NCBI GenBank assembly: GCA_035544215.1
Contig: DATKHY010000003.1
Span: 62,001-126,000, forward strand
DNA: 64,000 nucleotides
Direction of reading: 5' to 3'
From: Candidatus Binatia bacterium
GTDB lineage: Bacteria; Vulcanimicrobiota; Vulcanimicrobiia; Vulcanimicrobiales; Vulcanimicrobiaceae
In this document: piece after piece, positions 1-64,000 of the stretch
Layout of the letters: every line of letters starts with the position of its first letter
Numbering within the stretch: the first letter of the stretch is position 1
Position numbers and translations under genes: made by a program
The notes under the pieces: generated by a model
What the model was told of the DNA's origin: nothing
The model's input: the letters and a program-made list of their open reading frames with translations, nothing else
Database searches by the model: none

Positions 1-183
1 GGACGCCTCTTCTAAAAGAATTGGGGCGCCGAGGCTACAGACGTGGATCGACAGGAGCGAAGCCATCTTGAGCACCATTAGCAGCTCATAGCGCGTCGCG
101 CCAGCGTCGCACCACTGGGCATCCCATCGTTCCAGCGTGTCGAATGCTTCCGCATCCCACGGTCCAGCTTTATCGATTGTCAT
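1..183 (-). CDS. Hypothetical protein, 3' end outside window
   Basis: An open frame starts at ATG 183-181 and runs off the left edge, so only the first 61 residues are visible. It begins MTIDKAGPWDAEAF and includes a hydrophobic stretch (LLMVLKMASLLSIHVCSL). The start overlaps the last 14 bases of the FMN reductase gene, so it is probably the third gene of a minus-strand operon with BKACE and the reductase. I do not recognise a family in the visible part. Confidence 0.5.
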   Translation of the reverse strand, partial: MTIDKAGPWDAEAFDTLERWDAQWCDAGATRYELLMVLKMASLLSIHVCSLGAPILLEEAS

Positions 184-829
184 TGTCGCCTCCCTCATTG
201 CTATTGTCTAAGCTCGGCGTGACGGCCTCGTCATCTTCCCACAAGTGAAGCAGCTCGCGCGCTTCCTTCGAGGCGAGCATGCGCGTCAACCGCGCAATCT
301 TGCGCCCTACGTCTCTTACTCGTTGTTCAGAATTAGGATCTTTGATATGCCCGTCCTCGGTGAAGGCGGAATCGGCGTTGTAGATCCATGCTTCGGAAGG
401 AATGACCCAAGCATGCAGCGTTCGGCCGATCGCGCGTAAGGTGTTCAGGGTGAAAGTTCCGCCCATCCGTCCACCCGAGACGCCAATAAGGCCGACAACC
501 TTACCCTCGAACTCGCGCATGCTCATCAAGTCGAGCGCGTTCTTTAGGACGCCGCTCAGGGAGCCATGATAGTTCGGAGTTGCCAGGATGATGCCGCTCG
601 CCTCCGAGACCTTTTGTCGAAGCCGTTGAACGCCGGCGTTACCTTGGATCGCGTCAGGGTCCCCGCCGGCGCAAAATGGAAGGTTATAATCGCGCAAGTC
701 CAGCAGTTCAGCGGTCGCGCCCCTTTCCTTCGCACCGGCGAGTGCAATCTTCAACGCGGCCAACGTCCAGCCGTTAGGTCTAAGACTGCCGCAGATTCCA
801 ACGACACGAATCGATTCGTCGTCGCCCAT
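170..829 (-). CDS. NADPH-dependent FMN reductase family protein
   Basis: This 219-residue protein has the flavodoxin-like FMN reductase fold. The N-terminal phosphate-binding loop reads GSLRPNGWTLAAL, and the central motif ATPNYHGSLSGVLKNALD matches the family's ATPEYxxSxxGxLKN signature. The family reduces FMN, quinones, azo dyes or chromate with NAD(P)H in the cytoplasm; the substrate cannot be read from sequence. The ATG follows the BKACE stop codon directly (832-830), so the two are co-transcribed. The last about 30 residues are acidic and Asn/Gly-rich and look disordered. No Shine-Dalgarno is visible, which fits translational coupling. Confidence 0.85.
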   Translation of the reverse strand: MGDDESIRVVGICGSLRPNGWTLAALKIALAGAKERGATAELLDLRDYNLPFCAGGDPDAIQGNAGVQRLRQKVSEASGIILATPNYHGSLSGVLKNALDLMSMREFEGKVVGLIGVSGGRMGGTFTLNTLRAIGRTLHAWVIPSEAWIYNADSAFTEDGHIKDPNSEQRVRDVGRKIARLTRMLASKEARELLHLWEDDEAVTPSLDNSNEGGDNDNR

Positions 830-1954
830 TTAGTACGCCAGTAAGTGTGCGTCCGAAACTGCTGGCGATGGCTCCTTAAAGGTGCCGTCTGTCTTGAGTA
901 CCAGAAAGCCCTGGTGGCCAGGTTCGCGATTCGGCGGCAGGCCGAGTTTAGCTAATGTTTCCTCGGTGGTCTTATACGTAACACCCAGCTTTAGCATCTG
1001 CCGTGCCTGCTCTGGAGTGGCTATATCACGCCCAATCTCACGAGCCATGCGAACGTGCCTCTCGACCATCTGAACGGTCGTCATCCGCACGCCTTTTTTG
1101 GTGTCATAAAGATTGTCCTCAATGCCGGCGCGCGTGTGTTGGCCGAGGGCGATCATCATCATCGAGATTGGGTGTGTTAAGCGAAACGTTGTTTGATAGG
1201 TGAACACCGAACCGTGCGGCGTCCGGCGTACGAGCTCCATCAGGTCAAACGGATTGGCGCCGAGAAAGCCGCCGCCGCCGGTGCTGAAAAATCCATTCAT
1301 CGGGCCCATGTAGTAGCCTCGCCGAATCATGCGCTCCACTAGTTCGAGGTTGTGGACGTGGCCAAGCGCGAAATACGGCTGGATCCCGTGCTCCACACAG
1401 AGTTTTGTCTCTTCGATGTAGAAGTCCGGCGTACCATCGGCCACCATATTAGCGATCCCATGCATGGCTTCTTCATTGCCCAGGTGCGTTCCGCCGAAGG
1501 AGTCGTCAACTGGGTGCAGCGCGGTTAAATCGTAGAGACCGCTACCGCACAAAACGGTGATCTGATCCGGCTTAGGGTCGATCTGAGTCAGCTTGTGGCG
1601 CTGTTCGTAAGTCCCGAACTTCCCGACTTCGCCCGGCTCTGGCGCGAACGAGATCGATCCGCCGACCTGCAGGATCATTTTCGGCACAGCTTCACGGAGG
1701 CGCCCGATTTGCTCGCCGTATTCCTTGAAGTTCTTCGAGATATGTCCCGTCTTGGGATCGCGCACGTGGATGTGCAATAACGTTGCACCTGCATTATAGC
1801 AATCAACGGCAGCTTGAACTTGTTCATCCCACGTAAGGGGGATGTATCCCGGTGGGCCGTCCTCGGGAAGCCACATTGGCCCGTAAGGAGCCGCCGTGAT
1901 CATCAGAGGTGCCATGTTTTCGGGGAGAAGGGAGTCATCGGTAAAGTACGCCAT
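830..1954 (-). CDS. BKACE family beta-keto acid cleavage enzyme (DUF849)
   Basis: The start at 1954 is chosen because AAGGAG lies ten bases upstream; the frame stays open further upstream but there it overlaps the gene on the other strand. The product is 374 residues. The motif LLHIHVRDPKTG carries the HxHxRD zinc-binding pair of the BKACE barrel, and FALGHVHNLELVERMI near the middle matches the later conserved block. The family condenses a beta-keto acid with acetyl-CoA and releases acetoacetate plus a CoA ester; the type member acts in lysine fermentation. The C-terminus is longer than in short members of about 270-310 residues. Substrate is unknown; the neighbouring flavin reductase does not resolve it. 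Confidence 0.85.
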   Translation of the reverse strand: MAYFTDDSLLPENMAPLMITAAPYGPMWLPEDGPPGYIPLTWDEQVQAAVDCYNAGATLLHIHVRDPKTGHISKNFKEYGEQIGRLREAVPKMILQVGGSISFAPEPGEVGKFGTYEQRHKLTQIDPKPDQITVLCGSGLYDLTALHPVDDSFGGTHLGNEEAMHGIANMVADGTPDFYIEETKLCVEHGIQPYFALGHVHNLELVERMIRRGYYMGPMNGFFSTGGGGFLGANPFDLMELVRRTPHGSVFTYQTTFRLTHPISMMMIALGQHTRAGIEDNLYDTKKGVRMTTVQMVERHVRMAREIGRDIATPEQARQMLKLGVTYKTTEETLAKLGLPPNREPGHQGFLVLKTDGTFKEPSPAVSDAHLLAY

Positions 1955-2116
1955 GGTTTGTGCTCTCCTTAAAGGTCGCGAGGCCTTCAACGCAAAACAA
2001 ACGCTGCCTTCAGGCGGCTGCTGGTTTGCCGCCATTGGCGGTTGTCCGTGCCGACGGCATACGAGCAGTTGACGGCCGCCCGCTCGCCGAAGTCTGTTGA
2101 CGGAGGTTTGAAGTCC

Positions 2117-2812
2117 ATGAAATCGACTGCACTCTTCATCGCCGTACTCATCGCACTCAGCGCCCAGACGTCCGCGGCGCACTCCCAGCGCCACCTTGTC
2201 TACGAATTCGGCTTCAACACGAAGGTTGCGAGCTCCGGAAACGGCACCGGGACGACCACCATCGACATCATGGGGCCCGCCAAGGATGGCGGCGTCATGA
2301 TTAGCGGGACGGACTATTGGTGGAACACCGCGCGTCCCCGCGCGACGAACACCTGTGAGGTGTATCCGGACGGCGGCGTCTCCTGCCAGAAGCCCGCGTA
2401 CGCGATATCGCCGATCCAATTCACCCTGTTCCCGCTGCTCGGCAAAAGCTATTTCCACCCGTTGTCTACCGGCGGCGGACACGCCAACTGGTCGCGCACG
2501 TACCAGGTCGAGGCGGCGATATTGCCGGGAGCCTCCGGTGTGATGAGCCAGCTCACGACCTTTAAGAGCGTCTACACGCTGCAGGGAAAAGGTAAGATCG
2601 CTAACGCCGGCGGCACCATTTTGGTCGAGGCGACCGGAAAGCTCACGCAGCAGGGCGGGCGCTATCTAGCGGCGTCCTCGAAGCAGCGGATCGCGTATGA
2701 CCCGGCGGCGGGGATCCCGGTGGTCGTCAGCGACGTCCGGACGCATCTGCCGATGCGCAGCGTCTACAGCAACGACTTGGTGGAGCTGAAGCTCAAGAGC
2801 GATTCGCGCTAG
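2117..2812 (+). CDS. Secreted protein of unknown function
   Basis: The start at 2117 is preceded by CGGAGG with ten bases of spacing and gives a clean signal peptide (MKSTALFIAVLIALSAQTSA). The mature part is about 210 residues, rich in Gly, Thr and Ser, with alternating hydrophobic residues suggesting a beta-rich fold. No catalytic motif is recognisable. It ends two bases before the convergent barrel gene. It is probably periplasmic or exported, and appears to be transcribed alone. Confidence 0.7.
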   Translation: MKSTALFIAVLIALSAQTSAAHSQRHLVYEFGFNTKVASSGNGTGTTTIDIMGPAKDGGVMISGTDYWWNTARPRATNTCEVYPDGGVSCQKPAYAISPIQFTLFPLLGKSYFHPLSTGGGHANWSRTYQVEAAILPGASGVMSQLTTFKSVYTLQGKGKIANAGGTILVEATGKLTQQGGRYLAASSKQRIAYDPAAGIPVVVSDVRTHLPMRSVYSNDLVELKLKSDSR

Positions 2813-2814
2813 TA

Positions 2815-4389
2815 CTAAAAGTCGTACTCCAGCTGTGCGCGGTTGTACTTAAACAGCGGCAGCCCGCCTAGAGTCTGCGTGTTGGACTGCGTTCGCTGCG
2901 CGTAGCGGTAGCGCAGCAGGAGCCCGCGATATCGTTCCTTGCCGACGGGACTCAGGTGGTAGCGCCCATCGAGCACCCAGATATTCGTGCTCTGTGGGGC
3001 CAACGCGTTGCCGTAGTCGTACCAGGCGTCGGTCGCGATGAAGACCCAGCGCTTGTCGTCGGAGGTGAATGTCAGCCCGACCTTCCACGAAGACCCCGGC
3101 GCGCGCCGGTCGGCCATGCCTTGCGTGACGCTGGACGTGAAGAGCGGGTCGGTCGAGTAGCTTTCCGTGTACGGGCTGGCCCAGCCGCCGTAGTAGATCT
3201 GCGTCGTGCCGTTCGGATTGGCGAAGCACTGCGCGGCATTCATCGGAAGGAAATACGCGAGCGTGGCGGCCTTCGTAGCGATCTGATACGAGCCGTTGCA
3301 CGTTACGCTCTTGGGCAGGAAGATCGTGTCGCTGCGCCATGGGATCGAATCGTAGCCCGCGGTGATGCGAAAATTCTTGGAGACGTCGGCTCCGATCTGC
3401 ACGCCGACGTCTTGGCTCGCGATCTTCCCGAGATATGAGCGGCCGGTGTTGCTCTCGAAGCCGCCTTGCAGCCCGACGAACGGCTTCCAAGGCAGTTTCG
3501 TGAACGTATAGTCGCCGTCGAACCACCAGATGTTCGCGAGATCCGCGATGCCGTAGAAGAAGCCGGCGGCCGAAAAGCCCGTGGCCGAATCGGCGTAAGC
3601 CACCTTACCGAAAGCAAACCCGTTCGTCTTGACGCCTTGGCCTCCGGGGATGTCGATGTTGCTCGGTAGTCCCTTGGCCCCGGCGGGATAACTCGTGAGC
3701 AGTGTCTGTTGGCTGAAGTCGGAGCTGGTGCGGTTTTCGAACGCGAGCATGTCGGCGGCTTCGAACGTCCAGTGTGCGATGCCCGAGTAGGAGACGTCGC
3801 CGCCCGAAAACGCGGCCGGCTTGAGCCGCGAATCCGACGGATTTGCCCACGGAGAGCGGAAGAGTTGGTTGCCGAGCGTACCGTCAAAGTTGTATGCTTT
3901 GTACTCGACGTACGCCTCGTAGAAGGTGCTCAGCGTGAAGCCCGGCAGCGTGTCGTCGGAGTTGGTCCGGGGCGGAATCTGCGTGACGCATTCGGCGCCC
4001 TTGGCATGGTTGGCCGCGACGACGCACGGCCCATCCATCGGATTGGCGTAGAGATACGAAGCCCCAATATTCCACTGGGCGCCCGGAAAGCCGTAATCGG
4101 CGTCGATCGAGATGCCCGTGTTCCACGCGGCCTCGTTGACCCCGTTCGAGCTGTATTTCGCGCCGGGCGCATAATCGAATTGGGCGCCGGAATTATTCGA
4201 CGCGTTCTGACGCGTGAAGTAGAAGGAACGGACGTAACCGTGATAGGTCAGCGCCTTCGGCGCGGGCGACGGCGTCGCGCTCGCCTCGGGAACGGTGCTC
4301 TCCTCGTCACTCTCGGGCGTTTGCGCGGCCGCCAGTCCCCCGCCGGCAACGAATGCCGCAAACGCGATCGCCGCAACCCTCGCTTTCAT
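2815..4389 (-). CDS. Outer-membrane beta-barrel protein
   Basis: This 524-residue protein has a signal peptide (MKARVAAIAFAAFVAGGG), a low-complexity Pro/Ser/Glu linker, then long amphipathic strands rich in Tyr, Trp and Gly. It ends in Phe (QLEYDF), the usual C-terminal signal for BAM-dependent insertion. It is a porin-like or alginate-export-type barrel; the substrate is unknown. Its ATG overlaps the stop of the DUF4239 gene as ATGA, so it is translationally coupled and last in a four-gene minus operon. The alternative start further upstream was rejected because it would overlap that gene entirely. Confidence 0.8.
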   Translation of the reverse strand: MKARVAAIAFAAFVAGGGLAAAQTPESDEESTVPEASATPSPAPKALTYHGYVRSFYFTRQNASNNSGAQFDYAPGAKYSSNGVNEAAWNTGISIDADYGFPGAQWNIGASYLYANPMDGPCVVAANHAKGAECVTQIPPRTNSDDTLPGFTLSTFYEAYVEYKAYNFDGTLGNQLFRSPWANPSDSRLKPAAFSGGDVSYSGIAHWTFEAADMLAFENRTSSDFSQQTLLTSYPAGAKGLPSNIDIPGGQGVKTNGFAFGKVAYADSATGFSAAGFFYGIADLANIWWFDGDYTFTKLPWKPFVGLQGGFESNTGRSYLGKIASQDVGVQIGADVSKNFRITAGYDSIPWRSDTIFLPKSVTCNGSYQIATKAATLAYFLPMNAAQCFANPNGTTQIYYGGWASPYTESYSTDPLFTSSVTQGMADRRAPGSSWKVGLTFTSDDKRWVFIATDAWYDYGNALAPQSTNIWVLDGRYHLSPVGKERYRGLLLRYRYAQRTQSNTQTLGGLPLFKYNRAQLEYDF

Positions 4390-5138
4390 TGCAGGTGCGC
4401 GAGCGCCTCGCGCAGCGGGGCGCTCGGTATCTGCACGAGTCCCTGGAACGGCGTATACATCTCGAGCATGACGAAGATCGCGCCCGACACCGCGAGGCTG
4501 CACAGCGCGAGGGCTACGACGACGGTGGGATTCGGCGGCGAGAAGAGACCGAAGCCGACGAACGTGATCGTGAACCAGAAGATCAGCAGTACGAGCAGCG
4601 GCATCGAGAGCGACGAGCCGGTTTGCTCGTACATCAGCCACCGGATCTGGCCCAGGGTCAGCGACAGCCCGACGGCTTCCGATTTGAGCGAGCGCTGCGC
4701 GTCGTTCGTTGGCGCAAGGTCTTCGATTTGGTCGAGGATCGTCTCCGCGCCCTCTGCCGATGGATCCAACTCGGGAATGCCCGCGCGTTGTTGCGGCCAG
4801 ATGCGATACAGCGTTCGCTCGACGGCGACCCGCAGTGCGGCGCGCGGAGGGTTGGCCTCGGGCCCATAGTGTTTCAATATTCGGTCGAGCACGATGATCT
4901 TGGACGAGACGTCCAGCAACTCGCTACGCTGTGCGTTATAGGCACTCGTCGCGGAGGCGACGAGCAGGCCCAAGACGAGCCCGGCCATCGTGCCGACGAT
5001 GGCGAGGCCCAGTTCGAGCAGCTTCGCCGATTCGCCGCTCAAGTGGTGATGCGGTAACGCGTTGCGAAGGCGCATGCCGAGCAGCGCGCCGCCGAAGAGG
5101 CATGCGAACGCGAGCAGGCCGATCAAGAGAACGTTCAT
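4386..5138 (-). CDS. DUF4239 (bestrophin-like) membrane protein
   Basis: The 250-residue product has two N-terminal membrane segments (residues about 3-22 and 43-65), a soluble helical middle, and two C-terminal segments (about 180-230). HHLSGESAKLLELGLAIVG followed by LVLGLLVASA is the characteristic DUF4239 block. The family is proposed to be bestrophin-like, but a channel function has not been shown from this sequence. It sits between the Asn-rich secreted protein and the barrel gene, overlapping the latter by four bases. Confidence 0.85.
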   Translation of the reverse strand: MNVLLIGLLAFACLFGGALLGMRLRNALPHHHLSGESAKLLELGLAIVGTMAGLVLGLLVASATSAYNAQRSELLDVSSKIIVLDRILKHYGPEANPPRAALRVAVERTLYRIWPQQRAGIPELDPSAEGAETILDQIEDLAPTNDAQRSLKSEAVGLSLTLGQIRWLMYEQTGSSLSMPLLVLLIFWFTITFVGFGLFSPPNPTVVVALALCSLAVSGAIFVMLEMYTPFQGLVQIPSAPLREALAHLQ

Positions 5139-5162
5139 TTTAGGCGCGCAGGCGACGAGCCG

Positions 5163-5963
5163 TTACGGGTTTTGCGATACGATGGTGAGCGTCTGCGAGT
5201 TGACGCTATAGTTGCCGGCGGACACGAGATTGTTTGGTAACGCGCAGATCATGCTGTTGTTCGGTCCGTAGATGACGACGAGATTCGGCGGGCCGCACGC
5301 CGTCTGCGTGAGGTGATAGCTGGCGAGGAGTTTCGCGCCGGGACTGCTCGGCGCGACCTGATACGAGGCTACCGCCGCCGCCGTGGCTCCGACCGCGAAC
5401 GCGCCCCAGAACCCGCCGCCCCAGTAGGCGGGCGCGCCGTACCATGCGTAGCCGCCGTTCCAGCCCCATGCTGGATAGCCGCGATACACCGGGTTGGTCA
5501 CGACGGCGCCGTGATAGACCGTGCCGGAGTTGGCGTAGGTGCTCGCGTGATACGTCTGTCCCCAAGCGTTCGTTGCGGTGGTTGAGCCGCTGTACGTGTG
5601 ATTGTACGCGTTGCCGCTGCCATAGTGGCTGTACGACCCATTGGGGCCGCTGCCCGTGCTCCCGTGGTAGTAGTTGCCGTTCGTGTTCGCGCCGCCGGAG
5701 GTCGTGCGGTTATAGTTTCCATTGGACGCGGTCGTCGTGCGGTTGTAACCGTTGCCGGTGTTGTTGACCGTCGTCGAGCGGTTCGTCCCGTACGGCCCCG
5801 TGCTCGAATGGCTGGCGCTTTGCGGCGCGCGTGCCGGCGCGCCCTCGCTGTGCATGTCGAATCCGCCGGCCGGCCGCGAGTAGCCGCCGCGGCCGCCGGC
5901 TGCAGCGCTCAGCGGAACGAAGGCAAGGAGCAGCGCGATGACCGCCGTGCGTTGAACTTTCAT
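5163..5963 (-). CDS. Asn/Thr/Gly/Tyr-rich secreted protein
   Basis: A signal peptide (MKVQRTAVIALLLAFVPLSAAAGG) leads into about 110 residues of low-complexity sequence dominated by Asn, Thr, Gly, Ser and Tyr. A glycine/tryptophan-rich hydrophobic stretch (GYPAWGWNGGYAWYGAPAYW) and a more ordinary C-terminal domain of about 80 residues follow. Such proteins are usually surface-exposed or matrix-like; no enzymatic motif is visible. Its ATG overlaps the upstream stop as ATGA, making it the second gene of the operon. Confidence 0.75.
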   Translation of the reverse strand: MKVQRTAVIALLLAFVPLSAAAGGRGGYSRPAGGFDMHSEGAPARAPQSASHSSTGPYGTNRSTTVNNTGNGYNRTTTASNGNYNRTTSGGANTNGNYYHGSTGSGPNGSYSHYGSGNAYNHTYSGSTTATNAWGQTYHASTYANSGTVYHGAVVTNPVYRGYPAWGWNGGYAWYGAPAYWGGGFWGAFAVGATAAAVASYQVAPSSPGAKLLASYHLTQTACGPPNLVVIYGPNNSMICALPNNLVSAGNYSVNSQTLTIVSQNP

Positions 5964-6418
5964 TTCTGCACCTCGTCGACGACGCCGGTGAGCGTAACGT
6001 ACGTTCCCTTTTTCGTGCGAACGGCGAGCAGTACGCCGCGGGGCGGAAGCTGCGTGGACGAATGGCTCAGCGGCTGGCGGGTCTTGCTCGGATTCAGCCA
6101 AACCGTTCCGGACTGCAGCGAAATATGCGTTTTACGACCGTATTGCAGGAGCGTCGCATCGTAGGGCAGGCACTCGAGGAGCTCGCCGACCTTCGTGCAC
6201 GCCGCGTCGCCCAGAACGATCGTTCCCTGCCCGTCGGCCGACGTGATCGCCATGCTCCCGTTCTTAATGCTGATCCGAACGTTCGTGTAGGTTTTCTGGG
6301 ATCCGTCGCGCTGCACGACGCGAGCGGTTCCCGTGGCGCCGGCTGGGCCAAATGGCGCGGCGACGGCGACCGTCACGGCGAGAGCGGCTAAAGGAACGCG
6401 ACCCAGGAGCGTATTCAT
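5960..6418 (-). CDS. Small secreted protein of unknown function
   Basis: The product is 152 residues with signal peptide MNTLLGRVPLAALAVTVAVA and a mature domain of beta character. Two in-frame ATGs are available. The second (6418) is preferred because the -10 box TACACT at 6433-6428 abuts the first one, and the predicted transcript would begin at about 6420. It is the first gene of the envelope operon down to 2815, and is divergent from the chromate transporter gene across an inverted pair of 16-bp promoter elements. Confidence 0.7.
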   Translation of the reverse strand: MNTLLGRVPLAALAVTVAVAAPFGPAGATGTARVVQRDGSQKTYTNVRISIKNGSMAITSADGQGTIVLGDAACTKVGELLECLPYDATLLQYGRKTHISLQSGTVWLNPSKTRQPLSHSSTQLPPRGVLLAVRTKKGTYVTLTGVVDEVQK

Positions 6419-6427
6419 GGTGTTCAT

Positions 6428-6470
6428 AGTGTACGCCGGGCATCCGTCCCGACAGTATCCCAAAAATGCA
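6428..6470 (-). promoter_or_regulatory. Promoter module copy 1 (16-mer + -10)
   Basis: On the minus strand, TGCATTTTTGGGATAC (6470-6455) is followed after 21 bp by TACACT (6433-6428). It drives the envelope operon 6418 to 2815. The ATG used lies nine bases after the -10 box, so the transcript is predicted to be leaderless. Confidence 0.65.
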
Positions 6471-6475
6471 AGCCC

Positions 6476-6517
6476 TGCCGTTTTGGGATAGAGGGTCGGG
6501 CAGGGAGTTGCTATCAT
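6476..6517 (+). promoter_or_regulatory. Promoter module copy 2 (16-mer + -10)
   Basis: TGCCGTTTTGGGATAG (6476-6491) is followed after 20 bp by TATCAT (6512-6517). The chromate transporter ATG is six bases further on. With copy 1 it forms an inverted repeat whose GGGATA arms face outward toward the two divergent genes. Confidence 0.65.
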
Positions 6518-6523
6518 AGTGCG

Positions 6524-7135
6524 ATGGCGGAGGCGGTAGCGGCCCCGAGACCCAAGGCCGTATCGATGCTCGAACTCTTCGGCGTCTTTCTCCAGATCGG
6601 CGCCACCAGCTTCGGCGGCGGCGTGGTCGCCTATCTGCGCAGCGCGCTGGTTAGGAAGAAGCGCTGGTTCGACGACACGGAGTTTCTCGAGCTCATGTCG
6701 TTGAGCAACACGCTTCCGGGACTCAACGCCACGAACATGGCGATTCTCGCGGGCGATCGCCTCCGCGGCACGCTCGGCGCCGTCGCGGCGATGATCGGAA
6801 TGTGTCTCCCGGCATTGATCCTCATGACCGCCGCGGGCGTCGCGTACGGGATGAACGGGAATCGGCCGATCGTCACGGCGGCCCTCCACGGCGTGGCGGC
6901 CGCGGCCACCGGGCTGATCGCGGCCACGTGGTTTCAGATCGGAAAGAAGACCGTCAAAGGATTTTACGACGCGTTCTTCATTCTGGCCGCGGTACTGGGC
7001 ATCAACCACTTCAAGCTATCGGTGCCGGTCGTGCTGCTCTCGGTCGGCGCGCTCGCAATCTTCGCGTATCGCCCGGTCAAGAAAACCGATCGCCCGCACG
7101 AGGACTCACACGCGTGGATCAGATCCCTGCAATAG
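6524..7135 (+). CDS. Chromate transporter, N-terminal-type CHR half
   Basis: This 203-residue membrane protein is a short-chain CHR family subunit. It shows the FLQIGATSFGGGVVAYLR motif (family GxxxFGG) near residues 23-40 and LSNTLPGLNATNMAIL (family S..PGPxxxN). It has about six membrane segments. CHR proteins export chromate or related anions; many bacteria encode two half-size proteins that work as a pair, and the second half follows here in an overlapping frame. The ATG lies six bases after a -10 box with no Shine-Dalgarno. Confidence 0.88.
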   Translation: MAEAVAAPRPKAVSMLELFGVFLQIGATSFGGGVVAYLRSALVRKKRWFDDTEFLELMSLSNTLPGLNATNMAILAGDRLRGTLGAVAAMIGMCLPALILMTAAGVAYGMNGNRPIVTAALHGVAAAATGLIAATWFQIGKKTVKGFYDAFFILAAVLGINHFKLSVPVVLLSVGALAIFAYRPVKKTDRPHEDSHAWIRSLQ

Positions 7136-7635
7136 CGCGCGTCTTCGGCTACCTTTCGTTGCTGACGATCGGCGGCGGCATGGCGGCGTTTCCGGAGATG
7201 AAGGTCCTCGTGGTCGGCGTGCACCGCTGGCTGACGGATGCGCAGCTGATCCATATTTATAGCGTCGGGCAGCTGTCGCCCGGGCCGAACATGATGATGG
7301 TGGCGACGATCGGCGAACGGGTCGCCGGGATCCCGGGTGCGCTGGTCGCTGCGCTCGCGTTCTTCGTGCCGACCGGAATTTTGACGTTCGTCGTCGGTCG
7401 GGTGTGGAACCGGATCGCGGCGTGGCCGTGGCGCGCCTCGATCCAGCGCGGGCTGGCGCCGGTCGCGATCGGCCTGGCAGTAGCGGGCCTGATCACGTTC
7501 GGCAAAGGCGCCGTGACCGGATGGATCACGCTGCTCGTCGGGCTAGCCGTCTTCTACGCGTCGCTGCGCACGCGCGTCAATCCGGCACTGCTCATCCTCG
7601 GGGGAGCGGCGGTCGGCGCGATCGCGCTCCGGTAG
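7114..7635 (+). CDS. Chromate transporter, C-terminal-type CHR half
   Basis: The frame opens at GTG 7114 inside the end of the preceding CHR gene (22-base overlap), with GAGG about ten bases upstream. The 173-residue protein carries TIGGGMAAFPEM (family GGG..FP.M) and LSPGPNMMMVATIG (family SPGPN). This is the second half of a heterodimeric short-chain chromate transporter. The frame extends further 5' inside the first gene, but conserved sequence starts here. Confidence 0.88.
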   Translation: MDQIPAIARVFGYLSLLTIGGGMAAFPEMKVLVVGVHRWLTDAQLIHIYSVGQLSPGPNMMMVATIGERVAGIPGALVAALAFFVPTGILTFVVGRVWNRIAAWPWRASIQRGLAPVAIGLAVAGLITFGKGAVTGWITLLVGLAVFYASLRTRVNPALLILGGAAVGAIALR

Positions 7636-7642
7636 CTTTTAC

Positions 7643-8332
7643 ATGCCGACCGCAACCGAGTTTGAGCTGCGGGTGGTCGTCGCCGGACTACTCGGCTCGC
7701 TGATCGGTTTCGAGCGGCAGTGGCGGCAGCGCGGTGCCGGAGTGCACACGAGCGCGCTCGTCGCTATCGGCGCGGCCTTGTTTACGCTGTTGGGGCCGGT
7801 TGTCGGTTCCGACAGCGAGACGCGCATCCTCGCCAACATCGTCACCGGCGTCGGCTTTCTCGCCGGCGGCGTCATCCTGCGCCAAGGCGCGAGCATCAGC
7901 GGCCTCAACACCGCCGCGACGATCTGGGCGACCGCCGCCGTCGGGGCGCTCGCCGGGGTCGGCCAGTACGCTCACGCGCTCATGGGCGCCGGCGCCATCT
8001 TCGTGTTCAACCTCGCCCTCCAGCCGCTCGTCGAGAAGATTGACTCGCAAGCCACCGTCTACCAAGAGCGGCACGGCGAGAAGACATACCGGATCCACGC
8101 CGCATGCGACGACGCGGCGATCGACGACGTTCGCGCCGCAGTCATCGACGTCGTCAAGGCGAGCAATCTGATTCTTCATAGCATTTCTACCGAGTCGGCG
8201 GGCCAAGGGCAAGAGGTCCGAGTGGAGCTGCGGCTGCCGCGTCGGGACGATTCCGTCGTCGAGCGCTTCTCGAGCGGGCTCGCGCAGCGGGCGGACGTGC
8301 ATAACGTCAGATGGAGGATGTTGGATTCATGA
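7643..8332 (+). CDS. MgtC/SapB family membrane protein
   Basis: The 229-residue protein has the MgtC signature: GSLIGFERQWRQRGAGVHT (family GxxxGxER...AGLRT), then GVGFLAGGVILRQG and GLNTAATIWATAAVG in consecutive membrane helices. A soluble C-terminal domain of about 80 residues follows, resembling the ACT-like tail of longer members. MgtC-type proteins act in magnesium-limited or acid conditions and modulate ATP synthase in pathogens; the environmental role is unclear. It starts seven bases after the chromate transporter and overlaps the next gene by four. Confidence 0.88.
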   Translation: MPTATEFELRVVVAGLLGSLIGFERQWRQRGAGVHTSALVAIGAALFTLLGPVVGSDSETRILANIVTGVGFLAGGVILRQGASISGLNTAATIWATAAVGALAGVGQYAHALMGAGAIFVFNLALQPLVEKIDSQATVYQERHGEKTYRIHAACDDAAIDDVRAAVIDVVKASNLILHSISTESAGQGQEVRVELRLPRRDDSVVERFSSGLAQRADVHNVRWRMLDS

Positions 8333-9174
8333 ACCCGGCAAAAATCGTCGCGATCGTGCTGTTGGTGTCTCTGATGTTGCACACCGGGCTGCAGGTCAAC
8401 ATCGCCCACCTGAAGACCGTCCTGCGAGACTACGGGCTGCTGGGCCGAGCGTTCCTCGCGAACTTCATCATCGTTCCGCTGTTGGGCGTGCTGTTCGTGC
8501 GCATCGTGTTTCATCTGAGCGAGCCGATCGCGACGGGAGTGTTGCTGATGGCGATCAGCCCGGGCGTTCCGTTCGTCGTGATGTCGGGCGGCCGGCGAAA
8601 GGGCGGGAGCCTCGGGTTCGCCGTCGCGCTGGCGTTTCTGTTGCCGGCGCTGTCCGTCATCACGGTTCCCATCACGGCACGTCTCGTGCTGCCCGGCAGC
8701 GCGATCTCCGCGAACAGCGTCATCCTCTCACTTGTGCTATTTCAGCTCGTGCCGCTCCTGATCGGAATGCTCGTGAGCGCGCGCGCGCCGCAAGTCGCAG
8801 CGCGCCTGCTACGGCCACTCCTTATCATCGTACTCGTCGTCGTCATCGCATTGCTGGTGGTGCTCGGCGAGCCGATCGCTCGGGCCATCGGAACGGTCTA
8901 CGGATCGCTCGGGATGCTCGCGGCTGCATGCATCGTCCTGCTGTCTCTGGTGACCGGCTGGGTGCTCGGCGGACGCGAACGCGCGTACCGCCGCACGCTG
9001 AGCGTGGGGACGGCGCTCCGCAACATCGGCCTCGCGGCCCTGCTCGCGACGAGCGTCTTCGGAAGAGGCGACGTCGCCGCGGCCGTTCTGACCTACTTCA
9101 TCATCCAGATGATACTGGCAACGCTGCTCGGCGTGTTCTACACGAGGAGCGCGTCTGACCCTGTGTCATCCTGA
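8329..9174 (+). CDS. Bile acid:sodium symporter (SBF) family transporter
   Basis: The 281-residue protein has about nine or ten hydrophobic helices. The helix pattern, MAISPGVPFVVMSGGRRKGG and the later TALRNIGLAALLATSVFG fit SBF/BASS transporters, which move organic anions with sodium. The start at 8329 overlaps the MgtC stop as ATGA and has GGAGG eleven bases upstream. The last three residues (VSS) and the stop codon lie in a dispersed GTCATCCTGAGCG repeat, so the original C-terminus may have been altered. Confidence 0.8.
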   Translation: MNPAKIVAIVLLVSLMLHTGLQVNIAHLKTVLRDYGLLGRAFLANFIIVPLLGVLFVRIVFHLSEPIATGVLLMAISPGVPFVVMSGGRRKGGSLGFAVALAFLLPALSVITVPITARLVLPGSAISANSVILSLVLFQLVPLLIGMLVSARAPQVAARLLRPLLIIVLVVVIALLVVLGEPIARAIGTVYGSLGMLAAACIVLLSLVTGWVLGGRERAYRRTLSVGTALRNIGLAALLATSVFGRGDVAAAVLTYFIIQMILATLLGVFYTRSASDPVSS

Positions 9175-9297
9175 GCGCGGCGCAGAGCGCCGCAGTCGAA
9201 GGGCGAAGGACGAAAAAGCGGCAGCAGCATGTGTCATCCTGAGCGAAGCCGCGCCGCAGTGTCATGCTGAGCGTAGTCGAAGCACGAAGGGCGAAGG
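9165..9297 (+). repeat. Cluster of three dispersed GTCATCCTGAGCG repeats
   Basis: Three partial copies lie in tandem at about 9165-9211, 9233-9260 and 9261-9297. Each starts GTCATSCTGAGCG and, where complete, ends GTCGAAGSRCGAAGG. They fill the convergent gap between the SBF gene and the CYTH gene, and the first overlaps the SBF stop codon. Other copies are at 37565, 37744, 42579 and 57784. Confidence 0.85.
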
Positions 9298-9310
9298 GTG
9301 TGGCCTTGCG

Positions 9311-10150
9311 CTAGTTTCCGTCGTCGCCGTAGATCAGCGCCGTCTTTGTGGTTCCCGTCGTGATCCATTCAGCAAGCGGTAACTGAATGTCTTTGAAGAA
9401 CTGGTCGGCGACCTTGTCGGCCTCCTTGCCTTTTTCGTCGTCGACGGGGTGATACGACCAGCCGAACTCCGCGATCAGCGGATCGAACTTATCCGGAACG
9501 GGCCGCGCCCAGACCGCGAGCGTCGCGGTGGCCGTTGTGTGATGGCCGAAGAAGAAGTTGCCGAGGTTGGCCTGGATCTCGAAGACCTTCGCGTCGTTGA
9601 CGATCTTCATCGTCTGATCGAAGTTGATGTTCAGCGTCTTGAGGTGCGGGAAAGCCTCCGCCAATTTGTGGAGAGGAATCTCGACGTCGAGCTGCGGCGA
9701 CTCGAGGATGCAGTTGTTAGAGTAGATGCTCGCGATCGATCCAGGCTCGTCGCCCCGTAAGATCTCCTCTTTGAATTTTTTCTTCTCTTGCGTCGGGAAG
9801 GTCGACGTGCTGTCGAATCCCTCCACCTTCTTGCGATCGCCGTGACGCGACTTGAACGTCACCTCCCAGCTCTCGTCGGGCCAGAGCGCCTGGCGCAGTT
9901 GACGGATGCGAAAGATCAGGCGATTCTTGCGCAGCGTTTGGTCCGACGTGTCGTAGAACTGAACGATCCGAAGCTGCGCGTCGATCGGATCGAACGGCTC
10001 GTAGCGGACGTGCAGCTTCGCCGCGATCTCCTCGAGCAATTTGTTGAATGCAAGCAGCGACTGCCGCGTCGGGAAGCGCTCCGCCTTCAACAACAGTTTG
10101 AACTCGCGATGCGTGATGCGGGACACGACCGCGGTTTCCGAGCCGGCCAT
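9311..10150 (-). CDS. CYTH-like domain protein
   Basis: The 279-residue protein begins with a REFKLLLKAERF segment and continues with RIVQFYDTSDQTLRKNRLIF and RIRQ, close to the charged tunnel strands of CYTH (triphosphate tunnel) proteins. Lys- and Arg-rich strands (WEVTFKSRHGDRKKV) follow. CYTH members hydrolyse triphosphates or polyphosphate-like substrates, but the exact ExExK motif is degenerate here (REFK), so activity is uncertain. AAGGAG lies ten bases upstream of the ATG. It is driven by promoter module copy 3. Confidence 0.7.
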   Translation of the reverse strand: MAGSETAVVSRITHREFKLLLKAERFPTRQSLLAFNKLLEEIAAKLHVRYEPFDPIDAQLRIVQFYDTSDQTLRKNRLIFRIRQLRQALWPDESWEVTFKSRHGDRKKVEGFDSTSTFPTQEKKKFKEEILRGDEPGSIASIYSNNCILESPQLDVEIPLHKLAEAFPHLKTLNINFDQTMKIVNDAKVFEIQANLGNFFFGHHTTATATLAVWARPVPDKFDPLIAEFGWSYHPVDDEKGKEADKVADQFFKDIQLPLAEWITTGTTKTALIYGDDGN

Positions 10151-10172
10151 AGTATGTTCTCCTTGCCGCGCA

Positions 10173-10215
10173 AGTGTACCGCGGCGGCGCTAGAGCCTTC
10201 TATCCCAAAAATGCA
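10173..10215 (-). promoter_or_regulatory. Promoter module copy 3 (16-mer + -10)
   Basis: On the minus strand, TGCATTTTTGGGATAG (10215-10200) is followed after 21 bp by TACACT (10178-10173). The CYTH start is 22 bases further downstream with an AAGGAG ribosome site between. It is divergent from the FGE promoter, whose -35 starts four bases beyond the element. Confidence 0.65.
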
Positions 10216-10218
10216 GAC

Positions 10219-10247
10219 TTGCGCGGGCGGTCTCCTGCCCGTAAGAT
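10219..10247 (+). promoter_or_regulatory. Sigma-70-like promoter of the FGE gene
   Basis: TTGCGC (10219-10224), a 17-bp spacer and TAAGAT (10242-10247) match a housekeeping promoter. The ATG at 10257 is nine bases after the -10 box, so transcription is predicted to start within about three bases of it. Confidence 0.5.
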
Positions 10248-10256
10248 ACTAAACGG

Positions 10257-11168
10257 ATGATCGACACGGCGCGCGAGGGCATGGTCCGGATCGAGGGCGG
10301 AACATTCCGCATGGGCTCCGACCGGTTCTATCCGGAGGAGGCGCCCGTGCGGGAGGTCGTCGTCGACGGCTTCTGGATCGACGCGCACGCCGTGACCAAC
10401 GCCGACTTTTCTAAGTTCGTCCGCACGACCGGCTACATCACGGTCGCCCAGCGCCCGTTGAATCGGGCCGACTATCCTGGTGCGCCACCCGAGAATTTGG
10501 TTCCCGGAGCGCTCGTATTCCATATGACCGCAGGCCCGGTCGATCTGCGCGATTTCTCGCAGTGGTGGTCGTGGGTGCCGGGCGCGTGCTGGAAGCAACC
10601 GGAAGGCCCGGGCAGCTCGATCGACTCGCGTCCGGATCGCCCCGTCGTTCACGTTGCGTACGAAGACGGCGAAGCGTACGCGCGCTGGGCGGGGAAACGG
10701 CTACCGACCGAGGCCGAGTGGGAGTACGCGGCGCGGGGCGGGCTCGACGGCAGAGACTTCGTCTGGGGCGACGAGATGGAGCCGGGCGGAAAGCCCGCCG
10801 CGAACACGTGGCAGGGCGAGTTCCCGTACAAGAGCACGGCGCGGCACGGGCCGCGGACGCTGCCGGTCGGCAGTTTCGCGCCCAACGGTTACGGCCTCTA
10901 CGACATGGCGGGCAACGTGTGGGAATGGACCAGCGACTGGTTCGTCAGCGATCGCACGGCTATGGAGTCGCCCTGCTGCGCCGGTGACGCTCGCGCTCTC
11001 AGCTACGACCCCTGTCAGCCGCAGGTCCGCATCCCGCGCAAGGTGCTCAAGGGCGGCTCGTTCCTCTGCTCGCCGAGCTACTGTCTTCGCTTCCGTCCGG
11101 CCGCGCGCTCGCCGCAGATGACCGACACGGGCATGTCGCACCTCGGCTTTCGCTGCGTCCAGGATTAG
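10257..11168 (+). CDS. Formylglycine-generating enzyme family protein
   Basis: The 303-residue protein is an FGE-sulfatase domain from end to end. MVRIEGGTFRMGSD opens the fold, RLPTEAEWEYAARGG and GLYDMAGNVWEWTSDW are the calcium-site and core motifs, and GGSFLCSPSYCLRFRPAARS near residues 267-285 holds the Cys pair (C271, C276) that binds copper in true FGEs. Many family members lack this pair, so I infer real FGE activity: oxidation of a sulfatase Cys to formylglycine. Two Cys-type sulfatases occur at 12615 and 20050. There is no Shine-Dalgarno, consistent with a leaderless start. Confidence 0.9.
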   Translation: MIDTAREGMVRIEGGTFRMGSDRFYPEEAPVREVVVDGFWIDAHAVTNADFSKFVRTTGYITVAQRPLNRADYPGAPPENLVPGALVFHMTAGPVDLRDFSQWWSWVPGACWKQPEGPGSSIDSRPDRPVVHVAYEDGEAYARWAGKRLPTEAEWEYAARGGLDGRDFVWGDEMEPGGKPAANTWQGEFPYKSTARHGPRTLPVGSFAPNGYGLYDMAGNVWEWTSDWFVSDRTAMESPCCAGDARALSYDPCQPQVRIPRKVLKGGSFLCSPSYCLRFRPAARSPQMTDTGMSHLGFRCVQD

Positions 11169-11173
11169 CCACC

Positions 11174-11794
11174 ATCAGTCGGCAGACCGTCGACCGCTTC
11201 GTCGACGTTGCGTCGGTGGTCTTGATCTCCATCGCCGCGGTCCTGTCGGCGATCTGCGGTTATCAGTCGGGACGCTGGAGCGGCCACCAGGCGCGCTACT
11301 ATAACGTCGCCAACGCCGATCGCATTCAGTCCGCCGAAGCGGCGGATCGCGCTAACGTGCTGACCGCCATCGACGTGGCGCTATTCCTGCAGTACGTCGA
11401 TGCGGTCGACGCGGGCAACGCTCCGAAGGCGCGGTTCATCTACCAGCGCTTGCGCCCCGAGATGAAGAAGGCGATGGCCGCGTGGCTCGCCACGAAACCC
11501 CGCAACAATCCCAAAGCGCCGTCATCCCCATTCGTGATGCCTCAGTACTCGCTCGCGACGAAGGCCGAGGCAAAGCAGTTGGAGGACGCCGCGGGCGCGA
11601 GCTTTGCCGAGGCGCAAACCGCCAACCAGCACGCCGACGATTTTCTGCTTCTGACGGTGATCTTCGCGGGCGTGTCGTTCTTAGGCGGGATCAGCACGAA
11701 GATGGTCTACCCGCGGCACGCGTTCCTGGTCGGGGTCGGCGTCATCGGACTCGTCTACGGCGCCGTCCGGCTGGTGGAGCTCCCCTTCTTGTGA
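11174..11794 (+). CDS. Two-helix membrane protein of unknown function
   Basis: The frame encodes a membrane helix (VDVASVVLISIAAVLSAICGY), a soluble region with Ala-rich helices, and C-terminal hydrophobic segments (LLLTVIFAGVSFLGGIS and FLVGVGVIGLVYGAVRLV). The first standard start codon is GTG 11216, but it would cut into the first helix, so a start at ATC 11174 with AGGA nine bases upstream is suggested. It lies just after the FGE gene and is probably co-transcribed. Family not recognised. Confidence 0.6.
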   Translation: MSRQTVDRFVDVASVVLISIAAVLSAICGYQSGRWSGHQARYYNVANADRIQSAEAADRANVLTAIDVALFLQYVDAVDAGNAPKARFIYQRLRPEMKKAMAAWLATKPRNNPKAPSSPFVMPQYSLATKAEAKQLEDAAGASFAEAQTANQHADDFLLLTVIFAGVSFLGGISTKMVYPRHAFLVGVGVIGLVYGAVRLVELPFL

Positions 11795-11798
11795 GGGG

Positions 11799-11840
11799 TG
11801 CAATTCCAGGATAGACCGGTCTGTGGCGGGGTGGTACGCT
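11799..11840 (+). promoter_or_regulatory. Promoter module copy 4 (16-mer + -10)
   Basis: TGCAATTCCAGGATAG (11799-11814) is followed after 20 bp by TACGCT (11835-11840). The TRIC gene ATG is ten bases later with no ribosome site, predicting a leaderless transcript. It starts five bases after the stop codon of the preceding gene. Confidence 0.55.
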
Positions 11841-11850
11841 GATCGGGCTC

Positions 11851-12618
11851 ATGACGCCGCTGATCCTCTCGAAGTTCGGCTTTAGCACCCTTACGCTGGT
11901 CGACTACATCTCGCTGATCGCCGCCACGACCAACGCCTTCAACGGCGCCCTTCTCGCGCGCCGCCCAGACCACTACAAACACTTCACCGTCGCCGGAATT
12001 ATCATCTTGGCCTACGCGGGCGGCATCGGCGGCGGCATCGTGCGCGACGTCCTCGTTAATAGGATCCCGTCGCCGCTGATCAACCCGTGGTATTTGATCT
12101 TGTGCACGATCGCCGCCGTCGTGGCGCTCGCGATCGACTATTACAGCGAACAGCGATTTAAGGATGGCCTCTTTCAGTTCATGACGGCGTTCTCGCTGCC
12201 GTGGTACGCGATCGTCGGTGCGCAAGCGGCGCTTTCCGTCCATCTCGGGTACGCGGCTGCCGTGCTCATCGGCATCATCGCGACGACCGCGGGGCGCTGG
12301 ATCATCGACGTCGCCTGCAACGTAATTCCCAAGCAGCTGGTTCGCGGCGAGTTCTTCGTGGGAGCGGCGGCCTTGACCGGCATCGCTTACGTCGTTTGCA
12401 ACGTCGCGCTCGGCTGGTCCGTAGCTACGTCGACGTTAATTGCGTTCGTGGTCGGTTTCGGCTTCCGCCTGACCTCGCAGGCGTTGGGCTGGGAGGAATG
12501 GGAACCGTGGGAGCCTGCTCCGCTCACCGAAGAGGAGAAGGAGCGCAAAAGGCTTGGCGAGGGGCTGCGCGCGGAGCTCGCGGCGGGCGGCTCTGGTTCA
12601 GATGGAGATGCAAAATGA
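11851..12618 (+). CDS. TRIC/UPF0126 family cation channel-like protein
   Basis: The 255-residue protein has seven predicted membrane helices. The signature AYAGGIGGGIVRDVLVNRIP matches the glycine-rich UPF0126 motif (GGxxRDxLLxxxP) of prokaryotic TRIC channels, and a second, weaker half-repeat follows at about residues 130-200. Prokaryotic TRIC proteins form trimeric potassium-selective channels. The tail (residues about 215-255) is charged, with EEEKERKRLGEGL. Its stop overlaps the next ATG as ATGA, linking it to the arylsulfatase. Confidence 0.85.
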   Translation: MTPLILSKFGFSTLTLVDYISLIAATTNAFNGALLARRPDHYKHFTVAGIIILAYAGGIGGGIVRDVLVNRIPSPLINPWYLILCTIAAVVALAIDYYSEQRFKDGLFQFMTAFSLPWYAIVGAQAALSVHLGYAAAVLIGIIATTAGRWIIDVACNVIPKQLVRGEFFVGAAALTGIAYVVCNVALGWSVATSTLIAFVVGFGFRLTSQALGWEEWEPWEPAPLTEEEKERKRLGEGLRAELAAGGSGSDGDAK

Positions 12619-14993
12619 CGAACTCGAACGGCAGATCGAAGCAGGTTCAGCGCGAGATCTTACCGATTCCCGACCAAGCTTACGCCGGATTTATCGCGTA
12701 CGATGCCAAGGATCCCGACTCCAAGTTTCCGCCGATCGAGCCGGTGCGTCCGCCGGAAGCGGCGCCGAACGTCCTGATCGTCCTGATCGACGACGTCGGC
12801 TTCGGCGCGTCGAGCACGTTCGGGGGCCCGTGCCAATCGCCGACGGCGGAGCGGCTCGCGAAAAATGGCCTACGCTACACGCGCTTCCACACGACGGCGC
12901 TGTGCTCGCCGACGCGTGCGGCGCTGTTGGCTGGACGAAACCATCACACCGTCGGCATGGGCGGCATTACGGAGATCGCAACGTCGGCGCCCGGTTACAG
13001 TTCGTTGCGGCCGAACTCGATGGCGCCGCTGCCGGAGATCCTTCGGCTTAATGGATACTCGACGGCGCAGTTTGGCAAGTGCCACGAGGTGCCGGTATGG
13101 GAAGCCAGCCCGGTTGGGCCGTTCGACCGCTGGCCGACCGGCTCGGGGTTCGAGTATTTCTACGGCTTCGTCGCGGGAGAAACCAACCAGTGGTATCCCG
13201 CGATTCATGAAGGCACCAAGCTCGTGGAGCCTCCCAAGACGCCCGAAGAGGGCTATCATTTCATGGAGGATATGACCGACCGCGCGATCGCGTGGGTGCG
13301 CCAGCAGCGGCTGCTCGCCGGCGACAAACCGTTCTTCATGTACTTCGCACCCGGCGCCACGCACGCGCCGCATCACGTGCCCAAGGAGTGGGCGGATAAA
13401 TATAAGGGCAAGTTCGACCAAGGCTGGGACAAGCTGCGCGAAGAGACGTTCGCGCGACAGAAGAAGCTCGGGGTGATTCCGCAGGATTGCGACCTGACGA
13501 AGCGGCCCGACGCGATTCCCGCTTGGGACGCGCAGACCCCGGAGTTCCAGCGCGTGCTGGCCCGCGAGATGGAGGTTTACGCGGGTTTCTTCGAGTTCGC
13601 CGACCACCACATCGGCCGGCTGATCGACGCCCTCGATCAAATCAAGGCGCTCGATAACACGCTGATCTACTACATCATCGGCGATAACGGAGCGTCGGCG
13701 GAGGGGACGCCTCAGGGCACCTACAACGAAGTGATTCCGTTCAACGGCATGAACGCGCTCGAGACGGTGGATTTTCTCACCGCGCGCATGGACAAGCTCG
13801 GAGGCCCCGATTCGTACAACCACTACGCGGTCGGCTGGGCGCACGCGATGGATACTCCCTACCAGTGGACGAAGCAAGTCGCCTCGCATTGGGGCGGCAC
13901 GCGCAACGGCACGATCGTGCACTGGCCCAAAGGGATCAAAGCCAAGGGGCAGATCCGCCCGCAGTTCCATCACGTGATCGACGTCGCACCGACAATTCTG
14001 GAGATCGCGCAGCTGCCCGAGCCGTACATGGTGAACAGCGTCGGGCAGGTGCCGATGCAGGGCGTCAGCATGGCGTACAGCTTCGAGGATCCCAAGGCGG
14101 CCGAGCGCCGCGAAACCCAATACTTCGAGATGTTCGGCAATCGCGGCATCTACCACAAAGGTTGGACCGCGGTGACGCGCCACAGAACGCCGTGGCTCTT
14201 GACCGAGGCAGCTCCGCCATTTGACGACGATGTTTGGGAGCTGTACGACACGAATAAGGACTGGTCGCAGGCCCACGACCTTTCAAAACAGATGCCCGAT
14301 AAGCTGCACGAACTTCAGCGTCTGTGGCTGATCGAGGCGACGCGCAACAACGTTCTGCCGCTGGACGATCGTACCGCTGAACGGTTTAACTCGGATATCG
14401 CGGGGCGGCCGCTGCTCATTCGTGGGACCTCTCAAGTACTAGCCAACGGCATGGGCGGCCTCAACGAGAACGGCATCGTGAACGTGAAAAACAAGAGCCA
14501 TTCCGTTACGGCGCAGATCGTCGTGCCGGACGGGAAGCCCGCAAACGGCGTCATCCTTTCTCAGGGAGGAATCGGCGGCGGCTGGATGTTCTACGTAAAG
14601 GACGGAACGCTCACATACCATTATAATTTCGTCGGACTCCGCCATTTCGTCATCACGGCGACGCAACCGCTGAATGCGGGCCCGCACCAAGTCAGAATGG
14701 AGTTCGCCTACGACGGAGGCGGACTTGCAAAAGGCGGCGGCGTGACGCTCCTCATCGACGGAAAGGCCGTTGGTCAGGGACGGGTCGAGCAAACGGTTCC
14801 GATGGTCTTCTCCGCGGACGAGACCAGCGACGTGGGCGTGAAGCACGGATCGCCGATGACGCTCGAGATGCCGCCAGAGCAGAGCGAATTCAACGGCACG
14901 GTTCAGGTCGTCGTCATCGAGACGACAGGTGAAAGTCTCGACCACCTGCTCTCGCGAGAAGAAGTGCTCAGCATGATCGTCGCGCGCCAGTAA
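12615..14993 (+). CDS. Arylsulfatase, Cys-type, with C-terminal beta domain
   Basis: The 792-residue protein is a formylglycine sulfatase without a visible signal peptide. NVLIVLIDDVGFG supplies the metal-binding Asp pair (59-60), and ALCSPTRAALLAGR places the modified Cys at residue 97 in canonical CxPxR context. IIGDNGASAEG carries the later Asp-Asn metal ligands. Residues about 610-790 form an extra Gly-rich beta domain, as in large mycobacterial-type arylsulfatases. It overlaps the TRIC gene by four bases, and an FGE is encoded 1.4 kb upstream on the same strand, so maturation can occur in the cytoplasm. The sulfate-ester substrate is unknown. Confidence 0.9.
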   Translation: MTNSNGRSKQVQREILPIPDQAYAGFIAYDAKDPDSKFPPIEPVRPPEAAPNVLIVLIDDVGFGASSTFGGPCQSPTAERLAKNGLRYTRFHTTALCSPTRAALLAGRNHHTVGMGGITEIATSAPGYSSLRPNSMAPLPEILRLNGYSTAQFGKCHEVPVWEASPVGPFDRWPTGSGFEYFYGFVAGETNQWYPAIHEGTKLVEPPKTPEEGYHFMEDMTDRAIAWVRQQRLLAGDKPFFMYFAPGATHAPHHVPKEWADKYKGKFDQGWDKLREETFARQKKLGVIPQDCDLTKRPDAIPAWDAQTPEFQRVLAREMEVYAGFFEFADHHIGRLIDALDQIKALDNTLIYYIIGDNGASAEGTPQGTYNEVIPFNGMNALETVDFLTARMDKLGGPDSYNHYAVGWAHAMDTPYQWTKQVASHWGGTRNGTIVHWPKGIKAKGQIRPQFHHVIDVAPTILEIAQLPEPYMVNSVGQVPMQGVSMAYSFEDPKAAERRETQYFEMFGNRGIYHKGWTAVTRHRTPWLLTEAAPPFDDDVWELYDTNKDWSQAHDLSKQMPDKLHELQRLWLIEATRNNVLPLDDRTAERFNSDIAGRPLLIRGTSQVLANGMGGLNENGIVNVKNKSHSVTAQIVVPDGKPANGVILSQGGIGGGWMFYVKDGTLTYHYNFVGLRHFVITATQPLNAGPHQVRMEFAYDGGGLAKGGGVTLLIDGKAVGQGRVEQTVPMVFSADETSDVGVKHGSPMTLEMPPEQSEFNGTVQVVVIETTGESLDHLLSREEVLSMIVARQ

Positions 14994-15011
14994 ATATCCG
15001 CGCATGGAGAC

Positions 15012-15884
15012 TTGACCAGACCCGCCGACGCCGTCGATGAATCGACGCTTCGGGATCCGCTGGAGCGCCCGGTATTCATCGCGTCGGTTGCGTGTAACTT
15101 TCTCCTCATGGCCGTCGCGATCGCTTTGATCTTCTACGAGCCTTCATGGCTCAAGAACCATCCGGTACTGGCGAAATACATCGGTTTTCTCCGAGTTTTG
15201 GCGATTACTGCGCTGATAGGAATTCCGTTGCTCGTGCTCGAGCGGAATCGCCGCGAGGCGTCGATTCGTGGGAATTCCGTCCGGCTTTCGGACCGTCAAT
15301 TTCCCGAGGTGTACGCCGTACTTCGAGAGCACTGCCGGCGCCTGCGCATGGAGAAGGTGCCCGAGCTCTTCCTCACCAGCGGATCGATCGCGCCCTACTC
15401 GCGAACCTTCTCATCGTGGCGCGAGAACTACATCGTCTTGCATCAGGTCATCTTCGACATTAGCGATCTAAAGACGATGGATGTCATTTCATTTATTCTC
15501 GCTCACGAGCTCGGCGCCATTCGCCTCAATCAGACCGCCGTCTGGAACGAGATGCTCCTGACCTACATCACGGCGATCAAATGGCTGCGCAACCCGCTCG
15601 AGCGAGTGCGCACGTTCTCGCGGGATCGCTACGGTGCCACGCTTTCACCGACCGGTTTCCGAGGGCTGCTGATCAGCGCGGTGGGGCGCCGGCTGATGGA
15701 TCGCGTCAACGTTGAGGAATACTTCGCGCAGATGCGAGCCTACGGCGGCTTCTGGTCCGGGCTCAACATCTTTTTCGAACCGAAGCCGCAGGTCTTCACA
15801 CGCCTTCGCCGGCTTCGACGGGCGGGCTACCGTTATCGGCCGCACGAGATGCCCAAACAGAACGCGGAGAGTCTAAAGAAATGA
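15012..15884 (+). CDS. Degenerate M48-like membrane metallopeptidase homologue
   Basis: The 290-residue protein has two N-terminal membrane helices (residues about 22-42 and 57-76) and an M48-like domain. The zinc motif, HELGH in active enzymes, reads FILAHELGAIRL here: H165 and E166 remain but the second His is Ala169. The expected downstream Glu ligand region is also unclear (RVNVEEYFAQ). It is therefore probably not a working protease, and may bind or scaffold instead. The start is TTG 15012 with GGAGA only one base upstream, so initiation is weak or misplaced. It follows the arylsulfatase by 18 bases. Confidence 0.7.
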   Translation: MTRPADAVDESTLRDPLERPVFIASVACNFLLMAVAIALIFYEPSWLKNHPVLAKYIGFLRVLAITALIGIPLLVLERNRREASIRGNSVRLSDRQFPEVYAVLREHCRRLRMEKVPELFLTSGSIAPYSRTFSSWRENYIVLHQVIFDISDLKTMDVISFILAHELGAIRLNQTAVWNEMLLTYITAIKWLRNPLERVRTFSRDRYGATLSPTGFRGLLISAVGRRLMDRVNVEEYFAQMRAYGGFWSGLNIFFEPKPQVFTRLRRLRRAGYRYRPHEMPKQNAESLKK

Positions 15885-15929
15885 GCGGGTAAATCAGTTT
15901 TTCTTGCGACATAGAGGAGAACCCCCAAT

Positions 15930-18029
15930 ATGGAAAGGCTCGGTTGGAGTAGCCTCATTTTTGTGTTCGCGGTTTTCGCATCGGCGAGCACGACCGGATG
16001 CACCAGCGGCTCGCGCTCACAAGGGGCCGGCACAACGGTGAGCGCAACGGCCGCGACGAGCGCGAGAGGTTCGATCGCCGGTTCGCTGGGAAGCCAGGGC
16101 TGGTACTCCACCGATCAGGCCGCGCAAGGCGAGTCCCTTTTCAAACAAAAATGCGCGGTCTGTCACGGCGCAAACCTTCAAGGCGGGGCCGGCCCGGCGC
16201 TTGCGGGCAACCAGTTCTTTCTGCGGTATAAAGGTAAGCCGCTGAGCGCGCTCTGGTCGACGATTCAAACCGAAATGCCCCTCAACGCGCCGGGGACGCT
16301 CTCGCAGCCGCAATCCCTCGCGTTGGTTGCGTTCATCCTCCAGAAGAACGGCTTCCCGGCCGGATCCTCCCCGATCATCGGGCATTACGATATCACCCGC
16401 ATCGTTGCGGCTGCCGCGCCCGGTGCGCCCGCCGCAGGCGAAGCGGCCGCGACGGAGGGGCCAATGGTTGTTAAACAGCCCTCGACCAGCACTCCGTCGC
16501 AGCAAGAGCTCGAAAACGCCGACGCCGACGCCGCAGATTGGCTCACTTATGGAAAGGGTTATAGCGGGGCGCGTTATTCGGCGCTGGCCGATATTAAAGC
16601 CGCAAACGTTTCGCGCATCAAGCCCGTCTGCTCGGTCGTGCTCTCGCCCGAAGGGTCGTTCGAAGCGAGCCCGGTCGCCTATAAGGGCATCCTCTATGTC
16701 ACGACGACGAGCGGCACGTTTGCGATCGACGGACGGAGCTGCGCGAAGATCTGGAGCCGTCAATACAACGCGACGGACATCGAAGCCGGCGCCAACAACA
16801 AGGGCGTTGCAATCGGCGGCGGGCGCGTCATCCGCGGAACAACGGACGGGCACCTTATCGCCCTCGATATCAAGACCGGCGACCTGCTCTGGGATCGCAA
16901 GATCATGGATTCAAGTGCCGGCGCGTCGGCGATGGCCGCGCCGCTGATTTGGCACGACCTCGTCTTTATGGGTACGGCGGGCGGCGACGTCGGCGTGACG
17001 GGCGCGGTCTCGGCGTATCGCGTGAGCGATGGAACGAAGGTCTGGTCTTTCTCGACGATTCCGGAGGAGAACCAGATCGGCGGAAATACCTGGAAAACAT
17101 CCTCGGCTCGCCGGCACGGTGGCGGCGGCGTCTGGACATACTTCACGCTCGACCCGCAGAGCGGCACCATCTTCGCCCCGGTCGGCAATCCTTGGCCCGA
17201 CTACAATGCCGACGTGCGACCCGGCGCGAATCTGTTTACAACGGGCATCGTCGCGCTCGACGCGAGCTCGGGCAAGCTGCGCTGGTCGTATCAAACGCAG
17301 CCCAATGACGATCACGATTGGGATGCAACCGGCAGTGCGGAATTCGACATGGGCGGCGGCAAGAAGCTTCTCGCCGTGACCAGCAAGGACGGCCTGCTAC
17401 ATCTGATCGATCGCGGGAGCGGTAAGCTATTATCGAAAACCTCTACCACGACGATCGCAAACGCCGACGCTCCCATTACAACGAAGGGAACGCATTTCTG
17501 TCCCGGCTTGACCGGCGGCAGCGAATGGAACGGCGCGGCTTGGTATCCGGCTGCGCATTTGGTCTACGTGAACTCTGTGGATTGGTGCGTGACGGTGAAG
17601 CTCACGAAGCTCGCCAGCATAACGAATATCGCAACGGGCAGCGCAAAAGTGCTAAAGGGTGCGGCCGCCTTTGGGGGCGGCATTCCGGTTCCCGATCCGA
17701 CGACGATGGCGCATGGCTGGACCACCGCGATCGATCCCGCGACGGGCGCCGTACGCTGGCACCTCAAGATGGCAACGCCGATGATCGCAGCGCTCGCGCC
17801 GACCGCGGGCGGTTTCGTGTTGACGGGGGACCTCAACGGCAATCTGCTGGCGCTCGACGCGACGACCGGGAAGACGCTCTACCGCTACGACACCAAGAAC
17901 GCAATGGCAGGCGGAATCATTACATACCGCGCTGGCGGAACGCAATATGTAGCCGCCGCAGCCGGTAACACCTCTTTCGTTGCCTGGAAAGTGACTGGAA
18001 AGCCGACGCTGTTCATCTTCGGTCTGTAG
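15930..18029 (+). CDS. PQQ-dependent dehydrogenase lipoprotein with N-terminal cytochrome c
   Basis: The 699-residue protein has a lipobox (SASTTGC, Cys24), a cytochrome c domain with CAVCH at residues 75-79, an Ala/Pro linker, and a quinoprotein beta-propeller from about residue 195. The propeller includes DWLTYGKGYSGARYSALADI, LVFMGTAGGD, PNDDHDWDATG and repeated blade motifs (LDATTGKTLYRYDT). The cytochrome precedes the propeller, the reverse of quinohaemoprotein alcohol dehydrogenases. It probably oxidises an alcohol, aldehyde or sugar on the outer face and passes electrons to its haem. GAGGAG lies before the ATG. No PQQ synthesis genes are in the window. Confidence 0.85.
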   Translation: MERLGWSSLIFVFAVFASASTTGCTSGSRSQGAGTTVSATAATSARGSIAGSLGSQGWYSTDQAAQGESLFKQKCAVCHGANLQGGAGPALAGNQFFLRYKGKPLSALWSTIQTEMPLNAPGTLSQPQSLALVAFILQKNGFPAGSSPIIGHYDITRIVAAAAPGAPAAGEAAATEGPMVVKQPSTSTPSQQELENADADAADWLTYGKGYSGARYSALADIKAANVSRIKPVCSVVLSPEGSFEASPVAYKGILYVTTTSGTFAIDGRSCAKIWSRQYNATDIEAGANNKGVAIGGGRVIRGTTDGHLIALDIKTGDLLWDRKIMDSSAGASAMAAPLIWHDLVFMGTAGGDVGVTGAVSAYRVSDGTKVWSFSTIPEENQIGGNTWKTSSARRHGGGGVWTYFTLDPQSGTIFAPVGNPWPDYNADVRPGANLFTTGIVALDASSGKLRWSYQTQPNDDHDWDATGSAEFDMGGGKKLLAVTSKDGLLHLIDRGSGKLLSKTSTTTIANADAPITTKGTHFCPGLTGGSEWNGAAWYPAAHLVYVNSVDWCVTVKLTKLASITNIATGSAKVLKGAAAFGGGIPVPDPTTMAHGWTTAIDPATGAVRWHLKMATPMIAALAPTAGGFVLTGDLNGNLLALDATTGKTLYRYDTKNAMAGGIITYRAGGTQYVAAAAGNTSFVAWKVTGKPTLFIFGL

Positions 18030-18053
18030 CGTTTGAGTCGGTAGCGGCATTTT

Positions 18054-18518
18054 ATGCAGGTCTGGAACACTTGGAGCGCCAGCTGGATCTGGAGCTTAGC
18101 GCTCATCGCGATCACGATCGCGATGCACCTCGGGGGGGTCGGTTTGATCGTAAACGCGATCGAGCGATTCAGGGCTAAACTGCAGCGATCGAGCGCGTCG
18201 TACCTGGGAAGCACGCCGGCAACGATCGCGGTGATCGTCGCCGTGGCCCTCGGGCTCGCGCTATTGCACGGTATCGAATCGCTGACGTGGGCGGTCGCGT
18301 ACGTGTGGCTCGGCGCCTTCACGTCTTCGGCGGACGCGGCGCTCTATTCAGTCGACTCGATGACGACGCGCGGCGCTTCCGGGCTCGTGCCCGAAGAGCA
18401 TTGGCGGATGATGGGCGCCGTGGAGGCGGGGGACGGCATGCTACTGTTCGGCATCAGCACGGCCTTCTTATTTTACGTCATGCTGCGACTCTGGAAGACC
18501 GACGCTGAGCTACGCTGA
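18054..18518 (+). CDS. Small two-helix ion channel-like protein
   Basis: The 154-residue protein has a first helix (SLALIAITIAMHLGGVGLIV), further hydrophobic helices and a pore-like loop. The segment LYSVDSMTTRGASGLV and then LLFGISTAFLFYVML resembles the pore and second helix of Ion_trans_2-type proteins, but the potassium filter TVGYG is replaced by TTRGASG. Ion selectivity is therefore doubtful. It starts 25 bases after the PQQ lipoprotein gene. Confidence 0.65.
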   Translation: MQVWNTWSASWIWSLALIAITIAMHLGGVGLIVNAIERFRAKLQRSSASYLGSTPATIAVIVAVALGLALLHGIESLTWAVAYVWLGAFTSSADAALYSVDSMTTRGASGLVPEEHWRMMGAVEAGDGMLLFGISTAFLFYVMLRLWKTDAELR

Positions 18519-18530
18519 AACGTCCGACAG

Positions 18531-18863
18531 ATGAAGGTGGTTGTTTTCGCGGCTGCCGTTGAGGCGGCCGCCGGGCTCGCGCTCATCGTCGCTCCGTCGC
18601 TCGTTGCCTGGCTGTTGATCGGCAACGATCTCTCCGCGCCGGGCGCCGCCGTCGGCCGCGTCGCCGGCTTCGGCCTTTGCGGACTGGCGCTCTCGCGCTC
18701 CACGCGGGGACTCTTATTGTACAACATGCTCGCGGCGATTTTCTTTCTGTACCTGGGAGTGCGCGGAGAGCTGGTCGGCGTTTTGCTCTGGCCGGCCTTC
18801 GCGCTCCACGGCTGCCTTGCCGCGTTACTTGCCCGACTCGTGATCGCGGACACTGGCCGTTGA
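18531..18863 (+). CDS. Small hydrophobic membrane protein
   Basis: The 110-residue protein has four hydrophobic segments separated by short loops, starting MKVVVFAAAVEAAAGLALIV. It follows the ion-channel-like gene by 12 bases and is probably co-transcribed. Its last 39 bases overlap the 3' end of the convergent methyltransferase gene. I do not assign a function. Confidence 0.65.
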   Translation: MKVVVFAAAVEAAAGLALIVAPSLVAWLLIGNDLSAPGAAVGRVAGFGLCGLALSRSTRGLLLYNMLAAIFFLYLGVRGELVGVLLWPAFALHGCLAALLARLVIADTGR

Positions 18864-20033
18864 GAAGATGACCTGATCCCAGCGCCAGAGCTGCTCGAAG
18901 AACGCTCGCGCGAGATCGCGGTCGGCCATCGCGCGCCCTATGTCGCGAACGCGGCGCTTGCCGTCGATCGCCTCGAGCAGACGTTCTTGCCGCGCGTCGA
19001 TGGGGAGATAGAGGTCGGTGAACGTGTGGTTGCGATTGATCAGCACCGCTGCGGCGCCGGGCGGCAGCCGGTCGCGCACCGCGACGGTGTCCGGAAGCCG
19101 GATGGGAATGTAGTCGAGCCATTCGTCGCCGCGGAAGTCGACGACCGCAAGGGGCAGCGCATCTCGCCGGTACGCGACGACGCTGTGGCGGAGGATCGTT
19201 CCACGAAAGAGCTCGAGCGCCGCGTATTGTTCCTCTACCTTTAGGGCGACGAGCTTTGCGTGATGGGGCGACGACGCGATCGCCCCGCACCAGGGCAGGT
19301 AGGGCGCCTGGCGAATCCAGCGCCCGAACGCAAGGTGGGCACGATCGAGGAACTCGATCAGCTGCGGCACCGAAAACGCGCGGTCTAGCGGGTGAAGCAG
19401 CGCGTCGGCGAGTCCGGCCTTCGTGGCGAAGTCCGGGGCGTGTCGCAACAGCGGTGCGATCGGATGGTCGGCGGGCAGCGCCTTCAGGCTTGCCGCAAGG
19501 TCGTCGATCTCGGCGTCGGTCGTGCCTATGCCGAGGCGCCGGCAGTACTCCTGTAGCATGTAGACGCCGCCGCGGCCGTAGGGCGCGTAAACCATCAGAT
19601 GCATCGCGCTTTTTGGGGCGAGCGCGTCGCGTAACGCGCGCAGGCCTGCGTCCGGATCGGGCAAGTGGTGCAACACGCCGGTGCAGACGACATGCTCGAA
19701 GCTCTCGCCGAGCTCACCGACTCGCTCGACCGCGAGCTCGTAGAGCTCGAGATTGTCGAGCCTGTGTTTTCGCTTCAGCTCGCGCTCGAACGCGATGCTC
19801 GTTTCGCTGAGATCGATTCCGACCACGCGCGTGTTCGGCCAGCGCGCCGCGTAATGTGCCGCCTGCGTAGTGCCGCAGCCCGCGACGAGTATGCTGCGAT
19901 CCTCGCGGTACGGCTCGGCCGGCCAGAAGAGATACAACTCTGCCAGCCGGCGCTGGTCGTCCCAGCGCCGGCGGTAACTCTCGAGATCGTCGATTGGCGG
20001 CGGGTAAGGGTGACTTTGGTAAAAGTCACCCAC
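18825..20033 (-). CDS. Class I SAM-dependent methyltransferase
   Basis: The 402-residue protein starts at GTG 20033, giving VGDFYQSHPYPPPIDDLESY, a typical N-terminus for this methyltransferase group. SILVAGCGTTQAAHYA (GxGxG variant) and VVGIDLSETSIAFERE form the SAM-binding Rossmann motifs, and FEHVVCTGVLHHLPDPDAGL is motif post-II. The C-terminal about 180 residues form a separate all-helical domain of unknown role. It begins 16 bases after the sulfatase stop, so the two are likely one operon. Open frame upstream of 20033 is the sulfatase's shadow and was not used. Confidence 0.8.
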   Translation of the reverse strand: MGDFYQSHPYPPPIDDLESYRRRWDDQRRLAELYLFWPAEPYREDRSILVAGCGTTQAAHYAARWPNTRVVGIDLSETSIAFERELKRKHRLDNLELYELAVERVGELGESFEHVVCTGVLHHLPDPDAGLRALRDALAPKSAMHLMVYAPYGRGGVYMLQEYCRRLGIGTTDAEIDDLAASLKALPADHPIAPLLRHAPDFATKAGLADALLHPLDRAFSVPQLIEFLDRAHLAFGRWIRQAPYLPWCGAIASSPHHAKLVALKVEEQYAALELFRGTILRHSVVAYRRDALPLAVVDFRGDEWLDYIPIRLPDTVAVRDRLPPGAAAVLINRNHTFTDLYLPIDARQERLLEAIDGKRRVRDIGRAMADRDLARAFFEQLWRWDQVIFSTASVRDHESGK

Positions 20034-20049
20034 CCGCGAACGTGATGTG

Positions 20050-21564
20050 TTAGCCGTGTGCTGCTTTCGCCTGCTCCAGTACGGCATCCAAGTTGAACGA
20101 TGCGGGTTTTTGCCGCGGCGGGAACTTGGCGAAGTCCTCGATCTGCCCGGCAATAACTGCCTGCATCTCGTACATCTGCGGAACGTGGTTTACGGCCCAA
20201 TCCCAGTAAACATTCGAGTTCCAGTCGGCGCGCTCGAAGGGATCCCGCCGCAAGTTCATGATGTGCGGCAGTCGCAGCTTCACAAAGGGCTCGGCCCACG
20301 CCTCCGTCGACACCGCGCGCTGGAGGGCCAGCTGGAACTTATAGTCGCCGACCCGCACTGCGATGACATCGCCATCGTCGCTGAAGTATACGATGGCGTT
20401 TCTCGGACTATCCTTGGTCTGCCCCGAGAAGTACGGGATCATGTTGTAACCATCGAGATGGACATTGAACTTCTTGCCGCCGACGGTGCAGCCGTCGAGC
20501 AGTTGCTTGGTGACGTCAGGATTGCCCGCGGCCGCCAACAGCGTCGGGAACATGTCGATGTGCGAGACGATCCCATTGTACACCGACCCGGGCTTGATGG
20601 TGCCCGGCCACCGGATGAAGCTCGGTACGCGCCAGCCGCCCTCCCAGTTCGTATCCTTCATCATCCGGAACGGGGTGTTCGCGCCGTCGGGCCAGGTGTC
20701 GTTCTGTGGACCGTTGTCGGTCGAGTACATCACGATCGTGTTGTCGGCGATGCCCAGCTCGTCGAGCTTGTCGAGCATCATACCGATCTGCTCGTCATGC
20801 ACGACCATGCGATCGCTGTACGGGTCCTGGCCACTCTTGCCGAGATTCTTTGCCGCGACGTGCGTCCGGAAATGCATGGCGGTCGAGTTGTACCAGCAGA
20901 AGAAGGGTTGGTTCGCCTTCGCTTGTTTTTCAATCCATGCTAGAGCCCTTGCGGTGATCTCCTCGTCGATCGTTTCCATGCGCTTCTTCGTGAGAGGTCC
21001 GGTGTCGACGACCGTCTGTTTTCCCACACGTCCCCAGCGCGGATCGACGGTCGGGTCGTCTTTGTCGGTCGCCTTGCAATCCAGCACGCCCCGCGGCCCG
21101 AACATGGCCTTGAACTTCGGATCCTTCGGATAGTCGGGGAGTTCGGGTTCTTCCTCGGCATTGAGGTGGTACAGGTTGCCGAAGAACTCGTCGAAGCCGT
21201 GTACCGTCGGCAGAAACTCGTTGCGATCGCCCAGATGGTTCTTGCCGAACTGGCCCGTGGCGTAGCCGAGTGGCTTGAGCATCTCGGCGATCGTCGGGTC
21301 TTCCGGCTGTAGGCCAACCGTGGCGCCGGGCATGCCAACCTTCGTGAGGCCGGTGCGGATCGGGTTTTGGCCGGCGATGAAGCAGGCCCGGCCTGCCGTG
21401 CAGCTCTGCTGCGAGTAGTAATCGGTGAAGAGGCCGCCCTCGTTGGCGACGCGGTCGATGTTGGGGGTCCGGTATCCCATCATGCCGTTGCTAAATTTGC
21501 TGATGTTCCAGATGCCGATGTCGTCGCCCCAGAGTATCAGGATATTGGGCTTTTTTGCAGGCAT
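20050..21564 (-). CDS. Sulfatase with CTAGR modification motif
   Basis: The 504-residue protein lacks a signal peptide. ILILWGDDIGIWN gives the metal-binding Asp pair (14-15), and SQQSCTAGRACFIAGQ places the predicted formylglycine at Cys55 with Ala instead of Pro at +2 (CxAxR). MYSTDNGPQ carries further metal ligands. Such CxAxR sulfatases are known relatives of CxPxR enzymes. The FGE at 10257 could modify it if it accepts Ala at +2. GGGAG lies about a dozen bases upstream of the ATG, and promoter module copy 5 drives it. Confidence 0.88.
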   Translation of the reverse strand: MPAKKPNILILWGDDIGIWNISKFSNGMMGYRTPNIDRVANEGGLFTDYYSQQSCTAGRACFIAGQNPIRTGLTKVGMPGATVGLQPEDPTIAEMLKPLGYATGQFGKNHLGDRNEFLPTVHGFDEFFGNLYHLNAEEEPELPDYPKDPKFKAMFGPRGVLDCKATDKDDPTVDPRWGRVGKQTVVDTGPLTKKRMETIDEEITARALAWIEKQAKANQPFFCWYNSTAMHFRTHVAAKNLGKSGQDPYSDRMVVHDEQIGMMLDKLDELGIADNTIVMYSTDNGPQNDTWPDGANTPFRMMKDTNWEGGWRVPSFIRWPGTIKPGSVYNGIVSHIDMFPTLLAAAGNPDVTKQLLDGCTVGGKKFNVHLDGYNMIPYFSGQTKDSPRNAIVYFSDDGDVIAVRVGDYKFQLALQRAVSTEAWAEPFVKLRLPHIMNLRRDPFERADWNSNVYWDWAVNHVPQMYEMQAVIAGQIEDFAKFPPRQKPASFNLDAVLEQAKAAHG

Positions 21565-21598
21565 TGCAATTTACGCTCCCTGTCTTGGTGAGAACAAA

Positions 21599-21640
21599 AG
21601 TGTAGCGGAAAAAGCCCCTTGCCACTATCCTAAAAGTGCA
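21599..21640 (-). promoter_or_regulatory. Promoter module copy 5 (16-mer + -10)
   Basis: On the minus strand, TGCACTTTTAGGATAG (21640-21625) is followed after 20 bp by TACACT (21604-21599). The sulfatase start lies 34 bases further on with a ribosome site between. Confidence 0.65.
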
Positions 21641-21650
21641 CGCGTGCGCG

Positions 21651-21679
21651 TTGCCTTGCCGATTAACAGCGCTTAAGAT
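21651..21679 (+). promoter_or_regulatory. Sigma-70-like promoter of the Nramp gene
   Basis: TTGCCT (21651-21656), a 17-bp spacer and TAAGAT (21674-21679) precede the ATG at 21688 by eight bases, predicting a transcript with almost no leader. Confidence 0.5.
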
Positions 21680-21687
21680 ACCGGCAT

Positions 21688-22902
21688 ATGTCGAATCGGC
21701 GGTTCGTTCGCGGCGTAGGCCCTGGGCTCGTCTCGGGGGCCTCCGCGAACGATCCCACGACGGTCGGCTCGATCGCCGCGGTCGGCGCCGCGACGGGCTA
21801 CGGAATGGCTTGGCTGGTCGTTGTGCTGCTGCCGATGCTGGCGCTCGTCCAGGCGATCGCGGCCTCAGTTGCGACGATGTCGCAAATGAGCCTGCAGCAG
21901 GCCATATTACGGACCTTCGGCCGCGGGCCGGCGATCATCGGAGCCGTTGCGATCGTCGCCGTCAGCCTGTTTACGCTGGTTGCCGACGTTCAGGCCGGAG
22001 CGCAAGCACTAAAGCTGCTGTCGGGCGTGCCGTTTTACTACTTCGTCATCCCGCTCGCGGCCGTCGCGTACTGGCTGCTCGCGACGAAATCGTACCTGCG
22101 GATCGAGCGAATTTTGGCGTCGCTAACGCTGATCTTTCTGTGCTACGTCGCGAGCGCGATCCTGGCGCGACCCGATTGGGGACTCGTGCTTCGCAGCATC
22201 TGCGTGCCCCACTTCGATCTCTCGCCCGTTTTCGCCACCGGGGCGATCGCGCTGCTCGGTACTACCCTGACGAGCTACGTGTACTTCTGGGAATCGATCG
22301 AGGTCGCCGAGCGGCGACCGGCGCCGTCGCAGCTGCGCGCCGTCAACACCGATGCGGTCGCGGGAATGCTCGTGGCGGGCTCCAGCTTTCTGTTCATCCT
22401 AATCGCAACGGCCGCGACTTCGGGCGCGCATCGCGTGCCGATTCAGACGGCCGCCGAAGCCGCGACGGCGTTGCGGCCGCTCGCGGGGCCGCTCGATCAG
22501 ACGCTGTTCGGCGTCGGGCTCCTCGCATCGGCGGCGATCGCAATTCCGGTCATCGCCGCCACCAACGGCTACGTGGTCGCGCAGACGTTCGGCTGGCCCG
22601 CGGGATTGGCGCAGAAGCCGGCCGAGGCCAAAGGTTTTTATCGTGTCATCTTTGGGTCGCTCGCGATCGCCGCCGTTTTCGCCCTGTTGCCGATACCGAC
22701 GATTTCGCTCCTCTACTGGGTTTCCGTCATCGCGGGGTTAGCGACGCCGATCACGTTGGCGTTTACTATGCTGGTCGCGAGGGATAGAAATCTAATGCAC
22801 GGAAAGCCGATCGGAATAGCCCTGGCGGGTGCCGGCTGGCTCGTAACGGCGGTCGTCACAGCGTCGGCGCTCGCCTTTATCGTCTCTTTTTCTTTGCGCT
22901 AA
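21688..22902 (+). CDS. Nramp-like divalent metal transporter family protein
   Basis: The 404-residue protein has about eleven membrane helices. GPGLVSGASANDPTTVGS in helix 1 corresponds to the Nramp metal site but has NDPTT instead of DPGN, and the helix 6 region (LGTTLTSYVYFWESIEVAE) lacks the classical methionine. These substitutions resemble divergent Nramp-related proteins rather than canonical manganese/iron transporters, so the transported metal is uncertain. It is divergent from the sulfatase gene and has no Shine-Dalgarno. Confidence 0.82.
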   Translation: MSNRRFVRGVGPGLVSGASANDPTTVGSIAAVGAATGYGMAWLVVVLLPMLALVQAIAASVATMSQMSLQQAILRTFGRGPAIIGAVAIVAVSLFTLVADVQAGAQALKLLSGVPFYYFVIPLAAVAYWLLATKSYLRIERILASLTLIFLCYVASAILARPDWGLVLRSICVPHFDLSPVFATGAIALLGTTLTSYVYFWESIEVAERRPAPSQLRAVNTDAVAGMLVAGSSFLFILIATAATSGAHRVPIQTAAEAATALRPLAGPLDQTLFGVGLLASAAIAIPVIAATNGYVVAQTFGWPAGLAQKPAEAKGFYRVIFGSLAIAAVFALLPIPTISLLYWVSVIAGLATPITLAFTMLVARDRNLMHGKPIGIALAGAGWLVTAVVTASALAFIVSFSLR

Positions 22903-22960
22903 CAAAGCTTTAATTCACGTGTGCGTTTAGCGCAGTAAGCTATGGTGGAAAGGACCAACC

Positions 22961-23128
22961 ATGGCCGCCAAACTCTACCAGTGCACGCGCTGCAGCTCGC
23001 CGTTCGTCGCCGAGAACGAAGAGCTCATCGCGCGGCGCGGCGGCTCGTGCCTGGACTGCGCGAAGATCGAAGTTCTCAAGCGGATGGGGCTGCCGCCGGA
23101 CTTTCTGACGCGCTATCCGTACGCCTAG
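22961..23128 (+). CDS. 55-residue zinc-ribbon-like protein
   Basis: ATG 22961 is preceded by GGAAAGGA with good spacing. The 55-residue product starts MAAKLYQCTRCSSPFVAE and has two CxxC knuckles (CTRC, CLDC) 22 residues apart, a typical zinc ribbon. The C-terminus (LKRMGLPPDFLTRYPYA) is amphipathic. Small proteins of this kind often bind nucleic acid or a partner enzyme; no specific role can be read. Its stop codon overlaps that of the convergent propeller gene by two bases. Confidence 0.65.
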   Translation: MAAKLYQCTRCSSPFVAENEELIARRGGSCLDCAKIEVLKRMGLPPDFLTRYPYA

Positions 23129-23769
23129 CCGGCCGTAAACGCTACGACTTCGTTCTCTTCCCGGTAGCTCGTCCACCACAGCTCGCCGTCGAACGTGAGC
23201 GCGCGCGCTTCGGCGTTGATCGGCGCGATCGGTTCGGCCGGGGGCGCGCCTACGTTTACGTCGATGCGCGCAAAGGTCAGGTGATCGAAGTCTTCATCGG
23301 CTGACAACATACGGCAGTCGCCCGGCGCCCGGAACGCGAAGCCGCCGCAGCGCGTCGGCAGCGCGATCTCGCGGCGGATTCCCCCGCGGTCGTCGAGCTC
23401 GAGGATCCGGTGCTTACCCTGCTGGCACAGGTACAGCGACGCTCCGTCCGAGGCCAGGTGCGATCCCGTGAAGTCCGGGCACGGCGTCTTGCTGCTCGCG
23501 TCGAAGCCGCGTTCCGGCGTAAAGCTGAAGAGATAGCGGTCGTCGTCGTCGAGCGCAACGACGACGCGGAGCGCGCCGTCCAGGGAGGCCAGGCCGAACG
23601 GCCTGCCCGGGGCATCGACCTCATGCTTCACCGCCCATTGCCGCGCGTCCATCCCGTAGAGCTTACCGGTGTCCCAGGATCCGATCCAGAGGAGTCCGTC
23701 GTGGAACGCCAGGGGCTGCGGGCGCCCGCCCGGCGACGGATGGCGTTGAGTTTCCTTTATCGTCTGCAT
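23125..23769 (-). CDS. Beta-propeller-like protein (glutaminyl cyclase/SMP-30-like)
   Basis: The 214-residue protein shows repeated blade-like units: LAFHDGLLWIGSWDTGKLY, FGLASLDGALRVVVALDDD, HLASDGASLYLCQQGKHRIL and ALTFDGELWWTSYREENEV. This fits a small propeller of about four or five blades that would need pairing or partial closure. No signal peptide is seen, so it is probably cytoplasmic. It stands alone between convergent and divergent neighbours. Substrate unknown. Confidence 0.65.
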   Translation of the reverse strand: MQTIKETQRHPSPGGRPQPLAFHDGLLWIGSWDTGKLYGMDARQWAVKHEVDAPGRPFGLASLDGALRVVVALDDDDRYLFSFTPERGFDASSKTPCPDFTGSHLASDGASLYLCQQGKHRILELDDRGGIRREIALPTRCGGFAFRAPGDCRMLSADEDFDHLTFARIDVNVGAPPAEPIAPINAEARALTFDGELWWTSYREENEVVAFTAG

Positions 23770-23846
23770 GCGCCGTAGGACGCGCCGGATGACGCGATGG
23801 TTGCAAATCCGTTTTGCGGCCCGGCGCGTTGAAGGGGCAGTGCGAA

Positions 23847-24407
23847 GTGAGGTTTACAGAGAAAGCTGGCGCGGTGGAAGACGCGAGCCGGCTGATAGAG
23901 CGCGTGCGCGCCCGTGATGCCGACGCCTTCGAGGCGCTCTACGACGAGTACTATCGGCTCGTCTACGGGCTTGCTCTGCGCGTCCTTGCCGATGCGAGCG
24001 CGGCGGAGGACGTCACTCAGGCCGTGTTCCTGAAGATCTGGGACAGCCCGGCGCTCTTCCGAGGCGGGAACTTCGGTGCCTGGATCGCACGCGTCACACG
24101 CAATCGCGCACTCGACGTCGTCCGCTCACGCAGGGTTCGAGACGAGGGGCAGTTCCCCGACTCGCTGCCGCTGGACGACAATCCCGAAGACACTGCGATA
24201 GCCCATCTGGACGGCGCTCGCGTGCGCGATGCCCTGGCGCAGCTGCCGCCCGAGCAACGTGAACCGATCGAGCTCGGCTTCTTCGGCGGTGTCACGCATC
24301 AGGAGATCGCGCGTCGGATCGGGCTGCCGCTGGGAACCGTGAAGACGCGAATTCGCACCGGACTGCGGCGACTGCGTAACGTCTTGGAAGGAGCGATCAC
24401 GGTATGA
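23847..24407 (+). CDS. ECF-type RNA polymerase sigma factor
   Basis: The 186-residue protein has sigma region 2 (DAFEALYDEYYRLVYGLALR, then AEDVTQAVFLKIW) and region 4 (LPPEQREPIELGFFGGVTHQ, then IGLPLGTVKTRIRTGLRRLR). GTG 23847 is preferred because AAGGGG lies about ten bases upstream; TTG codons at 23814 and 23829 are possible. The zinc anti-sigma gene follows in ATGA overlap. Its target promoter is not recognisable. Confidence 0.88.
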   Translation: MRFTEKAGAVEDASRLIERVRARDADAFEALYDEYYRLVYGLALRVLADASAAEDVTQAVFLKIWDSPALFRGGNFGAWIARVTRNRALDVVRSRRVRDEGQFPDSLPLDDNPEDTAIAHLDGARVRDALAQLPPEQREPIELGFFGGVTHQEIARRIGLPLGTVKTRIRTGLRRLRNVLEGAITV

Positions 24408-25123
24408 GGTCGCACGACGAGATGCTCGACGCGGTGGCCGTCTACGCGCTCGGCGCGCTTCCGCCGCGCGAGGCCTCCGAGGTGATGGCGCATTTGCGCG
24501 ATTGCGCGGAGTGTCGCGCCGAATACCGGTTGTTGCAGCCGGCAGTGACGGCCGTCGCGTACTCCGCCGAGACGTGTGCGGACGCGTCATCCGGCGCCGA
24601 CGTCGCAAGCCCGCTGCTCAAGGCGCGCATTATGAAACAGGTGCGCGGCGAGGTGCGGCGTCCTCGGCCGATCCGTCCGTGGCCCGCGTACGCCGCGGCG
24701 GCGGCATGCCTTGCGCTCGCAATCGTCGCCGGCCTCTTCGATCTCTCGCTAAGCGATCGGCTCAAACAAGAGCGCGCACAGGTCGTCGAGCAAAACCAGA
24801 CGATCGCCGATTTCATGGCGCCCGATTCTCAGCGGCATCCGTTCGCGCACGGCGAGGTGCTGATGCACGGAGCGCGGCTCTACATCGCCATGCACGACAT
24901 GCCGATGCCGCCGAGCGGCAAGGTCTACCAGGCCTGGACGCTGACGAAGGGCGCGAAGACCGTCGCGCCCTCGAAGACGTTCATGCCCGCGACGACGGGC
25001 ATGACGGTCGTGCGGCTCCCCGAGTCGGCCACGACGTTGGCCGCCGTCGCGGTCAGCATCGAGCCCGAGGGCGGCTCGCAACAGCCTACAAGCAAGCCGA
25101 TCGCCATGATCAGCCTCCAGTAG
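24404..25123 (+). CDS. Anti-sigma factor, zinc-binding, RskA-like C-terminus
   Basis: The 239-residue protein starts with an anti-sigma helix bundle holding the HLRDCAEC zinc motif (HxxxCxxC) at about residues 28-36. One membrane helix (AYAAAAACLALAIVAGLFDL) follows near residues 97-116, then an extracytoplasmic domain. That domain includes HGEVLMHGARLYIAMHDMPM and AVSIEPEGGSQQPTSKP, matching RskA. It should hold the ECF sigma factor at the membrane until released by regulated proteolysis. Its ATG overlaps the sigma stop by four bases. Confidence 0.88.
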   Translation: MRSHDEMLDAVAVYALGALPPREASEVMAHLRDCAECRAEYRLLQPAVTAVAYSAETCADASSGADVASPLLKARIMKQVRGEVRRPRPIRPWPAYAAAAACLALAIVAGLFDLSLSDRLKQERAQVVEQNQTIADFMAPDSQRHPFAHGEVLMHGARLYIAMHDMPMPPSGKVYQAWTLTKGAKTVAPSKTFMPATTGMTVVRLPESATTLAAVAVSIEPEGGSQQPTSKPIAMISLQ

Positions 25124-25198
25124 CAATCCGGAGAAGCGCCTAGACCGTTCCATCCGAGTCTTATCTCTTTGCGAGAGCTACGGCTCGGAAAGGAACCT

Positions 25199-25828
25199 AT
25201 GAAGAACCTTCAATGGGCCGCGCTCGCCGCGGTCACCCTCGCGATGATCTTTACTGGCATCGCGTCGGCCAAACTGATGACAAACATCGTCGATCAGCCG
25301 ACCCGCTTCAGCGGCTCGTGCTGCGTCTATACGGGGGCGCCCGCCCTGCAGGTGACGCTTTCGATGATCGAGGCCGGCGGCGGCCCGAGCAGCTTTAACA
25401 CGGCGACGCTGCTGAAGGTGCTCGCGGGCTCGCACTTCGACGCCGAGGTAGCCAAACTCACGAGGCAGTACGGCAAGGATCAGGTGGCGCAGTTTCTCAA
25501 GACGTTCGACTTCGTCGTTGACGACTCGCTGAAGATCGTGACGGCGAAGAAAGTCGCTCTTCCCAGCCAGCCGAACCCGGATCCCAAGAACGGCCCGGCG
25601 CTTGCGGGCGCGCTCTGGGCCGCGGGACAGACCGGTGAAGGCTATAACGTCGAGGTCATGCTCGATCGCGCGGTCTCGCATCCGATCCACGTCCAAGTGA
25701 TGCTCGACATCGACAAGAAGTACGGGCTGGCGGCGGACGCCCAGTATCACGCGATCCTGACGACGGCGATGAAGGATCTCGCCGGAGCCTATCATCTTGG
25801 CGCGATGGGGCAGATGCAGAGCATGTAG
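25199..25828 (+). CDS. Secreted protein of unknown function
   Basis: The 209-residue protein has GGAAAGGA just upstream of its ATG and signal peptide MKNLQWAALAAVTLAMIFTG. The mature part has an unusual vicinal Cys pair (GSCCVYTGAP), helical middle segments, and a C-terminal His-containing region (HPIHVQVMLDIDKKYGLAAD). It lies 75 bases after the anti-sigma gene on the same strand and may belong to the same regulon. Family not recognised. Confidence 0.68.
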   Translation: MKNLQWAALAAVTLAMIFTGIASAKLMTNIVDQPTRFSGSCCVYTGAPALQVTLSMIEAGGGPSSFNTATLLKVLAGSHFDAEVAKLTRQYGKDQVAQFLKTFDFVVDDSLKIVTAKKVALPSQPNPDPKNGPALAGALWAAGQTGEGYNVEVMLDRAVSHPIHVQVMLDIDKKYGLAADAQYHAILTTAMKDLAGAYHLGAMGQMQSM

Positions 25829-25878
25829 CTTCCGAGCGAGCAGGGTGGCGCCATCGCTTCCAACGAAGCAGCGCGACG

Positions 25879-26874
25879 ATGCATCGAAATCGTTTCGCCG
25901 GCGCCACCCTCGCGGCTGCGGCCCTCGCGTTTGTCGCGATCGCGCCGGTGCCGCAGGCATTAGGGGCGCCCAATGGGCTGGCCTGGGACTCGGTCACCAA
26001 GTTCTCGCGGAGCGGCGACGCCGCGACGCTGCAGCCCGGTTCGTTCGATCAAGACTACGCGCAGGCGGCGGCCGTCGCTCCGCCTCCGGAATCCACGGGC
26101 GGCGGTATGATGGGCAAGATGAAGCAGGCCATGGCGATGGCGCAACACCTGCAGGCGCTGCTGCGCAATGGGTTCGCGGAGCGATACTATGTTGCGGGCT
26201 CCAAGGTGCGCGTAGATCAGGTCTCCGAGCAGAAGGCGACGATCCTCGATTGCGCCGCCGGCACGATCACCACGCTGGATCTGCGCAGCAAAACCTACCG
26301 GGTGGAGTCGTTGAATGCGTCGCCGGCGCCGAGCTCGAGCGGCGGCGCGGGGGCGCCGCAACCGCGCGCGACCGACGATGTGACGAGCATCGCCATTACG
26401 ATCGCCAACACCGCTCTTGGCGCGCGCAACGTGGGCGGCCAGCCGACGAATGGATTCAGTTCGGACATGAGCTTCAAAGAGACGTACGCGTCGGGAAAAT
26501 CGCAGTCGTACAACGGCGATCTCGTCGGCTATTACAGCACGAACGCGAACCCGTCGCCCGCGTGCGAGCGTCCGAGTGCGGCGGGTCCGGGGAGGCAGTC
26601 GCCTCCGGATGCCGCGCAGACCATGACGGCGATGACCGGCGGCTTTTCGCGGTTCACGCGCGCGCTCGCACTCGCTGGTGCCGACTCACGCTTTAGCCTC
26701 AAGCAGAGCGGACCGCCGCTGCCGCGCGGAAAGTTCGCAATGTATCAGGCGGCGACCATTGGAGGCGGTCCGGAAGGCGGCGCGACGTTCATCAGCGAGC
26801 GCGGCAACCTGCGCCCCGTCTCCGCCGGTGATCCCGTTTTCGGCGTCCCCGGCGACTTCACGCGCGAGCAGTAG
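25879..26874 (+). CDS. Secreted protein of unknown function
   Basis: The 331-residue protein has a signal peptide (RFAGATLAAAALAFVAIAPV) and a Met/Gln-rich stretch (GGGMMGKMKQAMAMAQHLQA). A central domain with AERYYVAGSKVRVDQVSEQK and TITTLDLRSKTYRVESL resembles DUF4412-like periplasmic proteins. The similarity is weak and no catalytic residues stand out. It is followed two bases later by the YCII-like gene. Confidence 0.65.
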   Translation: MHRNRFAGATLAAAALAFVAIAPVPQALGAPNGLAWDSVTKFSRSGDAATLQPGSFDQDYAQAAAVAPPPESTGGGMMGKMKQAMAMAQHLQALLRNGFAERYYVAGSKVRVDQVSEQKATILDCAAGTITTLDLRSKTYRVESLNASPAPSSSGGAGAPQPRATDDVTSIAITIANTALGARNVGGQPTNGFSSDMSFKETYASGKSQSYNGDLVGYYSTNANPSPACERPSAAGPGRQSPPDAAQTMTAMTGGFSRFTRALALAGADSRFSLKQSGPPLPRGKFAMYQAATIGGGPEGGATFISERGNLRPVSAGDPVFGVPGDFTREQ

Positions 26875-26875
26875 C

Positions 26876-27145
26876 GTGAAATACGTACTCTACTATCAGT
26901 CGTCGCCCGATGTGCTGGAAAAGGCTCCGCTCCACGCGGAGGCGCATCGCGCCCGCTGGCAGGAGTTCAGCGCGGACGGGTCGCTGCTGATGGTCGGCCC
27001 CTTCGCGAATCCGCACGAAGGCGCGATGGCGATCTTCACGACGCGCGAAGCGGCGGAGCGATTTGCGAAGGACGATCCGTTCGTGGTCAACGGAGTCGTC
27101 TCGAACTGGGTCGTTCGGGAGTGGGCCGAGGCGCTGTCACCCTAA
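26876..27145 (+). CDS. YCII-related domain protein
   Basis: GTG 26876 starts an 89-residue protein (VKYVLYYQSSPDVLEKAPLH) with the ferredoxin-like YCII fold. HAEAHRARWQEFSADGSLLM contains the family's conserved His, and FTTREAAERFAKDDPFVVNG the conserved Asp-Pro-Phe block. YCII proteins are small dimers with suspected enzymatic roles. The longer open frame starting at 26678 lies inside the upstream gene and was rejected. Confidence 0.8.
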   Translation: MKYVLYYQSSPDVLEKAPLHAEAHRARWQEFSADGSLLMVGPFANPHEGAMAIFTTREAAERFAKDDPFVVNGVVSNWVVREWAEALSP

Positions 27146-27460
27146 TTACTCCAGCGGTGGCGCGACCGGTGCAGGCGTCTGGCGCTGCGGCGGATGAAGC
27201 AGCGACATCGAGAGATACGCGCCGATCCACGACCCTAGCGCGGCGAAGATCACGTAGGTCCAGTCCCTCGTGTACGTGATGACGGCGAAGGACGAGAGTA
27301 GATACCACACGCTGCTCCACGTTGCCGCCGAGATCCGTCTGCGGCTCGAGACGGACGCAGTGAAGAAGACGTAGACGGCGTCGGTGGCGGCGGTGCTCGC
27401 GATCACGCCGAGCGCGAGCCACGGGTGAACGTGCATAAAATGCTGCAACATCCCCCGCAC
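27146..27460 (-). CDS. Small membrane protein
   Basis: The 104-residue protein has three hydrophobic segments (PWLALGVIASTAATDAVYV, WSSVWYLLSSFAVITY, WTYVIFAALGSWIGAYL) and a Pro-rich tail. Its stop codon abuts that of the YCII gene with no spacer, so transcripts must overlap or terminate inside coding DNA. Function not assigned. Confidence 0.65.
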   Translation of the reverse strand: MRGMLQHFMHVHPWLALGVIASTAATDAVYVFFTASVSSRRRISAATWSSVWYLLSSFAVITYTRDWTYVIFAALGSWIGAYLSMSLLHPPQRQTPAPVAPPLE

Positions 27461-27486
27461 TTCTCACGGTTTCCCACCATGTCATG

Positions 27487-28398
27487 CTAGTGCACGAGCG
27501 TTTGCGAGGGAGTCTCTCCGAACATCATTCGGTAATCCGTTGTGAAGTGGCCCATGTGCCAGAAGCCCCAGTCGGTCGCCACGTCGATGATCCGGATCGC
27601 GTCGCGGTGCGCGCGCTGGAGCGTTCGGTGGACGCCGTTGAGACGAATGCGCTTGAGATAATCCATGGGGCTATAGCCGGTCACCGCCTCGAAAGCATTG
27701 ATCAGCGACCGCGAGCGCATGCCGGAGACGTGGCTCAAGTCGAGCAGCGTCAGCGTTGCGTCCACGTGATCACGCATGTAGGCCTCGCACCGGCGTACCG
27801 CGGTGAGGCGCCGGTTGAGGCATTTGGACGACTCGACGATGCGTTCGTCGCCGCGATCCATCGCGGCGGCCAGCAACGGAATCAGCGTGCCGCTGATGCT
27901 GCGGTGCCGAAGCGGTCGCGACATCGAAAAGTTGTTATGCATCAGCGTTCGCAGGCGGCTCGCGAGGACGGGGTCTTGCGACAATCTCGCCCTCTGCAGG
28001 TCATCGAGCAAGATGAGCGCATCCGGGGCGCGCGAGAACTCCCTCGCCAGCGAGTGCCGATCGATGCTGATCGAGTAGAACGAGCCGGCGCCTGACGTCG
28101 TGAGCTCGACGAAGGCGGAGCTCGAAAAGATGCTGCTCGCGTCCATCTTTGTTCCGAACCAGCGAGCGCGGGTAAGTGGATCGGCGACGATGCCGATCAC
28201 CGATTTTTCCTTTGCTACGTGCGCCTCACCCTTGAAGGCGACGTTGAACTTACGCAGAGCAAGCCGCAACGGGCTCGCGTCGACGAAGCCGTAGTGCACT
28301 TCGAAGTTTCCGGGCTCGAGCTGTGCCCACGCTACCGTTTCGGGCGCATAGGTACCCTCGGCCGACCGCTCCAGAAGATGAGAAGACTCCAATTTCAT
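27487..28398 (-). CDS. AraC family transcriptional regulator
   Basis: The 303-residue protein has a C-terminal AraC double helix-turn-helix: TLLDLSHVSGMRSRSLINAF (first) and GFWHMGHFTTDYRMMFGETP (second, with the usual G/HFxxxYxxxFGxxP pattern). The N-terminal about 190 residues form a cupin-like sensing domain of the type found in AraC proteins that also control oxygenase or stress genes. The ligand is unknown. It is monocistronic; possible targets nearby are unproven. Confidence 0.85.
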   Translation of the reverse strand: MKLESSHLLERSAEGTYAPETVAWAQLEPGNFEVHYGFVDASPLRLALRKFNVAFKGEAHVAKEKSVIGIVADPLTRARWFGTKMDASSIFSSSAFVELTTSGAGSFYSISIDRHSLAREFSRAPDALILLDDLQRARLSQDPVLASRLRTLMHNNFSMSRPLRHRSISGTLIPLLAAAMDRGDERIVESSKCLNRRLTAVRRCEAYMRDHVDATLTLLDLSHVSGMRSRSLINAFEAVTGYSPMDYLKRIRLNGVHRTLQRAHRDAIRIIDVATDWGFWHMGHFTTDYRMMFGETPSQTLVH

Positions 28399-28456
28399 GA
28401 CGGGTAGCCATGGACCAAAACCGGGTGCTTAGGGGAGGAAGTCGTGGGGGGAGAGG

Positions 28457-28948
28457 TTAGGAAGGTCCGGCCGACAGCTCCCGCAGGAGCTCGCCGACCA
28501 AGCTCTCTCTCGCGGCTTCAGCGCATTCCGCAGCTTCCCTTTCGAGCTCGGTGAAAATCTTCTTCATGTCGTTTGCCACGCTGGGGGTCTCGTAGCCGGC
28601 GGCGCGCCATCGCGCGCGCAAGTCCTCGTCGAGGCGTAAGCACAGCGCCGGATCGGCCTCGTTCGCTTCTCGAAAGCGCTCCTCGATCCGCTCGCGCCGG
28701 GCCTCGGCCAGCTCCTGTTCGAACGCCGCCGTATCCGCCCAGATCGCTTTACCATTTCGAAAGATTTGGATTGCGCCCAGACCTCTGCGCCTCAGCAGGT
28801 CGTGTTCCCAGTCGCATTCGTCGACCGATCGCGCGAGCGCCGCACGAATCGTAAACTCCATGATGCGGTTCAGGAGTGCGGCGTAGCTGACGTCGTCGGC
28901 GAGGCGGTGCGACTCGCCGATGCGCGCGGCATAGAGCGGTTTAGTCAC
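28457..28948 (-). CDS. Hypothetical cytoplasmic protein, charged helical
   Basis: The 163-residue protein starts at GTG 28948, ten bases after a TACAAT -10 box and without a ribosome site. It is rich in Glu, Arg and Ala, with a long amphipathic helix (FEQELAEARRERIEERFREA) suggesting coiled-coil or dimer formation. No family was recognised. Promoter module copy 6 drives it, divergent from the outer-membrane barrel at 29065. Confidence 0.6.
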   Translation of the reverse strand: MTKPLYAARIGESHRLADDVSYAALLNRIMEFTIRAALARSVDECDWEHDLLRRRGLGAIQIFRNGKAIWADTAAFEQELAEARRERIEERFREANEADPALCLRLDEDLRARWRAAGYETPSVANDMKKIFTELEREAAECAEAARESLVGELLRELSAGPS

Positions 28949-28958
28949 ACCAATCCAT

Positions 28959-29000
28959 ATTGTATCTGGAGTACCGCGGGAAGCTTATCCCAGAATCGCA
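28959..29000 (-). promoter_or_regulatory. Promoter module copy 6 (16-mer + -10)
   Basis: On the minus strand, TGCGATTCTGGGATAA (29000-28985) is followed after 20 bp by TACAAT (28964-28959). The GTG of the minus gene lies ten bases later. It forms an inverted pair with copy 7. Confidence 0.65.
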
Positions 29001-29013
29001 AGAACGGGACTTT

Positions 29014-29056
29014 TGCGCCTTTGGGATAGACCGCCCCAGCCGCCCACCGGTACAAT
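29014..29056 (+). promoter_or_regulatory. Promoter module copy 7 (16-mer + -10)
   Basis: TGCGCCTTTGGGATAG (29014-29029) is followed after 21 bp by TACAAT (29051-29056). The barrel gene ATG follows after eight bases, predicting a leaderless mRNA. Confidence 0.65.
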
Positions 29057-29064
29057 TGAGCCCG

Positions 29065-29967
29065 ATGAAGCGCTTCTTCGCCGTAGCAGCACTGCTCGTG
29101 TGCGCTGGCTTAACTGCCACCGCGCGCGCCGGAGCCCAAGAAACGCCGGCTCCCGCAACGCCGGCGCCCGCCGCTAGTCCTACACTAATGGATCGGGAGT
29201 ACGATGGGCGGCTGCACGTCATGGCCGCTCCCTACGTGTGGGCGCCGACGGTCGGCGGAGACTTCCAGTTCACGATTCCGGGGTTGCCGCGGCGCCCGGG
29301 CGGCACGCGGCAGACCAGCGTGCAGGTGGCGCCCGTTAACTACCTGCCAAAACTCAACTCCGCTGCGATGTTTGCCTTCGACGCGCGTCAAGGCAACTTC
29401 GATATTTTCGGGGACTACATTTACGTCAACGCGACGGTGAGCGCGTCGGCCTCCGCCGTGCTGAGCGGCCGGTTCGGCCGGCTGCAAGTCCCCGTCAGCC
29501 TCAGCACGAACGCCCACTTGCGCGAATCGATCTGGGAGGCGGCGGCGGGCTACACGGTCGCAAGGGGGCACGACGCGGATTTAAGCGTCTTTGCCGGCCT
29601 GCGCGAGTTTCCGCTGAGCTTGGGGTTCGACTATACGGCTACTATTGGGCGGCGGCGCCCGTTTATGCGCTCGGGTTCGGTCCAAACGGCGGACATCGCG
29701 CAGGACGTCGTCTTCGGGTTGCGCGGGAAGGCATACTTCGGCGACGGCCATTGGTTCGTGCCGTACTATGGCGACGCGGGCACGGGGATAGGCATGCTGA
29801 GCAACACGACGTGGCAGGCGTATTCCGGCGCCGGCTACGCCTTCAACCACGGGCAAAGTATCATCGTGCTGTACCGCGACCTGAGCTATAACTCATTCGC
29901 GCCGATCTCGCATGTTCAAAAGCTCTCGATGTACGGCCCACTCCTGGGTTATACGTTCAACCTATAG
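29065..29967 (+). CDS. Outer-membrane beta-barrel protein
   Basis: The 300-residue protein has a signal peptide (MKRFFAVAALLVCAGLTATA), a Pro/Ala linker and then about ten to twelve amphipathic strands. It ends in a hydrophobic last strand (YGPLLGYTFNL). The pattern fits a small monomeric barrel or adhesin-like outer-membrane protein; no substrate motif is visible. The next gene starts 12 bases later, so the two barrels are one transcription unit. Confidence 0.75.
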   Translation: MKRFFAVAALLVCAGLTATARAGAQETPAPATPAPAASPTLMDREYDGRLHVMAAPYVWAPTVGGDFQFTIPGLPRRPGGTRQTSVQVAPVNYLPKLNSAAMFAFDARQGNFDIFGDYIYVNATVSASASAVLSGRFGRLQVPVSLSTNAHLRESIWEAAAGYTVARGHDADLSVFAGLREFPLSLGFDYTATIGRRRPFMRSGSVQTADIAQDVVFGLRGKAYFGDGHWFVPYYGDAGTGIGMLSNTTWQAYSGAGYAFNHGQSIIVLYRDLSYNSFAPISHVQKLSMYGPLLGYTFNL

Positions 29968-29979
29968 GAGCTTACTACG

Positions 29980-30894
29980 GTGCCTCTCGCCGCGACCGCG
30001 GCGATCGTCGCGCAAGCCCCACAAGCCACGCCGACTCCCGGCGCAGCAGATACGGGCGGATTCGACGCGAGCAAGCTGACGCCGGCACAGCAGGAAGCGC
30101 TCCGGCTCGCGGTCATCAAGACGTCGCAAAATCCGGTCGGTAACATCACGGCCTTCCCGTTTCAGAACAACTTCAACTACGGAGTCGGGCCCTACACGCG
30201 GTTGCAGTACAATCTCAACGTGCAGCCGGTCGTCCCGATTATGTTGAGCCCGAACATGAACCTGATCGCCCGAACGATCATCCCCGTCCTGAATCAGCCG
30301 TCGTTCGCTCCGCCGGGAGTGTGTGCTTCGCCCATCGGATGTCCCTCGACGTTCGGCCTGAGCGATGTGCAAGAGCAGTTGTTCTTTGCGCCCAAGACGA
30401 AGCCGGGTCAGCTCATCTGGGCGGTGGGGCCGATCTTTCAGTTTCCGACGGCGACGCCGAACACGCTGGGATCCGGCAAGTGGTCCGCGGGTCCCGATGC
30501 CGTCGCGCTGGTCATGCCCGGCAGCTGGGTGATGGGCGCGCTCGTGACCCAGCTGTGGTCCGTCGCCGGTCTGCCGAATCGGCCGAACGTGAGTTCTTTT
30601 CTTGTCCAGCCGTTCGTCAACTACAACCTAAAGGGCGGCTGGGCGATAAGCTCGGCGCCGATCATCACGGCGAACTGGACGCTAGCGCAGAACAAGTGGA
30701 CGGTGCCGCTGGGCGGCGGCGTCTCCAAGACCTTCAAGAATGACGGCCAACTGATGCAGCTGAGCGTGCTGTACTACACGAACGTTACTCGTCCGCTTAT
30801 TGCGCCGCAGACGACGCTACGGGTCTCGTGGAGCCTGCTCTGGCCCGTCAAGCGCGGCATCGACATCCAACAGCTTCTCCAAGAGGCAAAGTAA
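29980..30894 (+). CDS. Outer-membrane transporter-like barrel ('neuromedin U' misnomer family)
   Basis: GTG 29980 has TAGGAG nine bases upstream. The 304-residue protein contains NPVGNITAFPFQNNFNYGVG and then LQYNLNVQPVVPIMLS, a conserved block of bacterial outer-membrane proteins often mislabelled neuromedin U, related to phenol-pathway MetA-like barrels. Strong signal-peptide features are missing: the N-terminus is short and uncharged, so the start may be wrong or export unusual. It follows the other barrel gene and is followed by a hairpin. Confidence 0.72.
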   Translation: MPLAATAAIVAQAPQATPTPGAADTGGFDASKLTPAQQEALRLAVIKTSQNPVGNITAFPFQNNFNYGVGPYTRLQYNLNVQPVVPIMLSPNMNLIARTIIPVLNQPSFAPPGVCASPIGCPSTFGLSDVQEQLFFAPKTKPGQLIWAVGPIFQFPTATPNTLGSGKWSAGPDAVALVMPGSWVMGALVTQLWSVAGLPNRPNVSSFLVQPFVNYNLKGGWAISSAPIITANWTLAQNKWTVPLGGGVSKTFKNDGQLMQLSVLYYTNVTRPLIAPQTTLRVSWSLLWPVKRGIDIQQLLQEAK

Positions 30895-30895
30895 A

Positions 30896-30925
30896 CACCG
30901 GCGCCGCCAAACGGCGACACCGGTG
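30896..30925. terminator. Hairpin between convergent genes
   Basis: CACCGGCGCCG (30896-30906) pairs with CGGCGACACCGGTG (30912-30925) across a five-base loop, with a three-base bulge. It starts just after the barrel stop codon and may end transcription from both sides. No clear U tract follows. Confidence 0.5.
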
Positions 30926-30948
30926 CTTGCAGTAGGCGAAGACTTCGC

Positions 30949-31629
30949 TTAGCCGCCTAGCGAGCGCTGGCCGACGACGCGACCGACCGGCGGGGTCGTA
31001 TCCTTCCCGTTCCCCCAGGTGCCGTTGAAGCTGTTGTTGTCGTCGTTGAACCAGAACGCGAACCAGCCGCTGCCGTTGGGTCCGGTCCAGGTCGCTCGGA
31101 CTTTGTCCTTGGTCCGGAACTTGCCGTTCATTAGGATCGCGCCGGCGTGGCAAACGACCGACGGACCCGACTGCGTGCAGCGCATCTTCCCGATGAAGCC
31201 GCCCGGGCCGCCCGCGCCGGTCACGTTCCAGGTTCCGGCCGCGGTAATCGGCGACGGCGGCAGGACCTTGTTCGCGGTGAACGACCCGTTTGCTGCGCGT
31301 CCGTTGTAGCCCCAGGTTCCGTTGAAGCTGTGGCCGTTCGCGCTGACGTAGACCGTCAGCCAGCCCGCGCCGCCGGGCCCGTGCCATTTGCCGTTGATCT
31401 GGGTGTCGTTGACAAACGTGCCGGTGAAGCCGTTGCCGTTGCTGGCGTTGTTGCCGACGACGCCGTTGCCCGACTGGGTCAGCGTGATCGTCGAGGTGGT
31501 CGTGCCGTTGAGGCCGCTCTGCTGGACCGACCAGGTCCCCGTGACGTTCGGCGGGCTCGCGATCGCGGCGGTGATGGCCGCCGCCATGAGGGCGACGCCG
31601 CAGGCGATTGAAATAGCAAGACGTTTCAC
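30949..31629 (-). CDS. Secreted protein with tandem duplicated beta domain
   Basis: GTG 31629 follows a GGGAGG ribosome site. The 226-residue protein has signal peptide KRLAISIACGVALMAAAITA and two homologous units of about 90 residues. Each runs from GTW(S/N)V through NGK(W/F) to a SFNGTWG repeat end (GHSFNGTWGYNG and NNSFNGTWGNGK). It resembles repeat-type secreted proteins of unknown role. Promoter module copy 8 drives it. Confidence 0.7.
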   Translation of the reverse strand: MKRLAISIACGVALMAAAITAAIASPPNVTGTWSVQQSGLNGTTTSTITLTQSGNGVVGNNASNGNGFTGTFVNDTQINGKWHGPGGAGWLTVYVSANGHSFNGTWGYNGRAANGSFTANKVLPPSPITAAGTWNVTGAGGPGGFIGKMRCTQSGPSVVCHAGAILMNGKFRTKDKVRATWTGPNGSGWFAFWFNDDNNSFNGTWGNGKDTTPPVGRVVGQRSLGG

Positions 31630-31651
31630 AAATGATATCCTCCCATCGTCT

Positions 31652-31693
31652 AGTGTAGGATGAGCGCGGCTTGCCTGCTATCCCGAAAGTGCA
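31652..31693 (-). promoter_or_regulatory. Promoter module copy 8 (16-mer + -10)
   Basis: On the minus strand, TGCACTTTCGGGATAG (31693-31678) is followed after 20 bp by TACACT (31657-31652). The gene's GTG lies 22 bases further with GGGAGG between. Confidence 0.65.
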
Positions 31694-31695
31694 GG

Positions 31696-31893
31696 TTACA
31701 CTATGTCGTCAACCTGGCCGTGATGCTCGTCCCACTGGTCGTCGCGGTTTTCGTCGAGGCTGCTTTCGCCGTACTTCTGCTGCTCGCGCCGCACGGCTTC
31801 TGCGGGATCGATCGGCTGGTCCTTGCGCGGCGCGACGTCGGGCGCAATCGCGTCGTCATCGTCGTCGGGGTACGGAAATCTGTCGCTATTCAT
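31696..31893 (-). CDS. Small acidic protein
   Basis: The 65-residue frame MNSDRFPYPDDDDDAIAPDV is strongly acidic, with a five-Asp run and many Gln and Glu residues, and is predicted to be disordered. It lies just upstream of promoter module copy 8. A GAGA sequence lies upstream of the ATG. It could be a real small protein, but there is no family match to support it. Confidence 0.45.
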   Translation of the reverse strand: MNSDRFPYPDDDDDAIAPDVAPRKDQPIDPAEAVRREQQKYGESSLDENRDDQWDEHHGQVDDIV

Positions 31894-32035
31894 AGTCTTA
31901 TCTCATTGCAGCAAAAGCGTCAGCGGTGAAACAGCACGGTTGAGTGAAGCGTGAGTCGATCTGATCGAAGCGTGGGGCCGGGCGCTCATGAATCTCCTCT
32001 TATAGGCGGATTGGGCGATGCCTTCCAATCACGCG

Positions 32036-33613
32036 TTAGCCCCGCAGCATCACCCGCGCGGCGTTCCATCCGGCGGCGCCCATCACGCCGCCTCCCGGAT
32101 GCGCGGCCGCGCCGCACAGATAGAGCCCGCGGATCGGCGTCGTGTAGCTCGCAAACCCCGGCACGGGGCGAAAGGCGAAGAGTTGGTGCAGCGGCATCGC
32201 GCCCTGGAAAATGCTGCCGCCCGTGAGGCCGAACGTCTCTTCCAAGTCGACCGGCGTGAGGATCTGGCGGTCGATCACCGAGTCCTTGAATCCCGGAGCG
32301 TACCGTTCCACGATGTCGAAGCAGCGATCCGCGTACTCGTTGCGCCGGGCGTCGGTCCACTCGCCGTCGGCCAGCCGATACGGAGCGTACTGCGTGAACA
32401 TCGACATCAGGTGTTTGCCGGGCGGCGCGACCGTCGGATCGAGCGACGACGGCATCGTGCACTCGACGACCGGCTCGCGCGAGAAGCCGCCGTACTTCGC
32501 GTCGTCGTACGCGCGTTCGATGAAGTCCTGATCCGGGCACAGGTGCACCGTGCCGAAATGCTGCGGGCCCGGCTCGTGTCCGGGAAGCGCACTGAAGCTG
32601 GGTAGGCGCTCGAGCGCGACGTTAATCTTGCACGACGCGCTGCTGTAGGAGATCCGGGCGACCGCGGCGTTGAATTCCGACGGTAATTCGGACGGCTCGA
32701 GCAGCTTCTCGAACGTTACGTGGCAGTCGACGCCGCTGGCGACGCGCCGCGCGCGGAATTCGTCGCCGTCTTCTAGCGCGACGCCGGTGACGCGTCCGTC
32801 GCGCGTCAGGATCCTCGCGACCTCGGCGTCGGTGCGAATCTCGACGCCGAGCGCCGCCGCCGCCGCCGCGAGCGACTGCGTGAGGCCGCCCATGCCTCCG
32901 CGCACGTAGCTCCACACACCGCGTTTTCCGTTCGTCTCGCCCATCACGTGATGGAACAAGACGTACGCCGTTCCGGGCATCGAAGGCGCCATGAAGGCGC
33001 CGATGATCGCGTCGGTCGCGATTGTCCCCTTGAGCTCTTCGGACTCGAACCAGCGATCGAGGATCGGCCGCGCCGCGCCGGTGAGCACCTCGACGGCCTC
33101 GCCCATGCTCGTGCCGAGGCGTTGCAGCGCGCGGCCCATCTTGCCGGCTTCCAGCAGCTGTCCGAGGCTCGGACGAACGAGGTTCGGCGGCACCCGCGTC
33201 AGCGTCGGTTCGACGACCGACGCCACCCGTTCCAGCATCGCCTCGTATTTCGGGTAGTTCTCGGCGTCGCGCCGGCTGAACTTCGCGATCTCCGCGACGT
33301 CGTTTTCGACGCCGGCGCCGAGCATCAGATAGCGCCCGTCCTCAAATGGCGAGAACGACGCCGGATTGCGTTCGATCGCTTCGAAGCCGAACTCGTGCAG
33401 CCGCAGATCCGCGATGATCTCCGGGCGGAACAGGCTATTGACGTATGCCGCGGTCGAGACCTTGAATCCGGGGAAGATCTCCTCGCTGACGCAGGCGCCG
33501 CCCACGATGTAGCGCCGCTCGAGTACGAGCACGCGCCATCCGGCGCGCGCGAGATAGCACGCCGTAACCAGCCCGTTGTGGCCGGCGCCGATGACGATCG
33601 CGTCGTACTTCAC
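32036..33613 (-). CDS. Phytoene dehydrogenase/PYROXD2-like FAD oxidoreductase
   Basis: The 525-residue protein starts with the dinucleotide-binding motif AIVIGAGHNGLVTACYLAR and LVLERRYIVGGACVSEE. Its C-terminal FAD motif reads GLYLCGAAAHPGGGVMGAAG. This is the PYROXD2/CrtI-like amine oxidase superfamily rather than a carotenoid enzyme, as no other carotenoid genes are nearby. It starts one base after the TonB receptor stop, so it is last in the minus operon from the Rieske gene. The substrate is probably an amine or similar small molecule, inferred from the neighbours. Confidence 0.85.
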   Translation of the reverse strand: MKYDAIVIGAGHNGLVTACYLARAGWRVLVLERRYIVGGACVSEEIFPGFKVSTAAYVNSLFRPEIIADLRLHEFGFEAIERNPASFSPFEDGRYLMLGAGVENDVAEIAKFSRRDAENYPKYEAMLERVASVVEPTLTRVPPNLVRPSLGQLLEAGKMGRALQRLGTSMGEAVEVLTGAARPILDRWFESEELKGTIATDAIIGAFMAPSMPGTAYVLFHHVMGETNGKRGVWSYVRGGMGGLTQSLAAAAAALGVEIRTDAEVARILTRDGRVTGVALEDGDEFRARRVASGVDCHVTFEKLLEPSELPSEFNAAVARISYSSASCKINVALERLPSFSALPGHEPGPQHFGTVHLCPDQDFIERAYDDAKYGGFSREPVVECTMPSSLDPTVAPPGKHLMSMFTQYAPYRLADGEWTDARRNEYADRCFDIVERYAPGFKDSVIDRQILTPVDLEETFGLTGGSIFQGAMPLHQLFAFRPVPGFASYTTPIRGLYLCGAAAHPGGGVMGAAGWNAARVMLRG

Positions 33614-33614
33614 T

Positions 33615-36600
33615 TTATATCTTCACTTTGACGCCGAAAAACGCGTTGAACGGGGTGTTCAGCGAGCTCGTCTGATCGTTGTACGTTCCGAAATACGGTT
33701 CGTAGGGATAACGCAGGAAGGTTTGCACGTTGGCTCCGGGATTGTATGCGTTGCCGACGGGCGGCGTCGTGGGGCCGCCGATCAGGTTAGTGTACAGGCA
33801 CGTCTGATTGCTCCAGTAGTAGGTGAACGCGGTGTGCTGCCCGCCGAAGCACGTCTGCAGCAGGTTCGCGAGCGTCAGCGTGAGGCTCACGCGCGGCGAC
33901 AGTGCGTAGCCGATCTGCAGGTGTCCGAGCAGTTGCGCCGGTTCGCGGAACGCGCCGATCGCGTCGAACTGCCCCGTGTACGGATCCGGGATCGAGATCG
34001 TCGCCGCGCAGTGCGGCCCGTCGGCGTTGAACGGGCCGCCCCCGGCCGCGCCGTAGGGATAGCGCGGATCGCGCGTCGTCGATCCCGCCAGCGGCGGACC
34101 GCAGCCCAACGCTGGGTCGATGCCGAGCGTCGTCAGCGGCGCGCCGTAGCGGTTACCCGCTACGAACTGCAGCGACGGCGTTATGGTGAAGCGGTTGTGC
34201 TTGTAGTTGAGCAGCAGCGTCGCGACGTAGGGATAGTTGTACGCGTTCACGCCGGAGCCGACGGGCCCGGGAAAGATCGAAAACGGCAGATACGACGCTG
34301 TCGGATCGAACAGCGAAAACGCCGGCGAACGCCAGTACGGGTTCGCGATGCTGTCGGCCGGACAGTTGGGCGCGGGGATGCCCTTCTGCGTGTAGCACGG
34401 CGCGGGCGGCTTTCCGTTGCTCGTCGCCCCGCACATCAATGCCCCGAACTGCTGCTTCCTGTAAGCGCTTCCGCCCGGCGCGCATGCGGCGGTATAGGCG
34501 TTGTATCCCGAGATGCCCGCGTTGATCGGGGATATCACCGTTGTGCCGTTGGGCAGCGTTCCATATTTTACCGTCGCATACGTATACGCAAACGAAAGCT
34601 GACCCGAGAATCCGTTGCGGCTGAAGTCGCCCTTGTCGAACTGAAATTCGAATCCGGACGAGGTCTGATATCCCGCGTTCAAACCGGACGTGAGCCCGGT
34701 CACGAAGTTGATGTAGAAATTCTCGACCTGATTCTGGGTCTGCCGCAGAAACGGCGTCAGCTTGAACGACATGTCCGTTCCCTTGAAATGATGCTCGATC
34801 GAGATGTCGCTGTTGTACGAAACCGAGGGCGCGACCTCGTGGCCCGGCGTCGTGAATCCGAGCGAGTAGAACTGCGTCAGCGTGTCGGGCAGGTTCTGCT
34901 CGAGCCCGTTGTACTGCTCGTACGCCGAGCTCGGCTGTTCGTTGTAACGGCCGTAGCTGGCGCGTATCACGGTGTCGGGGCTCACTGTGTAGGTCGCGCC
35001 GAAACGCGGTTGCGGGATGTTGTAGTCGAAGCTGCCCGGGATGTTCTGCAGGTTCGCGTTTACGTATTGCTTGCCGAACGCCGAACACGGCTTCTGTGCG
35101 TTCGTGCTCCACGAGCCGCCGACGAGCGCGCTTCGATCGATGAGCGTCAGCGTCTGCGTGTCGTAACACGTGTCCTGATTGAACGCGTTGAACCAGAAGG
35201 CGCGTGCCGCTCCGTTGACGGTGTTCGCACCGACGAAGCTGTAGTTATCGACGCGGATCCCCGCGTTGAAGAAGAGGCGATCGTTCGGACGCCACTCGTC
35301 GGTGAGCGAGTAGCCGGCGAAATACGGCGTGACCGTGTTGTTCAGCCCGTACGCACCGTTCTCCACGACGTAGAATCCGCACGGCCCGCCGCCGCACGTC
35401 AGGCCGGAGAGGTTCGGCAGCGGCGTCCCGCCATAGATCCCGGACAGCGAGGCGAAGGTCGGCAGCGTCTTGCCGTAGGTCACGCCGCTGCCGCCGCCGT
35501 CGCCGCACGTCGTCGGCGTCGTGGTGTACGCGCTGCTCGGGCCCGTGAGCGCGTAGCACGTCCCGCTGTTTGGGTTGTTGCGGTTGACGAGGACGGCGAA
35601 GCTGTCGGCATAGCCGAACATCTGCTCGTTGTAGATTCGGGCGCCGCTGGCGGTCGTGTACGAGCCCTCGGCCTCGATGAGGTTCTGCGGACTGAGCTGG
35701 TCCGTGAACGAGACGCTTACGCCTCGCGTGTGGTTGTTGATCTCGTAGTCGCCGGAGTCGTAGAAGGCGTACGGCTGGAGCGACATCATCGGGCCGTTCT
35801 CGATCCAGTCTGAATAGTACGTGTAGCCGTACACGCGCAGGAACGCGCTCGAGCTGAAGTTCTTCTGATACTGCAGCTTCACGATGGCCTGCCCATTGTA
35901 GCCGCGATCGCGCTGGTTCCACGGGTCGGGGATGGCCCCGAACAGCGGATGCGGCGGCGATGACGGATAGAAATACGGCGTGACGAGCGACCTGGGGTCC
36001 GACGGCAAGTAGGATCCGAGCTGGCCGCGATACTGGTAGCTGTCGAGATAGTACGGCGGGAAGGCGCCGACCGTGTTGATCCAGTTGGCGTAGCCCTCGT
36101 CGTTCACTGAGCTCAAGAAGGTCGTGAAGATCTCGTCGTTGTCGTAGAGCAGCTGGATGTCGTCGCGCAGCCCGTCGTTCTTGTGTGGAATGGCGATGTG
36201 AAAGTTCGCGACCGCCGTGCGGGTCGCGACGTTGGCCGCGTTGATCGTGCCGAAGCCGGTCGGCCCGAGGATCCAGCCGGGCGTGCCGTTGGGTCCGACG
36301 TTGGGCGCTCCGTTCGTGTAGCACGACGGAAGAACCGTGGTCCGCAAGACCCTCGGCGCCGGGCAGTTACCGATCAGCTGCCCAAACTCGTTGGTGTACG
36401 CCGCGCCGCCGAACTGATCGATGTAACGGTGATCCTGGTTGTAGCCGCCGATGCCGACGTAATAGGAGAAGTCGCGGTCCGGCGTGGCGCCGCCGGCCTC
36501 GACGTTCAGGCTATGATAGAACGTCGGCGCGCCTGCGGTCGCGTTCATGGTCGCGTAGCCGGGGAAGGTCCCGGTCTTGATCACCTGATTGACGAACCCG

Positions 36601-37304
36601 GCGAGGCCCTGCGCCTGGGCGTTGGATGGCGTAGCGCCGGTGTACACCTGCAGCTCGAGCTGGCCGAGCGACGAGAGCGAGCCGGACGGGAAGTTGTCGA
36701 ACGCGCGATTGACGGGGATGCCGTCGAACTCGTATCCGACCTCGTACGCGTCGCCGCCGCGCACGTGCACGGCTTGGAGGTAGCCGTTCTGATTCGCAGG
36801 CACGTACGCGCCCGGCACCGAGGCGATGGCCGAGTAGGCGCTGTTGAGCGAGCCGCCGCCGCCGAGCACTGCCGTGCGCTCCTGCTGCGCGGCGTTCACG
36901 GAGTAGAGGTCGGCGGTGGTGCCCGGCCGCACGAGACTGGACGCGCTGCGCGACGTCACGTTCGCGATCGTCTTGAGAGCGACGCGCATCGAGAGCGTAA
37001 GCGTCTGCTGCGCGTCGGCGAACACGGCCACGCCCGCGAACGAGCCGGGCGTGTAGCCGGGCTTTTGCAGCGAGATGGTGTACTCGTCGGGCGCTAGGGA
37101 GACGAACGCGAAGTGTCCGCGCGCGTCGGTAGTGGTGCTCGCGCTCTGCGAGGGGCTCGTGACGTTCACGGCGACGCCGGCGAGCGGCGTCGCCGTCCCG
37201 AATTTGGAGACGACGCCGCTGATGCCGCCGGTCGTCCCGGCCCGCGCCGGCAAGGTCGCGACGACGCAGAGAACGATTGCAATCGAAACGTATCTCAATT
37301 TCAT
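33615..37304 (-). CDS. TonB-dependent receptor with carboxypeptidase-like N-terminal domain
   Basis: The 1229-residue protein has a signal peptide (MKLRYVSIAIVLCVVATLPA), a carboxypeptidase regulatory-like domain at about residues 25-110 (GGISGVVSKFGTATPLAGVA), a plug domain, and a very long barrel ending in FGVKVKI. Many Cys-containing loops (CGGGPCGF) suggest disulfides. It resembles large Acidobacteria-type TonB receptors for complex substrates. The ATG has AGGTGA six bases upstream and overlaps the propeller stop as ATGA. Confidence 0.88.
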   Translation of the reverse strand: MKLRYVSIAIVLCVVATLPARAGTTGGISGVVSKFGTATPLAGVAVNVTSPSQSASTTTDARGHFAFVSLAPDEYTISLQKPGYTPGSFAGVAVFADAQQTLTLSMRVALKTIANVTSRSASSLVRPGTTADLYSVNAAQQERTAVLGGGGSLNSAYSAIASVPGAYVPANQNGYLQAVHVRGGDAYEVGYEFDGIPVNRAFDNFPSGSLSSLGQLELQVYTGATPSNAQAQGLAGFVNQVIKTGTFPGYATMNATAGAPTFYHSLNVEAGGATPDRDFSYYVGIGGYNQDHRYIDQFGGAAYTNEFGQLIGNCPAPRVLRTTVLPSCYTNGAPNVGPNGTPGWILGPTGFGTINAANVATRTAVANFHIAIPHKNDGLRDDIQLLYDNDEIFTTFLSSVNDEGYANWINTVGAFPPYYLDSYQYRGQLGSYLPSDPRSLVTPYFYPSSPPHPLFGAIPDPWNQRDRGYNGQAIVKLQYQKNFSSSAFLRVYGYTYYSDWIENGPMMSLQPYAFYDSGDYEINNHTRGVSVSFTDQLSPQNLIEAEGSYTTASGARIYNEQMFGYADSFAVLVNRNNPNSGTCYALTGPSSAYTTTPTTCGDGGGSGVTYGKTLPTFASLSGIYGGTPLPNLSGLTCGGGPCGFYVVENGAYGLNNTVTPYFAGYSLTDEWRPNDRLFFNAGIRVDNYSFVGANTVNGAARAFWFNAFNQDTCYDTQTLTLIDRSALVGGSWSTNAQKPCSAFGKQYVNANLQNIPGSFDYNIPQPRFGATYTVSPDTVIRASYGRYNEQPSSAYEQYNGLEQNLPDTLTQFYSLGFTTPGHEVAPSVSYNSDISIEHHFKGTDMSFKLTPFLRQTQNQVENFYINFVTGLTSGLNAGYQTSSGFEFQFDKGDFSRNGFSGQLSFAYTYATVKYGTLPNGTTVISPINAGISGYNAYTAACAPGGSAYRKQQFGALMCGATSNGKPPAPCYTQKGIPAPNCPADSIANPYWRSPAFSLFDPTASYLPFSIFPGPVGSGVNAYNYPYVATLLLNYKHNRFTITPSLQFVAGNRYGAPLTTLGIDPALGCGPPLAGSTTRDPRYPYGAAGGGPFNADGPHCAATISIPDPYTGQFDAIGAFREPAQLLGHLQIGYALSPRVSLTLTLANLLQTCFGGQHTAFTYYWSNQTCLYTNLIGGPTTPPVGNAYNPGANVQTFLRYPYEPYFGTYNDQTSSLNTPFNAFFGVKVKI

Positions 37305-40297
37305 CGGCACTCACCTGTCTTGGCATCCGGTGGTAAATGGTGCGCCGTCAGGAACGCGCGATACGCGCCCGTGGCGGCCTCGAACTGCGCGTGAATCGCC
37401 GCGGCCTCGCGGTAGTGCGGCGGCAGCGGCGGTCCCTGCGACAACGCGATCGCTCCCTGCAGAATCGTCAGCCGCTCGCGGAGGCGATCCGGCATGAGCT
37501 GATCGTCCTCCGAGTTCACGACCCCGGAGGTAAACATTGCTTGAACCTTGGCGGCTGCAATTTTGTCATCCTGAGCGACGCGCGAAGCGCGGAGTCGAAG
37601 GGCGAGCCGATTGAGCGCGACGTCGATCGCCGAGAGTTCGTCGTCGAGCGACTTCACGAACTCATAGCGCGCGAGGTACTGCGCTTGTGTCCAAGCGGCG
37701 CGCGGATCCGGGCGTACCTCGAGCGCCTGTTCGGCGATCGCGAGGTCCTGAGCGTGTCGAAGGACGTGCAAGCGCACCGTGTAGCGGCCGGGCACCACTG
37801 TGGGGCCCGCGCCGCCGCGGTTCCAGTCGCGGGCCGCGAGCCAAGGGACGGGCGGCGTATCGGTCAGGTCCCACGAAGTGCGCGTAACGCCGGCGCCGCC
37901 GGGTGCTTCGAGGCAGCGAGCGCGTCTGCCGTTCGAATCCAAGACGTCGATCCACGCGTGGGCCTGCGACGGCAGATAGTACGTGATCTGCGCGCCCTCC
38001 GCGGGATCCTCGCCGCTGTAGGCTCCCGCCGCCACGCAGCACTCGTCGGGATGCGTTCCGTAGGCGCTCGTCCACCAGCGATACCACGTGTACGCCGCGC
38101 GCAGCGGGAAGATCGTGGGCACGGCCGCTTCGACGGTTTTGCGCAGGCCGCTAATCGCGCCGGCGTCGTCGAGGATCCAGAAGCCGCGCCCGTGCGTCGC
38201 GACGAGCAAGTCGTGACGCTCCGGCTGAACTCGCAGATCGTGCACCGCGACCGACGGCATATTCAACTGAAGGCTGTGCCAGTGCGCACCGCGATCGAGC
38301 GAAAACCAGACGCCCTCCTCGAGCCCGGCGTAGAGCACGTCGGGGTTGACCGGATCTTCGCGCACGACGTGCACGTATTGATCACCCGGCAGGCCGTCCA
38401 CGATCGAGCGCCATGTAGCGCCCGAGTCGTCGGTTGAGAGCACATACGGGCGTGGATCGCCCATCACGTGACGATCGACGGCGACGTAGGCGCGGCGGGC
38501 GTCGAAGCTCGAGGCCTCGACCGTGTCGATGCGTCCCCAGGGCGCGACATCCGGTGGGGTGACGCTTCGCCAGTGAGCTCCCCCATCGACGGTCAGCTGC
38601 ACGAGGCCGTCGTCCGTTCCCACCCAAATGCGTTTTGCGTCGACCCTCGATGGTGCGATGTCGAAGATCGTGTCGTAAAACTCGGCGCCCGACACGTCGG
38701 TGTTGATCGGTCCCCCCGCTACCTGCTGCTTGCTCGCGTCGTTGCGCGTCAGGTCGGGACTGATCTGCGACCAGGTGCGGCCCAGGTCGCGCGTCTCGAA
38801 CAGCACATTCGCACCGTAGTAGGCAGCACTGGAGAAGGGAGAAAATGCGATCGGCGCCTCCCAGTTCGATCGGAACGGCAGGCCTGCTAGGGCGCGCCCG
38901 TTCGTGTCGGTCACGTCGGGCGTTATGTCGTAGTTTTGGCGCGAGCGCATGTCGTAGATGCCGAGCTGGCCGTTGAGCTCATTGACGCCTACGTTCCAGA
39001 TCGAGGACGGGTCGCCGGGCTGCGGCCACACCCACGAGCCGTCGCCATCGTTGCCGACGTCGCGCCAGTCGGAGTTCTCGATGCCGAGCGGGCTTAGCGA
39101 GTCCGATGGGCCGCAGTAGGAGTCGTTGTCTTGGATCCCTCCGCAGACGCGATACGGGTCCTGTTCGTCGAAGCCGATGCGGTAGATCTGCGCGATCGCG
39201 ACGTTGTAGCGCCAGTCCCAGGTCTTCCCACCGTCGATCGAGATCGGCGCGCCGCCGTCGTTGGCCTCGATGATGCGCCGTCCGTCGCGCGAGATCCACA
39301 GGCCATGATGGTCTTGATGTACCGCCGTCTCGACGTCGGCGTACGTCTGGCCGCCGTCGCGCGTCTCGATGAGATCCTCGGAGGCGAAGAAGACGCGGTT
39401 GGGATTCGAGGGATCCACGGCGAGGCGGCTCATGTAGAACGGCCGTTGATTCACGAGCGTATCGCGCGTCATGCGACGCCAGTGCGCGCCGGCGTCGTCG
39501 GAGCGCCACAGCACGCCGTCTTTCGACTGAATCACTGCGTAGATGCGGTCGCCTGCTACGGCGACGCCGATGCGGCCCATGTAGCCGCGCGGCAAGCCGT
39601 TCCCACGTAGCCGCCGCCACGTCGCACCGCCGTTCGTCGACTTGAACAGCCCGTCGAGCTCGCCGCCGCTGGTGAAGGTCCACGGCACCCGCCGAAACTG
39701 CCAGATCCCCGCGAAGACCACGCTCGGATTGCGCGAATCGATCGCGAGGTCCGATGCGCCGCTCGAGGGACCGAGATACAGCGTGCGGCGCCAGCTATGG
39801 CCGCCGTCGGTCGAGCGATAGACGCCGCGCGCGGCGCTGTCGCGGTAGGGATTGCCGACCGCCGCGACCCACAGGCGCCGCGAGTCGCGCGGGTCCACCA
39901 CGATCTGCGCGATCGCCCACGTGTCGCGCAGGCCGGCGCTGCGCCAGCTCCTTCCGCCGTCGCGCGTCACCCACACGCCGTCGCCGTACGAGACGTCGTT
40001 GCGCAGGTTCGGCTCACCGGTCCCAACCCAGACGGTGTTCTCGTCGCGCGGGTCGATCGCCACTGCGCCGATCGCGCCGACGGCTTCCCGCGGCCAAACG
40101 TCGCTCCACGTCAGCCCGGCGTTGGTGGTCTTCCACACGCCGCCGCCCGCCGCGCCAAAATAGTACAAGTTGGGATTTTTATCGGTACCGGCAACGCCCG
40201 ACACGCGACCGCCGGCAACCGCCGGCCCGATGCTGCGCCAGGCGAGATTCTGCAGCGATGGCAGCGCGACGCCGGCTGCGAGCAGCAGCCCGAACGT
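37301..40297 (-). CDS. VPS10/BNR repeat propeller protein, secreted
   Basis: The protein is almost 1000 residues with many BNR/Asp-box repeats (VWKTTNAGLTWSDV, VYRSTDGGHSWRR, LFKSTNGGATWRR, WRSDDAGAHWRRM), giving two tandem propellers as in VPS10/sortilin-like bacterial proteins often called glycosyl hydrolases. No standard start precedes the conserved opening (LAWRSIGPAVAGGRVSGVAG). The first usable codon is GTG 40204, which loses it. ACG 40297, nine bases after GGAGG, would add a signal peptide (FGLLLAAGVALPS). Two dispersed repeats lie inside the C-terminal coding part at 37565 and 37744. Confidence 0.82.
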   Translation of the reverse strand, partial: TFGLLLAAGVALPSLQNLAWRSIGPAVAGGRVSGVAGTDKNPNLYYFGAAGGGVWKTTNAGLTWSDVWPREAVGAIGAVAIDPRDENTVWVGTGEPNLRNDVSYGDGVWVTRDGGRSWRSAGLRDTWAIAQIVVDPRDSRRLWVAAVGNPYRDSAARGVYRSTDGGHSWRRTLYLGPSSGASDLAIDSRNPSVVFAGIWQFRRVPWTFTSGGELDGLFKSTNGGATWRRLRGNGLPRGYMGRIGVAVAGDRIYAVIQSKDGVLWRSDDAGAHWRRMTRDTLVNQRPFYMSRLAVDPSNPNRVFFASEDLIETRDGGQTYADVETAVHQDHHGLWISRDGRRIIEANDGGAPISIDGGKTWDWRYNVAIAQIYRIGFDEQDPYRVCGGIQDNDSYCGPSDSLSPLGIENSDWRDVGNDGDGSWVWPQPGDPSSIWNVGVNELNGQLGIYDMRSRQNYDITPDVTDTNGRALAGLPFRSNWEAPIAFSPFSSAAYYGANVLFETRDLGRTWSQISPDLTRNDASKQQVAGGPINTDVSGAEFYDTIFDIAPSRVDAKRIWVGTDDGLVQLTVDGGAHWRSVTPPDVAPWGRIDTVEASSFDARRAYVAVDRHVMGDPRPYVLSTDDSGATWRSIVDGLPGDQYVHVVREDPVNPDVLYAGLEEGVWFSLDRGAHWHSLQLNMPSVAVHDLRVQPERHDLLVATHGRGFWILDDAGAISGLRKTVEAAVPTIFPLRAAYTWYRWWTSAYGTHPDECCVAAGAYSGEDPAEGAQITYYLPSQAHAWIDVLDSNGRRARCLEAPGGAGVTRTSWDLTDTPPVPWLAARDWNRGGAGPTVVPGRYTVRLHVLRHAQDLAIAEQALEVRPDPRAAWTQAQYLARYEFVKSLDDELSAIDVALNRLALRLRASRVAQDDKIAAAKVQAMFTSGVVNSEDDQLMPDRLRERLTILQGAIALSQGPPLPPHYREAAAIHAQFEAATGAYRAFLTAHHLPPDAKTGECR
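37565..37604 (+). repeat. Dispersed GTCATCCTGAGCG repeat inside a gene
   Basis: GTCATCCTGAGCGACGCG continues through AAGCGCGGAGTCGAAGGGCG. Read on the minus strand it encodes part of RLALRLRASRVAQDDK in the propeller protein, so the gene has absorbed it in frame. Confidence 0.8.
37744..37766 (+). repeat. Short dispersed repeat copy inside a gene
   Basis: The sequence GGTCCTGAGCGTGTCGAAGGACG is a shortened copy of the same repeat. On the minus strand it encodes VLRHAQDL of the propeller protein, without breaking the frame. Confidence 0.6.
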
Positions 40298-40301
40298 CGC
40301 C

Positions 40302-41411
40302 TTAGGCCTCCATCACGCCACGGTAGTGGCGATCGAACGCGCTGAGCAGGCCCTCCGCGTTGGAGTATGGCCCCGGCGAGTACGCGCGCGAGCTCAGGCC
40401 CAGCTGCGTGAGCTCGTTGACGTGCCAATCCTGCCGGTTCGTGACGTCCCAGAACTCGACGACGTCGCTCGGATCGAAGCGCGGATCGGCCATCGTGCCC
40501 GGATCGAAGAGAAACGCGCAGGCCACGCGCGTGCGATCGGGAGCGAGCGGCTCGACGTAGTGCACCATCACGTAGTCGGGATGCGTGCTCAGCATAAACG
40601 ACGGAAAGATCGTGTAGTAGTAGACGCGATGCAGTTCCTCGCCCGCGACGGTGCCGAGTGGCGGCCGCGAGCTGTGACCGCTCATCGTGAGGCTCGTCCC
40701 CGGCTGGCGCATCTCCGAGTAGCCGCCGAGGAACGGACCCTCGGCGAGGTCGTTGCGTCCGCTATCCGACGGCGAGAGCTTGTCGAGCTGCGGGTGCACC
40801 AGCGGGCAATGATAGCACTCCGAGTAGTTCATGAAGATCAGCTTCCAGTTGCACGCGACGTCGTAGGTGACGCTGCGCGCGGTCTTCAGAGCGCCAACGT
40901 TCCAGCGCGCGAAACGCCCCATCAACGGCGCAAACGCTTCGTCGAATTCGCAGCGCGGGTCCAGGGAAACGAAGACGAAACCCTCCCACAGCGCGACGGC
41001 GGCTTCTTTGAGCGGATACTCGGCGCGGTCGAAGTTCGCCACCTCGGCCATGTTACGCGCGACCTTCAGGGTGCCGTCGAGGCCGTACGTCCATCCATGG
41101 TATGGGCACTGGATCGAGCCCTGAAAGTGGCCGGACTCGCGCTCGCAGATGCGTGTGCCGCGATGCCGGCAGACGTTGAAGAACGCGTGCACGGATCCGG
41201 CGGCGTCGCGCGTCACGATGAGGCTCTCTCCGGCGCGGGCGACGGCGAAGAAGTCGCCCGCGCTCGCAAGCGAACCCTCGCGGCCGACGCACAGCCACTC
41301 GCGGCTAAAGATGCGCTCCCGTTCGGCAGCGAAGATCTCGGGAGACGTGTACCACGAAGCGTCCAACGTTTTTGCGCCGGCGCCAACATTCGGCCTCACG
41401 AACGTTTCCAT
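40302..41411 (-). CDS. Rieske [2Fe-2S] ring-hydroxylating oxygenase, alpha subunit type
   Basis: The 369-residue protein has the Rieske motif FNVCRHRGTRICE plus IQCPYHGWTYGLDG and the mononuclear iron motif FMNYSECYHCPLVHP. Its size and lack of a beta subunit fit the glycine-betaine/carnitine monooxygenase-like (GbcA) group. These cut N-methyl or choline-type amines using electrons from a separate reductase, which is not seen here. It is first in the minus operon with the propeller, TonB receptor and flavoprotein, and divergent from the second Rieske gene. Confidence 0.87.
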   Translation of the reverse strand: METFVRPNVGAGAKTLDASWYTSPEIFAAERERIFSREWLCVGREGSLASAGDFFAVARAGESLIVTRDAAGSVHAFFNVCRHRGTRICERESGHFQGSIQCPYHGWTYGLDGTLKVARNMAEVANFDRAEYPLKEAAVALWEGFVFVSLDPRCEFDEAFAPLMGRFARWNVGALKTARSVTYDVACNWKLIFMNYSECYHCPLVHPQLDKLSPSDSGRNDLAEGPFLGGYSEMRQPGTSLTMSGHSSRPPLGTVAGEELHRVYYYTIFPSFMLSTHPDYVMVHYVEPLAPDRTRVACAFLFDPGTMADPRFDPSDVVEFWDVTNRQDWHVNELTQLGLSSRAYSPGPYSNAEGLLSAFDRHYRGVMEA

Positions 41412-41485
41412 GGCAAGGGGTTCCTCAATATTTGACGGAATGACTTATCAGGCAGCAGTTTGTTTGGCTTTTGGCAAATCGAGCG

Positions 41486-42604
41486 GTGAAACCTTCGGAA
41501 AATCTCGCCCTTGAGGCTTCACTTCCCCGCGGCGCGTACTGGGACGCGGAGTTCTACGCCCGCGAGCAGCGGGCGATCTTTTGGGATCAGTGGTTTTACG
41601 CGGGCCGCGCTGAAGGGTTGGCCGACGACGGCGCTTACCGCGTTCTCGACGTGGCGGGCGAAAGCGTTATCTTGATCCGCGACGCCGGAACCTTGAGGGC
41701 CCACGTGAATCTCTGCCGTCATCGCGGGAGCCGGCTTCTGTGCGGCGACGGAATCGTGCGCGGTTCGATTCGCTGCCCGTATCACTCATGGGCCTACGCG
41801 CTGGACGGCAGGCTCGTTGCGTCGCCCTTCGTCGCTGCGGAGGACGTGCCGCCCGAGGCGCAACGCCTGTATCGCGTCGGCGTGGGCGAATGGGGCGGCT
41901 TCGTCTTCGTCCATCTCTCACCGGAAAAGGCGGAGCGCGCCGGCGCGACGCTCGCTGTGCAGCTCGGCGCGATTCCGCAGCGCCTGTCGCGCTATCCGCT
42001 TTCGGATCTGCAGATCGCGCGCTCTTTACGGTACGACGTCGCCGCGAACTGGAAGGTGCTGCTCGAGAATTACAACGAGTGCTATCACTGCGCCGGCGTG
42101 CATCCCGAGCTCTGCCGCGTCGTTCCGGAGTTCAAGCGGCACGGGGGCGCGAGGCTCGATTGGGATCACGGGATCCCGCACCGCGACGGCGCATGGACGT
42201 TCACCGCGAGCGGCGCGAGCGATCGCGCGGCGTTCGCGACGCTGAGCGTCGAGGAGAAGCAGCGCCACAAGGGCGAGCTGATCTATCCGAACTTCATGCT
42301 CAGTCTCTCGGCCGATCACGTCGCGGCGTTTTCGGTCTGGCCGCGCAGCCCCGCAGAGACGACGGTCGTGTGCGACTTGCTCTTCCACCCGAGTGAGATC
42401 GCGAAGTCGCGCTTCGATCCGACCGATGTGGCCGAGTTTTGGGACCTCGTCAACACGCAGGACTGGAAGGTCTGTGAAGGCGTGCAGGCCGGCATGCGAT
42501 CGCAACGCTTCGAGTTCGGTTACTACGCGCCGATGGAGGACGCGAGCCTCGACATCCGCCGCTACATTAACTCCCTCTGTCATCCCGAGCTTGTCGAAGG
42601 ATGA
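41486..42604 (+). CDS. Second Rieske [2Fe-2S] oxygenase, alpha subunit type
   Basis: The 372-residue protein starts at GTG 41486 (VKPSENLALEASLPRGAYWD); TTG 41471 is an alternative. It has VNLCRHRGSRLLCGDG, IRCPYHSWAYALDG and the iron site LLENYNECYHCAGVHPELC. It is a paralogue of the divergent Rieske protein and GbcA-like. Its last residues (SLCHPELVEG) and stop are encoded by a dispersed repeat, so the natural C-terminus may differ. It overlaps the sarcosine oxidase gene as ATGA. Confidence 0.87.
   Translation: MKPSENLALEASLPRGAYWDAEFYAREQRAIFWDQWFYAGRAEGLADDGAYRVLDVAGESVILIRDAGTLRAHVNLCRHRGSRLLCGDGIVRGSIRCPYHSWAYALDGRLVASPFVAAEDVPPEAQRLYRVGVGEWGGFVFVHLSPEKAERAGATLAVQLGAIPQRLSRYPLSDLQIARSLRYDVAANWKVLLENYNECYHCAGVHPELCRVVPEFKRHGGARLDWDHGIPHRDGAWTFTASGASDRAAFATLSVEEKQRHKGELIYPNFMLSLSADHVAAFSVWPRSPAETTVVCDLLFHPSEIAKSRFDPTDVAEFWDLVNTQDWKVCEGVQAGMRSQRFEFGYYAPMEDASLDIRRYINSLCHPELVEG
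42579..42603 (+). repeat. Dispersed repeat forming a gene junction
   Basis: GTCATCCCGAGCTTGTCGAAGG ends with the ATGA that stops the Rieske gene and starts the sarcosine-oxidase-like gene. The repeat therefore codes the last Rieske residues and supplies the sequence just upstream of the next start. Confidence 0.75.
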
Positions 42605-43791
42605 CCAAAGAATACGACGTGATCGTGCTCGGCCTGGGCGGCATCGGCAGCGGCGCGGCCTATTGGCTGGCGAAGCGCGGCGCGCGCGTGTTGGGAATCG
42701 AGCAGTTCGAACTCGGCCACGCGCGCGGCGAGTCGCACGACCATTCGCGGATCATTCGCTACTCGTATTTTTCGCCCACGTACGTGCGGCTCGCAAAGGA
42801 GGCGTACGCCGCGTGGGACGAGCTGGAGCGCGATAGCGGCGAGCGGGTCGTCTTCAAAACGGGAGGCCTCGATGTCCGTCCGCGCTGCGGCGCGATTCCG
42901 CTCGAGCCGTACGCGGAGTCGATGCGTTCGTGCGGCGTGCCGTTCGAGCGGCTCGACGCCGCGGAGATTCGCCGGCGCTGGCCCGCGTGGCGCATCGACG
43001 ACGAGATTCACGGGCTCTTCCAGCCGGATGGCGGTCTGGTGGCGGCGCTGCGCGCGACCGCCGCGCATCAGCGCATGGCGCGCGCACACGGCGCCGTTCT
43101 GCTCGACCGTGCTCCCGTATCGCGGGTGGATGCGGCGGACGGCGAGGTCACGGTCGAGGCCGGCGGCGAGCGCTATCGGGCCGGACGTCTCGTCATCGCC
43201 GCGGGGCCATGGACCGCGAACGCGCTCGCGCATTTCGGCATGCGCGTCCCGCTGGAGGTGACGAAGGAGCAGGTCATCTATTTCGAGTCGCGCGATCTCG
43301 AAAGCTTTGCGTTCGGAAGATTTCCCGTTTGGATTTGGATGGACGATCCGGCGTACTACGGCTTTCCGGTCTTTGGCGAAGCCGGCGCGGTCAAGATCAC
43401 GCAGGATGCCGGCGGCAAACCGGTTGACGCGGACACGCGCGGGTTCGAGGAGGATCCGGAGATCACCGCGCGCGTCACGGCATTCCTCGAGCGCTATCTC
43501 CCCGGCGCGCTCGGCCCGGCGCGGCTCGTCAAGACGTGCCTCTACACGTTGCCGCCGGACCGGGATTTCATCGTCGACACGCTCCCCGCGCATCCCAACG
43601 TCAGCGTCGCAGTGGGCGCCGGCCACGGATTTAAGTTCGCGAGCGTCATCGGCCGCATCCTGAGCGAGTTCGCGCTCGAGGGCCACAGCGGCACCCTCGG
43701 CGTCGCGGTGACCTCGGACAGTGGCACTACCTTCAAAATCGACCGCCCGATCCTGCAGATGGAATCACCACCGAAGACGTATATGGTGTAA
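42601..43791 (+). CDS. Sarcosine oxidase/N-methyltryptophan oxidase-like FAD enzyme
   Basis: The 396-residue protein has the FAD motif VIVLGLGGIGSGAAYWLAKR and the MSOX-type Cys (LVKTCLYTLPPDRDFIVDT), where the equivalent Cys of monomeric sarcosine oxidase binds FAD covalently. GAGHGFKFASVIG completes the C-terminal FAD region. It removes methyl groups from N-methyl amino acids or related amines, yielding formaldehyde and peroxide. Coupling to the Rieske gene suggests a pathway in which the oxygenase demethylates a quaternary or tertiary amine and this enzyme the secondary amine. Confidence 0.87.
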   Translation: MTKEYDVIVLGLGGIGSGAAYWLAKRGARVLGIEQFELGHARGESHDHSRIIRYSYFSPTYVRLAKEAYAAWDELERDSGERVVFKTGGLDVRPRCGAIPLEPYAESMRSCGVPFERLDAAEIRRRWPAWRIDDEIHGLFQPDGGLVAALRATAAHQRMARAHGAVLLDRAPVSRVDAADGEVTVEAGGERYRAGRLVIAAGPWTANALAHFGMRVPLEVTKEQVIYFESRDLESFAFGRFPVWIWMDDPAYYGFPVFGEAGAVKITQDAGGKPVDADTRGFEEDPEITARVTAFLERYLPGALGPARLVKTCLYTLPPDRDFIVDTLPAHPNVSVAVGAGHGFKFASVIGRILSEFALEGHSGTLGVAVTSDSGTTFKIDRPILQMESPPKTYMV

Positions 43792-43802
43792 AGGCGCGGA
43801 CC

Positions 43803-43831
43803 TTTCGCCGACACCACTCGGATGCTAAGAT
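43803..43831 (+). promoter_or_regulatory. Sigma-70-like promoter of the 43.8-kb gene
   Basis: TTTCGC (43803-43808), a 17-bp spacer and TAAGAT (43826-43831) precede GTG 43844 by twelve bases, predicting an mRNA with a leader of only about five bases. Confidence 0.45.
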
Positions 43832-43843
43832 ACATGCATTGCT

Positions 43844-45601
43844 GTGACGAGTAATCCGGCATCCTCGGGCGCGAACGGCGCGCGCGCGATACTCGGTAAG
43901 CTTGACCGTATGGCCATTGTCATTTCGGCGGCGGTTCCAATTCAAGTGCGCCGTTCGCGAGCGCCGGAGACGGTCCCCATCACGATCCCCGCAGTCGACT
44001 TCGATGATCGGTGGGTTCAAATACCGTCGGTGGGGCGCGATGAGTCCGAAGTGGCCGTATCCCGGCGGTTTCCTCTGCATCCATCAGTTGCCGTGTCGGC
44101 GAAAAGACCACTTCCCGACGCATGGATACACCGGACCGTGCAGCGGGCTCCGGGTGTCACCGTGAGCGACGAGGCCGACACCGAAGACATGCTCTACACG
44201 ATCTACTCCACCAATGTCTCGATACTGGGCGCCCGCCAAACCGATCAGCTGATCACGATTCTCCTTCAGGAGTACGACGCTGCGAGCTTTACCAGCACCG
44301 AAACGGACGATGAGCTCGGTACGATGCGGCTGCGAATCTTTGCGATCATCAAGGCCGTCAATCCCGCGCGAAACGAAGACTTTTACATAGAGTTCAGTCC
44401 TATAGCAGCCGTCACGGCGATTATCACGTCGGCAAATGAGGGCTTCTTGGGGAGGGAAGAGCTGCTTCGGGTTTATGAGACTCTCGACACCGCGAGGATA
44501 ACGGTGCCCAATGGCCTGTTCCCGAACGCCGCAAGTCTCTTGGCCAGCACGTTCTCCGAGCGCTTCTTGCAGAGCTATCACTATTTGACCCCTGCCCAGA
44601 TACGAGATCTGGGTAGGATCCTTGAGGATTCGGCGAACACGAAAAGAAGGGCGGCCGTGGCCGAGCGGATCAGGACGTATAAGATCGGCACGCTGGCGCG
44701 AACGAAGTTCGAAGCTATAACCGACTGGGGCACCAGGTATTTTCTCGGCACGATAATGCGCAGCTCGCCTGAGGATGCCGTCGCGATCACGCAGCCCACT
44801 AATCGGTCTGCAGAGACGACCGACGCATATTACGCGTTCTTCCAGCGGCTGCTTGCGCCGGGCGTCGACTTCGACGAAGCTGGCCAGGGTACAATGGACG
44901 CGACTAATTCGGATCGCGGGAATCTCAGGGCGTTCGTCCGCGACAAGCTTCCTGAAGACAGCTGCGCGTTAACGAGCCCTCACTCGATCGGTATCATCGC
45001 GCCGGGGCGCCGATTGCAGCTCGTATTCGGCGAGGACGATGCGCGAGTGAGACGCGAGAAGCGGTTCCTAAGCGCATGCGCGTGGAACGTCCTCTCGCTC
45101 TCTCTCATCGCAATGCAGGAGACCCTGCTGGCCTGGTATCACCGAGGAATCGGCGAGAGAAATCTGCCCACCGCGCGGCTCGTGCGAATGGCCGAATCGG
45201 CGATTCGGGATTTTGCGGACTACTATGACGTCGCCTTTTTCAAGTCATCTGCAAGCGCTTTCTTTCGCGACGCTTACGAACGCTTGCAAAAGGTAAACGG
45301 CCTAGACCATGAATACGCGATGTTGCGCGAGCGTCTATCGCTGGTCCTCGCAAGAAACAACGGCGAAGAGGTCATCGGCGTCCGCCGAACGCTGTGGGTC
45401 TCGTGGCTTGGAGTGGGGCTTGCGTTGATCGTTGCGATCGTGTCCTCGACGCTAGCGATACATTCGGGGACGTCCGCGGATCGGTATTTTAGGTCGATAC
45501 AGGCCGCCCTGAGCCCGCGAGTTGTAACGGCTCGGGCCAAGGCACAGGCGCGGCCCCAGGTTGCCGCGCAGGGGCCGCGGGTGGCAGTGCCCTATCCGTA
45601 G
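43844..45601 (+). CDS. Membrane-anchored protein of unknown function
   Basis: The 585-residue protein (GTG start) is mostly soluble. It has helical segments, then a long helix (ERLQKVNGLDHEYAMLRERL), one strong membrane helix near residues 527-550 (WVSWLGVGLALIVAIVSSTL), and a short Ala/Pro/Gln-rich basic tail. A long helix leading into a C-terminal membrane segment recalls CorA-type architecture, but the GMN motif is absent, so this is only a suggestion. The DNA looks less GC-biased at third positions than its neighbours, suggesting transfer. Confidence 0.65.
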   Translation: MTSNPASSGANGARAILGKLDRMAIVISAAVPIQVRRSRAPETVPITIPAVDFDDRWVQIPSVGRDESEVAVSRRFPLHPSVAVSAKRPLPDAWIHRTVQRAPGVTVSDEADTEDMLYTIYSTNVSILGARQTDQLITILLQEYDAASFTSTETDDELGTMRLRIFAIIKAVNPARNEDFYIEFSPIAAVTAIITSANEGFLGREELLRVYETLDTARITVPNGLFPNAASLLASTFSERFLQSYHYLTPAQIRDLGRILEDSANTKRRAAVAERIRTYKIGTLARTKFEAITDWGTRYFLGTIMRSSPEDAVAITQPTNRSAETTDAYYAFFQRLLAPGVDFDEAGQGTMDATNSDRGNLRAFVRDKLPEDSCALTSPHSIGIIAPGRRLQLVFGEDDARVRREKRFLSACAWNVLSLSLIAMQETLLAWYHRGIGERNLPTARLVRMAESAIRDFADYYDVAFFKSSASAFFRDAYERLQKVNGLDHEYAMLRERLSLVLARNNGEEVIGVRRTLWVSWLGVGLALIVAIVSSTLAIHSGTSADRYFRSIQAALSPRVVTARAKAQARPQVAAQGPRVAVPYP

Positions 45602-45666
45602 CGGCACGTCACAGTGCGGGAAATCCGCGCGTTTTGAGCACTAGCGTCGTTGAGAGGAGATATTCG

Positions 45667-46293
45667 ATGAAGTCACGCCTGCTTGCCGCCCTCGCGGTGG
45701 GCCTTTTTGCGTCGGTCGCGATCGCGCGTGCAGACGAACAGGCGACGTATTACGGTCAGCTGTCGGCCACCGAGAAGCAGTTTGTGACCTCGGTCACACG
45801 CGACCTCATGGCGCGCTATCCGCACGTCGCCGATGCGGAGAAGGCCGGATACGTACGCTATACGAGCCCCGACGACACGGGAGCCATCAGCTACGCCGAC
45901 CAGCAGTGGAACGCGGATCCCACGCATCCGAGCCAGCTCTGGTACGACAAGAACGGCAATCTCATGGGCGCCGACTTTTCCGTTCCGCGCCCGAACGGTG
46001 AGGCCCGTCCGCAGCTCTGGGGCATCAACCCCGGGCGTTGGTACGAGTTCAACGGTCACGTCCATTACGTGATCAAGGACCCGAGCACGGGCAAGTTGGT
46101 GTACGACCAGTGGATCTGGAACAATGACTTCCAAGGCGCCGGGGGCAGCCTCGCGAAGCCGTCGGCCGACACGGTCGTCAAGCTCGGCCGCGTCCCGAGC
46201 GCCAACTACATTTCAACGATCTTCGAGTTTCCGACGCAGTGGGATTTGATCGTTTGGGTGACGCCGCACGGCGACGATCCGTTCCACTGGTAA
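45667..46293 (+). CDS. Secreted protein of unknown function
   Basis: GAGGAGA lies before the ATG. The 208-residue protein has signal peptide MKSRLLAALAVGLFASVAIA, then a mature domain with Tyr, Trp and Asp-rich loops (WGINPGRWYEFNGHVHYVIK, and FPTQWDLIVWVTPHGDDPFHW at the end). It resembles small periplasmic proteins but I do not recognise the family. Its 3' end overlaps the proposed start of the amidohydrolase gene. Confidence 0.68.
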   Translation: MKSRLLAALAVGLFASVAIARADEQATYYGQLSATEKQFVTSVTRDLMARYPHVADAEKAGYVRYTSPDDTGAISYADQQWNADPTHPSQLWYDKNGNLMGADFSVPRPNGEARPQLWGINPGRWYEFNGHVHYVIKDPSTGKLVYDQWIWNNDFQGAGGSLAKPSADTVVKLGRVPSANYISTIFEFPTQWDLIVWVTPHGDDPFHW

Positions 46294-47851
46294 CGGCGGC
46301 GCCGATCTAATCGTCGTCGGCGCCACGGTTCACACGCTCGACGAGAAATCCTCGCCGCAAGCGATCGCGATTCGCGGCGACCGTTTCGCTCTTGTCGGTT
46401 CGACGGCAGAGGCGTTGGCGCTGCGCGGGCCGGAAACGGAGATTCTCGACGCCGCGGGACTCGCCGTGCTCCCGGGCGTCGTCGACGCGCACCTGCACCT
46501 GACGCGTCTGGGACTGGATCTTTTGCGCCTCCAGCTCGAGCATCTCGACTCGTATGAAGAGCTCGTCGCAAAGGTCGCGGCGTTCGCGCACGCGTCTACG
46601 GATGCGTGGATTCTCGGCGGCGGCTGGGATCAGAATCTCTGGTCGCCGCGCGCGTTCCCGACGCACCAAGCGTTAAGCGCCGCCATCGGGGACCGCCCGG
46701 TCGCGCTCTGGCGCGTGGACCGTCATGCCGTGCTCGTCAACGCGCGCGCGTTGGCGATCGCGGGCGTCGATCGGTCCACCCCCGATCCCGCCGGCGGCCG
46801 CATCCTGCGCGACGCAGACGGCGATCCGACCGGGGTGTTCGTCGACGCCGCTGCGGCGCTCATCCAGGCCAAGATCCCGCCGCCGGCACATGGCACGCTC
46901 GTCCGCGCGACGCGCGCGGCGATTCGCGAGTGCAATCGGTGGGGCGTCACGGCCGTCGCCGAACCGGGAATCAACGATGCGGCGCTCGCGGCGCATCAGG
47001 ATTTGATAGAGCGCGGCGAGTACACGATTCGGAACCATGCGATGCTCGGCGACGAGCCGGCGCTTGTCGACGCGCGTCTGCGCGGCGGCATCGTGGACGG
47101 CGCGCACGGGGGCCGATTGTGGGTGCGCGCGGTCAAGATGTATGCGGACGGGGCGCTCGGCTCGCGCGGTGCGGCGCTGCTTGCGCCGTACTCCGACGAT
47201 CCGGCGACCAGCGGGTTTATCCTCACGTCGCAGGCGCACGTCGAAGACGTGACGCGACGCGCGCTACGGGCGGGATTTCAAGTCTGCACGCACGCGATCG
47301 GCGATCGCGCCAACCGCATGGTGCTCGACGCCTATGAGAGCGTGCTGCGCAACGTTCGCGTCGACGATCCGCGGCTGCGCATCGAACACGCGCAGGTTCT
47401 CAGCCCATCCGACATTCCGCGATTCGCGCGGCTCGGCGTCATCGCGTCCGTACAGGCCGCGCAGCAGATCAGCGACACGGCATGGGCGGAAGAGCGGCTC
47501 GGGCCCGAACGCATGACGGGAGCGTACGCGTGGCGCTGGCTGCTCGATGCAGGAACGGCCCTGGCGAACGGCACCGACGCACCGGTCGAGCCGGTGAACC
47601 CGGCGCGCACGTTCCACGCCGCGATCTCGCGCGCGGACGGACAGAGTATGACGCGAAGCGAGGCGCTGGAATCGATCACGATCGAGGCGGCGCGCGCGAA
47701 CTTTCAGGACGGCGTCATCGGGTCGATCGCGCCGGGTAAGTACGCGGACTTCGTCATCTTGGACCGCGACTGGATGAGCGCGCCCTTCGACGAGCTCTTG
47801 CCGACTAAGGTTCTCGCCACGTACTTCGGCGGCCGCCGCGTCTACGGCTAA
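46274..47851 (+). CDS. Amidohydrolase family 3 protein (YtcJ-like)
   Basis: The protein is an Amidohydro_3 enzyme of about 525 residues. VVDAHLHLTRLGLD gives the first metal His pair, ILGGGWDQNLWSPRAFPT and KMYADGALGSRGAAL are family blocks, HAIGDRANR and RIEHAQVLSPSDI carry later His ligands, and NGTDAPVEPVNP the Asp. The usual N-terminus (ADLIVVGATVHTLDEKSSPQ) is encoded, but no ATG, GTG or TTG precedes it in frame. The first standard codon is TTG 46415. ACG 46274 or ATC 46277 may serve, or the gene is read by coupling to the secreted-protein gene. Substrate unknown. Confidence 0.8.
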   Translation, partial: TIRSTGNGGADLIVVGATVHTLDEKSSPQAIAIRGDRFALVGSTAEALALRGPETEILDAAGLAVLPGVVDAHLHLTRLGLDLLRLQLEHLDSYEELVAKVAAFAHASTDAWILGGGWDQNLWSPRAFPTHQALSAAIGDRPVALWRVDRHAVLVNARALAIAGVDRSTPDPAGGRILRDADGDPTGVFVDAAAALIQAKIPPPAHGTLVRATRAAIRECNRWGVTAVAEPGINDAALAAHQDLIERGEYTIRNHAMLGDEPALVDARLRGGIVDGAHGGRLWVRAVKMYADGALGSRGAALLAPYSDDPATSGFILTSQAHVEDVTRRALRAGFQVCTHAIGDRANRMVLDAYESVLRNVRVDDPRLRIEHAQVLSPSDIPRFARLGVIASVQAAQQISDTAWAEERLGPERMTGAYAWRWLLDAGTALANGTDAPVEPVNPARTFHAAISRADGQSMTRSEALESITIEAARANFQDGVIGSIAPGKYADFVILDRDWMSAPFDELLPTKVLATYFGGRRVYG

Positions 47852-47852
47852 T

Positions 47853-50300
47853 TCAGAGATCGAGGGCCGCGGCGATCGCGGTGTCTTCGTCCCACTGCGC
47901 GCCGAGCGCCATGCTATCCGAAAGCCGCTCGCCCAGACGGTCGGTCAAAGCGGCGAGGATCCGTTCGTATTCCTGTCGTTCGGTGTACTCGCGCGCCGCT
48001 CCGAGTGTCGCCAGCCTTGCGTCCACGAATCCGAGCAGCATCGCCGCGCGTTCGCGCGCGTCGTGACGTCTGGGAGAGGAGGGCTGCAATACCCCGACGG
48101 CCGCGAAGTGCTGCAGGATGAAAGCCGTGAGCACCGTCGCCTTGACGTCGCGCGCGGAGGCGAGCGCCAGCGACGCATGGACCTTCGCGTCGTCGAAACA
48201 GTCGAGCGCCACGAGATAGGCGGCCATGTTGCTCAGGTCGTTGGCCGCCGAGCGGCGATTATGCGTTGCCTCGTGGCCGATTCGCGCCTCTTCGGCGCGC
48301 TGCAGCGCCGCTGCAGCGTCGCCAGCTGCGAACTCGACCTCGGCGAGGTGTCCCGCGATCGACGCCGCCGGGCGCTCGAGTCCGAGCGGCATGTAATGCG
48401 CGAGCGCCTCGGCGTAGAACGAGCGCGCGCCCTCGATGTCGCCGCGCCGGCTCCGCGCGGTTCCGATGTCGCCGAGCAGCAAGGCCTCGAGTCCGCGATT
48501 GTCGAGGCGGCGCGCGGTCGCCAGCGCCTCGGTGAGCAAAACCTCGCCCTCATCCCCGCGCCCCAGCGCGCTCAGCGCGCTGCCCGCCGCCTCACGCGCT
48601 CGCGCGATCTGCAGCTCGTCGAGCTCGTCGGCATGCTTGAGCGCCTGTTCCGCGGCGGCAAGGGATGTTTTGTATTCTCCGAGTGCGCCGCACAGGCGGG
48701 CCTCCGCGATGTGCAGCTCGGCAACGACGGCGGGAGGTGTCTTGTTGTCGACCGAGTGCAGCGCCGAGCGAACCCATCGCCGGCCCTCCACGGGCGACAG
48801 CGAGTACCAGACGCGCGCGAGCGCGGCGGCGAGCCGGCGCCCCGTCAGTAAATCGTGCCGTTCGGCGAGCGACCACCCCAGCGCGACGCGAAAGTTGTCC
48901 AGGTCGGTCGCGGCGTCCTGAAACCAAATGCGCTCGTTAGCGGCGTACCAATCGCGATCCAGTCGGTCCGCGACGGATAGAAACGTCAGCGCGTGCCGCC
49001 GTGCGAGCATCTCGCTCTCCCCGCGTTCGCCGGCGCGCTCGAGCGCGTACTGCCGAGTAACTTCGAGCATGTGGTAACGCGCGTCGCCGTGCGAGAAGTC
49101 GGTCGATACGAGCGATTGAGAGATCAAGGCGCCGAGCAGTTCTAAGATATCTCCTAATACGAGTGTATCGTCGGCGCATACGCCGGTCGCGGTCTCGAGC
49201 GTGAAGCCGCCGGCGAACACGGACAGGCGATCGAACAAAAGGCGCGCCTGCGACGAGAGGAGGGAGTAGCTCCAGTTTATGACCGCGCGCATGGTTTGAT
49301 GGCGCGGGAGCGCGCTGTCCGCGGTGCCGGTCAAGAGATCGAAGACGCGATCGAGCCTGTCCGCGATCTGCCACGGCGACAAGACGGTCGCGCGCGCCGC
49401 GGCAAGCTCCAGCGCCAGGGGGAGACCCTCGAGGCTGCGGCAGATATTGACGACGGGTACAACGTTCCGCTCCGTCACGGCGAATTGCGCGTCGGCGGCT
49501 TGCACGCGATCTGCGAACAGCGCGACGGCCCCGTACGACAGGGCCTCTTGCGGCGACACGGTTGCACGTTCGGGAACCGAAAGCGGGGGGATGCGATACA
49601 CGCGCTCGCCCGAGATTGTGAGCGGCTGCCGGCTCGTGATGAGCAGGCTGATGCCGGGGCAGTCGCGCAGCAGCGATCCGATCGTACGGCGCGCCTGTGC
49701 GATGACGTGCTCGCAGTTGTCGAAAATTACGAGGAGCTGCTTCTCGGCGAGATATGCGAGCAGGGTCGTGAGCAGCGGTCGCTGCGACGACTCCTGCACG
49801 CGCAGCACCGCGGCGAGCGCGTTCACGACCAGCGATTCGTCGTTCAACGGCGCGAGTTCGACGAAGCACGCGCCGTCGCCGAATTGATCGAGCAGCTTGG
49901 TCGCCACCGCGATTGCCGTGCGGGTCTTTCCTGCGCCGCCGGTTCCGACAAGGCTAACCAGCGGCGACGCCGCGACGAGCTGCGCGATCTCTTCCACTAC
50001 CTCGTCGCGGCCGACGAAAGACGTCAACTGGCGCGGCAGGTTGTGAGGCGGCGCGACGTACTCGAGCGAGCGCGAGCCGCGCACGCGGCGCGCCGAGAGC
50101 TCCAGCGCAGCACGCGCATCGTCCTGGAGAGCGAGAGCGTCGGCGAGGCGCTCGAGCGTCTTGCGGTATGGAACCTTGCGGTAACCGCGCTCGAGCGCGC
50201 TGACGGCCTGGACGCTGATCAAAGCGCGCTCGGCGAGCATCTGCTGCGAGAGGCCCGCGCGCAGCCGAAGCTGCTTCAGGAGGGCGGCGAACTCGAGCGT
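47853..50300 (-). CDS. XRE-type HTH regulator with NB-ARC-like ATPase and TPR-like tail
   Basis: The roughly 815-residue protein has an N-terminal XRE helix-turn-helix (FAALLKQLRLRAGLSQQ, then ISVQAVSALERGYRK). A STAND-type ATPase follows (Walker A LVGTGGAGKTRTAIAV, Walker B LLVIFDNCEH, ITSRQP and GLPLALELAAA motifs), then helical repeats resembling TPRs. It is a signal-responsive transcription regulator. The HTH starts upstream of the first ATG (50240), and the frame opens directly after the in-frame TAA of the lipoprotein gene. ACG 50300 is a candidate start. The ligand is unknown. Confidence 0.8.
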   Translation of the reverse strand, partial: TLEFAALLKQLRLRAGLSQQMLAERALISVQAVSALERGYRKVPYRKTLERLADALALQDDARAALELSARRVRGSRSLEYVAPPHNLPRQLTSFVGRDEVVEEIAQLVAASPLVSLVGTGGAGKTRTAIAVATKLLDQFGDGACFVELAPLNDESLVVNALAAVLRVQESSQRPLLTTLLAYLAEKQLLVIFDNCEHVIAQARRTIGSLLRDCPGISLLITSRQPLTISGERVYRIPPLSVPERATVSPQEALSYGAVALFADRVQAADAQFAVTERNVVPVVNICRSLEGLPLALELAAARATVLSPWQIADRLDRVFDLLTGTADSALPRHQTMRAVINWSYSLLSSQARLLFDRLSVFAGGFTLETATGVCADDTLVLGDILELLGALISQSLVSTDFSHGDARYHMLEVTRQYALERAGERGESEMLARRHALTFLSVADRLDRDWYAANERIWFQDAATDLDNFRVALGWSLAERHDLLTGRRLAAALARVWYSLSPVEGRRWVRSALHSVDNKTPPAVVAELHIAEARLCGALGEYKTSLAAAEQALKHADELDELQIARAREAAGSALSALGRGDEGEVLLTEALATARRLDNRGLEALLLGDIGTARSRRGDIEGARSFYAEALAHYMPLGLERPAASIAGHLAEVEFAAGDAAAALQRAEEARIGHEATHNRRSAANDLSNMAAYLVALDCFDDAKVHASLALASARDVKATVLTAFILQHFAAVGVLQPSSPRRHDARERAAMLLGFVDARLATLGAAREYTERQEYERILAALTDRLGERLSDSMALGAQWDEDTAIAAALDL

Positions 50301-50312
50301 TGGCTTCGCGCC

Positions 50313-51260
50313 TTAGCCGCCGGGTGCGGGCGCTACTCCGAACGGCGGATTGCTCGGGTTGCCTGGATACGTGTGGAGGATGGCGCCGCTCTGCGGGTCG
50401 ACGGCATAGAGGTCACCGCCCGCATCGGCAACCCACAGCGTCTTGTCTCTTTTATCGAAGTTAAGGTTGATGGGCAAGTCGAAACCGGTCGAGAACAGCT
50501 TGCAGGGCGAGGTTTTCTTACACTTGTAGATGCCCGAGGGCTGATCAATGTAATAGAGGTTGCCCTGCTGGTCGAACGTGATGCCCGCAGCGTTGGCGAG
50601 GCCTCTTTGGACGATCGTGCCCCTGCCTTTGCAGTCGGCAAATTTAACGATCGAGCCGCTGTTGGTGTCCGGATTGTTGAACGCCCAATAGCAGTTGCCC
50701 TGATGATCGATCCCGACGCCCGTCCCCTGTAACGGGTCGCTTCCGTAGGTCAGCGTGCGTGCCGGGTTCTGCTGACGGTTCAGATACACGCTGACGCTAC
50801 CGGCGCCGCCGGAGTTCGACGAACCGTTCGAAACGGCCGCGAGCTGCCGGCTCGGCGTTACGTCGACGTTTACCGCGACCTGGCCGGGATCGTTCAACGG
50901 CGTCTTCGCGATGGGGCCGTGGTGCGTCGAACGGTAGACGAGCACGCCGACGCCGTTTGCGACGTACCACCAACCGTCGGGTGTCGCGACGGTGCCCTGT
51001 GGCGACACGACGCCTTGCGTTAGCGTCTTGAAGGGCTGGAGCGTGAATCCGATGCGACGATAGATGATCAAGTCTTCCCCGTAGAGCTGCGCCAGATACA
51101 TCCACCTACCAAACGGATGGATGTCCGGCTGCACCCGCGACAAGCTGGCCAGGTCGATCGAGCTCGACGGTATGCTCGGCGCCGCACCACCGGCGCAGCC
51201 GGAGAGCAGCGAAACGGATAGGATTGCGCCGACTAAGAGTCGACCGAATAACGTGAACAC
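50313..51260 (-). CDS. Lipoprotein with propeller-like repeats
   Basis: The 315-residue protein has a lipobox (LSVSLLSGCAGG) and then repeated NHL/SMP-30-like units: GTVATPDGWWYVANGVGV, GVGIDHQGNCYWAFNNPDT, GITFDQQGNLYYIDQPSG and DKTLWVADAGGDLYAVDP. It should be a membrane-anchored periplasmic propeller. It ends in TAA, and the regulator gene continues in the same frame after it. The start is GTG 51260. Confidence 0.75.
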   Translation of the reverse strand: MFTLFGRLLVGAILSVSLLSGCAGGAAPSIPSSSIDLASLSRVQPDIHPFGRWMYLAQLYGEDLIIYRRIGFTLQPFKTLTQGVVSPQGTVATPDGWWYVANGVGVLVYRSTHHGPIAKTPLNDPGQVAVNVDVTPSRQLAAVSNGSSNSGGAGSVSVYLNRQQNPARTLTYGSDPLQGTGVGIDHQGNCYWAFNNPDTNSGSIVKFADCKGRGTIVQRGLANAAGITFDQQGNLYYIDQPSGIYKCKKTSPCKLFSTGFDLPINLNFDKRDKTLWVADAGGDLYAVDPQSGAILHTYPGNPSNPPFGVAPAPGG

Positions 51261-51305
51261 GGCCTAGGTTCCTTCCAAACGCATCACGGTTGTACCTGGG
51301 CGAGG

Positions 51306-51345
51306 GCGCCCGCCCCGCAAGGCTTGCAAATTGCGGGACGGGCGC
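51306..51345 (-). terminator. GC-rich hairpin, likely terminator
   Basis: GCGCCCGCCCCGCAA (51306-51320) pairs with TTGCGGGACGGGCGC (51331-51345) around a ten-base loop; in minus-strand RNA the single mismatch is a G-U pair. It lies downstream of the minus lipoprotein gene at 51367. There is no U tract. Confidence 0.55.
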
Positions 51346-51366
51346 GTTGTGACGAAGCCCCGGGAA

Positions 51367-51810
51367 CTAGAGGTCGTTGGTGATGCTGAGCTGCGCGTAA
51401 CCCAGCGTCTTGCCGCGCTTGCTAAGGTAGATGAAGGAAGCCGTGCAGGAGCCGGTCGTCGGGCCGGCGGTCACGGTCCACTGCTTTCCTGTTCCGGGCG
51501 CGAGCGTCGCGATGCCGGACGCGCCGCCGCAGTTATCGGACTCTTGAAGGGAGCCCTTTTCGTCTATTGGAGTGCGCACGGTCACCGTATCGGGACCGGG
51601 GTTCGAAGCGTTGAACGTAATCGTGCACGGATGAACGCGGACGCCACCGTGCGGCGTGCAGTGACCTTTGACGGCCGGGCCTTGCTGCGGCGCCGAACCG
51701 AGCGGGGTCATCGGCGAGGACGAACCGCCGCAACCGGCGATGAGCGCAACGGCGGCAGCGGCGGCAAACGAGCCTAGCAGGTAGCGGATTGTAAGGAAGG
51801 ATGTCGGCAT
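51367..51810 (-). CDS. Small lipoprotein with Ig-like domain
   Basis: The 147-residue protein starts at ATG 51810, nine bases after GGGAG. It has a lipobox (VALIAGCGGSSS) and one beta-sandwich-like domain with four Cys (GHCTPHGGVRVHPCTITF, ESDNCGG, GSCTASF). The CxxH/C pattern suggests disulfides. No function can be assigned. Confidence 0.65.
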   Translation of the reverse strand: MPTSFLTIRYLLGSFAAAAAVALIAGCGGSSSPMTPLGSAPQQGPAVKGHCTPHGGVRVHPCTITFNASNPGPDTVTVRTPIDEKGSLQESDNCGGASGIATLAPGTGKQWTVTAGPTTGSCTASFIYLSKRGKTLGYAQLSITNDL

Positions 51811-51850
51811 GGATCGTTCTCCCAAAGAAATGGTTGTTGAGAAGAAGCTG

Positions 51851-51881
51851 CGCGCGTTACCGGCGGAAGGATTAACGCGCG
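51851..51881. promoter_or_regulatory. Perfect inverted repeat upstream of small lipoprotein gene
   Basis: CGCGCGTTA (51851-51859) and TAACGCGCG (51873-51881) are a perfect 9-bp inverted repeat with a 13-base spacer, about 40 bases upstream of the lipoprotein start. The size fits an operator for a dimeric repressor; a structured leader is the alternative. Confidence 0.4.
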
Positions 51882-51935
51882 GACGGAATCATACCACGCG
51901 TTCATCCCGCGCGTAATCATGCAGTTTCGACTGTG

Positions 51936-53345
51936 TCAGGAAGTGTGAGACAAAGTGTGAGAGCGGCGCTCGGCTGCTCTGCGACCGGCGAGATAGATCG
52001 CCGTGCCGCCCAGCAGCACAACCGCCGTGAGGCCGATCACTTTCGCCAGCGCGAGCGTCTTATTCGGGTCGTCGTCGGCAGGGAAGCCGGCGAAGACGAT
52101 GGCGATTAGCGTGGTGGCGAGCCCTATGAGAGCGGCGATGAGCACGGTCCACTTTCCGCCCCAGATCCTAATCGTGATCGGCGTCCGCGGTTCGGCGTGC
52201 ATCTTGATCGCAGAGCCGAACAAGAACACGAAGGGGATGAGCGTCGTGATGACCGTCGCGCTGACCAAAACGTTGTACGCTCCTCGCACGCTCGTCCCGC
52301 TCTGCCCGAGGAAGATCAGGATCGCCGAGATGACGGCTTGCGTCATCAATGCCGCGACGGGGGAACCCCACCGTGGGTGCATGCGGCCGAAGGCCGCCGG
52401 CAGATAGTCGTCGATTCCCGCGACGAACGGAATGCGTGCGATGGCTCCCACCCACACGCTGGCGCTTCCGAGACAGCTTAGGCCGACGAGCAGCGCCGCG
52501 ACCGGCGTCAGCGCGCCCCAGCCGAATCGCGACGCGATCTGGCCGATCGCCTGCATGACGCCCGAGGCCGGGTTCACGTCCTGCGGGGCAACCGCCGTCA
52601 GCACGCTGACCGTGCCCGCGATATAAATGAGGGCGACGGCCGGCGCCGCCAGCGCGAGGCCGAGCGGAATGTTACGGCGCGGATTGCTGACCTCTCCGCC
52701 CATGAACGACGCCGCCTCCGGGCCGGTCCACGCAAACGCGATCACCGACCAAAAGATCAGGTCTTTGAGCGCAAAGCCGGGCCGGATCGTTTCCGCCGTG
52801 ATCGGCGTCGCCGAGCCGAATCGCCACAGCGCCGCAGCGCCGAGCGCGATGAGCAGCAGCGTGATCGTCCAGCGAGCGATGCCGCCCGCGTTGTTCAACC
52901 ACTTCCCGATCGCCAGTCCGTAGACGTTTACGACCGTGGCCAGGGTCAACCCGGCCAACGCAAACACGATGAAGTACAGCGGAGTGCGGGTCAGCGCACC
53001 CGCGTGCGAGCCCGCGGCGAACGCGGTGTTGCCCGCCGCGAAATAGAGCAGCGCCGGGAAATAGGGAAGCGTGCTGGCCCAATAGGTCCAACCGGTGAGA
53101 AATCCGGCGAACGGGCCAAAGGCGCGTTTGCTCCAGACGTAGAGGCCGCCTTCGTCGGGGTAGTGCGACGAGAGGAAGACGACCGCGATCGAGAGCGGTG
53201 CGAACATTGCGATCCCGCCGATGATCCACACGACCGCTGCGCTCGGCCCGCTCGCGGCCGCCGTCGCGACCCATTGCAAATTGGAACAGGCAACGACGAA
53301 AAACAGCGCCAGGTCGAACAGACCCAGCGTCCGTCGCAGCTTCAT
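51936..53345 (-). CDS. APC superfamily amino acid permease
   Basis: The 469-residue protein has about twelve membrane helices. LGLFDLALFFVVACSNLQWV and HYPDEGGLYVWSKRAFGPFA are typical APC helix 1 and 3 regions, and AFAWTGPEAASFMGGEVSNP matches the central APC motif (F..FxGxE....EV.NP). Substrates are probably amino acids or amines. ATG 53345 is used; the upstream in-frame start at 53384 lies in a 13-bp hairpin and was rejected. Confidence 0.83.
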   Translation of the reverse strand: MKLRRTLGLFDLALFFVVACSNLQWVATAAASGPSAAVVWIIGGIAMFAPLSIAVVFLSSHYPDEGGLYVWSKRAFGPFAGFLTGWTYWASTLPYFPALLYFAAGNTAFAAGSHAGALTRTPLYFIVFALAGLTLATVVNVYGLAIGKWLNNAGGIARWTITLLLIALGAAALWRFGSATPITAETIRPGFALKDLIFWSVIAFAWTGPEAASFMGGEVSNPRRNIPLGLALAAPAVALIYIAGTVSVLTAVAPQDVNPASGVMQAIGQIASRFGWGALTPVAALLVGLSCLGSASVWVGAIARIPFVAGIDDYLPAAFGRMHPRWGSPVAALMTQAVISAILIFLGQSGTSVRGAYNVLVSATVITTLIPFVFLFGSAIKMHAEPRTPITIRIWGGKWTVLIAALIGLATTLIAIVFAGFPADDDPNKTLALAKVIGLTAVVLLGGTAIYLAGRRAAERRSHTLSHTS

Positions 53346-53376
53346 GAAACGGCGACGTTCCACACTTGGACGCGAG

Positions 53377-53412
53377 TCGCCCACCGGCGCGCTGCTTTAC
53401 GCCGGTGGGCGA
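53377..53412. terminator. 13-bp perfect hairpin
   Basis: TCGCCCACCGGCG (53377-53389) and CGCCGGTGGGCGA (53400-53412) pair perfectly across a ten-base loop. It lies after the YXWGXW-repeat gene and before the permease start, so it can end the upstream transcript or sit in the permease leader. No U tract is present. Confidence 0.55.
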
Positions 53413-53432
53413 TGCTTCATGAGACTATGAGT

Positions 53433-53765
53433 CTAGCGGTAGTACGGGTGTGCCCAGTGGCCCGGCCGCCAATACCAGCCTTGCGGCCCTTGGACCCAGT
53501 GCCCGGGACGCCATACAGCGCCCGAGTACGGCACGAGGGCGTAGTGGCCGCGGACCCATACGTAGCGGTAGCCGTTCCATTGGTAGTATCCGGCAACCCA
53601 GTAGTAACCCGAACCCGGCGATGCCGGGACCGTCTCATAGATAGGTGCAGGAGGAGCCGTTTGAACGTACGCACCGCCGTAGACCTGCGCCGCGGCGGGC
53701 ACGGCCGCGCCGATCGCTGCGGCGCCTAGTGCACAAGCAAGAAGGAAGCCTCTTAAGTTCATCAT
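53433..53765 (-). CDS. YXWGXW-repeat secreted protein
   Basis: The 110-residue protein has a signal peptide (NLRGFLLACALGAAAIGAAV) and four short aromatic repeats of the YxWxxGxW/xPGHW type: YYWVAGYYQW, YVWVRGHYAL, AVWRPGHWVQ and WYWRPGHWAH. This repeat family is found in small exported proteins of unknown role. Two adjacent ATG codons make either 53765 or 53762 the start. Confidence 0.8.
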   Translation of the reverse strand: MMNLRGFLLACALGAAAIGAAVPAAAQVYGGAYVQTAPPAPIYETVPASPGSGYYWVAGYYQWNGYRYVWVRGHYALVPYSGAVWRPGHWVQGPQGWYWRPGHWAHPYYR

Positions 53766-53823
53766 GCCTCTTCCTTACCACGCTGGCCGTGTTGCCATTC
53801 GATAGTACGGATTAGAGCCCGAT

Positions 53824-54225
53824 TCAAATCTCGTGAGAGTCGCCGGCACCGCCGGGTTGCTTCCATAAAGCGGCCGCGCGATCGACGCACTGTTCGCGCT
53901 CGTCCTGGAGACGCCGCTGCGTCTTCCCCATCGACGGTGGGAGAATGGTCAGCAAGACGTCGCGATCGTGCGCCTCGCCGAGCGCATCCTGCAACGCCTT
54001 AAATCGTTCCGCGGACGCTTCGAACGAACCGTCCAAGTCCGCGAAGCGCTCGAGCGCGTAACGAACCCGTTTGCAGGCGATGCGAAAATCGTGAAGCCGC
54101 TGCTCGTCGCGACGCTCGAGGCCGTAGGCGAGCGCTTCGACCTCACGCAGGCGGGTCTGCACGACGCGCTGTGCGATGTCGTGGGGCTCGGTTACGGCGT
54201 GCAGGTCGACGCGTTCCGGCTTCAC
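53824..54225 (-). CDS. CHAD domain, C-terminal half protein
   Basis: GTG 54225 starts a 133-residue frame with LHDFRIACKRVRYALERFAD and ERFKALQDALGEAHDRDVLL, the conserved His/Arg/Lys helices of a CHAD four-helix bundle. CHAD domains bind polyphosphate and have two such bundles, but here each half is its own frame. The upstream half ends at 54227, one base before this start, so a split gene or a sequencing frameshift must be considered. Confidence 0.7.
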   Translation of the reverse strand: MKPERVDLHAVTEPHDIAQRVVQTRLREVEALAYGLERRDEQRLHDFRIACKRVRYALERFADLDGSFEASAERFKALQDALGEAHDRDVLLTILPPSMGKTQRRLQDEREQCVDRAAALWKQPGGAGDSHEI

Positions 54226-54226
54226 G

Positions 54227-54652
54227 TTAGCACAGGAAACTCATGCGCCGTAATCGCTTGCGAGCTAGGCGAGTTGCGAGCCTTTCGTGCTGGAGCAGTT
54301 GGTCGACGAGCGGACGCGCGACGTCCAGCTCGCCGGCATCCGTGCTGCTTTCCAGCAACTGCCGGATGATCGTCGCGTCTCGCGCGGCATCGGTCGCCGC
54401 CGCAGCGCTCTTGACACGTCGCAGCAGCTGCGGATGTGGGTCGAGGTCGGCTACGTCCTCAAGCAGCGACCGAAATCGCCGCCCGTTGGTCCGCACCTCG
54501 TGCAAATGCTTTTCGCTTGGCTCGACGACGAAGCGCCGGCGCGCTCGTTCCAGCGCTCGCCGCTCCTGACGTATCGTCTTCTCTAGCCACTTGATTGCCA
54601 ACGCGCTGGCGTTCGACGAGGGTATTTCTGGCGACCTCCGCGAATTGCACAT
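54227..54652 (-). CDS. CHAD domain, N-terminal half protein
   Basis: The 141-residue frame contains KHLHEVRTNGRRFRSLLEDV and DAARDATIIRQLLES, the first CHAD bundle with its conserved His and Arg residues. It is followed by the second half after one base. Its ATG is only six bases from the GTG of the divergent GerMN gene, so one of the starts may be wrong or their promoters lie inside each other's coding DNA. Confidence 0.68.
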   Translation of the reverse strand: MCNSRRSPEIPSSNASALAIKWLEKTIRQERRALERARRRFVVEPSEKHLHEVRTNGRRFRSLLEDVADLDPHPQLLRRVKSAAAATDAARDATIIRQLLESSTDAGELDVARPLVDQLLQHERLATRLARKRLRRMSFLC

Positions 54653-54658
54653 TCAGAC

Positions 54659-55180
54659 GTGAGATCCCCGCGCCTGCCCGTCCTTATCGTGCTTCTGGCA
54701 ATCGTTGCTGCCGGTACGTGGTACTCGCTCTCCCATCGCGCGGCGCGAAACGGCGAAACGATCGCCGTCTACTACACGAGGCAGAACGGAACGACGCTCG
54801 GAGACGTTCGCGTTTCCATGCGCCCGCGACAGCCGGGTGAAAGCGCGGCCGAGCATCTGCACAACACCGCGCTCTACGCCGCCGTCGAGGCCGTCGCGGG
54901 ACCGCCTAACGACGTGCCGGCGATTCGATTCCCGCCGGGGACGCGCGTCCTCGGCGTCAGCGTCGACGGGTCGACCGTAACGGTCGATCTTTCGAAGGAC
55001 GTGGAGCGCCAAGCCGGCGGGACGTTCGGAGAGAACGGCGAGTTCAAGGCGCTGGTCTACACGGTGACGGGAATCCCGGGTGTCGATGCCGTCTCCGTCA
55101 CGGTCGACGGTGCCCGGCTCGAAACGCTTCCGGGAGGACACTTGGAACTTGATCAACCGCTGCATCGCTCGGACTGGTAG
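54659..55180 (+). CDS. GerMN domain protein
   Basis: GTG 54659 starts a 173-residue protein with an uncleaved or lipid-free membrane anchor (LPVLIVLLAIVAAGTWYSL) and a GerMN domain. The domain shows EHLHNTALYAAVEAVAGPPN and FPPGTRVLGVSVDGSTVTVD, then GEFKALVYTVTGIPGVDAVS. GerMN domains occur in spore-germination and envelope proteins. It overlaps the cell-wall amidase start by 32 bases, so both serve envelope growth. Confidence 0.85.
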   Translation: MRSPRLPVLIVLLAIVAAGTWYSLSHRAARNGETIAVYYTRQNGTTLGDVRVSMRPRQPGESAAEHLHNTALYAAVEAVAGPPNDVPAIRFPPGTRVLGVSVDGSTVTVDLSKDVERQAGGTFGENGEFKALVYTVTGIPGVDAVSVTVDGARLETLPGGHLELDQPLHRSDW

Positions 55181-57041
55181 CCGCGCCGCATTCGCGCTCC
55201 TCGCGGTGGCGCCGTTCGCGTTCGCCTCTCCGGCGCTCGCGGACGCTTCGATCAACGCCGTCTATCAGCAGCAGACGATTCGCTTCACGCATCTGTCGTC
55301 CGCCTACGGTGCGCCGGCGATCGGCGTGGCGGATCCCGGGTTCACGAAACTGCTGAAGGCCACGGGCGCGTTGCTCACCTGGAAGCCGGGAGAGCGTTAC
55401 GTCCTCATCACGACCTCGGCGCCGGTCGTCGTGAGCTTTGCGCTCGGCGATCGGCGCTACGACGTCGGGCCGATCACGCTCCAGGCCGCATTTGCGCCGT
55501 TCGCACGCGGCGTCGAGGCCTATCTGCCGCTCGACGACGTGCTGCGTTCGCTCGATCTGGCGCTGCGCCGCGACGGCGCAGCTTTCGTTTTGCAGCCGCA
55601 GCTCGCCGGGCTCGACGTGCGCCAAGACGGCAGCCGTACGACGCTGCTGGCACACGGCGCCGCGCCGCTGCATCCTCGGGTCGTTCGTGAGAGTGATGGC
55701 GTCGTAACGTATGCGTTCGATGGCGTCGGCACGACTCTGACCGGCACTCGTCAGATCAACGCGGGGGGCGTGCGCAGCGTGCAGATCGAAACGAGCGGAA
55801 CGGTGCGCGATCCACGCACGCTCGTCACCGTAACGCTCGCGCCGGGGGCGGTCGCCGAGGCGCCGCGCGAGGAAGAGCGCGACGTGGCGCTCGCGTTTGA
55901 CGGCGTGGCGCCGGCCGCGCCCGTCGTCGCCGAAGAGTCGCCGACGCCGGAGCCCGTGCCGTCGGCGCAGGCATCGAGCGGCCCGACGCTCGTCACCGGC
56001 GTTGCGATGCAGCCCTCTGACGACGGCGTTTCGGTCGCAATCGCGATCGCCGGCAACGCGTCGTATGAGTGGCACCGCCTGCGCGATCCGGACAATCGCT
56101 TTTGGGTCGACATCGACGGCGCGCAGCTGCAGGGACCGCCGCTCGACGAGGGTGCGCCGCCCCCGCTGACCGCGCTACGCGTGCGGCAAAGCGATCCCAC
56201 GACGGTCCGCATCGCGCTGACCCTGGCCGGTTCCAAAGCCGTCTCGGTCGAGCCCTCCGCGACCGGACTCGAGATCATCGTCGGCGCGCAGGACGTCGCC
56301 GACGCGCCGCGCTCCGGCGGCGGCAGCGTCGGCAGCGTGGTATCCGAGGGGCAGCCGAACCCCGTCCTCGTCACACCGGCGCCGCTCCAGCCTGGCGTCC
56401 CCGGAAGCTCTGCAGACAGCACGTGGAAGTTCGGCACCCGGAGCAATTACGTCCCGACGAATCCGCGCTTGATCGTACTGGATCCGGGCCACGGCGGCAG
56501 CGATCGCGGTACGATTCATGGTGGAGTGGCCGAGGCCGACCTCACGCTCGACATGGCGAAACGGTTGCGCGACATCCTGATCGCTCGCGGCTGGGAGGTG
56601 AAGATGACACGCGACACCGACGTTGACGTCTACGCGCCGGGCGACAGCGCACGCGACGAGCTGCAGGCCCGCGTCGACGTCGCGAACAAAGCCGGAGCGC
56701 GGCTGTTCGTCAGCATCCATGCCAACGCTTTCATCAACTCCGGGCCGTACGGCACGACATGCTACGTTTCCAAGCCCGAGGACGTCGCCTTCGCGCGGAT
56801 CGTCGAGGCGCAGCTCGCCGCGGACGGAACGAAGGACGACGGCATCGTCAAGAGCCACCTGTACGTGACGCTGCACACGCGCATGCCGGCGGTGCTCGTA
56901 GAGACCGCGTTCCTGTCGAACCCGAGCGACTACGCGCTGCTCACGTCGGCCGCCTGGCGTCAAAAGGTCGCGCAAGAGATTGCCGACGGCATCGGGCAAT
57001 ACACGCGCGAGTACCCGGTTCCCAATCAGCCTGCACAGTAA
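55149..57041 (+). CDS. N-acetylmuramoyl-L-alanine amidase with AMIN domain
   Basis: TTG 55149 has GGGAGG eleven bases upstream and gives signal peptide GSRAAFALLAVAPFAFASPA. The 630-residue protein has a copper-amine-oxidase-like N-terminal domain, an AMIN region at about residues 280-380 and an Amidase_3 domain from about 438. LIVLDPGHGGSDRGTIHGGV and ARLFVSIHANAF carry zinc His residues, and PAVLVETAFLSNPSDY the catalytic Glu. It cleaves peptide stems from peptidoglycan. It overlaps the GerMN gene and is followed by murI. Confidence 0.9.
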   Translation: MINRCIARTGSRAAFALLAVAPFAFASPALADASINAVYQQQTIRFTHLSSAYGAPAIGVADPGFTKLLKATGALLTWKPGERYVLITTSAPVVVSFALGDRRYDVGPITLQAAFAPFARGVEAYLPLDDVLRSLDLALRRDGAAFVLQPQLAGLDVRQDGSRTTLLAHGAAPLHPRVVRESDGVVTYAFDGVGTTLTGTRQINAGGVRSVQIETSGTVRDPRTLVTVTLAPGAVAEAPREEERDVALAFDGVAPAAPVVAEESPTPEPVPSAQASSGPTLVTGVAMQPSDDGVSVAIAIAGNASYEWHRLRDPDNRFWVDIDGAQLQGPPLDEGAPPPLTALRVRQSDPTTVRIALTLAGSKAVSVEPSATGLEIIVGAQDVADAPRSGGGSVGSVVSEGQPNPVLVTPAPLQPGVPGSSADSTWKFGTRSNYVPTNPRLIVLDPGHGGSDRGTIHGGVAEADLTLDMAKRLRDILIARGWEVKMTRDTDVDVYAPGDSARDELQARVDVANKAGARLFVSIHANAFINSGPYGTTCYVSKPEDVAFARIVEAQLAADGTKDDGIVKSHLYVTLHTRMPAVLVETAFLSNPSDYALLTSAAWRQKVAQEIADGIGQYTREYPVPNQPAQ

Positions 57042-57046
57042 CGGCG

Positions 57047-57793
57047 ATGATCGGGCTGTTTGATTCGGGCCTCGGCGGACTCACCGTGCTCGCGCGCCTG
57101 CGCGAGCGGATGCCTTTCGTTGACACGATCTTCTTTGCCGATCAGGCGCACGTTCCGTACGGCGATCGCACCCATAGCGATCTGCTCGGTCTGCTGCGCG
57201 CCAATTTGGCGCGCCTCGACGCCTACGGCGTCGACGGCATCGTCATGGCCTGCAACACGTCGTGTGCGATCGCCGAACGTTACGGGTGGCCGCCGTCGCG
57301 CGCGCCGGTGCTCGACCTGATCGAATCCGCGGCCATGGCGGTCGAGCGCGGCGGCTTTCGGCGAGTCGGCGTCGTGGCGACGGCCGCTACGGTCGGAGCG
57401 GGTTCATATGGCCGGACGCTGCGCGCGCAAATCGGCGGCATCGACGTCGTCGAGGTGCCCGCGCCGGCGCTGGTGCCGCTCGTCGAGGCGGGCGAACTCG
57501 ACGGCGAAGGGCCGCGCGCGGCGGTCGCCGAGGTGTGCACGCATCTTCCGCTGGATCTCGATGCGGTCGTGTTCGGGTGCACGCATTATCCCGTGCTCGA
57601 GCGCCACTTTCGAGCCGCACTCGGCGCCGGAATAGCGCTCGTCGACCCGGCGGCGATGCAGGCCGAGCGCGCGGCCGCACTGCTTGGGGATCGCGCGCGC
57701 GGAACCGGCCGCTCGACCTACGTCACCAGCGGCGACGAAGCCGCATTTCAGGCCAACGTCGCGCGCTTCGTAACAACACCATTGTTATCCTGA
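57047..57793 (+). CDS. murI: Glutamate racemase
   Basis: The 248-residue protein has the full MurI pattern: MIGLFDSGLGGLTVLARLRE, FFADQAHVPYGDRT, GIVMACNTSCAIAE (Cys69) and AVVFGCTHYPVLERHF with the second catalytic Cys. It makes D-glutamate for peptidoglycan. It starts five bases after the amidase stop. The final residues LLS and the stop codon lie in a dispersed repeat. Confidence 0.93.
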   Translation: MIGLFDSGLGGLTVLARLRERMPFVDTIFFADQAHVPYGDRTHSDLLGLLRANLARLDAYGVDGIVMACNTSCAIAERYGWPPSRAPVLDLIESAAMAVERGGFRRVGVVATAATVGAGSYGRTLRAQIGGIDVVEVPAPALVPLVEAGELDGEGPRAAVAEVCTHLPLDLDAVVFGCTHYPVLERHFRAALGAGIALVDPAAMQAERAAALLGDRARGTGRSTYVTSGDEAAFQANVARFVTTPLLS

Positions 57794-57830
57794 GCGAAGC
57801 GCCGCAGGCGCGGAGTCGAAGGACGAAGGA
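57784..57830 (+). repeat. Dispersed repeat at murI end
   Basis: GTTATCCTGAGCGAAGCGCC continues through GCAGGCGCGGAGTCGAAGGACGAAGG. It starts within the last codons of murI and contains its stop codon, then runs toward the convergent PAP2 gene. Confidence 0.8.
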
Positions 57831-57862
57831 TGGCATAGAGCGGGTCAGTTTTAGTCCTTCGA

Positions 57863-58525
57863 TTAATGTGCGGACAGCAATCCGACGTGGAACAGCCAGA
57901 AGAAGAACGCCGTCGTCGCGACCGCGAGGGCGACGCCCGCCACGACCTGCATGATCGTGTGGGCGCGCAGGTAGACGCGCGCCCAGCACACCATCGGAAT
58001 CAGGACCATGAACGGCAGCGGCTGCCTGCCGTAAATCAGCGTCAGGGCCGCCAGCGGGGCCGTGATGCCGAGGGCGTGCGTGCTGATCTTCCAATACCGC
58101 GTGATGTACTGCACGATCAACGTTGAGAGCAAATAGCCGAGCATCGCGGCGATCATCAAGCGCGGCGCGTGCGCGATCCACAGCGCCGCCGCCCCGAGGC
58201 TGTAGAAGATCACGAACGCGGTAAAGACCATCTCCCGCTCGATTCGTACCGACATGTCCAGGTCGGAGATCCGATCGGTGGCATAGAGCCAGAACACGTA
58301 CAGCATCGGGCCGATGGACGTGAAGAAGGTCGAGATAAAGAGCAGGCGCCAGAAGCCCCAGGTGTCCTTGGCGCCGATAAGCGCGAGGATGACGAAGAGC
58401 GCGAGGGCCGTCAGGAACGGGTTGAAGATCGTGGAGAGAATCCGCGCCAAGTCGCGCCAAACGCGCCGGTTCTTGATCGGAACGATCGATCGCAGCGGCT
58501 GCTCGAGCCTCTCGGATTCGGACAC
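57863..58525 (-). CDS. PAP2 family phosphatase-like membrane protein
   Basis: The 220-residue protein starts at GTG 58525 and has six hydrophobic helices. YWKISTHALGITAP and RVYLRAHTIMQVVAGVALA correspond to PAP2 motifs 2 and 3 with the conserved His residues, but the first KxxxxxxRP motif is not clear. It may dephosphorylate undecaprenyl pyrophosphate or phospholipids at the membrane. It is convergent with murI. Confidence 0.75.
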   Translation of the reverse strand: MSESERLEQPLRSIVPIKNRRVWRDLARILSTIFNPFLTALALFVILALIGAKDTWGFWRLLFISTFFTSIGPMLYVFWLYATDRISDLDMSVRIEREMVFTAFVIFYSLGAAALWIAHAPRLMIAAMLGYLLSTLIVQYITRYWKISTHALGITAPLAALTLIYGRQPLPFMVLIPMVCWARVYLRAHTIMQVVAGVALAVATTAFFFWLFHVGLLSAH

Positions 58526-58611
58526 GGCAGGGTATTGGTCGGCAGGCGCGCCGGAGCCTGCGGTCGTAGAGAGCAGCCGCCAAAGCCTTTTCTAAAGGAA
58601 CACGACGTAAT

Positions 58612-58992
58612 TTGAGCCCGCTATTACTAGCCGCCGCTGCCGCGTCCAAAGCCGTTCCCTCGGCTGCCGCGACCGTATTGCCCAACGCCGCCGTCCCGCC
58701 GAACGCGCCCTTGCCGCTGCCCGCGATCGAGCCTAAGACGTGGATCGCCACACATTGGCCGTGGCTGACCCACGGGTTCGCCGGCATTTTCATGATCGCC
58801 GCGGTCCTGCTGGTCTTTTTGCTGGCGATCCAGACGACGAAACAGGAGGGGCTGACGGGATCGATCGGCGGACGAGTCGAGAGTGCCTACCGGGGCCGGC
58901 TCGGCGCCGAGGAACAGCTCAAGCGCCTGACCGGAATGGTCGCCGTCGTCTTCGTGGTTGTCGGATTCGTGCTCTCTCTGACGGGCATCTAA
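58612..58992 (+). CDS. secG: Preprotein translocase subunit SecG
   Basis: TTG 58612 follows AAAGGA. The 126-residue protein has an Ala/Pro-rich N-terminus, a first membrane helix (FAGIFMIAAVLLVFLLAIQT), the SecG-type cytoplasmic loop (TKQEGLTGSIGGRVESAYRG) and a second helix (LTGMVAVVFVVVGFVLSL). The long N-terminal extension is unusual for SecG. It supports Sec-dependent export. Confidence 0.85.
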   Translation: MSPLLLAAAAASKAVPSAAATVLPNAAVPPNAPLPLPAIEPKTWIATHWPWLTHGFAGIFMIAAVLLVFLLAIQTTKQEGLTGSIGGRVESAYRGRLGAEEQLKRLTGMVAVVFVVVGFVLSLTGI

Positions 58993-59007
58993 GGGACCTA
59001 GGCGACG

Positions 59008-60027
59008 GTGCCGCTACTCGAGGTCGGTAATCTCCGGACGACGTTCCGGACCGAAGACGGCCCCGTTACCGCGGTCAACGGACTTTCGTTTTCACTCGAG
59101 GCCGGCGAAACGCTCGGCATCGTCGGCGAGTCCGGCTCCGGCAAGTCGGTTACCGCGCTCTCGGTCATGCGCCTGTTGGCGCGCACCGCCACGGTAACGG
59201 CCGATCGCATCCTGTTCAACGGAGAGGATCTGCAAGCCAAGAGCGAGGCCGAGATGCGGCGGATCCGGGGATACAAGATCGCGATGATCTTCCAAGATCC
59301 GATGACCTCGCTCAATCCCGTGCTCACCATTGGGGAGCAGATCGCCGAGGCCGTGCGCCTCCATCTCGCGCTGGGAAAGCGCGAGGCGCGCGAACGCGCG
59401 ATCGAGATGCTGAACAAAGTGCGCATTCCGCTTGGCGAAAAACGGCTGGGCGACTACCCTCATCAATTCTCCGGCGGCATGCGGCAACGCGTCATGATCG
59501 CGATGGCGCTTTCGTGCAACCCTCAGCTGTTGATCGCCGACGAGCCGACGACGGCCCTGGACGTTACGATCCAGGCCCAGGTGCTCGAGCTGATGAACGA
59601 CCTGCAGCGTGAGACCGGCGCGGCGATTATCCTGATCACACACGATCTTGGCGTGGTCGCCGAATTCTGCAAGAACGTCCTCGTGATGTACGGCGGCAAT
59701 CTCGTCGAATACGCGTCGGCCGAGCAGCTCTTCGCGCAGCCGCGCATGCCGTACACGCAGGGGCTTCTCGCGTCGCTGCCACGCCTCGACGACAGCGTGC
59801 ACCGGCGGCTCGAGCCGATACAGGGTCAGCCGCCGAATCTTCTGCGGCTCCCGCCGGGCTGCGCGTTCGCGCCGCGGTGCGCGTACCGCATGCCGATCTG
59901 CGTCGAGCCGGTGCCGCTCTACGATTTCGGCGACGGTCACGTCGCGCGCTGTTACCTGTACGACGAGCGCGCCCGCGATCAGCGTCCCGAGTCCGCGGAG
60001 GCCCTCCCGATCGTGCCGGCCTCGTGA
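59008..60027 (+). CDS. oppD: Oligopeptide/dipeptide ABC transporter ATPase, OppD-like
   Basis: The 339-residue protein (GTG 59008) has Walker A (GESGSGKS, about residue 41), signature [15 protein letters not shown] and Walker [13 protein letters not shown], plus the peptide-transporter C-terminal Cys motif ([16 protein letters not shown]) for an iron-sulfur or structural site. It energises peptide or nickel uptake with OppF. No permease or binding-protein gene is seen beside it, so these must be elsewhere. Confidence 0.88.
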
Positions 60028-61034
60028 ACAACGGAACGCTCGTCGAGGCAAAGGACCTCTTTAAGTATTTTCCGATCCACGCGGGCTTGACGTCGCGTCA
60101 CGTGGCGGACGTGCGAGCCGTTGACGGCGTTAGCTTCACGATTCAGCAGGGTGAGACGCTTGGGTTGGTTGGTGAATCGGGCTCGGGCAAGACCACCATC
60201 GGACGCTTACTGTTGCGCCTGCTCCCGGCCACGCGAGGCGCGATCCTGTTCGAAGGCCAGGACGTGCTCGCGATGAACCGCGGCGAGATTCGCCGTCTGC
60301 GCCGCTCGATGCAGATCATTTTTCAGGATCCGTTCGCCTCGCTCAATCCGCGGATGACCGTCGGCGATATCATCGCGGAGCCGCTGGAGATTCACGGCAT
60401 CACCAAAGGCAAGGAGACGGATCACCGCGTGCGCGAGCTCCTCGAGCTGGTTGGGCTTCAGCCCTACCACGCCAATCGCTATCCGCACGAATTCTCCGGT
60501 GGCCAGCGCCAGCGGGTCGGCGTCGCGCGAGCCCTCGCGGTCAACCCTAAGTTCATCGTCTGCGACGAGCCGGTGTCGGCCCTCGACGTTTCGATTCAGG
60601 CTCAGGTCATCAACCTTCTCGAGGAGCTCCAGCAGAAGTTCGGGCTGACCTATCTGTTCATCGCGCACGACCTCTCGGTCGTGCGGCACATTTCGAGCCG
60701 CGTCGCCGTGATGTACGTCGGCAAGATCGTGGAGCTGGCCGACCGAGACGCCCTGTATCAAAATCCGCTGCACCCGTATACTCAAGCGCTGCTCTCGGCC
60801 ATTCCGATTCCCGATCCGGTGCTCGAGAAGCGGCGCAAGCGCATCGTGTTGACGGGCGACATCCCGTCTCCGGTCAGTCCGCCCTCGGGTTGCCGCTTTC
60901 ACACGCGCTGCCCGGTCGCGTTCGACCGGTGTGTTACCGAAGAGCCGCCGCTGCGCGAATACGAGCCGGGGCACTTCGCGGCGTGTCACTGGGTCGAAGA
61001 ACACGGCGGGCGGGCCCCCGAGCTCACGCGATAA
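60024..61034 (+). CDS. oppF: Oligopeptide/dipeptide ABC transporter ATPase, OppF-like
   Basis: GTG 60024 overlaps the OppD stop as GTGA. The 336-residue protein has Walker A GESGSGKT, signature [15 protein letters not shown], Walker [12 protein letters not shown] and the tail motif [16 protein letters not shown]. It pairs with the preceding ATPase. The frame is open further upstream inside oppD but that is a shadow. Confidence 0.88.
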
Positions 61035-61063
61035 AAAACGGGCGATCGCACCGCGATCGCCCG
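61033..61063 (-). terminator. Rho-independent terminator of the histone-like gene
   Basis: CGGGCGATCGC (61039-61049) and GCGATCGCCCG (61053-61063) form a perfect 11-bp stem with a three-base loop. On the minus strand the stem is followed by six T residues (61038-61033), a classic terminator for the gene at 61083. It may also stop oppF transcription. Confidence 0.85.
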
Positions 61064-61082
61064 ATTCATCCGCTCCCAGAGC

Positions 61083-61451
61083 CTAGGCTTTCTTTTTGCG
61101 CCCGCCCTTGCGCTTCTTGCGCGCGACTTTCTTCGCGCCCTTGCGGACCTTGCGTCCGACTTTACGGGCGGCCTTGCGAACCTTGCGCGCGCCTTTGCGC
61201 ACGGCTTTGCGTTTCTTGCGTCCAACCTTGCGCGCGACCTTGCGTTTCTTGCGCGCGACCTTACGCCCGGCTTTGCGGACCTTGCGAGCGACTTTACGAC
61301 CCGCCTTGCGCACCTTGCGGGCGACTTTACGACGCACCTTGCGGACGACGGCCTTCTTCACGGCGGCGGCCGCTTTACGACGGCGTGCTTTGCGACGAGG
61401 TTTTGGAGCCTCCATCGCCGAGTCGCCGCCAAGTATGGAATCCGAGTCCAT
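61083..61451 (-). CDS. Histone H1-like Lys/Arg/Ala-rich protein
   Basis: The 122-residue protein starts 5 bases after AGGAGG. After a short acidic start (MDSDSILGGDSAMEAP) it is almost entirely Lys, Arg, Ala and Val in repeats such as KVARKVRKAGR. Such proteins bind DNA nonspecifically, like eukaryotic H1 tails and bacterial histone-like proteins. It lies between oppF and topA and has its own strong terminator, so it is a monocistronic, probably abundant, nucleoid protein. Confidence 0.82.
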   Translation of the reverse strand: MDSDSILGGDSAMEAPKPRRKARRRKAAAAVKKAVVRKVRRKVARKVRKAGRKVARKVRKAGRKVARKKRKVARKVGRKKRKAVRKGARKVRKAARKVGRKVRKGAKKVARKKRKGGRKKKA

Positions 61452-61544
61452 TCATTCCTCCTCGTCCCCGGGGACGATTAGCGTTCAGTGGACAGCGCCG
61501 TTGGAGCGCTTTTGAGCGAATCATAGAGGATTTTTCCAAATGAT

Positions 61545-61580
61545 GCAAATTCGCGCGTGCGCGATATTCGCGTAATTTGC
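61545..61580. promoter_or_regulatory. Inverted repeat at the topA promoter
   Basis: GCAAATTCGCG (61545-61555) faces CGCGTAATTTGC (61569-61580), an inverted repeat with one extra base. The right arm overlaps the topA -35. It may be an operator for topA or for the divergent histone-like gene. Confidence 0.4.
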
Positions 61581-61605
61581 GGGTCCTTGACCCCGGCGGT
61601 ATACT
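61577..61605 (+). promoter_or_regulatory. Sigma-70-like promoter of topA
   Basis: TTGCGG (61577-61582), a 17-bp spacer and TATACT (61600-61605) place the transcription start at about 61612, next to GTG 61613. A leaderless mRNA is predicted. Confidence 0.55.
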
Positions 61606-61612
61606 AGGGCCC

Positions 61613-63739
61613 GTGAAAAAGCCCCTGATCATCGTGGAGTCGCCCACGAAAGCGCGGACGATCAAGAAGTTTCTGCCGGCGCGCTACTCCGTGAAAGCAT
61701 CGGTGGGGCACGTGCGCGATCTTCCGAAGAGCACGCTGGGGGTGGACGTCGAACACGATTTTACGCCGAAATACCTTACAATCAAGGGAAAAGGCGACGT
61801 GATCAAGGAGCTGCGCGGCGCCGTAAAAAGTGCGACCGACGTGTACCTCGCAACCGACCCCGACCGTGAGGGCGAGGCAATCGCCTGGCACCTGACCGAG
61901 CTCCTGCGGCTGTCCGATCCGAAGCGGATCGAGCTCCACGAGATCACCCGGGACGCCGCGCTGGCCGCACTCAACCACCCGCATCACATCGACATGGACC
62001 GCGTAAACGCCCAACAGGCGCGGCGCATTCTGGATCGCCTCGTCGGCTATAAAATATCGCCGCTGCTGTGGGCGAAGGTGCGCGGGGGCCTGTCCGCGGG
62101 TCGAGTACAATCGGTGGCCGTCAAGCTCATCGTCGACCGGGAACGCGAGATCGCCGCCTTTGTTCCGAGAGAATACTGGACGATCACGGCACTTCTCGCG
62201 CCGCACGGCGCACTGGCGGACTCGGCTTTCTCCGCGGATCTGGTATCGCATCGCGGCGAGAAGCTCGAGATTGCGACGGAGGCCGCCGCCGCCGCGGTCC
62301 TGCGTGCGCTCGACGGCGCGGTCTATCGGGTTGCGTCGGTCAAGAAACGGGAGCTGCGCAGGAACGGGCCCCCGCCGTTCACGACCTCGACGCTGCAGCA
62401 GGAGGCGTCGCGCAAGCTCAAGATGCGCGTGCGGCGCGCCATGCAGGTGGCTCAAGCGCTGTACGAGGGCGTCGACCTCGGCGGTAGCCAGGGAACCGAA
62501 GGTCTGATCACCTACATGCGCACCGACTCGACGCGGATCAGCGACCAGGCGCGCGAGGCCGCCGAGCAGTTCATTGTGAGCGCGTACGGCAAGGAGTTCC
62601 ACGCCGGAACCCGCCACCGCGTGCGCGAGGGCGCGCAAGACGCCCACGAGGCGATCCGCCCGACGTCGCTGCTGCACACGCCCGAGAAGCTCGCCGGCGT
62701 TCTCAAGCGCGACGAGCTGCGGCTCTACTCGATGATCTGGGAGCGGTTCGTGGCCTCGCAGATGTCGCCCGCGCTGCTCGATCAGACGGTCGTCGACGTC
62801 GCGGCCAACGACTACGGCTTTCGGGCGACCGGGACGATCGTGCGCTTTCCGGGATTTACGCGCGTCTACGACGAGAGCCGGGACGAGGAATCGGCCGCTA
62901 AGGGGCGCGTCCGTCTCCCTCAATTAGAAGAAAATGCGGAGCTTGACTGTGGGAAGCTGGATCCCAAGCAGCACTTCACCGAGCCGCCGCCGCGCTATAC
63001 CGAAGCCGCTCTGGTTAAGGCGCTGGAGGACAACGGCATCGGACGTCCCTCGACGTATTCCGCGATCGTCGAGACGATCCAGGCGCGCGGTTACGTTACG
63101 CAGCAGGATAGGCGCTTCGTACCGACCGAGATCGGCGCCGCGGTGAACGACCTGCTCGTCGAGCACTTCCCCAACATCGTCAGCCTCCACTTCACCGCCC
63201 AGATGGAAGGCGACCTCGATAAGGTCGCGGAGGGGCACGAAGATTGGATCGCGCTGCTGCGCCGATTCTACGGCCCGTTCGAGAGCGACCTCGAAACCGC
63301 CGAGAAGAAGCTGCCGCGGCTCGAGCTGCGCGACGAGCCGACGGACGAGATCTGTCCAAACTGCGGGCGTCCCATGGTGATCAAGACGGGCCGCTTCGGA
63401 AAGTTTATCTCGTGCACGGGGTACCCGGAGTGTAAAACGACGAAGCCGATCGTCAAAGAGACCGGCGCGGAGTGTCCCAAGTGCGCCGGCGCCATCGTCG
63501 AGCGGCGTTCGAAGAAGGGCCGGCTATTCTACGGCTGCGCGAACTACCCGAACTGCGACTTCATCTCGTGGGACGCCGTGGCGCGCGAGCGCTGCCCGGT
63601 CTGCGGATCGTACGTCGTGGGAAAAACGCGCCGCGGCGGCGCCGTCCAACTGCAGTGCGCGGCGGACCGCAGCCACGACGTCAGTGCGCTCGCCTCGAGT
63701 GAGGCCGCTGGGGCGGAGCGCGAACCGCTCGAAGCATGA
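61613..63739 (+). CDS. topA: DNA topoisomerase I
   Basis: The 708-residue protein starts [20 protein letters not shown]. The TOPRIM motif ([14 protein letters not shown]) and catalytic Tyr301 in [12 protein letters not shown] are intact. Three C-terminal zinc ribbons follow (CPNCGRP, CPKCAGA, CPVCGSY with later Cys pairs), the last lacking its final Cys pair. It relaxes negative supercoils. GTG 61613 has no Shine-Dalgarno but lies eight bases after the -10 box. Its stop overlaps the trmFO start as ATGA. Confidence 0.93.
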
Positions 63740-64000
63740 CCCTCCGCTTGGCCGTCATCGGCGGCGGGCTGGCGGGGTGCGAGGCGGCATGGCAGGCCGC
63801 GCGTTGCGGCGTCGACGTGGACCTCTACGAGATGCGTCCTCAGCGCAGCGGGCCCGCGCATCACACCGGTACGCTTGCGGAGCTCGTGTGCAGCAACTCA
63901 CTGCGCGGCGCGGCGCTCGAAAACGCCGTCGGGCTGCTCAAGGAGGAGCTCGCGCGCTTGCGGTCGCTGATCGTGGGCTGCGCCCGCGAGAGCGCCGTGC
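63736..64000 (+). CDS. trmFO: Methylenetetrahydrofolate-tRNA-(uracil-5)-methyltransferase, 5' part
   Basis: The first 88 residues are visible. [20 protein letters not shown] is the FAD-binding motif, VDLYEMRP the next strand, and [20 protein letters not shown] the TrmFO signature with its conserved Cys. It methylates U54 in tRNA using folate and FAD. It is coupled to topA and is cut by the window edge. Confidence 0.92.

Follow-up and report, generated by a model that had tools for sequence, protein, structure and literature searches.

The stretch of DNA analysed here (64,000 nucleotides, referred to as the window) contains a pair of inverted 16-mer copies between two divergent genes at 6.4 kb, and the question raised by this locus is whether the two mirrored words form a single site common to both genes or two sites, each acting on its own gene. 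The first-pass annotation had described an inverted pair with a 15-bp centre, and it is present in exactly that form: the arm TATCCCAAAA occupies positions 6456-6465, the arm TTTTGGGATA positions 6481-6490, and the centre positions 6466-6480. With up to one mismatch, the 10-mer arm occurs nine times in the window, where 0.80 occurrences would be expected; nine was not reached in any of 100 shuffles. The full repeat, TGCAYTTTTGGGATAG, was matched at 21 places in the genome when up to three mismatches were allowed (nine for the reversed control); the five matches with 0-1 mismatch were all located at 58-94 kb of C3, the contig of the window. Two exact 10-mer matches on contig C7 had, by eye, no -10 in place. 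An RNA element at the repeat was ruled out, as no Rfam match over threshold was obtained for the whole window and the box precedes the -10.

In an alignment of seven copies, the pattern TGC(A/G)N-TTTT-GGGATAG precedes a TAnnnT hexamer. Each copy consists of a 15-bp box, TGC(A/G)-N6-GGATA, and a TAnnnT -10 hexamer 21-22 nt further on, and the base counts after the box revealed no conserved -35 hexamer. By score, the window contains eight such promoters (Table 1), the one at 11799 (+) being weaker; box and -10 hexamer are separated by 21 or 22 nt, and a start codon is located 6 to 34 nt beyond the hexamer. The interval 6428-6517 is bounded exactly by the two -10 hexamers, with the left box directed to the gene of the secreted 152-aa protein (for which no Pfam match over the cut-off was found) and the right box to the ChrA-type transporter gene, whose second half is matched within 6922-7635. 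The copies had been proposed to be outward-facing regulatory sites for both genes, and this was borne out; the pairing also recurs in relatives. A second region, at 28.98 kb, had been described as having the same arrangement. This second pair was confirmed, with its boxes at 28986 and 29014 and one mismatch in each 10-mer arm, and it agrees in orientation but not in spacing, as the boxes are 13 bp apart in comparison to 5 bp at 6.4 kb. When eight boxes were placed at random, two divergent pairs within 30 bp did not appear in any of 20000 trials.

Table 1. Predicted promoters of the window, with the genes at the 6.4-kb pair and the regulator operon
Feature	Position	Strand	Details
Box TGCATTTTTGGGATA	6456-6470	-	Leftward promoter, putative activator box
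-10 TACACT	6428-6433	-	22 nt from left box
152-aa protein	5960-6418	-	N-terminus resembles a signal peptide by eye; 9 nt from -10 to start codon
Box TGCCGTTTTGGGATA	6476-6490	+	Rightward promoter, putative activator box
-10 TATCAT	6512-6517	+	21 nt from right box
Two-gene chromate transporter (ChrA type), first half	6524-7135	+	PF02417, E 5e-38 and 1.6e-32
Box TGCATTTTTGGGATA	10201-10215	-	-10 TACACT 10173-10178; 279-aa gene 9311-10150
Weaker box TGCAATTCCAGGATA	11799-11813	+	-10 TACGCT 11835-11840; glycine-transporter-family gene (PF03458), start 11851 or 11878
Box TGCACTTTTAGGATA	21626-21640	-	-10 TACACT 21599-21604; sulfatase gene 20050-21564 (PF00884)
AraC-type regulator	27487-28398	-	PF12833, E 2.1e-18; proposed activator of all boxes
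163-aa conserved protein	28457-28948	-	First gene of predicted regulator operon
Box TGCGATTCTGGGATA	28986-29000	-	-10 TACAAT 28959-28964; regulator's own operon
Box TGCGCCTTTGGGATA	29014-29028	+	-10 TACAAT 29051-29056; gene 29065-29967 for 300-aa protein, assigned to the envelope by eye from its signal-peptide-like start
Box TGCACTTTCGGGATA	31679-31693	-	-10 TACACT 31652-31657; 226-aa protein gene 30949-31629, secreted by eye

In the 3.23-Mb genome, the strict pattern GGGATA-N21-22-TAYAMT was found five times, always in the window, and its reversed form not once. When up to two mismatches were allowed in box and -10 and the gaps of 21 and 22 nt were taken together, nine matches were obtained, eight of them within 36 kb (C3:58,048-93,693); the ninth, C7:1185667, is probably due to chance. 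We also noticed a further box with TAGACT approximately 4 kb to the left of the window (C3:58048-58090, minus strand), downstream of which, by eye, a GTG could open an MCGVFG frame that we take to resemble class II glutamine amidotransferases.

Across the 18 genomes of the genus, the search with two mismatches gave 47 matches for the gap of 21 nt (control 2) and 39 for the gap of 22 nt (control 7), with three places shared by the two lists. The strict pattern TGCA-N6-GGATA-N20-23-TANANT was present in 10 of the 18 genomes (control 0), in comparison to three of 42 others (control likewise in 3/42). Of the 17 other genomes of the genus, 13 encode a relative of the AraC-type regulator that aligns with it over most of its length at 36-84% identity; in G007 (the labels are ours) only its DNA-binding part was matched, and none was found in G006, G013, and G017. 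The two-mismatch matches in these four genomes numbered one in G007, four in G006, none in G013, and one in G017. The presence of box matches in G006, where no regulator was found, speaks against the activator reading, with the genome being 65% complete and one of its four matches sitting in both gap lists. In G011, six of the seven matches lie within 12 kb (1,779,811-1,791,735), around the regulator at 1,780,480, on a contig (C1, 2.79 Mb) that makes up nearly all of this 2.8 Mb genome of five contigs. Among named records, the closest relatives of the regulator belong to Candidatus Eremiobacterota.

A scan with the box only, in which the -10 was not used, covered 26 sets of fetched sequence and gave 64 boxes in 559,587 bases, with weights trained on the seven window copies and with some of the contigs picked by the box itself. 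TAnnnT was present at 21 or 22 nt in 58 of these 64, and its peak at the other distances from 5 to 44 nt was four (at 16 nt). The reversed sequence gave no boxes, and two matches at a lower threshold on box and -10. On contigs picked by the regulator protein alone, 33 of the 37 boxes had the -10, and 13 of the 15 contigs carried a box. The regulator-bearing contigs without a box were G008:C47 (40 kb scanned) and G009:C104 (7 kb). The regulator on G008:C47 is the most distant relative (36-37%), and the four genus-wide matches of G008 all have two mismatches and lie on other contigs. On G009:C44 (L132), we noticed a high-scoring box, TGCACTTTTGGGATA (1140-1154, plus strand), divergent to a sulfatase promoter and lacking a -10 where one would normally stand. 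As for orthologous promoters, the left box of the 6.4-kb pair is also found before the orthologue of the 152-aa protein in G005, G001, G003, and G010, the box before the glycine-transporter-family gene is kept in G001, and a box precedes the orthologous regulator operon in congeners. A start codon was found automatically for 50 of the 58 promoters, and in 24 of the 50 it lies 5-11 nt after the -10, so that nearly leaderless mRNAs are predicted. In the window, start codons 6-10 nt after the -10 were noticed at 6412-6433, 6512-6526, 28946-28964, and 29051-29067.

In total, 15 divergent pairs were compared, one with a box lacking the -10 and four with a weak box; their box-to-box distances are 5, 13, 13, 12, 15, 35, 23, 21, 36, 25, 24, 5, 6, 15, and 23 bp. 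Paired copies had been expected across related genomes; the pairing indeed recurs, but the spacing is not constant, and the range of 5-36 bp rules out a fixed spacing of inverted pairs. The pair of the secreted-protein and ChrA genes recurs in G005 and G001 (boxes 5 and 6 bp apart), and the pair of the regulator operon and the 300-aa envelope protein is present in the window and six congeners (12-36 bp), with the regulator-side box weak in four genomes. The regulator operon has the gene of a 304-aa protein as its partner in G011 and a sulfatase gene in G015, and in both G002 and G011 the partner of ChrA is the 226-aa secreted-protein gene; for the ChrA box in G004, no partner box was found at the thresholds used.

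The first-pass annotation had suggested that one dimer or one polymerase pair could serve both genes at 6.4 kb. A regulator dimer bridging the inverted copies, and serving the two genes as a unit, would be in agreement with the recurrence of divergent pairs (15) and with the activity of XylS as a dimer, which is described in PMC4225500, and a flexible linker could tolerate the variable spacing. However, the distances show no constant value, the partners are swapped from one genome to another and many boxes have no partner, and we regard such bridging as unlikely. Variable spacing and reshuffled partners favour independent promoters over one rigid shared dimer, and as every box goes with a -10 of its own, we read the 6.4-kb pair as two promoters; the box is kept even when the partner changes, and the earlier suggestion was not upheld. 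This suggests that a single XylS-type half-site can be sufficient, also in a back-to-back arrangement, in which case two promoters would fit in about 100 bp without a common site.

The same boxes could be read in other ways. A repressor operator blocking the -35 region would explain why the box covers the -35 position, as judged by its distance from the -10, but no conserved -35 hexamer is left there to block and a geometry like that of XylS goes with activation, which makes an operator very improbable. Somewhat less probable still is a reading of the 16-mer as a -35 element for an alternative sigma factor, such as the ECF factor with its gene at 23814-24407. This gene and that of an RskA-like anti-sigma factor do lie inside the cluster and a -10 accompanies almost all boxes, whereas the 21-22 nt gap to a TAnnnT -10 argues against this reading, and in the contigs that were fetched, the gene of the ECF factor was present only in the closest relative, G005, while the boxes persist in other congeners. 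The ECF sigma factor itself was ruled out as the reader of the motif, as its gene adjoins the regulator only in G005 among these contigs. Finally, a short motif in a 3.2-Mb genome yields stray matches, as C7:1185667 may illustrate, and loose patterns match controls (9 vs 21); still, chance or a dispersed repeat family can hardly account for nine copies in the window in place of 0.80, for controls that give few matches once the -10 is required and none by box score, and for boxes kept at orthologous promoters.

Seven AraC-type (PF12833) proteins were found in the genome, and only the one encoded at 27487-28398, in a predicted operon behind the box at 28986, contains the RSLxNxFE helix of XylS. 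Its predicted model (pLDDT 86.8) comprises a cupin-like N-terminal domain and a C-terminal double helix-turn-helix. The fold was matched by 3mn2_A (Z 15.8, 105 residues, rmsd 1.7) and CuxR 5nla (Z 13.2, 167 residues, rmsd 3.1), both VIA matches, by domains of BgaR and ExsA (Z 10.5), and also by the MarA-DNA structure 1bl0 and the SoxS complex 7w5w. Of the matches limited to the N-terminal domain, the longest was CuxR, a protein linked to c-di-GMP, and this does not suffice for proposing an inducer. The 163-aa protein of the same operon, kept in congeners and with a predicted pLDDT of 87.3, is a candidate co-regulator; it gave no Pfam match over the cut-off, no NCBIfam match, and no confident PDB match by sequence or Foldseek.

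Taken together, we consider it likely (with a probability of roughly 85%) that the mirrored words are docking sites for a locally encoded activator of the AraC/XylS type, each activating its own gene within a local autoregulated regulon. The boxes, the -10 hexamers, their spacing and conservation, and the clustering around the regulator were read from the sequence and the fold of the regulator was predicted; binding, activation and autoregulation by the protein from 27487-28398 are what we infer from them. Each 15-bp copy would bind one subunit of this activator, and the box, which ends 21-22 bp upstream of the TAnnnT -10, would stand in for the -35 element. Since there is no conserved -35 hexamer and the box takes its place, RNA polymerase would be recruited by class II activation. 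The 6.4-kb pair would then be two back-to-back promoters, activated separately by the same activator, and the secreted protein and ChrA would respond together. The activator would also turn on the operon that encodes it, together with the sulfatase, transporter and envelope genes nearby.

The genes of the putative regulon were counted downstream of 64 sites with a box and -10 score of at least 20, the downstream gene being the longest open frame after the site, so that some assignments are approximate. Sulfatases were the most frequent (12 sites), followed by the 300-aa envelope protein (10), the 226-aa secreted protein (9), the 163-aa leader of the regulator operon (9), ChrA (5), the 304-aa protein (4), and the small secreted protein (4, the window's own copy being extra), with two sites each for the glycine-transporter family, the 279-aa protein, and the bile-acid-symporter family. 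The remaining five, including the small secreted protein of the window, fell in no shared group. No significant similarity was found between the 300-aa and 304-aa families. A formylglycine-generating-enzyme-like gene is located in the same cluster as the sulfatases, and the combination of sulfatases, a likely maturase, transporters and envelope proteins suggests a role in the handling or use of sulfated organic compounds. The usual sulfatase form is CSPTR; this form is present in the 930-aa sulfatase (12201-14993), and CTAGR was noticed in the 504-aa sulfatase (20050-21564, minus strand). The cluster also includes the genes of the ECF sigma factor and the RskA-like anti-sigma factor (23814-25123, plus strand).

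Most likely, these genes form a compact regulon for sulfatase and envelope functions in uncultured bacteria of the Eremiobacterota. Among the papers listed on Eremiobacterota and AraC proteins, sulfatases or leaderless transcripts, and on AraC proteins with sulfatases and organosulfates or sulfate esters, no title or opening of an abstract describes such a regulon. An uncultured phylum gains a predicted regulator, a DNA word, a promoter geometry, and target genes. A more detailed picture, in which a single-box regulon without a -35 element, about half of it nearly leaderless, is run by an XylS-like activator gated by the 163-aa operon partner and co-switches sulfatase, transporter and envelope genes, is tentative and, taken as a whole, rather doubtful.

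Known systems offer several comparisons. Monomeric AraC activators of the MarA/SoxS/Rob type perform class II activation from one asymmetric site; their consensus, however, differs from the box found here, and the regulator described here has an N-terminal cupin domain. In XylS, DNA is contacted by R242, N246, E249, and R296. Our regulator shares with XylS the double helix-turn-helix with the RSLxNxFE recognition helix, of which it keeps R, N, and E, with 31% identity over 102 aa of the DNA-binding domain only. No similarity to the benzoate-binding N-terminal domain of XylS was found, the sole significant BLASTP alignment covering residues 200-301.

The promoter on which XylS acts, Pm of the Pseudomonas putida TOL plasmid pWW0, resembles the promoters described here in both the TGCA-N6-GGNTA box and the 21-nt distance to the -10: in Pm, TGCAAAAAATGGCTA is followed by 21 nt and then by TAGGCT, presumably the -10. 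Among our 58 promoters, the first three bases of the box are T in 57, G in 56, and C in 58, and the second half-box has GG in 58, A in 57, T in 58, and A in 55. The fourth base (A 25, G 24, C 7, T 2) is looser than in the XylS/BenR consensus. The position overlapping the -35 is also shared, with a gap of 21 or 22 nt in 58 of the 64 boxes and of 21 nt in Pm. Two points speak against an XylS-type reading, namely the histidine in place of R296 and the single boxes instead of the tandem pair of XylS. A second direct box upstream (score above 8, offsets 15-60) was found in none of the 58 promoters, and Pm-like tandem boxes are thus ruled out. XylS governs benzoate catabolism, whereas the target genes here are different. 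According to PMC4225500 and PMC5481539, the XylS box has the sequence TGCAN6GGNTA, and its promoter-proximal copy extends over two bases of the Pm -35. In PMC1360089, BenR acts at Pben of the benzoate operon of Pseudomonas fluorescens through two tandem boxes 5 bp apart. Judged by its sequence, the regulator belongs to the AraC/XylS activator class with a well conserved promoter code, and the kind of system is not new.
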